DNA from: a virus
Virus record (IMG/VR): IMGVR_UViG_3300034061_003527
Coordinates: 1 to 23,382 of that record
Length of the DNA stretch: 23,382 nucleotides
Reading direction: 5' to 3' (one strand)
Both the position numbers and the translations under genes were made by a program. Below the pieces are notes generated by a model. That model made no database searches. It was not told the origin of the DNA and was given only the letters and a program-made list of their open reading frames with translations. Shown one piece after another: positions 1 through 23,382 of the stretch (positions are counted from its first letter, which is position 1; each line of letters begins with the position of its first letter).

Positions 1-5
1 AATGA

Positions 6-26
6 CTTGCTAGAATGGCACTTCTC
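6..26 (+). repeat. 21-bp dispersed element, copy A
   Basis: CTTGCTAGAA, then TGGCAC, then TTCTC. It is a full match to the nine-copy consensus CTTGCTAGAA-N6-TTCTC. It lies 12 bases before the start codon of the first plus-strand gene and reads in the same direction. AGAA and TTCT form a dyad around the six-base core. Its first 13 bases with flank (AATGACTTGCTAG) also occur at copy D. Function is not known. Confidence 0.85.
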
Positions 27-38
27 AAAAGGGGACAC

Positions 39-251
39 ATGAAACTCTCTGACCAAATCAAAGCCGAACAAGCCCGCATCCTCGCACAATTGCAAGACGC
101 GGCGACAGCGGCAGGATTGCCCATTGAGGACACCATGACCCTGCGCGGTCGCTACCAGGCGGCAGAGCTGTATCTTCAGCGCGTGCTTCAGATGGAACAG
201 GAATTAGAGGAGCTTCGCCAATTGGCAAAGCAGGCGGGACTTCTGCCTTAA
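39..251 (+). CDS. Small coiled-coil protein, unknown function (70 aa)
   Basis: A 70-residue protein that I do not recognise as a family. It is almost entirely predicted helix, and its C-terminal half (MEQELEELRQLAKQAG) is a short heptad-like coiled coil, so it may dimerise. I start it at the ATG at 39 rather than the upstream in-frame ATG at 15. AGGGGA sits at a good distance before 39, and the longer start would run through repeat element A. It is one of only two plus-strand genes and lies 75 bases upstream of the recombinase, separated by a hairpin, so the two are probably cotranscribed. It could be an accessory or regulatory partner of the recombinase, but only position suggests that. Confidence 0.7.
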   Translation: MKLSDQIKAEQARILAQLQDAATAAGLPIEDTMTLRGRYQAAELYLQRVLQMEQELEELRQLAKQAGLLP

Positions 252-259
252 AAATGCAA

Positions 260-289
260 AAGGCGCACTGTCGCCACACAGTACGCCTT
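260..289 (+). terminator. Hairpin between gene 1 and recombinase (attenuator-like)
   Basis: AAGGCGcACTGT (260-271) pairs with ACAGTaCGCCTT (278-289) around a six-base loop, giving a 12-bp stem with one C/A mismatch. The following bases are CCTTCCTTCG, so there is no clean U-tract. It could attenuate transcription into the recombinase or protect the mRNA end, rather than act as a full terminator. Confidence 0.5.
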
Positions 290-326
290 CCTTCGTCCAA
301 ACAACCATTATTCTAGAGGACTTGAC

Positions 327-1391
327 ATGCACAACTATAGCACACTCTCAAATATTTCCGCAAGCGCATGGCTCAATTACTACGATGTTCGCCGCGCCAC
401 TGGGGCAGTCATGGCGCATCTAGCCAGCCTCCCCTCTGCCGCCACCCCCGAAAAGCACACCGAGCGCGCCTATACACACGGTCTGCGCGCTTTCTTGGGT
501 TATATCGGTGATGCACAACCCTCTGCCGATGTGGTGCAGGCTTTCATCGCGCATTTGATGGGCAACGGCTTGAAGGCGTCCACCATCGCCAGCAAATACC
601 TTGCCCCCGTTCGCCTGTTCATTCAGGCATTGCTCGCCCAGCGTCCCGCCGTGCCGCTCGCTGAGCGCCTTTACTTGGATGACATGCGCGCCAGTCTTGA
701 GGACGCGCTGAAGGTCAAATCGCCTAAGCCATCCACCATCAGCAACCTAGCCCCCCTCTGGCGTGCCGAGTTTAAGCGACTCTCGCTGAAGGAAGTGCAG
801 GCGACGCTCCGCCAAATTGACCGTAGCACGCTGGCAGGCATGCGCGATTACGCCATGCTCCACGTTGCCTTTAGCACCGGCTTACGCATCGCCGAGCTTG
901 CCCGCATCACCCCGATCAACATCGCCCGTGAAGGCGACCTAGCCCTGATCACTGTCCGGGGTAAACGCGGTAATGTTGACCCCGTTCCCATCAGCACCAG
1001 CGCCTATGCCGATGTTCTAGCATGGATCAAAGCCTATAACGCCGTTGTGCCTGCGACGCATCAAATCCTAGGCGATACCCCCATCTGGCAACCCCTCGCC
1101 AAAGCAGGCAAAACCGCCCTCAAGCGCCTAGACCCCTGCAAGGGTATATCGCATCAGGCACTACGCTCAATCATCGCCAATCGCACCCAAGGAGCGCTTG
1201 GAGCAGACCGCCGTATCAGCGCTCACGATACCCGCCGCACTGCCGCCGCCATCGCCTATGATTCAGGCATGGGCATCGCTGAGATTCAAGCGCTACTGCG
1301 CCACAAAAACGCGGCAGTAACCTTGCACTACGTTGGCACGAAGCCCGACCACGCCAGCCACGCCCTCGGTCTGCGCGTCTCATTCGCCTAG
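327..1391 (+). CDS. Tyrosine recombinase / integrase, XerC-XerD-like (354 aa)
   Basis: A site-specific recombinase of the tyrosine family, which cuts and rejoins DNA through a 3'-phosphotyrosine. An N-terminal SAM-like core-binding domain spans about residues 35-130 (HTERAYTHGLRAFLGYI). The C-terminal catalytic domain has the whole active set: R187 in STGLR, K213 in RGKRGN, H300 and R303 in HDTRR, H326 in LLRHKN and Y335 in TLHYV. The length is typical of Xer and phage integrases. The start ATG at 327 has AGAGG seven bases upstream. It is followed by a strong hairpin terminator and faces the end of the minus-strand late genes. It could integrate the element, resolve multimers for the partition system, or act on the nine dispersed 21-bp elements. 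The sequence does not decide among these. Confidence 0.93.
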   Translation: MHNYSTLSNISASAWLNYYDVRRATGAVMAHLASLPSAATPEKHTERAYTHGLRAFLGYIGDAQPSADVVQAFIAHLMGNGLKASTIASKYLAPVRLFIQALLAQRPAVPLAERLYLDDMRASLEDALKVKSPKPSTISNLAPLWRAEFKRLSLKEVQATLRQIDRSTLAGMRDYAMLHVAFSTGLRIAELARITPINIAREGDLALITVRGKRGNVDPVPISTSAYADVLAWIKAYNAVVPATHQILGDTPIWQPLAKAGKTALKRLDPCKGISHQALRSIIANRTQGALGADRRISAHDTRRTAAAIAYDSGMGIAEIQALLRHKNAAVTLHYVGTKPDHASHALGLRVSFA

Positions 1392-1406
1392 CATCCCTCT
1401 CCCCCA

Positions 1407-1442
1407 AACAAAAACGCCGGCATTCCTGCTGGCGTTTTTGTT
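1407..1442. terminator. Strong bidirectional rho-independent terminator
   Basis: AACAAAAACGCCGGCA (1407-1422) pairs with TGCTGGCGTTTTTGTT (1427-1442) around a TTCC tetraloop. This is a 16-bp stem with one G-T wobble. The A-tract and U-tract are part of the stem, so it should stop transcription from the recombinase (plus) and from the late genes (minus). Confidence 0.9.
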
Positions 1443-1529
1443 CCCTGCGCTCCCTCTCAGCCTACGCTCGTCGCGCCTGCCTCCGTACTAGCAGAGATTA
1501 TCTGTGGTATAGGAGCGTTTGCGCTCACA

Positions 1530-1548
1530 CGGCAAGTTGCCGATTTTT
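1530..1548 (+). terminator. Second, weaker plus-strand terminator-like hairpin
   Basis: CGGC-AAGTT-GCCG followed by ATTTTT. The stem is only 4 bp (6 bp if the loop closes further), so it is a possible backup terminator for the recombinase transcript. The rest of the gap from 1443 to 1584 shows no gene. It would be a reasonable place for an attachment site next to the recombinase, but I see no tRNA-like core. Confidence 0.35.
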
Positions 1549-1584
1549 GCCACAGCTCACAACCTCTCGGTAAGATGCCCCGCG

Positions 1585-1605
1585 CAGAATCCCTATTCTA
1601 GCAAC
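1585..1605 (-). repeat. 21-bp dispersed element, copy B
   Basis: On the minus strand: GTTGCTAGAA, then TAGGGA, then TTCTG. It differs from the consensus at the first and last base. It overlaps the 3' end of the 101-aa gene, where TTG CTA GAA TAG encodes the last residues and the stop. It marks the left end of the late gene block. Confidence 0.75.
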
Positions 1606-1898
1606 TGATCACTCGGCTTTTTCGGGAAGGCTTCCGCGCTTGGCTTCGCTGGCGGCTGGCTCTCGCTCGCTGTCTGTTTCGGCATCTGGGAGCGCAGTTC
1701 GTTCAACGTTTCCGCGACCTTCAGCAACAGGTCGTCCAACTGCGTCGGGCTTTTCTGCACCGGCGCTTTCAGCGCTTCCAGCGTTTCCTTTACCTTGTTC
1801 GCTGGTATGCTCTGATGTAGCAACAGCGCTACTACTAGACCAGCTACCAAGCTCAAGATGTTTGTGACGACGTTCCAATCGATCATCTGTGCTTCCAT
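1593..1898 (-). CDS. Membrane-anchored small protein nested in the end of the upstream gene (101 aa)
   Basis: Residues about 9-27 (VVTNILSLVAGLVVALLLH) form one transmembrane segment. A helical, charged region follows (KVKETLEALKAPV, LDDLLLKVAETLNELRSQ), then a Pro/Ser/Lys-rich tail. GAGG sits six bases before the ATG at 1898. Most of the gene (1609-1898) overlaps the 283-aa gene in another frame. This frame reads like a natural protein, while the overlapping tail of the larger ORF is low in complexity. A TGA lies in this frame just before the ATG, so a one-base shift in the upstream gene would end it normally here. As the last gene of the late block it might be a lysis or envelope accessory protein, but no family is recognised. 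Confidence 0.65.
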   Translation of the reverse strand: MEAQMIDWNVVTNILSLVAGLVVALLLHQSIPANKVKETLEALKAPVQKSPTQLDDLLLKVAETLNELRSQMPKQTASESQPPAKPSAEAFPKKPSDQLLE

Positions 1899-2460
1899 CG
1901 TTCACCTCGCTCATATTCGCCAGCACCGCCTCAAAGATCGCTTGTAGCGACTTCTCAGCCCGCACTAGCTGTTCGTTTAATTCGTGCTGTGTGGTCAATA
2001 TGACCGATTCCGCCGTGCGCCGTTCCTGCTCGCGCTGTCTCAGCTCCAACAGGGCTTTGTTTTGGGCATCCACTCCAATGCTAATCGCGCCTAGCGCCTT
2101 CACCACCGGCTCAAACTGCCGCACAATCCCAACCTGATGCTCAGTCAGCATTAGCGAGATGTCAATCGGTAGCGCGTGAACGTCGCCCTGAATTTTAGCG
2201 ACGGCTCTGCTCTGCATCCCTAGCGCTTCAGCTTGCGCCATCACCAGCGTTTCGGTGCTGGTCGCTTTGGTGATCAGTGCCGCCAGCGCTTCGGTGTGCT
2301 GGTCGAACGCTTTGGTAAGCGACCCGAACAAGCTCAACGTCTTATCAAGGATTTTATTCTGCTGATTGTCGCCACTGTTGCGCCCGATCACCATCTGATA
2401 CAGCACAAACAGCGTTACCAATCCGATGCCTAAATCTTTGATGTCCGTCAAGCTCATCAT
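1609..2460 (-). CDS. Single-TM coiled-coil protein, unknown, with overlapping tail (283 aa)
   Basis: Residues 8-26 (KDLGIGLVTLFVLYQMVIG) form an N-terminal transmembrane segment. A long helical region follows, with coiled-coil character around 140-185 (LRQREQERRTAES, LNEQLVRAEKSLQAIFEAV). From about residue 195 the sequence becomes Ser/Gly/Glu/Arg-rich and overlaps the 101-aa gene in another frame. The ATG at 2460 follows TTAGGGACTG, seven bases after the tail tube stop, so it is in the same transcript. Membrane anchor plus coiled coil recalls holin- or Rz-type lysis proteins, but there is no sequence signature. Alternatively the true protein ends near 1905 and a frameshift has extended it over its neighbour. 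Confidence 0.7.
   Translation of the reverse strand: MMSLTDIKDLGIGLVTLFVLYQMVIGRNSGDNQQNKILDKTLSLFGSLTKAFDQHTEALAALITKATSTETLVMAQAEALGMQSRAVAKIQGDVHALPIDISLMLTEHQVGIVRQFEPVVKALGAISIGVDAQNKALLELRQREQERRTAESVILTTQHELNEQLVRAEKSLQAIFEAVLANMSEVNDGSTDDRLERRHKHLELGSWSSSSAVATSEHTSEQGKGNAGSAESAGAEKPDAVGRPVAEGRGNVERTALPDAETDSEREPAASEAKRGSLPEKAE
1625..1635. repeat. 11-bp near-palindrome GGAAGGCTTCC, copy 1
   Basis: An exact copy of a five-copy 11-mer (GGAAG/CTTCC arms around one G/C), with flanks CG and GC. It lies 20 bases to the right of 21-bp element B, within the overlapping gene pair. Confidence 0.6.
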
Positions 2461-2466
2461 CAGTCC

Positions 2467-2919
2467 CTAAATGACAAGGCTTTGAACAACTGCGCCATCG
2501 ACCAGCACCGTAACAGGCATGCCGACGATTTCCGCGCCGTTCCCAACATGATCCATCGGTGTGCTTCCCTGCGTGTAGCCAGAGAACTCGTACACGAATG
2601 ATCCCGTCAGCGCGTCAGGGGTCGTAACCTTGAAGAAGCGCTTGCCCGGCTTCCCAGATGCAGGAAATAGCCAAGCATTCAGCAAGGTCGCGCCTTTGGA
2701 AGCGCCAATCTCCGGCACAAACGTGAATTCAAACGTGGCGTCGCGTGTGCCTTCCGTGCGCTTTGCCCATTTCGTCCCTAGCGTGGTAAAGCTGCCCACG
2801 CCATTGTTGATCGTCAGCTTGGCGCTAACGACCTGATCACTGATGTCTGTTGCCGCTGGCGAGGCGGTACCCCACAAAACAATACCGTCACACTGCACAA
2901 TGAATCCGCTACTAGCCAT
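2467..2919 (-). CDS. Major tail tube protein (150 aa)
   Basis: Probably the tail tube protein that polymerises around the tape measure. It is short, beta-rich and glycine-rich (VVSAKLTINNGVGSFTTLGT, FEFTFVPEIG, FVYEFSGYTQG), of the size and texture of siphovirus tube proteins. It lies after the connector and probable tail terminator genes, as expected. The start ATG at 2919 has a strong AAGGAG seven bases upstream. Its segment GMPVTVL shares an identical 20-base stretch of DNA with the tail-tip gene near 8.0 kb. The assignment rests on size, composition and position, not on a diagnostic motif. Confidence 0.65.
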   Translation of the reverse strand: MASSGFIVQCDGIVLWGTASPAATDISDQVVSAKLTINNGVGSFTTLGTKWAKRTEGTRDATFEFTFVPEIGASKGATLLNAWLFPASGKPGKRFFKVTTPDALTGSFVYEFSGYTQGSTPMDHVGNGAEIVGMPVTVLVDGAVVQSLVI

Positions 2920-2946
2920 TTCTCAGCTCCTTAGCTATGTCCTCGC

Positions 2947-3135
2947 CTATTCAGGCGTCGGCTTGGGTTTGTCGTCGGCAGGCTCAATAAAGCCCTCTTG
3001 AATCAAGAAGCTCAGTGCATCGTCGTTGACGTGGGCGAAGAACTCAGCGCTCACCACCTCACCGGCTTCTTTTGTTTCGTTCGTCTGACTATGGATCAGG
3101 CGCATGTTCGCCAAATAGCTTTTAGCACGTTTCAC
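2947..3135 (-). CDS. Small tail-region protein, unknown (62 aa)
   Basis: A 62-residue charged protein with a helical C-terminal part (DDALSFLIQEGFIEPAD) and a Pro/Lys-rich end. It starts with GTG at 3135, which overlaps the TGA of the upstream gene as GTGA. A strong AAGGAG eight bases before the GTG supports this start and implies translational coupling. The position between the probable tail terminator and the tube gene suggests a minor structural or assembly protein. No family recognised. Confidence 0.65.
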   Translation of the reverse strand: MKRAKSYLANMRLIHSQTNETKEAGEVVSAEFFAHVNDDALSFLIQEGFIEPADDKPKPTPE

Positions 3136-3584
3136 TTGAAAATCTCCTTAATCACCAGCTCGCACTTCACGCCGAAATAGTCCTTGCCACTCTCGGCAGG
3201 ATACGAATAGATGCCCACGTCCATGCTCAGGTTCTCTATGATCGCGTCAGCGATCTTGCGCTGTGCGGCGATCACGCTCACATACGCCACCTGATAGCTG
3301 AGCAGATCATCCATATACGTTTCAATGCCCGCGCCTTGCGATGCCGCGCGCCATAGCAACAAGTCTACGACCCGCCACTGCATAGCGAAGCTCGCCCCCG
3401 CCATGCTGAAGCGTGCGCCCTCGCGCCCCTCGCTCGCATCGCTCAAAGGCGTCAGAATGCGAATGGGGAAGCTGGCAGGCTTCGACCGATACAGCGCCGG
3501 TGTCAGCCCTAGCACGCTCACCGCGCCCACCGTCACCGGTAGCGCCGCCAAAGCGTTGTAAATGTCCAGCAATCGGCTTGGCAT
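3132..3584 (-). CDS. Probable tail terminator / tail completion protein (150 aa)
   Basis: A 150-residue protein with an N-terminal helix (LLDIYNALAALPVTVG), a beta-rich middle (ASFAMQWRVVDLLLW) and a helical segment around residues 85-118. Size and position directly after the gp6-like connector and before the tail tube fit a tail terminator, which caps the tube and joins it to the head. It starts immediately after the connector stop (TAG then ATG), so it is coupled. Assignment is by position and general texture. A gp10-like candidate also exists at 11.1 kb. Confidence 0.55.
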   Translation of the reverse strand: MPSRLLDIYNALAALPVTVGAVSVLGLTPALYRSKPASFPIRILTPLSDASEGREGARFSMAGASFAMQWRVVDLLLWRAASQGAGIETYMDDLLSYQVAYVSVIAAQRKIADAIIENLSMDVGIYSYPAESGKDYFGVKCELVIKEIFK

Positions 3585-4154
3585 CTAAATCGCTTTCGAG
3601 TATCGTCTTACTGCCAAGCGATATGAGCTTGGCAGAGTAGCCGCTTGCAGGATTGTGCCATCAGGCGAGACCAGCGCGCGCTCCGATTCTGTAACGCTCT
3701 GCCGCTTCTGGAACAGGTAGCAAGTCGCCTCAACGCACGCCTGCACCACGTCATCCGGGGCGCTCGCGCTGTAACCCCACGTACCCGCCACGCTGATGCG
3801 CAATCCCGCCCGCGCATTAGCGCTCCAACGTGCGCCATCTGTGCGCACAATCGCCCAGTAGGGAGCAGTATCTTCTAGCAAGTCCCACAAGCTCGCTGTC
3901 AGCACCGTGCCGTTTGCATCCGTCAGCGTCGTAACGCTCAATAGGTCATGGCTCAAAACCAGCAATGCCCCATCTAGCGCCCGTTCGTCGAATGTTTTGG
4001 TCGCTGTCACAGATGAGAATGTGCGCCCAGTATCGCGTTCCAGCATCGCCTCAACGCGATTCAGCAAGTCCGTCAACAGCGTATCGTCGGCTGTCTCGCC
4101 CGCTAGCAATCCTTGGTATGCCCGCACTTGGGCGAGCGTCGCGTACTTTGGCAT
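3585..4154 (-). CDS. Head-tail connector, HK97 gp6-like (189 aa)
   Basis: An adaptor protein that forms the ring under the portal. The N-terminal region (YATLAQVRAYQGLLAGETADD, LLTDLLNRVEAMLERDTGR) matches the usual start of gp6-like connectors, in which a short helical bundle leads into a beta domain. The C-terminal half (VVQACVEATCYLFQKRQSV) is a helix seen in the same family. The ATG at 4154 is preferred over the in-frame GTG at 4157. It lies 29 bases after the capsid gene, the canonical order. Confidence 0.78.
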   Translation of the reverse strand: MPKYATLAQVRAYQGLLAGETADDTLLTDLLNRVEAMLERDTGRTFSSVTATKTFDERALDGALLVLSHDLLSVTTLTDANGTVLTASLWDLLEDTAPYWAIVRTDGARWSANARAGLRISVAGTWGYSASAPDDVVQACVEATCYLFQKRQSVTESERALVSPDGTILQAATLPSSYRLAVRRYSKAI

Positions 4155-4183
4155 CACATTCTCTCAGTCAGCTAATGCTCAGA

Positions 4184-5830
4184 TTAGAGTTGGCGCAGGT
4201 AGCGCGTGCCGTCAGCATTCACCACACGCCCGTCCATGCGCTTGGTGAACTTGAAGCCCACTTGGTCGTTTCCCGCATACAACTCGTCCAGACGTTGCAT
4301 CATCATGCCGCCGCCAAAGTCCATCACCCAATATGCCGCAGGGTCATAGAAACAGATCGTGCGTGCCGCCGCGGCGATGGTGGGCATGCCAGCCGCGGTG
4401 AACACCGGACGACCAAGGATGGTTGCGGGACGCTCTGAGAAGCCGGGCGACCACAAGTAGTCGTTCGTGCCAGCCGTGAACTTCAGCTTGCGGATGAACT
4501 GTTCAGTTGCCGGGTTCATCATCCACACCGCGTTCATGCGGTATTGTTCGGGCAGGCTGTAGTACAGATCGATGATTTCATCCGCCGTGATGAGCGTCGC
4601 GCTGGCGCACGTCACGCCCAAGGTCGCGCCCACGGTGATGCCCTGGGGTTGAGCAGTGCCGGTGCCGGTGAAGAACGCAGTGTTCTCCGTCAGCGTGAAG
4701 GCGTTCGCCGTGTCAGGGATCAGCACTTGGTTCATGATGTCAAAGCGGCTATCTGACGCCAGTTCCTGCGAGACCTGCACGATTTTGCCGTACTTGTACG
4801 GGGTGAAGGTCACGGTTGCGAACGCGGGATCTTGGTTGATCGGCAAAGCGCCTGCTTCAGCTACCAGCGTCGCCGCGATGCTGTTGGTCATGCCAGGCAC
4901 TTCCACGCTGTCGGTGCCACTGTACGCCACCACGCGAGCGCCCGACCGGCGCATGTCCGCCTGACGACTCAGGCGCAACACGATTTCGTCGTGCAACAGT
5001 GTCGGCACCAGTGCGCCGCCCACACCCGCGGAAGCCTCGCCCAATGCCTTCAACGCGCTTTTGTCGTTGTGGCGGGCATAGCTCTCAAACGCTTTAAGGT
5101 ACGATTGATCCTCGCTCACCGCAGTCACGGCGACAGGCGTCGCAGGGATGGCAGGTGCGCTTTTCATCGCCAATACCTCGGCTTGCAAATTTTCCAATTG
5201 TGCTTTCAATTCTTCAGTCATCAGATTGTCCTTGAGTTCTACTTCATCGGTCACAGGTTGATCAAGTGCAGGCGCTGGCACTGGTGCGCTTACCTGCACA
5301 GGCGCGGATTGCAAGTCCGCCTCTGCCTGTGCCTCTGGCTCGCCGCTCATGTCATCCATAAGCGCCTTGAGGCTCATCGCTTGCGTGCGTGGCTCTGCCG
5401 GGTTCGGGGTCAAAGTGGCGTCCAAGCCAAGATGCCAGCGCTTTACATGCTTGGCATTCCCAACTCGCTCGCGCTCCACCAGGTGAGGTGCAGTGCCGCT
5501 ACTCCATCCCAATTTGCCCGCCTTTGCCATTTGCCAGATGGCTTGTACGTATTGGTCGCGCAGATTCAGGTAGCCCTCAGCCCACACGCCCACGTCAGTC
5601 TTTTTCAGCGCCACTTCACCGATTGAGTACTGCACTTGTGGGTCACGAGCGTGTTGAAACCACACCGCGGACTTCTCAGCCGTACCAAAATCAGTATCAG
5701 CAGTAAAAAAATCACCGACTAAATCGGGCGCATCGGCAGTGCTGAACAGCACCAAATAGCCGCCAATCTTGCCTTCTTCGTCGAGAGACTTCACCGCATC
5801 GCCGCTCAATGTCACTATTTCATCTGGCAT
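4184..5830 (-). CDS. Fused prohead protease and HK97-type major capsid protein (548 aa)
   Basis: A single polypeptide that joins the maturation protease to the capsid subunit. Residues about 1-155 are an S78/U35-type prohead protease: H60 in WFQHARDP and the nucleophile serine in LGWSSGTAPH (S110 or S111). An acidic, Pro/Ala-rich linker (160-200) leads to a delta-like helical scaffold starting at residue 204 (MTEELKAQLENLQAEVLAMK). The HK97-fold capsid follows from about 235 to the end (GALVPTLLHDEIV, PDTANAFTLTENTAFFTG, WMMNPATEQFIRKLK). The ATG at 5830 lies nine bases after AAGGAG, so it is preferred over the GTG at 5836. A three-copy phage promoter (5860-5887) drives it. Fused protease-capsid genes are known in several siphoviruses. 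Confidence 0.92.
   Translation of the reverse strand: MPDEIVTLSGDAVKSLDEEGKIGGYLVLFSTADAPDLVGDFFTADTDFGTAEKSAVWFQHARDPQVQYSIGEVALKKTDVGVWAEGYLNLRDQYVQAIWQMAKAGKLGWSSGTAPHLVERERVGNAKHVKRWHLGLDATLTPNPAEPRTQAMSLKALMDDMSGEPEAQAEADLQSAPVQVSAPVPAPALDQPVTDEVELKDNLMTEELKAQLENLQAEVLAMKSAPAIPATPVAVTAVSEDQSYLKAFESYARHNDKSALKALGEASAGVGGALVPTLLHDEIVLRLSRQADMRRSGARVVAYSGTDSVEVPGMTNSIAATLVAEAGALPINQDPAFATVTFTPYKYGKIVQVSQELASDSRFDIMNQVLIPDTANAFTLTENTAFFTGTGTAQPQGITVGATLGVTCASATLITADEIIDLYYSLPEQYRMNAVWMMNPATEQFIRKLKFTAGTNDYLWSPGFSERPATILGRPVFTAAGMPTIAAAARTICFYDPAAYWVMDFGGGMMMQRLDELYAGNDQVGFKFTKRMDGRVVNADGTRYLRQL
5219..5233 (-). promoter_or_regulatory. Internal ribosome binding site within the protease-capsid gene
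   Basis: On the minus strand AAGGA-CAATCTG-ATG places a strong Shine-Dalgarno seven bases before an in-frame ATG (residue 204 of the fusion). It falls exactly where the scaffold helix begins. Initiation here would give a 345-aa scaffold-capsid without the protease. Not proven. Confidence 0.55.
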
Positions 5831-5859
5831 ACACACAAGCTCCTTGCCTCATCATAAAG

Positions 5860-5887
5860 CTATCATAGATAGCCTTTGATAACGAAC
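5860..5887 (-). promoter_or_regulatory. Phage promoter P1, upstream of capsid
   Basis: On the minus strand GTTCGTTATC (5878-5887), 11 bases, then ATGATAG (5860-5866). The same two boxes with identical spacing occur at 9777-9804 and 15298-15325. The spacing fits a sigma-70-like promoter, with the first box as -35 and TGATAG as -10. A perfect dyad GCTATC-ATA-GATAGC overlaps the -10 box of this copy only, which suggests an operator. Confidence 0.65.
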
Positions 5888-5903
5888 ATTCTACAAAGCC
5901 ATT

Positions 5904-6044
5904 TCAGCCACGCGGCAGGCTTAAAATCTCGTTTGCCTGCTCAGCCGTGATTCGCCCCTGATTCACCGCGGCGACAATCGCCGCAGTAATACGCTCAGTC
6001 GCCACGCGCCCCATCACCCACACGTTCCGCAATAGCTCGTACAT
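5904..6044 (-). CDS. XkdX family small phage protein (46 aa)
   Basis: A 46-residue protein that begins MYELLRNVWVMGRVATERI and ends with QGRITAEQANEILSL. This matches the short XkdX family found after tail-fibre genes in many siphoviruses: aromatic N-terminus, MG or similar turn, then a xITAEQxxEI helix. Its molecular role is unknown. The ATG at 6044 overlaps the TGA of the upstream gene by one base, and a run of six G lies just before it as Shine-Dalgarno. The promoter for the capsid gene begins 16 bases after its stop. Confidence 0.75.
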   Translation of the reverse strand: MYELLRNVWVMGRVATERITAAIVAAVNQGRITAEQANEILSLPRG

Positions 6045-6295
6045 CACATCCCCCCTAACAGCAGGTCTAGCATCGCCGCTTCCAGCGCCGCCATCCGTTC
6101 TTCTGCGTTCGGTTGCGCTTGTGCTGGCGCTTCCACATAGCTTGTCAAGAAGCTCTGCACTGCGCCATTCTGGGCATCGCTACAATGCACCGTCGTGCCG
6201 CTCGGTCCCACGCTCACCCCGCCAATCGCCACATTCGCCGCTTCTAACGCCGCGTGAAGCCGCGCCGCTTCATAAATCGTCTCGCTGTGAATCAT
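6044..6295 (-). CDS. Small tail-associated protein, unknown (83 aa)
   Basis: An 83-residue protein with an N-terminal helix (ETIYEAARLHAALEAANVAIG), a short beta hairpin region (VSVGPSGTTVHCSD) and an acidic C-terminal helix (AEERMAALEAAMLDLLLGG). I start at the ATG at 6295, which has GGAG eight bases upstream, rather than the TTG at 6301. Between a tail-fibre-like gene and xkdX this is the usual place for a small fibre or baseplate accessory protein. No family is recognised. Confidence 0.6.
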   Translation of the reverse strand: MIHSETIYEAARLHAALEAANVAIGGVSVGPSGTTVHCSDAQNGAVQSFLTSYVEAPAQAQPNAEERMAALEAAMLDLLLGGM

Positions 6296-6297
6296 GC

Positions 6298-6825
6298 TCA
6301 AATCTCCATCAAAATAAATTGCACTGTCGAAGCTTTGAAGCTAGCAGTTGAGTCCTGCGAAACGCGCGCCGGATTGGTGCCACTTGCCGTGCGGTATTGC
6401 AACTTAACGGTCTGCAATCCAACGCTCAATCCTGTCCAAAATCCGATGATACTCAAGGGGTAGGCTACAGAGTTAGCGTTAAATGTGACCACTGGGTTGG
6501 GCGTGGTGCTGGTATATGAGCGCGTCGCACCACACACTAAATCGTAATAGCTTGTCGAGTTGGCGTTACTTCCCATTAGCGAACACAACGCCAGCAATGT
6601 GCCATTCCCCCCCAACAATGTGATGTCGGCTTTCAGGTTGGTGGCGTCCACATCAACAAAAGTTGTGGATGTGGTGCTATACCCTGTCGCCGTGATTTCA
6701 TATTCCCGCCGCACAATCTGTTTGATAGATCCATGTAGCAGATTGTCCCGCACATTGCTATTCAGCATGGCGGCAGTCACTACCTCTGCCGCGCTCCATG
6801 TCCTCGGTGCTGTCCAAGCCATCAT
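6298..6825 (-). CDS. Tail-fibre-like structural protein (175 aa)
   Basis: The N-terminus (AWTAPRTWSAAEVVTAAMLNSNVRDNLL) belongs to a widespread phage structural family whose members begin with WTTPRTWVAGE-like motifs and are usually annotated as tail or receptor-binding proteins. The rest is Ser/Thr/Asn-rich and beta-like (YSTTSTTFVDVDATNLKAD), suitable for an exposed trimeric fibre or tip. Two ATGs in tandem (6825, 6822) could serve as start. It follows the tail-tip gene by six bases. It probably takes part in host recognition, which is inferred from the family and place. Confidence 0.65.
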   Translation of the reverse strand: MMAWTAPRTWSAAEVVTAAMLNSNVRDNLLHGSIKQIVRREYEITATGYSTTSTTFVDVDATNLKADITLLGGNGTLLALCSLMGSNANSTSYYDLVCGATRSYTSTTPNPVVTFNANSVAYPLSIIGFWTGLSVGLQTVKLQYRTASGTNPARVSQDSTASFKASTVQFILMEI

Positions 6826-6831
6826 TACCCC

Positions 6832-8367
6832 CTATAGCGCCAGTGCGCTTGTCTCGCCCAATTTGCTGTATGTCGTATCGTCCAGTGTCCACAAGACCAG
6901 CATCGTGCTACTCGCCAGATACAGCGTCAGCATATGTCCCGCGTCGTTCACGCTGTGTTGCTCGCCAATGATGCTGTAGCGCCCATTGTGACTGCTATAG
7001 CTATCCACAATGCTGATGGTATCGCCGATCGTCAGGCTCAGCACATCGTACCCATACCACTCATCTTCTTTGATGGGCAGGCTAACGCTGGAAATGCGCG
7101 GAAGAACGTCATTGCGCACCTGCACCAAATGCCGCGCCATGTCATCAGCAAACTTGCCATCGTTCACCCCGCCAGCATCAAACGCATACACAACCCGCCC
7201 ATAGTCCGCCGTGCGCTCTGCATCGGCATACACTGCCACCTCAGTCGCATCAATAATCAGTGGCGTTCCCAATACAGACAATGCGCTCACCGAAACTGTG
7301 CTAGACCCGCCATTCGTTAGCTTCAGCGTCGCTTCCCTTGCGCTGGCATCAAAACTGATGAACAGCCGATCTACCCCCGTGCCGCTATAGCTCACGCGCC
7401 CCGAACCATACAGTGCCGCCCGTTTGCCCCCCACCTCATACGAGACGCGGAAAGAACGTTCTTTATTAGGCTCAATCGTTATCGGTAAATCAGCCGCCGC
7501 CCACAGCACCGTATCTGGCGTCCCCACCGTGCGCGGTGTGTAGCTCACCTCTGCCGTTGTCGCCAGCATATCGCCATACGCCGCCTGATACCCCTCAACC
7601 GTCTCAAGGCTCAAACTCACCAGCGCCGTGCGGTTGCCCGCGTCATGATAGCGATTGTGCATGGCAAATTCGCCCGCCCGTGCATCCCAAAAGAAGCGCC
7701 CGCCGCACTCGCTTTGCATGATGTCACGGGCAAACCACTGCGCATTGTTGCCCCTGCTCGCGCCCTGCACGTCGCCCACAAATGCCAGCGTTGTGCCGCC
7801 AACCTCAAAATCAGTCGGCGGACTAGAGGGTAAGCGCGTACCAGTGCCTAGCGCCCCTACATCCAAAACCCAAAAGTAACCCGTGTAGGGGTAGTGGATA
7901 ATGCCGGCATCCATCAGCATTGTCAGCGCTTCATCTGTGCGCTTGTTCAGCGCCAGCACTGGCGTATAGCTGGCATCCAACAGCCTCAACATCAGGTCTT
8001 GGCAATCTAGCACCGTAACAGGCATGCCCGATTCACCAATCTGAGGCTGTATCATCGTCACGTACCCCACCCACAATTGATGATAGTCCGTCGGATGTTC
8101 GCCCGTGATCGTCAGCTTGCTTGCGCGCACCCTCACCAATAACTCGCGCCGTAGAAGTCCGCGATATGCCGCGCCCACCTTCTCTAGCAAAAACTCACCA
8201 TTACGATTGTCTAGCACCACACGGCAACTGCTCGGTGGGGCAACCAGTTCATCAGGCGAGCTAAAGCCCGCCGACCAGTCTAGCGAGATAACAAACGCGG
8301 TCACGTCAGCCAATACATGGCTGTATGTGCCGTCTGCCCCTAGGTCAATATCGACCTCATACCACAT
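6832..8367 (-). CDS. Tail-tip / baseplate-type tail protein (511 aa)
   Basis: The N-terminus reads VDIDLGADGTYSHVLADVTAFV, and later VVLDNRNGEFLL, LWVGYVTMIQP and VTVLDCQDLMLRLLDA. This is the pattern of large siphovirus tail proteins that start with a DWxxDGxxxDVT-like motif and continue as a hub or tip domain (Gp37-like in some actinophages). The C-terminal part is beta-rich and contains a glycine-poor, Tyr-rich segment near YDVLSLTIGDTISIVDSYS. Its ATG at 8367 lies within the 3' end of the portal gene (11-base overlap) and within element C, with AAAGG 12 bases upstream. A tip gene directly after portal is out of the usual order. Confidence 0.7.
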   Translation of the reverse strand: MWYEVDIDLGADGTYSHVLADVTAFVISLDWSAGFSSPDELVAPPSSCRVVLDNRNGEFLLEKVGAAYRGLLRRELLVRVRASKLTITGEHPTDYHQLWVGYVTMIQPQIGESGMPVTVLDCQDLMLRLLDASYTPVLALNKRTDEALTMLMDAGIIHYPYTGYFWVLDVGALGTGTRLPSSPPTDFEVGGTTLAFVGDVQGASRGNNAQWFARDIMQSECGGRFFWDARAGEFAMHNRYHDAGNRTALVSLSLETVEGYQAAYGDMLATTAEVSYTPRTVGTPDTVLWAAADLPITIEPNKERSFRVSYEVGGKRAALYGSGRVSYSGTGVDRLFISFDASAREATLKLTNGGSSTVSVSALSVLGTPLIIDATEVAVYADAERTADYGRVVYAFDAGGVNDGKFADDMARHLVQVRNDVLPRISSVSLPIKEDEWYGYDVLSLTIGDTISIVDSYSSHNGRYSIIGEQHSVNDAGHMLTLYLASSTMLVLWTLDDTTYSKLGETSALAL

Positions 8368-9745
8368 GCGAGAAGCGCCTTTCTAGCAAGCCTTTCGCCG
8401 CCTCATAGCCCGCTTCCCAGTTCTCAGCGCGGATGCCCTCACGGAAGGCTTCCTGCTCATCATCCGTCAGCGCACTAGCTTCAAAGCTCAGCGCCTTAGT
8501 CGCCTTGCCCTCATCAGCGCGACGCTTCGCCACTTTGCGCCATAGGTTCAGGTCGTCAAGCGCTTCCTGCCGTTCGCGGCTGGCGGATGTGGTTACCGCT
8601 TCGATGCTGGCAACAGGCGGCAGGTACACATCCCAAGCCTTCGCCTCATTCGGGGTCAATACCTCACTGGGCATCTGCGCCGAGAATCCGAGCGCCTCGC
8701 GATATTCCTCAATTGTCAGCGCGCCGTCCCTAAACATCGTCGCTACTTTGTCGCTCTTATCCACTTCCAAGCGCTGGAACACTTCCAAGCGCTGAGGACG
8801 CCATACCAGCGCCATGCCAAAGCGCGCAAACAGCGCAGGATTCAGCGCCGCGGCGATCTGCTGGCACAAAGGGATGATCGTCTTGTCATAAAAGTGGATG
8901 TCGTCTTGGCTTGCGGTCGCATAGTTCGCCGCGTTGCTCATAATCAGCGAGTGCGGCACGCCCAAGCCGGTAGCGATGTCCTCGCGCTTCTGGGCAATCA
9001 GCCCGGCATAGTCCATCAGCTCATTGCGTAGCGGTGTTACCTTGACGTTTGACCCCGTGAACACTGCCCCGAATGCGTTTTTAATCCCTAGCATCATCCG
9101 CCGCAACCGCGACTTGATGCTTTCCTTGTCGCTTTCGGGCAGATTGTTGTACCCGTCAATGCTAATCAGCATCGGATCAATTGCGCCGGTGCTAAAAAAC
9201 GTCTCATGAACTTTGCCAGATTGCCACAATATCTGGGCACTCTGTAGCGCCCGTGTCACGATGCCCACGCCATGACCAACCTCGCCTTCAGCATTAGGCG
9301 TCCAGATCGCTACCAATTGCTCAGGCTCAATCCGATACAGCTTGCCAACAATGCTTCGCGTGTAATGGGTGACTTTTCCCGCGCTGTCGAACTGTGGCGT
9401 GATGGTTGCCGGGTGCAGGCGTCTCAGCGTGATATTCAGCCCATATTGATTCTGCATGATTTCGATGTAAGCCGCGCCGTATCGATCAAGATCGCCCACC
9501 AATGACGGCAATAGCTGAAGCAACTGCTCCACAAATGCCAGCCCGCCATAGTTGCCCTCGCTCGCCTGCACCTCATCCCCGCGCACCACGTCAAAAGGCA
9601 TCCTAGCCACCCCCAGTTGACGCAGTTCCAGCGCCCGCGCCAGATACGGCACACGCACCACCAGATCACTGATGCTGATAGCGTCCTCGCTATTAGGTTG
9701 CCATTGGCTGAGGGGAATCGCAATTTCGCCCGATTTAATCCACAT
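8357..9745 (-). CDS. Phage portal protein (462 aa)
   Basis: The dodecameric portal is the DNA channel at the capsid vertex, where the terminase docks. Family signs are VPYLARALELRQLGVARMPFDV near the N-terminus, DRYGAAYIEIMQNQYG with an LHPATITP stretch, the long stem region (LPESDKESIKSRLRRMMLG) and the conserved LNELMDYAGLIAQKREDIA-type helix. GVPHSLIMSNAANYATASQDD follows. The length is normal for HK97-type portals. It sits directly after the large terminase, with its own promoter (9777-9804) and a GAGGG Shine-Dalgarno. Its last codons encode GLLERRFSH and contain repeat element C. Confidence 0.9.
   Translation of the reverse strand: MWIKSGEIAIPLSQWQPNSEDAISISDLVVRVPYLARALELRQLGVARMPFDVVRGDEVQASEGNYGGLAFVEQLLQLLPSLVGDLDRYGAAYIEIMQNQYGLNITLRRLHPATITPQFDSAGKVTHYTRSIVGKLYRIEPEQLVAIWTPNAEGEVGHGVGIVTRALQSAQILWQSGKVHETFFSTGAIDPMLISIDGYNNLPESDKESIKSRLRRMMLGIKNAFGAVFTGSNVKVTPLRNELMDYAGLIAQKREDIATGLGVPHSLIMSNAANYATASQDDIHFYDKTIIPLCQQIAAALNPALFARFGMALVWRPQRLEVFQRLEVDKSDKVATMFRDGALTIEEYREALGFSAQMPSEVLTPNEAKAWDVYLPPVASIEAVTTSASRERQEALDDLNLWRKVAKRRADEGKATKALSFEASALTDDEQEAFREGIRAENWEAGYEAAKGLLERRFSHVV
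8370..8390 (-). repeat. 21-bp dispersed element, copy C
   Basis: On the minus strand: CTTGCTAGAA, then AGGCGC, then TTCTC. This is the most symmetric copy: GCTAGAA and TTCTCGC form 7-bp inverted arms with one mismatch around the six-base core. It lies at the portal/tail-tip junction and also contains the AAAGG that precedes the tail-tip ATG. Confidence 0.85.
8443..8453. repeat. 11-bp near-palindrome GGAAGGCTTCC, copy 2
   Basis: An exact copy of the five-copy 11-mer within the 3' part of the portal gene. It lies 52 bases to the right of element C. Confidence 0.6.
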
Positions 9746-9748
9746 AAT

Positions 9749-9804
9749 GCCCTCGCAGAGAGTCTCTACATTCAGACTACCACGCGCCCGCTTTCATAAC
9801 GAAC
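9749..9804 (-). promoter_or_regulatory. Phage promoter P2 and conserved leader, upstream of portal
   Basis: On the minus strand GTTCGTTATG (9795-9804), 11 bases, GTGGTAG (9777-9783). A 28-base leader (9749-9776) follows that is nearly identical to that of P3: CTGAATGTAGAGACT, then CTCTGCGAGGGC, carrying the GAGGG Shine-Dalgarno. The leader contains the dyad AGAGA-G-TCTCT close to the expected transcription start. Confidence 0.65.
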
Positions 9805-9810
9805 ACGCCC

Positions 9811-11058
9811 CTAAGCAAAATCAATCACTGGACGGTGGATGATCGCCTGCAATGCCAGCGCCCGCGCGATCACCGTATCATCGTGCATGCCTGAAGGCGC
9901 ACTATAGCTATAGCTTCCATCCGTGCGCCGCTTCGCCTCATACACCTGTAGCTCAGCTTTGCCTATCTCATCCTCTAGCAATGCCACGTCACCGCGCTCC
10001 ACTGCCAGCGCCAGCGCCTGAATCAATTGCGGCTTGCTCTGTGCCGTGGTTGCCCATCCCCGCACCGGCAAGCCTGCGCTCTGCAATGCCTCAATGTTCG
10101 GCGCTCCAATGCTGTTCGATTCCGCATAAATCAGCATCGGCTTCCAAATGTCTGCCAGCGCCTGCAATCTACCGCGCTGAATGTCATAGCCCACCTGCCT
10201 GAAGCGCACCAAAGCCACCTCGTGCTTCAGCCTGGTATCAATCACGCTCACCGCCGTGTAGTCATTGTCGCGTCCCCAGTCCACCCCGAAGGCGAACGCC
10301 CCTGCATACGGCTCGGCAGGCTTCAACCTGCACACCGCCTCCAAATTGCGAAACACCGCGCCCTCACCGCTCAAAAACTCTGCCGCGATTTCCTCAGCGA
10401 ATTCTTTTTCTGTCAGGTCGCCGCGTGCATCTTCTATTTCATCAGGCGAGATATACGGATTGTCCCAAGTCGGAGCAGTGAACGACGCCCACCCTTTACC
10501 GCTCAGCCCGCGCACATACAGCACCTTGAAGTCATTGTGACCACGCGGCGATGACATAATCAGCGCCCCGCCTCGCGTGTCCATCAGCGTTGGGCGAATG
10601 ACCTTGCGCCACACAACCCCCAAATCAGGGATGAATGCCGCTTCGTCGATCACCACAAAATCATACTGGCGACCGCGCGCCGCCTTGCCATTTTCCAGCG
10701 ACCACATTTCGATACTGCCGCCGCCAAACAGTTCCAGCGTGTGCGCTTGCTCGTTTTTCGCCTTGGTCGCAGGCGCTAACAGCTCTTTCAGCGCGTCCCA
10801 TGTCTCGCTTAAGTTTTTATACGTCATGCTGAAATAAGCGCACTTTTTGCCTGCTAGCGATTCTTCGCCAATGCGCCTGATTGCTACAATCGTTTTTCCC
10901 CAGCGCCGCCCGCATGCCAGCACCTTGAAGCGCGCATCTGAGTCAATCACCCGCTGTTGTCCGGGGTGATAGGCAGGCATCTCCACCCGCCGCGCCAGCA
11001 CTCGCGCCAATGCCGCCTCTGCCAATGACTTGCTAGTATGCAGGTTCTGCACGCTCAT
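9811..11058 (-). CDS. Terminase large subunit (415 aa)
   Basis: The DNA packaging motor: an N-terminal ATPase and a C-terminal RNase H-like nuclease. Walker A is CGRRWGKT (residues 49-56) and Walker B is FVVIDEAAF (134-142), with the catalytic glutamate following the Asp. Motif III is SSPRG (169-173). The nuclease acidic residues are D260 in GVDWG, E313 in YAESN and D393/D394 in HDDTV. All key residues are present, and 415 aa is a normal length. The ATG at 11058 overlaps the upstream stop as ATGA. Element D lies about 10-30 bases inside the coding start. The small subunit is not adjacent: it is 5 kb upstream at 16.0 kb. Confidence 0.94.
   Translation of the reverse strand: MSVQNLHTSKSLAEAALARVLARRVEMPAYHPGQQRVIDSDARFKVLACGRRWGKTIVAIRRIGEESLAGKKCAYFSMTYKNLSETWDALKELLAPATKAKNEQAHTLELFGGGSIEMWSLENGKAARGRQYDFVVIDEAAFIPDLGVVWRKVIRPTLMDTRGGALIMSSPRGHNDFKVLYVRGLSGKGWASFTAPTWDNPYISPDEIEDARGDLTEKEFAEEIAAEFLSGEGAVFRNLEAVCRLKPAEPYAGAFAFGVDWGRDNDYTAVSVIDTRLKHEVALVRFRQVGYDIQRGRLQALADIWKPMLIYAESNSIGAPNIEALQSAGLPVRGWATTAQSKPQLIQALALAVERGDVALLEDEIGKAELQVYEAKRRTDGSYSYSAPSGMHDDTVIARALALQAIIHRPVIDFA
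11029..11049 (+). repeat. 21-bp dispersed element, copy D (weakest)
   Basis: CTTGCTAGTA, then TGCAGG, then TTCTG. It has two mismatches to the consensus but shares the 13-base AATGACTTGCTAG with copy A. It lies inside the first codons of the large terminase, on the opposite strand to the gene. It is the only copy fully inside the start of a coding region. Confidence 0.5.
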
Positions 11059-11498
11059 TTTTTCAGCTCTGCCACGATGATCGCCAACAAGCGCGTTTTC
11101 TCAGCCTTCAACACGTCCCGCGCTGTTTTCCAGCCCACCCGCTTATGATAGGCACTCTGTCGATTACCTTGCACATACGGCGCATAGCTGGCATTGTTGC
11201 CCACTATCGTCGATAGCCCTCTCTGCACCGCCGTCCAGCGCTGGGCGAGTCGCTCGCTATTCGGACTAAGCCCGCGCCGATACGGCACTTCAATCCGCCC
11301 CGTTCTCAGCGCCCAGAAGAAGAACTTCCTTTGCTTTGCCGATACAAAGCCCATCGCCATCCGCTTGCGTGGGGGATAGATCGCCATCTTGCCCTTCAGA
11401 TGCAAGCCCGCCGCCATCAGCCCGCGCTTAAATCCGCTCAGTTGCCCAACGCCTGATAGCAATCTCGGCATCGGCGATTTAGTGACCGTTACGCCCAT
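11055..11498 (-). CDS. HK97 gp10-like minor structural protein (147 aa)
   Basis: A basic 147-residue protein. The middle segment NNASYAPYVQGNRQSAYHKRVGWKT resembles the conserved part of HK97 gp10-type and tail-completion proteins: a YA.YVQ.G motif followed by a basic stretch. The N-terminus is Lys/Arg-rich (GLHLKGKMAIYPPRKRMAMG). I use the ATG at 11498, which overlaps the TGA of the upstream gene and has GAGGTG nearby; the GTG at 11501 is an alternative. It ends overlapping the terminase start. Its place before the large terminase is unusual for this family. Confidence 0.6.
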   Translation of the reverse strand: MGVTVTKSPMPRLLSGVGQLSGFKRGLMAAGLHLKGKMAIYPPRKRMAMGFVSAKQRKFFFWALRTGRIEVPYRRGLSPNSERLAQRWTAVQRGLSTIVGNNASYAPYVQGNRQSAYHKRVGWKTARDVLKAEKTRLLAIIVAELKK

Positions 11499-12175
11499 CA
11501 CACCACCTCATGATTTAGCCAGCACCGACAGCGAGGGTGTGCAGGCGGTGGGCTATCCCATCCATCACCCTCGCGTCTACCATTACGCGGACCGCACACC
11601 GGACACACCAGCTCATCATTCGCCGTCTGCCACGTTGCCACCAGCACCACGCCTTGCGCCGCCAATTCCCGTACCTGTGCGCGTTCGCCTTCCACGCTCG
11701 CCCGTGTGACCTCAGTCACCGCTATCATCTCTGCCCGCACGGCTCCAAAGATTTTCCCTAGCCGTGCGCTTAACTCGCCCGTTGTGCGCGCCGATTCTGG
11801 CGCACTGCTGTAAAACTCGCTAATGAGTCTTTGCAGGCTCGCTTGGCTCGTATCGCGTAGCCCGCGCACTAGCTCAAAGCTGTAGCTCGTCGCCCATTCC
11901 GCCGCGCCCAGGTTGACCACTGCCGCACTTCCCACCGCCAGCGCTTGTGCCTCTGCCGCCCGTAAAAATAAGCGCTCCAAGCGCCCCGTCAGCACGCCCG
12001 CATATTGCCGTTCCAGCGTCACCCAAAACTCATCAGGGATAGATGCCAGTGACACCGTGCCATTGCGCCAGCCATCACCCAACAGCCGCCTCAGCTCGCG
12101 CAACAAGCGGTTGTGTGGATTGATCAGCGCCCGCGCCAGTTCCCGCTCCAATTGCGATCTCTGTGCTACGCGCAT
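11498..12175 (-). CDS. Mu gpF-like head morphogenesis protein (225 aa)
   Basis: A minor head protein that associates with the portal and capsid during assembly. The C-terminus carries the family signature: WQTANDELVCPVCGPRNGR, then PPPAHPRCRCW, with two CxxC-like cysteine pairs and a conserved His-Pro. Upstream are helical regions (LERELARALINPHNRLLRELRRLL) and the AVTEVTRASVEGERAQVRE stretch also typical of the family. The ATG at 12175 overlaps the tape measure stop (TAATG). Normally this gene follows portal; here it follows the tape measure and precedes gp10-like and TerL. Confidence 0.85.
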   Translation of the reverse strand: MRVAQRSQLERELARALINPHNRLLRELRRLLGDGWRNGTVSLASIPDEFWVTLERQYAGVLTGRLERLFLRAAEAQALAVGSAAVVNLGAAEWATSYSFELVRGLRDTSQASLQRLISEFYSSAPESARTTGELSARLGKIFGAVRAEMIAVTEVTRASVEGERAQVRELAAQGVVLVATWQTANDELVCPVCGPRNGRREGDGWDSPPPAHPRCRCWLNHEVV

Positions 12176-14403
12176 TAGTCTCTGCTCCGTGCCGGTATCG
12201 TCCCCGGCGTAGTGCCGCCATTATTGCGCGTCACCCGTTCCACTGCCTTGCCGAAGCCGGGCAGGTTCGCTAAGCCGTTCGGATCGTCTAGCACCAAGCT
12301 CACCCGTACCGTCGCTTTGAATTCCTGCGCCCCGATCGCGGCGAGGTCGCTCTTAATCGCCTTCACGCTCTCGCTGGAAGTCGTCAAGTCCTCGCTTAGT
12401 TGTGCCGCCCCCCCGCCGAGCGGTGACCCCGATCCCGCCAATTGCGTGCTGAGGTCGTCACCAGCCGCCATGCTCATACCGCCCACTGCTTGCAAACTCG
12501 TACCGCCGCCCGCCGTATAGCTCCCCGGCAGGAACGCGCTACCACGCCCACCCGTAGCCGCATACACTTGGTCTAGGCTCAGCCCAGTTGATGCCGCAAT
12601 GCCTGATGGTGTGTCCCCCGGATTGACCGTGAAGCCCGTACCGCCGCCGCCGCCCAGTCTGAAGCCGATCGCCGTCTGCACATTGCGGATGATACTGCCA
12701 TCATCCAAGCCCGCCATTTGCCCGCTTTCCAGCGCCGCCAATGCCGCCCGCATCGCCTTGGTTGCCGCTTCAGGTCCCAACTGCTCAGCGATGGCAGATA
12801 GCACCGGCGCAAATTGTTGTTCAAAGGCTTGGCTCACTTCAGTCTCGCGCCCCGTTGCTAGGGCAAAGGCATCTTCCAGCTTCGCCCGCACTTCGTCGTC
12901 ATCAATGCCACCTAGCACCATGTCCGACAGCTCACCAAGCCGCCCGCCGCCCTGTTGCCCAAATAGCTCGCTCAAGCTCATGGCATTAAAAGCTTCCGCC
13001 GCATCCCACGCCGCATTAGCCAGCTCGCGTGTCTGATTGATGGCATTGCCTAGCCCATCAAGCAAGTTGCTCGCTACCTCCATGCCTATGCGCTGTCTGC
13101 TCCCTGTTTCCAGCTCGCCCATGCGCTCATCACGCGCCATGTCCCGCGTCCGTAGCATCTCGTTCTGTACGCCGCGCTCTGCTTGTATCCGTGCCTCTGC
13201 CGCCCGCATCGATGCCAGCATCTGCTCTTGTGCCACTGCCTGGGCAACCTGCCGCGCAACCACGACTTGAGTCTCGGAGATGCCGAACGATTCGCGCAGT
13301 GCCAGCGTTTGACCCTCTGATAAGGTGTTTTCTACAAAGCCATTTAACAGCTCGCTGTTGGTCGCCGCCAGCACGCTAAATTGCGTCGTCATGTTGCGCC
13401 TGAACTCGCTACCAAGCAAAAAGTCAGGGTAGCGCGCAAACGCCGCTTGCATCAATCGCGCGCTCTCGCTGGCAGGATCACCGATGCTATCCGCCACCGA
13501 TGCCATCACCCCATTGAACAGCCCACGCGCCTGCGCTTTCATAGGATCATTCGCCGCTTCAATCATTGACCCTAAACTATTCGTCCAGCTCATCGCGCCC
13601 AGTTCCAGCACCTGCGCCCCTGCTTCAAAGCCGCTCGCCAGACCTTGCCCCGCGTCCTGCTGAATATTTACCAGCCGCGTTTGAAGCCGTGCCAAAGCCG
13701 TCGCGCCCACATCCGCCGCCGCTCCCAGTCGTTCAATGCTGGTCGCGCCAATCGTCATGGTCGCCATCTTGAAGGCTTCTTCACGATTCAGCGCCTGCCC
13801 GCTCGCCAGCAAGCGCTCAATCTCCTGCCGCACTTTGCCCGATGAGATACCAAACGCATCCAAGCGCTCAACCGATTGATTCGCCAGCATCAGCCCGAAT
13901 TCCTCAATCGCCTGTGACGCGCTCATGCTAGGATCTTTGAGCTTGATTGCCATCTCAGTCAGGCGTGCCACTTCATCGCCCGATTCAGCCAAGCCCATCT
14001 TCATCAGCCGGCTCGCGCCACTCATCAGCGTCATGTCGTCCACTACGTTGCTGGTCACACTGCGCAGGTTGCCTAGCACCGACTCATAGCCGCCCGCCGT
14101 ACTCGCCAATTGGCGAAACACAGCGTCGGTAGCATTGGCTTCATAGCCCAATTGCGTCAACTGCACAACCATCTGCCCAAGCTGTAGCCCTGCAAATGCG
14201 CCTGCCGCCAAGCTCGTTGCCTTACCGAGCAAGCCCATGCCCTCAGCGCCATCGCCCGCGCTGGTGCCGATGCCGTCCAGCGCCATGCCCGCCTTCTTAG
14301 CGCTGTCATCAATCCCCGCCAGCGAGTCCTTGACGCGCTTGATCGGTGAGGATGCTCTGTCATCGCCCGTCAGCGTTATTTTTACTTGGTAGTTTTCGCT
14401 CAT
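12175..14403 (-). CDS. Tail tape measure protein with LysM-like segment (742 aa)
   Basis: It sets tail length and crosses the envelope with the DNA at infection. The N-terminus (YQVKITLTGDDRASSPIKRVKDSLAGIDDSAKKAGM) and a hydrophobic segment around residues 55-80 (GLLGKATSLAAGAFAGLQLG) are typical, as is the long helical Ala/Glu/Arg-rich body. At about 591-619 FTVNPGDTPSGIAASTG followed by LSLDQVYAATGG closely resembles a LysM repeat, which binds peptidoglycan. A run of five Gly precedes it. By the usual rule of about 0.15 nm per residue, the tail would be near 110 nm. The start has AGGGGG upstream. It follows a lipoprotein gene rather than the chaperones. Confidence 0.9.
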   Translation of the reverse strand: MSENYQVKITLTGDDRASSPIKRVKDSLAGIDDSAKKAGMALDGIGTSAGDGAEGMGLLGKATSLAAGAFAGLQLGQMVVQLTQLGYEANATDAVFRQLASTAGGYESVLGNLRSVTSNVVDDMTLMSGASRLMKMGLAESGDEVARLTEMAIKLKDPSMSASQAIEEFGLMLANQSVERLDAFGISSGKVRQEIERLLASGQALNREEAFKMATMTIGATSIERLGAAADVGATALARLQTRLVNIQQDAGQGLASGFEAGAQVLELGAMSWTNSLGSMIEAANDPMKAQARGLFNGVMASVADSIGDPASESARLMQAAFARYPDFLLGSEFRRNMTTQFSVLAATNSELLNGFVENTLSEGQTLALRESFGISETQVVVARQVAQAVAQEQMLASMRAAEARIQAERGVQNEMLRTRDMARDERMGELETGSRQRIGMEVASNLLDGLGNAINQTRELANAAWDAAEAFNAMSLSELFGQQGGGRLGELSDMVLGGIDDDEVRAKLEDAFALATGRETEVSQAFEQQFAPVLSAIAEQLGPEAATKAMRAALAALESGQMAGLDDGSIIRNVQTAIGFRLGGGGGTGFTVNPGDTPSGIAASTGLSLDQVYAATGGRGSAFLPGSYTAGGGTSLQAVGGMSMAAGDDLSTQLAGSGSPLGGGAAQLSEDLTTSSESVKAIKSDLAAIGAQEFKATVRVSLVLDDPNGLANLPGFGKAVERVTRNNGGTTPGTIPARSRD

Positions 14404-14414
14404 TTGCTATCCCC

Positions 14415-15263
14415 CTATTGAATGGGCTTGGCTTCATACACATCGGGCAAAGGGAACACCCGCAGGTCGAGAAACTTCACTGAGCTACCAGCGCCGGTGC
14501 AGACTCCAAACGGCACAAGCGCCCCCAAGGACACAACCACATCGCGCGCTTCTCTAACGCCCCATGGGAACTGCACCACCCACACATATTCTTCATTGTC
14601 GTTAGTTAGCTGTGGAGGCAGTTCAATTGTTGACCCCAAATACGTCAAGCGCCCATGCCAGCGCACATCAGCAGGCGACCAGCTTTGTCGCTGGCAGTTC
14701 TGCCGCCCAGTGATCTTAACCATGTATCGTGTGCCGCCATACGCTTCAAACTCTGAGCTATTCCAGTAGAACGACCCCGCCCTAAAGCTAATATCTAGCT
14801 CGCATAACCCGCCTGAACAGCGTATATAGTTCGGGAAAGCATCCGATGAGCTGTTCCTGAAGGCAGGCACGTAAGAGAACTCCCATTCCCAAGGCGCTGT
14901 ATATTCGGTGAATGTGCTTGAGTTCTGGCTTGTGTAAGTGGCACTCTTAGCCTCAGTCCCATCCAAGAAGGGGTTAAGGTTGATGAAGCAAGATTCCATC
15001 CGCAATTGCCCGCGCTCATTGGCACACGCTAAATCTTCATTCAGCACTTGGCGTGTTGCTGTAGCGGCAACAGTCGCTGTAACTTGGCGTGTTGCTGTCG
15101 GGATGCTTGTCGCTGTCGGGATTGCCGTCTGCGTGGCACTGGGCGCAATCGTCGCTGTCTCTGTTGGGCTAGGCGTCGCTGTAACGACGATCACCTGTGG
15201 CTTACATGCCGCCAACACCACCGCCAACACTAAAACAATGAACATTCTCAATCTTGTATTCAT
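14415..15263 (-). CDS. Secreted lipoprotein with Thr/Ala-rich linker (282 aa)
   Basis: The signal peptide MNTRLRMFIVLVLAVVLAAC ends in a lipobox with C20 as the lipidated residue. It is followed by a linker of TAT/ATP/TATRQV repeats (to about residue 75), then a beta-rich domain with several Cys and Trp (LACANERGQLRMESCF, SWSPADVRWHGRLTYLG). I use the ATG at 15263 with GAGGG upstream; a longer in-frame start at 15341 would run through the promoter and destroy the signal peptide. The gene has its own promoter and is preceded by a terminator, the layout of a moron. A surface lipoprotein in a phage suggests superinfection exclusion or host-surface alteration, but the mature domain is not recognised. 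Confidence 0.85.
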   Translation of the reverse strand: MNTRLRMFIVLVLAVVLAACKPQVIVVTATPSPTETATIAPSATQTAIPTATSIPTATRQVTATVAATATRQVLNEDLACANERGQLRMESCFINLNPFLDGTEAKSATYTSQNSSTFTEYTAPWEWEFSYVPAFRNSSSDAFPNYIRCSGGLCELDISFRAGSFYWNSSEFEAYGGTRYMVKITGRQNCQRQSWSPADVRWHGRLTYLGSTIELPPQLTNDNEEYVWVVQFPWGVREARDVVVSLGALVPFGVCTGAGSSVKFLDLRVFPLPDVYEAKPIQ

Positions 15264-15269
15264 TCCGTT

Positions 15270-15325
15270 GCCCTCGCAGATAGTCTCTACAATCAGCCTA
15301 TCATGTGCGCCCGCCGATAACGAAC
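15270..15325 (-). promoter_or_regulatory. Phage promoter P3 and conserved leader, upstream of lipoprotein
   Basis: On the minus strand GTTCGTTATC (15316-15325), 11 bases, ATGATAG (15298-15304). The 28-base leader (15270-15297) is nearly identical to that of P2 and ends in the GAGGG Shine-Dalgarno. It lies immediately after a terminator, so transcription is restarted here for the lipoprotein and probably for the tape measure-to-terminase genes. Confidence 0.68.
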
Positions 15326-15328
15326 ACA

Positions 15329-15359
15329 ACAAAAAAGCCACCCTTATCAGGTGGCTTTT
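15329..15359 (-). terminator. Rho-independent terminator after tail chaperone genes
   Basis: On the minus strand AAAAGCCACC (15350-15359) pairs with GGTGGCTTTT (15333-15342) around a seven-base loop, followed by a run of T. It is nearly the same hairpin as at 17054-17080. Element E abuts its right side. Confidence 0.88.
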
Positions 15360-15361
15360 CG

Positions 15362-15382
15362 CTTGCTAGAAAGCATCTTCTC
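15362..15382 (+). repeat. 21-bp dispersed element, copy E
   Basis: CTTGCTAGAA, then AGCATC, then TTCTC; full match to the conserved arms. It fills exactly the gap between the terminator hairpin and the stop codon of the chaperone T frame (15383), on the opposite strand. Confidence 0.85.
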
Positions 15383-15637
15383 TTAATCGAAACGGCTTGA
15401 TTCAATCACCGCTACCGCGTCCGCCGTCAGCGTCTTGGAGTCCGTCAGCGCCTTGGTCAGACTGGTGTACTGCTCCACCCGCCATAGCTCATAGGCTAGT
15501 ATCTCGTCGCGCTCATCGTCGGCGAGCGCTTCCCACTGCGCCCAGTTCCAGCCTCGCGCCCTAAGCGCCTTCGCCCTCAATAGCTGGTAATCCGAGAAAC
15601 GTGGTCGCGCGACTCTCCAACCGCGCTTTACTACCAT
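15383..15637 (-). CDS. Tail assembly chaperone, downstream (T-like) frame
   Basis: An open frame of 84 codons, overlapping the upstream chaperone by 77 bases in the +1 frame. The product (ARPRFSDYQLLRAKALRARGWNWAQWEALADDERDEILAYELWRVEQY) is of the kind encoded by the second half of lambda G-T type chaperones. The W.QWEAL..DERDEILAYE pattern is common in the second chaperone frame. Its own ATG at 15637 has no convincing Shine-Dalgarno, which favours expression as a G-T fusion by ribosomal frameshift. It ends at element E and a terminator. Confidence 0.7.
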   Translation of the reverse strand: MVVKRGWRVARPRFSDYQLLRAKALRARGWNWAQWEALADDERDEILAYELWRVEQYTSLTKALTDSKTLTADAVAVIESSRFD

Positions 15638-16028
15638 AAGCCACTTGCTGAAGCAGATTCGATAGCGCGTTCAGCACGCCGCTGTCCAGCTCCTTGACGA
15701 TCTTCACCGCTTCATCCATCGGCGCATGTGCCAGCTCGGGAAGGCTTCCGCCGCCCTGAAGCGCCACTGCCAGCCGCCGATACGTGCGCTCGTTCGCCGC
15801 CTCAATCTGTGCCGCCCGGAACTCTGGCGAGTCCGTAGCCGGCTTATAGGTTTTTTTGCCAGCTTCCATCACCATCTTAAGCGGTGCTTCAGGCTCACTA
15901 ACGGACAGCCCTATGTCATTCCAGCGCGCCCAAGACAGCGTCGCCACGCTCACCTTCACGTCTAGCCCGTAGGCATCATCAATCTGCACTTCTATGACCC
16001 TCGGCTTGAGGGAATCTAATAGGCTCAT
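15561..16028 (-). CDS. Tail assembly chaperone, upstream (G-like) frame (155 aa)
   Basis: A 155-residue protein with a beta-rich start (RVIEVQIDDAYGLDVKVSVATLSWARWNDIGLSV) and a helical second half (PEFRAAQIEAANERTYRRLAVAL, MDEAVKIVKELDSGVLNALSNLLQQV). The texture and the overlapping second frame match siphovirus tail assembly chaperones, which coat the tape measure before the tube forms. The ATG at 16028 overlaps the terminase small subunit stop as ATGA. The tape measure is the next phage gene downstream, after the inserted lipoprotein. The family assignment rests on this arrangement. Confidence 0.7.
   Translation of the reverse strand: MSLLDSLKPRVIEVQIDDAYGLDVKVSVATLSWARWNDIGLSVSEPEAPLKMVMEAGKKTYKPATDSPEFRAAQIEAANERTYRRLAVALQGGGSLPELAHAPMDEAVKIVKELDSGVLNALSNLLQQVAYGSKARLESRATTFLGLPAIEGEGA
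15594..15599 (-). promoter_or_regulatory. Candidate +1 programmed frameshift site (G to G-T)
   Basis: In the G frame the codons read ACG TTT CTC GGA. A Phe-tRNA on TTT can re-pair with TTC after a +1 slip, as at the UUU-C site of influenza PA-X. The shift would enter the T frame. AAA-G (codon AAA then GCG), some 30 bases earlier, is an alternative. A -1 slip would not reach this frame. Candidate only. Confidence 0.4.
15739..15749. repeat. 11-bp near-palindrome GGAAGGCTTCC, copy 3
   Basis: An exact copy of the five-copy 11-mer inside the chaperone G gene. Flanks TCG and GCC are close to those of copy 1. Confidence 0.55.
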
Positions 16029-16438
16029 TTGCTCTCCATGATCAACGTCACTATCTCTGCCATCAATTCGCTAGGCTCAACGCCCATCTCCCGCGCCTTC
16101 TGCGCCACTTCTGGCGGCAGTCCGAGCGGTGCGCCGTCCTCGCCTGTTAGCTCTGTCCTACGGGCATAGCCGCGCTTCTTGCCCAATGTCTCTAGCGTGA
16201 AGATGATCGCCCGCATCTCGCCCGCTTCAACCGCTTCGCCTAGCTTGCCCTCTGCCAAATCAACCAGCGACTCACGCGCCAGTACCTGTGCCGCCAGCAA
16301 TTCAGGGTATTTCTTCAGATAGTTGTACAGCGTCTGGCGATCACAACCCAAAGCCCGCGCCGCCTCGCTCACAATCCCTCTATGAGATTCAAGCGCTAAC
16401 CGCACAGTTCGTTTGTCAAATCGCCCTCTGCCTGCCAT
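16025..16438 (-). CDS. Terminase small subunit (137 aa)
   Basis: It recognises the packaging site and recruits the large subunit. An N-terminal helix-turn-helix (GIVSEAARALGCDRQTLYNYLKKYPELL, about residues 20-47) is followed by LARESLVDLAEGKLGEAVEAGEMRAIIFTLETLGKKRGYARR, the hallmark of many phage small terminases: helical oligomerisation core and the LKxxGKxRGY motif. An acidic helical tail follows. It is coupled to the tail chaperone by an ATGA overlap and lies 5 kb from the large subunit, an unusual separation. AGGA lies just before the ATG. Confidence 0.85.
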   Translation of the reverse strand: MAGRGRFDKRTVRLALESHRGIVSEAARALGCDRQTLYNYLKKYPELLAAQVLARESLVDLAEGKLGEAVEAGEMRAIIFTLETLGKKRGYARRTELTGEDGAPLGLPPEVAQKAREMGVEPSELMAEIVTLIMESK

Positions 16439-16507
16439 TGTCCTATGCCTGTCGAATCATGTCTATGAATGCCCTGAATCCCAACAAAGAAGTTTGCACT
16501 ATACGAA

Positions 16508-16717
16508 CTACGCCGCTAACCGATAGCCGCGTCTGCAATTCCACCCACCCACGCGGCACAGCTTGCCTTCTTTCGCCAGCTCGCGCATGTAGCGCCTCAA
16601 ACTTTGCTCCGTTCTCGGCACATCAATCCACGCCTGAAGCTGGAAGGGGAACACGCCCCTATCTTTCGGCACGCCCCTTTGAAGTCGTTTCACGGTCGCT
16701 AAAATCTCGTCAGCCAT
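16508..16717 (-). CDS. Small winged-helix-like protein (69 aa)
   Basis: A basic 69-residue protein with PFQLQAWIDVPRTEQSLRRYMRELAKEGKLCRV and RGYRLAA at the C-terminus. It has the helix-turn-helix plus wing arrangement seen in small DNA-binding domains, where the second helix RTEQSLRRYMRELAKEG would be the recognition helix. It lies just before the terminase small subunit and after a holin-like gene. It could regulate the late genes. The Shine-Dalgarno GGGCGGGCG is G-rich and close. Confidence 0.55.
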   Translation of the reverse strand: MADEILATVKRLQRGVPKDRGVFPFQLQAWIDVPRTEQSLRRYMRELAKEGKLCRVGGWNCRRGYRLAA

Positions 16718-16729
16718 CGCCCGCCCGAT

Positions 16730-16939
16730 CTACTTCCGCTTTTCGTCCTCGTTGCGTTTCGCCAGCATCGCGCCAATGTCATACAACTGCACGATGACCA
16801 CGAACACCAACAGACTCAGCATCAAGAACCCATCGGCAGGGACGAGCGTCCGCGTCAGCATTGCCCCTGCAAACAGCGCTAGCGCACCCATCAATGCCAG
16901 CGCCCCCAACAACGTCATCAAACCCCGTACAATCATCAT
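16730..16939 (-). CDS. Two-TM small membrane protein, holin-like (69 aa)
   Basis: Two hydrophobic segments, about residues 6-28 (GLMTLLGALALMGALALFAG) and 37-59 (GFLMLSLLVFVVIVQLYDIG), are followed by a charged tail KRNEDEKRK. Size and topology fit class II holins, but many small membrane proteins share them and no endolysin is adjacent. Tandem ATGs (16939, 16936) follow GAAAGGCGAA. A TATAAT box lies upstream at 16984-16989 without a convincing -35. It is the first gene after the terminator at 17054. Confidence 0.6.
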   Translation of the reverse strand: MMIVRGLMTLLGALALMGALALFAGAMLTRTLVPADGFLMLSLLVFVVIVQLYDIGAMLAKRNEDEKRK

Positions 16940-17031
16940 TTCGCCTTTCGCATCTACTGTAAATATCTTCGCCGTTATCGCCCATTATATCCCAAATATA
17001 TCGCAAATGCACTCAACCCCACGCACCAACT

Positions 17032-17052
17032 GAGAACAACCTTTCTAACAAG
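17032..17052 (-). repeat. 21-bp dispersed element, copy F
   Basis: On the minus strand: CTTGTTAGAA, then AGGTTG, then TTCTC. One mismatch (T for C at base 5). It is directly downstream of the second terminator and upstream of the holin-like gene. With copy E it flanks the 15.4-17.0 kb block in inverted orientation. Confidence 0.78.
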
Positions 17053-17053
17053 C

Positions 17054-17080
17054 AAAAAGCCACCCTCATCAGGTGGCTTT
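17054..17080 (-). terminator. Rho-independent terminator after replication block
   Basis: On the minus strand AAAGCCACC (17072-17080) pairs with GGTGGCTTT (17056-17064) around a seven-base loop, then TTTTT. Nearly identical in stem and loop to the terminator at 15329-15359. It separates the replication genes from the late genes. Confidence 0.88.
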
Positions 17081-17096
17081 GGCATCATTCAGCGCC

Positions 17097-17276
17097 TTAT
17101 TTGCTTCTCTGGCGTCTCATCTCAGCCAGCACCTCGCGCCATTCTTCAATCTCTCTGCGCCTTAGCTCGTAGCGCTCTTGAATCCGACGATCCTCGCGCC
17201 AATGTTCAACGGTTATAAAAACCATGCCGATTATACCTACGGCTATACTAGCTAAAGCGATAAGGCTATCCATCAT
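17097..17276 (-). CDS. Small membrane protein, unknown (59 aa)
   Basis: A 59-residue protein. Residues 5-22 (LIALASIAVGIIGMVFIT) form one transmembrane segment, followed by a long, strongly charged helix full of Arg and Glu (HWREDRRIQERYELRRREIEEW). The ATG at 17276 overlaps the TGA of the upstream gene as ATGA, with GAGGG a few bases before it, so the reading frame is well supported despite its length. It is the last gene before the terminator. Role unknown; a membrane-anchored helix of this kind could be an accessory of lysis or exclusion. Confidence 0.7.
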   Translation of the reverse strand: MMDSLIALASIAVGIIGMVFITVEHWREDRRIQERYELRRREIEEWREVLAEMRRQRSK

Positions 17277-17698
17277 TCACCCTCGCTCCCTAGCGCCTTC
17301 ACCAGCGCTTGCAGGTGACGAATGCGCAAAGCATCTCCGTTTCGGTCATCTTCAATACTTAGCTCAAGGAAAACCCACTTTTCGCCGCGTGAGGTCAACC
17401 AATCCTCATTTGGGATTTCGATTTCTAGCACGCAGGACTCATCCATGTAGGGGTGCAGGCGCTTGAGTGCCTCTTGAATCGGCTCTGCCGCCGCCTTGAT
17501 GCTAGCGAGTTGTTCCGCTTGCTTGTCAAATTGCGCTTGAAATTCTTCAACTTGAGGAATGATAACGTCCAGAGCGCCTATCATAGCTATAAACGTTAGC
17601 ATCGTGGTTGTGTCGCCCCTTGCCGTCAGTTCCAAGATTTTCGCCATGTACTCATCACGTTTGCCTGTTACAAATTGCAGTAGATTATCCACCTTCAT
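17273..17698 (-). CDS. Unknown helical protein (141 aa)
   Basis: A mainly helical protein with a hydrophobic segment (TTTMLTFIAMIGALDVIIPQV) and a coiled-coil region (EEFQAQFDKQAEQLASIKAAAEPIQEALKRL). A more beta-like acidic end follows (CVLEIEIPNEDWLTSRGEKWVFLEL). Start uncertain: the ATG at 17698 is preceded by AAAGGCGG at short distance; ATG at 17713 is also in frame. It overlaps the end of the upstream gene by 14 bases. No family is recognised. Confidence 0.6.
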   Translation of the reverse strand: MKVDNLLQFVTGKRDEYMAKILELTARGDTTTMLTFIAMIGALDVIIPQVEEFQAQFDKQAEQLASIKAAAEPIQEALKRLHPYMDESCVLEIEIPNEDWLTSRGEKWVFLELSIEDDRNGDALRIRHLQALVKALGSEGE

Positions 17699-18098
17699 CC
17701 GCCTTTCGCTCATCTCGCTTGTTGTAATTCCGCACGTACTCAATCGCCCATTCCACCAGCCCATCAAAGCTAGGGCGATGATGGTAGCGCAGTTCGTCGC
17801 GACGCTCGTTCCCATCGCGATCATATTCAAAAAACGACCATTCTTCCGGTGTCACCGCGCCCAAAGCCGCCGCCACCTCTGCATACAGATAATCGGGATA
17901 TTTGCGCTTTGGCACTTCCGACCAGCTCCGATCGCCCCAGCGGTTCGGCTTGCGCTTGTGGAAGTAGCTAATCCCACTGCTATCTATGTCGATCGCAAAG
18001 CGCTCATCACCGATCCGCCCATGCACCTGAATGAAGTAATCGCCACTGGACGAGCAGTTTACATCCGTGTCCACAATCGCCTTAATTTTTTTGGGCAT
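17685..18098 (-). CDS. Unknown acidic/aromatic protein (137 aa)
   Basis: A beta-rich N-terminal half (KKIKAIVDTDVNCSSSGDYFIQ, RFAIDIDSSGISYFHKRK) and a helical C-terminal end (SFDGLVEWAIEYVRNYNKRDE), rich in Tyr and Trp. The ATG at 18098 is chosen over the upstream ATG at 18125 because GGAGGGGG lies six bases before it. The start lies within the acetyltransferase gene (17-base overlap), so the genes are coupled. Not recognised. Confidence 0.6.
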   Translation of the reverse strand: MPKKIKAIVDTDVNCSSSGDYFIQVHGRIGDERFAIDIDSSGISYFHKRKPNRWGDRSWSEVPKRKYPDYLYAEVAAALGAVTPEEWSFFEYDRDGNERRDELRYHHRPSFDGLVEWAIEYVRNYNKRDERKADEGG

Positions 18099-18501
18099 CA
18101 GCAACCCCCTCCAACTGGTACACATTCAGCGGACGCTTGCGCCCTACCTCCGTGCCAATGTGCTTAAAACCTATCTGCCGATAAAACTCGTTCGCCGCGT
18201 TGTCCTTTGTGCATTTAAGCCGAACTGGGCGCGGCACCATCTCAACCAGCCACCGCCCCACGCCCGCCCGCAAATGCCCTCTATCAACCGCTATCTCATA
18301 GATTGTCTGCCATCCGTCGCGACGGCGACGAAAGTTCACAAAGCCCACCACTTGCCCGCCGATGTCTGCCACAATCAGGCTTTGACGCTCAATGCTTTCC
18401 CTCAGTGCAGGAATCATCACGTAGCCCAATTCCATGCGCCATTGTCTCGCCAGCTTGGCAATCATCGGGATGTCGTCATGTGTTGCCAATCGCATCCGCA
18501 T
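18082..18501 (-). CDS. GNAT family N-acetyltransferase (139 aa)
   Basis: It would transfer acetyl from acetyl-CoA to an amino group; the substrate is unknown. It shows the family layout: MRLATHDDIPMIAKLARQW (strand 1/helix 1), SLIVADIGGQVVGFVNFRRRR (strands 2-4), then YEIAVDRGHLRAGVGRWLVE with the acetyl-CoA loop R-x-x-G-x-G (RAGVG). LKCTKDNAANEFYRQIGFK follows, the strand 6-helix 4 end. The ATG at 18501 overlaps the stop of the initiator gene (TGATG), with GAGGTGAG upstream. Such enzymes occur as cargo in phages and plasmids. Confidence 0.85.
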   Translation of the reverse strand: MRMRLATHDDIPMIAKLARQWRMELGYVMIPALRESIERQSLIVADIGGQVVGFVNFRRRRDGWQTIYEIAVDRGHLRAGVGRWLVEMVPRPVRLKCTKDNAANEFYRQIGFKHIGTEVGRKRPLNVYQLEGVADAQKN

Positions 18502-19229
18502 CAGCTCACCTCAAACCACGCCGCAAACGGCGAACTCATAAGCCTCGCATGATAGTCCTCGCCAGCCGCCGCCACTGCCCGCCGCTTGGGCGCTTGTTGC
18601 ATCCCATTGCGCAAGCACGTCAGGGCATACCCGCCCAGGTTGCCCGCGCCTTTTTCCGTAGCCAGCGCCAGCGCCCGCCGCACTTCATCCGCCTTGAACG
18701 TCAGCAGGTCCGCATAAAGCCGCTCGCTCACCCCGTACTCTGCCAACACTGCCGCTACCCCTTGCTTTGGGCTTTGGCTCTCAAGTGGTTGGCTTTCAGG
18801 GCTTTGGCTCTTAGGGCTGAAAATAGATGAGATAGAAGATAGGGATATATTCTTTTTCTCTCTCTCTCTTATATCTATTTCAGCCTGTTTGGCAGTCACA
18901 TGTGCCTTTGTGGCAGTCAGGTAGTACCGATTACAGCGCATTTTCTTGGCATTTTGGCGTTCACGCTGAACGCTCAACAATCCGTCTGCCTCTAATACAG
19001 TCAAGGCTTGTTGCAATTTCGCCCGACTGCACCCAATCGTTTTGGCTAAATCAGCCTGTGGCATCTCCAAATAGAGACGCCACCCGAACAGATCGCGCAT
19101 CTTTTCAAATATCCCGCGCACCTGCCAATCAAGCGCCTTGATCCGTTCGCCCACCTCATCCCGTGCTACCACCGCCAGCGCTGGCGCTGTGGTCGGTGCC
19201 GGTGCGAATCTGCTTACTCTTTGCATCAT
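18501..19229 (-). CDS. Replication initiator-like protein with internal origin (242 aa)
   Basis: Residues about 50-105 form a winged helix-turn-helix (LYLEMPQADLAKTIGCSRAKLQQALTVLEADGLLSV). A low-complexity linker (about 118-157) holds SPKSQ/SPESQ/PLESQ/SPKQG repeats, and the C-terminal region (VSERLYADLLTFKADEVRRALALATEKGAGNLGGYALTCLRNG) resembles the tail of phage replisome-organiser proteins. The linker DNA is a set of four 15-bp iterons next to an AT-rich region, the layout of lambda O. The ATG at 19229 follows AAAGG; ATG 19226 or GTG 19238 are alternatives. No named family is certain. Its own origin-like DNA is the main argument. Confidence 0.7.
   Translation of the reverse strand: MMQRVSRFAPAPTTAPALAVVARDEVGERIKALDWQVRGIFEKMRDLFGWRLYLEMPQADLAKTIGCSRAKLQQALTVLEADGLLSVQRERQNAKKMRCNRYYLTATKAHVTAKQAEIDIREREKKNISLSSISSIFSPKSQSPESQPLESQSPKQGVAAVLAEYGVSERLYADLLTFKADEVRRALALATEKGAGNLGGYALTCLRNGMQQAPKRRAVAAAGEDYHARLMSSPFAAWFEVS
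18759..18818 (-). repeat. Four 15-bp iterons within the initiator gene
   Basis: On the minus strand the tandem units are AGCCCTAAGAGCCAA (18804-18818), AGCCCTGAAAGCCAA (18789-18803), CCACTTGAGAGCCAA (18774-18788) and the degenerate AGCCCAAAGCAAGGG (18759-18773). Consensus AGCCCTRARAGCCAA. They encode Ser/Pro/Gln repeats in the initiator linker and match the classical pattern of initiator-binding iterons. Confidence 0.7.
18815..18885. other. AT-rich, inverted-repeat-flanked candidate replication origin
   Basis: GGCTGAAAATAGAT (18815-18828) and ATCTATTTCAGCC (18873-18885) are inverted repeats with one extra base. They enclose an AT-rich centre with GATAGAAGATAGGGATATAT and a pyrimidine tract of T and C (18851-18870). 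It adjoins the iterons and is much richer in A and T than its surroundings. The likely role is the DNA unwinding element. Confidence 0.62.
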
Positions 19230-19250
19230 GATAAACACCTTTCTAGCAAG
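19230..19250 (-). repeat. 21-bp dispersed element, copy G
   Basis: On the minus strand: CTTGCTAGAA, then AGGTGT, then TTATC. One mismatch in the right arm. It lies between parB and the initiator gene, with its AAAGG acting as the likely Shine-Dalgarno for the ATG at 19229. Confidence 0.8.
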
Positions 19251-19266
19251 CTATTTGCAGGGCGCA

Positions 19267-19277
19267 GGAAGCCTTCC
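19267..19277. repeat. 11-bp near-palindrome GGAAGCCTTCC, copy 4
   Basis: The reverse complement of the five-copy 11-mer, and the only copy lying wholly outside a gene, 16 bases to the right of element G and 19 bases downstream of the parB stop. Confidence 0.6.
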
Positions 19278-19296
19278 CACGCCCATCATTGACCGA

Positions 19297-21609
19297 TTAA
19301 CCCGATGCCTCTTTGTACCAATTGCCGAGTATGTCCAGCAATCCGCCTAGCTGACTTTCAAGCCACCCAAACGCAGGTGACACCATTTCGTTCAGCGCTC
19401 CAATGTTCAGCGCTTGGTCGCCCTCTGCCAGCTCATACAGCACAGACATGGGCATGTCATCCGTCGCGCCGTTCAAGTTAAACACCTCTGGCATGCCCAT
19501 CATGAAGCGCACGATCATGCGTATCTCGTCAGGCACATGCACCACACGTTCGCCCTCATCCTCAACACTAGCACCAGCCGCCCCAGATACCGAAAGCCCG
19601 TAGATAATCCAGCTATCTGCGCCACTGCTACGCCGCTCGCTGATGTCCCCACGCTTCAGCAGGCGCTCAATTGCCCGCGTCACCGTCCCCGCGCTTTTGC
19701 CTGTGGCTTTGATTAAGCTGATCATATTCATTTCGCTGTTCTTCAGTGCCGCCAAGATCATCGCCATCGCGCCGGGGTCGTCCATCTCATCCGCCGCCAT
19801 CGGTGCCGCCAGCACGTCGCCCGTAGGACCTTGCTTCACAATCACCCACTCATCATGAATCACGGCGTACTTGTTGTTCCCGTGAATCACCTCGCGCTGT
19901 CCCGCTTTCCATGCCGTGTCAAGCACCGGGATCGCTTCAATCGGCACGTTCCAGTTCATGCGCGGCTTGCGTGGTGCATCCGTCTTGAGTGGGGTAAACG
20001 GTACTTGATCGCGCCCACGCTCAACGGCGATTAAGTCTTTGACCGCCAGCTCAAATATTTTCAGGTCGCCCTCATACCAGGCGATGATCCGCGCCTTGCC
20101 TGCTTCATCACCCGTCATCAGGTATTTATTGTGCATCCCCTCAAGGCGCTGGCGCATCGGTTTAAAGTCATCAAGCCCCGCGTCAGTCATCATGTAGATG
20201 CTTTTCCGATAGCGCTCCGTCAGCGCTTCCATTTGCCGCTTCAGCGCCAACAAGCCGGGCTGTGCGCTACCGCTCGCAGGCACTGGTGCAAACGTGCGCC
20301 CCTCAATTTCCCCTGTGATGCTTGCCAGCGCCAGCTCGGCTTCAATCTCTTTCAGAAGCCGTGCCGCCTCGACTTGGTTATATTCCTTGGTCGAGTGGTT
20401 GACGCCCTTAGCGCCACCTTCCAAGTGCGTCACGAACTTGCTCATTAGCGTAGCGAACGGGCCTTGGCGATTGATTGGCAGGTACTCCGTGCGCTCCAAC
20501 AATGCTTGCCACGCCTGATTTAACTGCGCCTGCCGCTCTTTGATCGTCTGTCCCCACTCATCGGCAACCATTACAGTTGTAATGGTCGGTGGCACTTCTT
20601 CAGGCTCGGCAACCTTAACGGTCGTTAAGGTCGGTGCTGTTGGGAAGGCTTCCTCACGTATCTTAGATTCCCCCCAATCCTCGGCATCAGCCTCTTGCCA
20701 AATCTCATTCGGGATCTTCAGCAAGCGCCGATATTGCGAGACTTGCGCCATGCTCTTGAGTCCAGTCACCGCTAGCACGTCATTCAGTTTTGCAGGCAGA
20801 ATGCGCCACTTGTTGCCATCTGCCACCTGGGCGTAATACGCTTGCTCGTTCAGCTCGTCCAGCGCCTCAAAACTCGTTTCGGGATACATATCCATGACTA
20901 GGAGCGCCAATTGCCGCGCCATGCCGATCGCGTTCAGCGGACGCCGTGCGCCGTTCTCTGCCGCCTGCTTCCACACGCTCACCCGTTCCCCCACAATCGC
21001 AGGAATCCGCCCGAACTTCTTGGCATCCACATACTTGCTCAGTAGCGTGTAAGCCAAGAATCTCCTTTCCCCACTCTCCACCCAGTAGCCCGTGCCTGTT
21101 TCAGCTTTGCCGATGCTGATCGGATTGATCAGCCCATCCGCGTGAATCGTCCGCGCCAGTTGCGCCAGCTCCACAAACGCCTTCGTTTGTGGCGACGCCT
21201 CATCCATGCCGGGCAAGTCATCATTACTCATGACCGTTTCCATGATCATTTCAGCCATCGCCGTCGCCTTAACCCGTTCATGCGCCGTGTAGAAGTGCCG
21301 ACCAGCGTCACTTGCCCATAACTCCAAAGCCGTCAGGATGTCGCCATCCCCCAGCCGCATGAACAGCGCAGGGATTGCCCGCCGTGGTTGACGCGGGTCC
21401 GGGCGTATCTCTGCCAGCGCCATCGGTTGCGCCACCTTGCGCCCCGTGTCCAGCTTAATCAGGCTCGGTACTTCGTCGGGCAGTGTCCCGTATACGTTCG
21501 CGTCCACCGCCCGCCCGTTGCTCATGTCTGTGGGGGATGCCCCTTTGGGCAATGCGTCCGCCGCTTCCACCCCGCCACCAATGGAGTCTGTTTCAAACTT
21601 CTTAGCCAT
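19297..21609 (-). CDS. parB: Large ParB-like partition protein (770 aa)
   Basis: A CTP-dependent DNA clamp that pairs with ParA to segregate the element. ParB box I is AEIRPDPRQPRR (67-76) and GLINPI is at 159-164. The GERR arginines are at 180-183 (ESGERRFLA), and a helix-turn-helix lies at about 274-305 (LNDVLAVTGLKSMAQVSQYR). Box I and GLINPI are separated by about 80 residues, much more than usual. A C-terminal winged helix (MNMISLIKATGKSAGTVTRAIERLLKRGD) is an added DNA-binding domain. At 770 aa it is more than twice a typical ParB. I use the ATG at 21609 (MAKKF): the longer ORF from 21756 overlaps the upstream gene and its first 49 residues look like a shadow. ATG overlaps the zinc-ribbon gene stop by eight bases. 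Confidence 0.88.
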   Translation of the reverse strand: MAKKFETDSIGGGVEAADALPKGASPTDMSNGRAVDANVYGTLPDEVPSLIKLDTGRKVAQPMALAEIRPDPRQPRRAIPALFMRLGDGDILTALELWASDAGRHFYTAHERVKATAMAEMIMETVMSNDDLPGMDEASPQTKAFVELAQLARTIHADGLINPISIGKAETGTGYWVESGERRFLAYTLLSKYVDAKKFGRIPAIVGERVSVWKQAAENGARRPLNAIGMARQLALLVMDMYPETSFEALDELNEQAYYAQVADGNKWRILPAKLNDVLAVTGLKSMAQVSQYRRLLKIPNEIWQEADAEDWGESKIREEAFPTAPTLTTVKVAEPEEVPPTITTVMVADEWGQTIKERQAQLNQAWQALLERTEYLPINRQGPFATLMSKFVTHLEGGAKGVNHSTKEYNQVEAARLLKEIEAELALASITGEIEGRTFAPVPASGSAQPGLLALKRQMEALTERYRKSIYMMTDAGLDDFKPMRQRLEGMHNKYLMTGDEAGKARIIAWYEGDLKIFELAVKDLIAVERGRDQVPFTPLKTDAPRKPRMNWNVPIEAIPVLDTAWKAGQREVIHGNNKYAVIHDEWVIVKQGPTGDVLAAPMAADEMDDPGAMAMILAALKNSEMNMISLIKATGKSAGTVTRAIERLLKRGDISERRSSGADSWIIYGLSVSGAAGASVEDEGERVVHVPDEIRMIVRFMMGMPEVFNLNGATDDMPMSVLYELAEGDQALNIGALNEMVSPAFGWLESQLGGLLDILGNWYKEASG
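20561..20637. repeat. Two covarying palindromes in direct repeat, inside parB
   Basis: Two 32-base repeats (20561-20592 and 20606-20637), start-to-start distance 45 bases. Each contains a perfect dyad: ACCATTAC-AGTT-GTAATGGT and ACCTTAAC-GGTC-GTTAAGGT (8-bp arms, 4-base spacer). The arms differ at two positions, with matching changes on both sides. The protein shows the 15-residue repeat PTLTTVKVAEP / PTITTVMVADE. Possible ParB binding sites or an operator. Confidence 0.7.
20643..20653. repeat. 11-bp near-palindrome GGAAGGCTTCC, copy 5
   Basis: An exact copy of the five-copy 11-mer within parB, only five bases from the second palindrome of the covarying pair. Confidence 0.6.
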
Positions 21610-22267
21610 TGTCTTGTTTTCCCTTGCTAGAATGTGCCTTCTCAACAATCTTCTTAAATGCCGTCGTTCGTTTCGATAACAGCGAACCCTTCGATGCGCA
21701 GTCCAGACAGTAGCTACTCCCATACCCCGCAGGCGAGATGTAGCGCGGCTTGCCACACTTGCACAGCTTCGGCGTCCCCGCTTCAGCCAATCGCGCCATT
21801 GTCTCGCCCATGCGCTTTCTGTCGTAGATGTTGCGCTTTTTCAAGCACTCGTTGCACAGCGCCAGCACCTTGCCGCGCTTGGTCACATGCCGCATTTTGC
21901 CGCACTTGCACCGCACGTCTGCTCGGTAGCCCGCGCTCCCTTTTTCGCTGTATCGCTCCCGCGAATACGCCGCCCCGCAGGGCAGGCAATAGCCACGTTC
22001 CCCCCGCCGTTCGCGGATGCCACAGCGCGGACATAATCCATCCGTGCGCCGTTTTTCGCGCCCATGCCATGCTTTCAGCGCCGCCAATCCGCGTCCAGTC
22101 AGCGTGTAACTCTCGCCCAGCTTCCACGAGTACACCGCCCAATCATGCTTTATCAGCGCCTTGCGGGTATGAGTGTGCAAGTGCATTTGCACCGCCACGC
22201 CCACGCCCGCCGCCGCCAATCGTGTCAACGCCTGCTCTAAGCTTGGCGTCAAATACGGCGCTGGCAT
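21602..22267 (-). CDS. Winged-helix and triple zinc-ribbon protein (221 aa)
   Basis: The N-terminal part (LTPSLEQALTRLAAAGVGVAVQM, then ESYTLTGRGLAALKAWHG) looks like a winged helix. Three zinc-binding groups follow: LCPRC..GYCLPC, CKCGK..LCNEC and CKCGK..YCLDC, with basic stretches between. Chemically it suits a nucleic acid-binding protein. The ATG at 22267 has GGTGGG upstream and lies just after the parA stop; the ATG at 22288 would overlap parA. It lies between parA and parB, so it may be a third partition or regulatory component. No family name is certain. Element H lies in its last codons. Confidence 0.7.
   Translation of the reverse strand: MPAPYLTPSLEQALTRLAAAGVGVAVQMHLHTHTRKALIKHDWAVYSWKLGESYTLTGRGLAALKAWHGREKRRTDGLCPRCGIRERRGERGYCLPCGAAYSRERYSEKGSAGYRADVRCKCGKMRHVTKRGKVLALCNECLKKRNIYDRKRMGETMARLAEAGTPKLCKCGKPRYISPAGYGSSYCLDCASKGSLLSKRTTAFKKIVEKAHSSKGKQDNG
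21623..21643 (+). repeat. 21-bp dispersed element, copy H
   Basis: CTTGCTAGAA, then TGTGCC, then TTCTC; a full match on the strand opposite to the genes. It lies in the last codons of the zinc-ribbon gene, 14 bases before the parB start codon. Confidence 0.82.
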
Positions 22268-22268
22268 C

Positions 22269-23081
22269 TTATCCCACCTGCGCCGCATTAACGCTCATTG
22301 CCTGCGCCGCTCGCTCCACAAAGCCCCACGCCTCGTCGCTGGCAGGTGACCCCGCAGGCGCATAAGCGAAGATGCTTTGCGTGTTGTAGTTCGCCTCACG
22401 CCACGCAGTCCTCATCCCGATCGGAGACCACACCGCCTCTTTGCCAAAGTGCTTGGTAAGTTGCGCCATGCCGTGTTGATGTGCCGCCGTGTTCGGCGCG
22501 GTCATGGTCGCCTGCACCCCTAACAATGCCGCTGGTGCTAACCCCTCTGCCGCCCGTGTGGCGTTCATCTGCTTAATGCTAATCAGGCTCTTGCCGAGAC
22601 CATTCAGCGCCAAGTGTTCGGGCTGAGTCGGGTAAATCATGCCCGTACTCGCCACGTATAACATCAGGTGCATCATGCTCGGTGATGGCGACGTGTCGAT
22701 GACCACCGTATCGACGAAGCCCTCTAGCTCTGGCAGGCGACGAAGGAGCGCCGCCGCATCATCCACCATCAACGGGATGCCGCGTGTTTCCACGTTGCCC
22801 GGCAGAACGAACAAGTCGCCCTCGCCATCGGCTTTGTATCCGCCACGCCACGCTTTCGGCGCAGGACTCGCTACCAAGCCTTCCCAGTTGCTTTCTTGCA
22901 CCAGCAAGCGGTACAAACCGCCGTACTCCTTGCACCCTAGCGCCAGCGTACTATGCGCTTGCGGATCACTGTCGATCAGCAACACCCGCCGCCCCATGAT
23001 CGCCAAGCCCGCCGCCAGCGTCACCGCTAGGGTGGTTTTACCCACGCCGCCTTTTTGATTCAGTAACGTTACTACGTCCAT
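22269..23081 (-). CDS. parA: ParA-type partition ATPase (270 aa)
   Basis: A deviant-Walker ATPase that moves DNA cargo on the nucleoid with ParB. The deviant Walker A motif KGGVGKTT is at residues 10-17, with the signature lysine K10. LLIDSDPQAHST (34-45) is the switch/A' motif with D37-D39, and Walker B is TVVIDTSPSP with D129. The end carries IGMRTAWREANYNTQSIFAYAPAGSPA, typical of the family. At 270 aa it lacks an N-terminal operator-binding domain (Soj/type Ib form). The ATG at 23081 directly follows the TAA of the small upstream gene. Confidence 0.95.
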   Translation of the reverse strand: MDVVTLLNQKGGVGKTTLAVTLAAGLAIMGRRVLLIDSDPQAHSTLALGCKEYGGLYRLLVQESNWEGLVASPAPKAWRGGYKADGEGDLFVLPGNVETRGIPLMVDDAAALLRRLPELEGFVDTVVIDTSPSPSMMHLMLYVASTGMIYPTQPEHLALNGLGKSLISIKQMNATRAAEGLAPAALLGVQATMTAPNTAAHQHGMAQLTKHFGKEAVWSPIGMRTAWREANYNTQSIFAYAPAGSPASDEAWGFVERAAQAMSVNAAQVG

Positions 23082-23345
23082 TTAGACCAGCTCCATCTCG
23101 CTATGTTTTTCAATCCGTTGCCAAATTTCATCCGCCCGCACGCCCAGTTGGTGCGCGCTCCACAAGTCCAGCATATTGCTAGGGCAGGTCATCACCTTAA
23201 TCATTAGCGTCTCGCCTGTGCTGGTCGCTGTCTCCACCTGCAACTTCTTTTCCCGCGTCCACGCCGTTTTCGTCACTTTCACCACATGCCAGCCATCGCA
23301 CGCCTCGCGCGGCTCTGCCAGCACATAGACCACTCGCTCGTTCAT
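23082..23345 (-). CDS. Small protein upstream of parA, unknown (87 aa)
   Basis: An 87-residue mixed alpha/beta protein: VVYVLAEPREACDGWHVVKVTKT, TREKKLQVETATSTGETLMIKVM and a C-terminal helical stretch (LGVRADEIWQRIEKHSEM). It is the first gene of the parA operon. The ATG at 23345 has both AAAGG eight bases away and GGAGG directly before it. Element I lies just upstream. It could be an autoregulator of the partition operon by position, but there is no recognised domain. Confidence 0.62.
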   Translation of the reverse strand: MNERVVYVLAEPREACDGWHVVKVTKTAWTREKKLQVETATSTGETLMIKVMTCPSNMLDLWSAHQLGVRADEIWQRIEKHSEMELV

Positions 23346-23359
23346 CCTCCGTGCCTTTC

Positions 23360-23380
23360 GATAACTTACTTTCTAGCAAC
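23360..23380 (-). repeat. 21-bp dispersed element, copy I
   Basis: On the minus strand: GTTGCTAGAA, then AGTAAG, then TTATC. Two mismatches in the outer bases. It lies 15 bases before the start of the parA operon and at the very end of the window. Confidence 0.75.
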
Positions 23381-23382
23381 CG

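Follow-up and report, generated by a model that had tools for sequence, protein, structure and literature searches.

Two palindromes inside a phage parB gene as candidate parS sites of a Chloroflexota ParB family

Why would a phage parB gene carry two closely spaced palindromes within its own coding sequence? The preliminary description of this DNA left three options side by side: parS sites, operators, or RNA hairpins that control parB translation. From comparison with homologous loci, we consider it very likely that the two dyads are parS sites, where ParB would load, of the phage's own ParABS system, lying in frame inside parB.

The parAB locus and its two dyads

The window (the whole 23,382-nt stretch of viral DNA analysed here) encodes an integrase, major capsid, portal and terminase proteins, a replication-initiator-like gene, ParA and ParB. 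The features at issue are the following.

22269–23081, minus strand: parA, a Walker-type ParA ATPase (KGGVGKTT) that matches ParA models, the partner of ParB
19297–21609, minus strand: parB, 770 aa from the ATG at 21609
20716–20751, minus strand: codons of the predicted ParB recognition helix (residues 287–298, MAQVSQYRRLLK), with coordinates counted from the ATG at 21609
20567–20586, no strand assigned: dyad 1 (candidate parS-1), ACCATTACA-GT-TGTAATGGT, based on family conservation
20612–20631, no strand assigned: dyad 2 (candidate parS-2), ACCTTAACG-GT-CGTTAAGGT, based on family conservation

ParB has a ParB-type N-terminal domain with QPR, GERR and ENxxR motifs, followed by a helix-turn-helix DNA-binding domain, a low-confidence linker that holds both dyads and a long C-terminal part. 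The score against Pfam ParB_N (21.5 bits) fell under the cutoff of 26.3, while PHROG gave ParB-like matches; by profile and fold together the protein matches ParB/Noc/Spo0J/KorB, with Noc, ParB and Spo0J chains found in the family profile search and KorB, ParB and Noc in the fold search. At 770 aa, it is longer than its cellular relatives (about 400–480 aa), and its C-terminal stretch (19297–19960, minus strand) resembles a winged helix-turn-helix (NMISLIKATGKSAGTVTRAIERLLKRGDI).

A parA match lies 5´ of parB in 20/20 relatives examined, and several sequence elements expected of a ParABS system were found in the window: parA next to parB with one ORF between them, the ParB domains and a recurring palindromic site. 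The intervening ORF (228 aa, 21602–22288, minus strand) has paired CxxC motifs and is zinc-ribbon-like; it had no match in Pfam or PHROG and no relative among the fetched loci, where parB directly follows parA. If the contig ends join, parA and a tyrosine recombinase gene (327–1391, plus strand) would lie side by side and point away from each other, as they do in L024, L070, L187 and L188. The record may accordingly be an almost complete circular genome, but no terminal repeat of at least 10 nt was found in the window.

Both dyads are perfect, with 9-bp arms and a 2-nt spacer. On the coding strand, dyad 1 encodes T-I-T-T-V-M-V (ParB residues 342–348) and dyad 2 encodes T-L-T-T-V-K-V (residues 327–333), and they sit in a direct repeat (20561–20591 and 20606–20636) with 81% identity and a start-to-start distance of 45. 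Counted from the centre, the arms of the two dyads differ at pairs 2, 5 and 7; all three differences are compensated, which bears out the initial observation that each repeat copy holds a perfect dyad whose changes are matched by the partner arm. Some details of that description needed adjustment. Two differences is the right count for the 8-bp arms it gave, but the arms are 9 bp and differ at three pairs; 45 bases is the period rather than the gap; and the 15 residues given for the peptide repeat are likewise its period, the repeat itself (PT-L/I-TTV-K/M-VA) being ~10 residues long. The 11-bp palindrome GGAAGGCTTCC that it linked to the dyads is present at 20643–20653, but as one of 18 such palindromes in the window it was treated as a chance occurrence and not as part of the dyad system.

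The dyads themselves are rare. Only two with 9-bp arms and a 2-nt spacer occur in the whole 23.4-kb window, both in parB, compared with a mean of 0.075 in base shuffles of the window, where two within 60 bp were never seen. When the variable positions of the dyad pattern were left free, the zero-mismatch matches in the window were again these two sites only.

Conservation of the dyad across the ParB family

A search for close relatives with the single ParB protein returned nothing from viral contigs, genome contigs or phages, and a terminase search found no relatives. When viral contigs were scanned with a degenerate DNA pattern of the dyad, 99 stretches matched, and two of these, L024 and L070, encode ParB homologues (38–39% identity) with a dyad at the same place in parB and a second dyad ~40 bp away. 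These two loci seeded an alignment search that found 16 viral and 69 cellular loci, almost all from Chloroflexota; phage and plasmid collections yielded no further close homologues. The non-redundant set comprised 82 ParB homologues, nearly all from Chloroflexota (Anaerolineae) genomes or phages, the cellular members being metagenome bins.

A dyad was detected just after the DNA-binding domain in 64 of the 82 homologues and just downstream of parB in 15, while the remaining three contigs (L259, L260 and L262) end before this zone. The zone contains a perfect 6-bp dyad core (pairs 3–8) at 60 loci and an imperfect, near-perfect dyad at four more (L208, L216, L247 and L225). Codon phase 1 is used by 67 of the 69 zone dyads, whereas phases are mixed for dyads elsewhere in ORFs (15, 8 and 12 for phases 0, 1 and 2). 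Downstream sites are exemplified by L253, with four copies, and by the TATGTTGCCCCGGGGCAACATA-type sites of L256, L257, L261 and L263; on the ParB tree, the in-gene location underwent ~5 state changes. Paired dyads are present in several members (the window, L024, L070, L185, L200 and L248), but the nearest relatives, L188, L191 and L219, have one clear dyad only, and the pair is therefore not a fixed feature.

Could the peptide repeat alone produce this pattern, given that the codons of a TVTxVTV-type peptide are themselves close to palindromic? In phase 1, encoding T-V-T-x-V-T-V does make a dyad more probable, at about 5–9% per site in several relatives. When the protein was kept unchanged and codons were redrawn according to the usage of the gene itself, however, both dyad cores of the window parB appeared in 1–3 of 10,000 trials, and the probability of the observed arm length was about 0.0009 and 0.005–0.006 for the two sites. 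Across the family, synonymous resampling predicted any zone core dyad at 8.8 of 61 loci; these 61 were preselected for carrying one, yet 60 of all 82 loci do so. We looked among the homologues for the case named earlier as refuting, the peptide present with the dyad absent, and did not find it: L225 (TVNDLTV), the apparent exception, retains a perfect dyad of 8 bp in the corresponding position. Relatives keep the dyads although their peptides vary (TVTTVTV, TLPIGKV/TLPxGKV, SLTVVKH, TVQNWTV), and dyads of this type are also found outside coding sequence. As judged from these alignments, it is therefore the DNA symmetry, and not the protein repeat, that is kept by evolution, and the chance that the peptide alone accounts for the dyads is vanishingly small. 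The residues encoded by the dyads belong, in the AlphaFold2 model, to a low-confidence linker that connects the DNA-binding domain with a later helix, with pLDDT <50 at residues 336–339 and 341–348. This linker is probably disordered and can presumably accept whatever residues the DNA dictates.

Many cellular members have CGTTACACGTGTAACG as their site core. This sequence and the parS consensus TGTTTCACGTGAAACA (PMC7383237) have GTTNCACGTGNAAC in common, a match confined to some of the cellular members. The TGTTTCACGTGAAACA sequence with up to one mismatch was found in none of 11 relatives' genomes, and the window dyads do not match the consensus of canonical chromosomal parS (TGTTNCACGTGAAACA). 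Within 18 cellular genomes (2.8–8.5 Mb), exact matches to the sites are nearly confined to the parB contig. Among the exceptions are a single site in G018 and, 37 kb away on the same contig, a second site in G017. Two further types of dyad were noted near parB. One (AAGCGCATCNN|NNGATGCGCCT type) lies ~40–55 bp past parB in L223, L228, L234, L236, L237, L240 and L255, in many cellular members between parB and the downstream parS-like site, and may be a transcription terminator stem. The other is found on L182, a distant Chloroflexota plasmid (CP069395), where three TTTGCCACGTGGCAAA dyads (4869–4884, 4946–4967 and 5169–5184) just downstream of parB are likely its parS.

Covariation and the ParB recognition helix

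Compensatory change is also expected of an RNA hairpin that controls translation or stability, and folding of the parB mRNA strand gives two stems of 10 pairs, each with a 4-nt loop and a z of about -5. The inner pairs of the dyad are informative here. Since pairs 3–8 were used to select the sites, the only unbiased pairs are 2, 9, 10 and 11; pair 2, which is not used for selection, is a wobble position on both sides. In the aligned homologues, the comparison proposed in the preliminary description, the dyads covary: pair 2 was complementary in 27 of 31 thinned sites compared with 9.5 in shuffles, and none of 20,000 shuffles reached this number, while the central pair showed no covariation (12/31 versus 11.1 expected). 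Covariation limited to pairs that leave a loop of at least 3 nt, as for an RNA hairpin, was thus not what we observed; an RNA paired at position 2, the innermost covarying position, would need a 2-nt loop, which is impossible. Together with the dyad copies outside parB in many relatives and the tracking of pair 4 by a ParB residue described below, this argues against the hairpin option, which we regard as very improbable. The covariation pattern is consistent with recognition of two half-sites in duplex DNA by a protein dimer.

Which protein might this be? The dyad sequence differs between lineages, and the distance between sites correlates with the distance between DNA-binding domains (r 0.47; partial 0.41 given the N-terminal domain) but not with that between N-terminal domains given the DNA-binding domain (-0.07). 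The best single ParB column, picked after looking at all columns, corresponds to window Q292 (codon 20734–20736) in the predicted recognition helix. Among 48 diverse members, Q, H or K at this position goes with A at pair 4 in 24/26 cases and any other residue with a base other than A in 22/22, such that residue 292 predicts the base class of pair 4 in 46 of the 48. In a tree of the N-terminal part, which leaves out the DNA-binding domain, seven of nine residue-class and base-class changes fall on shared branches (hypergeometric P about 1e-7, uncorrected for the post hoc choice of column). By our own reading of the recognition-helix motif, position 292 aligns with N178 of Caulobacter ParB, listed among the parS-contacting residues (PMC7383237). 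Both window dyads have A at pair 4, as Q292 predicts; pairs 2, 5 and 7, at which they differ from each other, also vary across the family. The tracking of pair 4 by residue 292 and the relationship of site distance to the DNA-binding domain point to ParB itself as the predicted binder of the dyads.

The same tracking bears on the tyrosine recombinase, a relative of which is encoded near parAB in several relatives. If the dyads were its crossover sites (dif- or cre-like resolution), a ParB recognition helix would not be expected to follow their sequence; moreover, the spacer is only 0–4 nt and the sites are inside parB. We therefore give this explanation almost no credence.

A protein-binding dyad could instead serve mainly as an operator, at which ParB or another dimeric regulator represses or blocks parAB transcription, while partition is secondary or does not occur. 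Both functions are possible for ParB-family proteins, an in-gene site could act as a transcription roadblock, and KorB, which acts as an operator-binding regulator on RK2, is among the best fold matches of this ParB. The location of the sites does not favour this role: they come after the codons of the DNA-binding domain or downstream of parB rather than upstream of parA, no matching dyad class was seen upstream except for one in L208, and in whole cellular genomes the matches are not scattered to other promoters. A mainly regulatory function is thus unlikely, though less so than a hairpin. Among the three original options, parS is the one strongly supported, with a dyad that persists through sequence change across a deep ParB family, sites in or just downstream of parB, and pair 4 tracking the recognition-helix residue.

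Known in-gene sites and a possible function

ParB sites inside parB are already known. In B. subtilis, where the parS sites are of a 16-bp TGTTNCACGTGAAACA type with ten on the chromosome (PMC7022226), parS-359 is a palindromic ParB site within the parB (spo0J) coding sequence (PMC4442127); the phage dyads resemble it in this respect but are two 20-bp dyads of another sequence on a phage contig, with none elsewhere in the contig. The T. thermophilus megaplasmid site parSm is a 14-bp palindrome in parBm to which the cognate ParBm binds specifically in gel-shift assays (PMC4409726). The candidate sites here are similarly palindromes inside their own parB gene, but parSm is a single site, its sequence differs and, as far as we know, so does the ParB lineage. 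The parS of repABC plasmids (GTTNNCNGCNGNNAAC) is in or near the operon, and copies within coding sequences have been discussed (PMC9040568); the consensus is different, and the dyads described here occupy one fixed zone of parB itself. RedRock, a temperate mycobacteriophage, likewise has parABS partition genes, though its parS loci are each made of eight direct repeats of an 8-bp motif (PMC7157519) in contrast to dyads inside parB. What is new, on the present sequence comparison, is the site family, the fixed codon phase in one linker across a lineage, the paired sites and the apparent residue–base code. In the literature searched, for which journal coverage was partial, we found no earlier report of this site family.

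If the dyads are parS, a ParB dimer would dock on each through its two helix-turn-helix domains, and docked ParB, as expected from ParABS systems and from its ParB motifs, would bind CTP, close as a clamp and slide to neighbouring DNA. ParA would then move the ParB-coated phage genome, partitioning a low-copy, plasmid-like prophage at cell division. Two sites ~45 bp apart would probably give higher loading efficiency, and feedback on parB expression is a possible role. The plasmid-like prophage state is itself a proposal, against which the contig's tyrosine recombinase counts.

A broader and distinctly more tentative idea, which we think possible but doubtful, is that in this Chloroflexota ParB lineage as a whole the centromere is maintained as part of the coding sequence: a parS dyad in one fixed codon phase of a disordered linker would co-evolve with a single recognition-helix residue, protein, linker and site changing together, and ParB loading on its own gene would give negative feedback on parB expression.

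Collectively, the dyads define a candidate parS family of phages and genomes from Anaerolineae (Chloroflexota), the canonical parS having been found in none of the relatives' genomes searched, and indicate that a DNA signal can be kept inside coding sequence by way of a linker that is probably disordered. They also provide a natural series of putative ParB–parS pairs, in which a change of one base pair accompanies the identity of a single recognition-helix residue (Q/H, E, D or R) and through which the evolution of ParB specificity would be directly testable.
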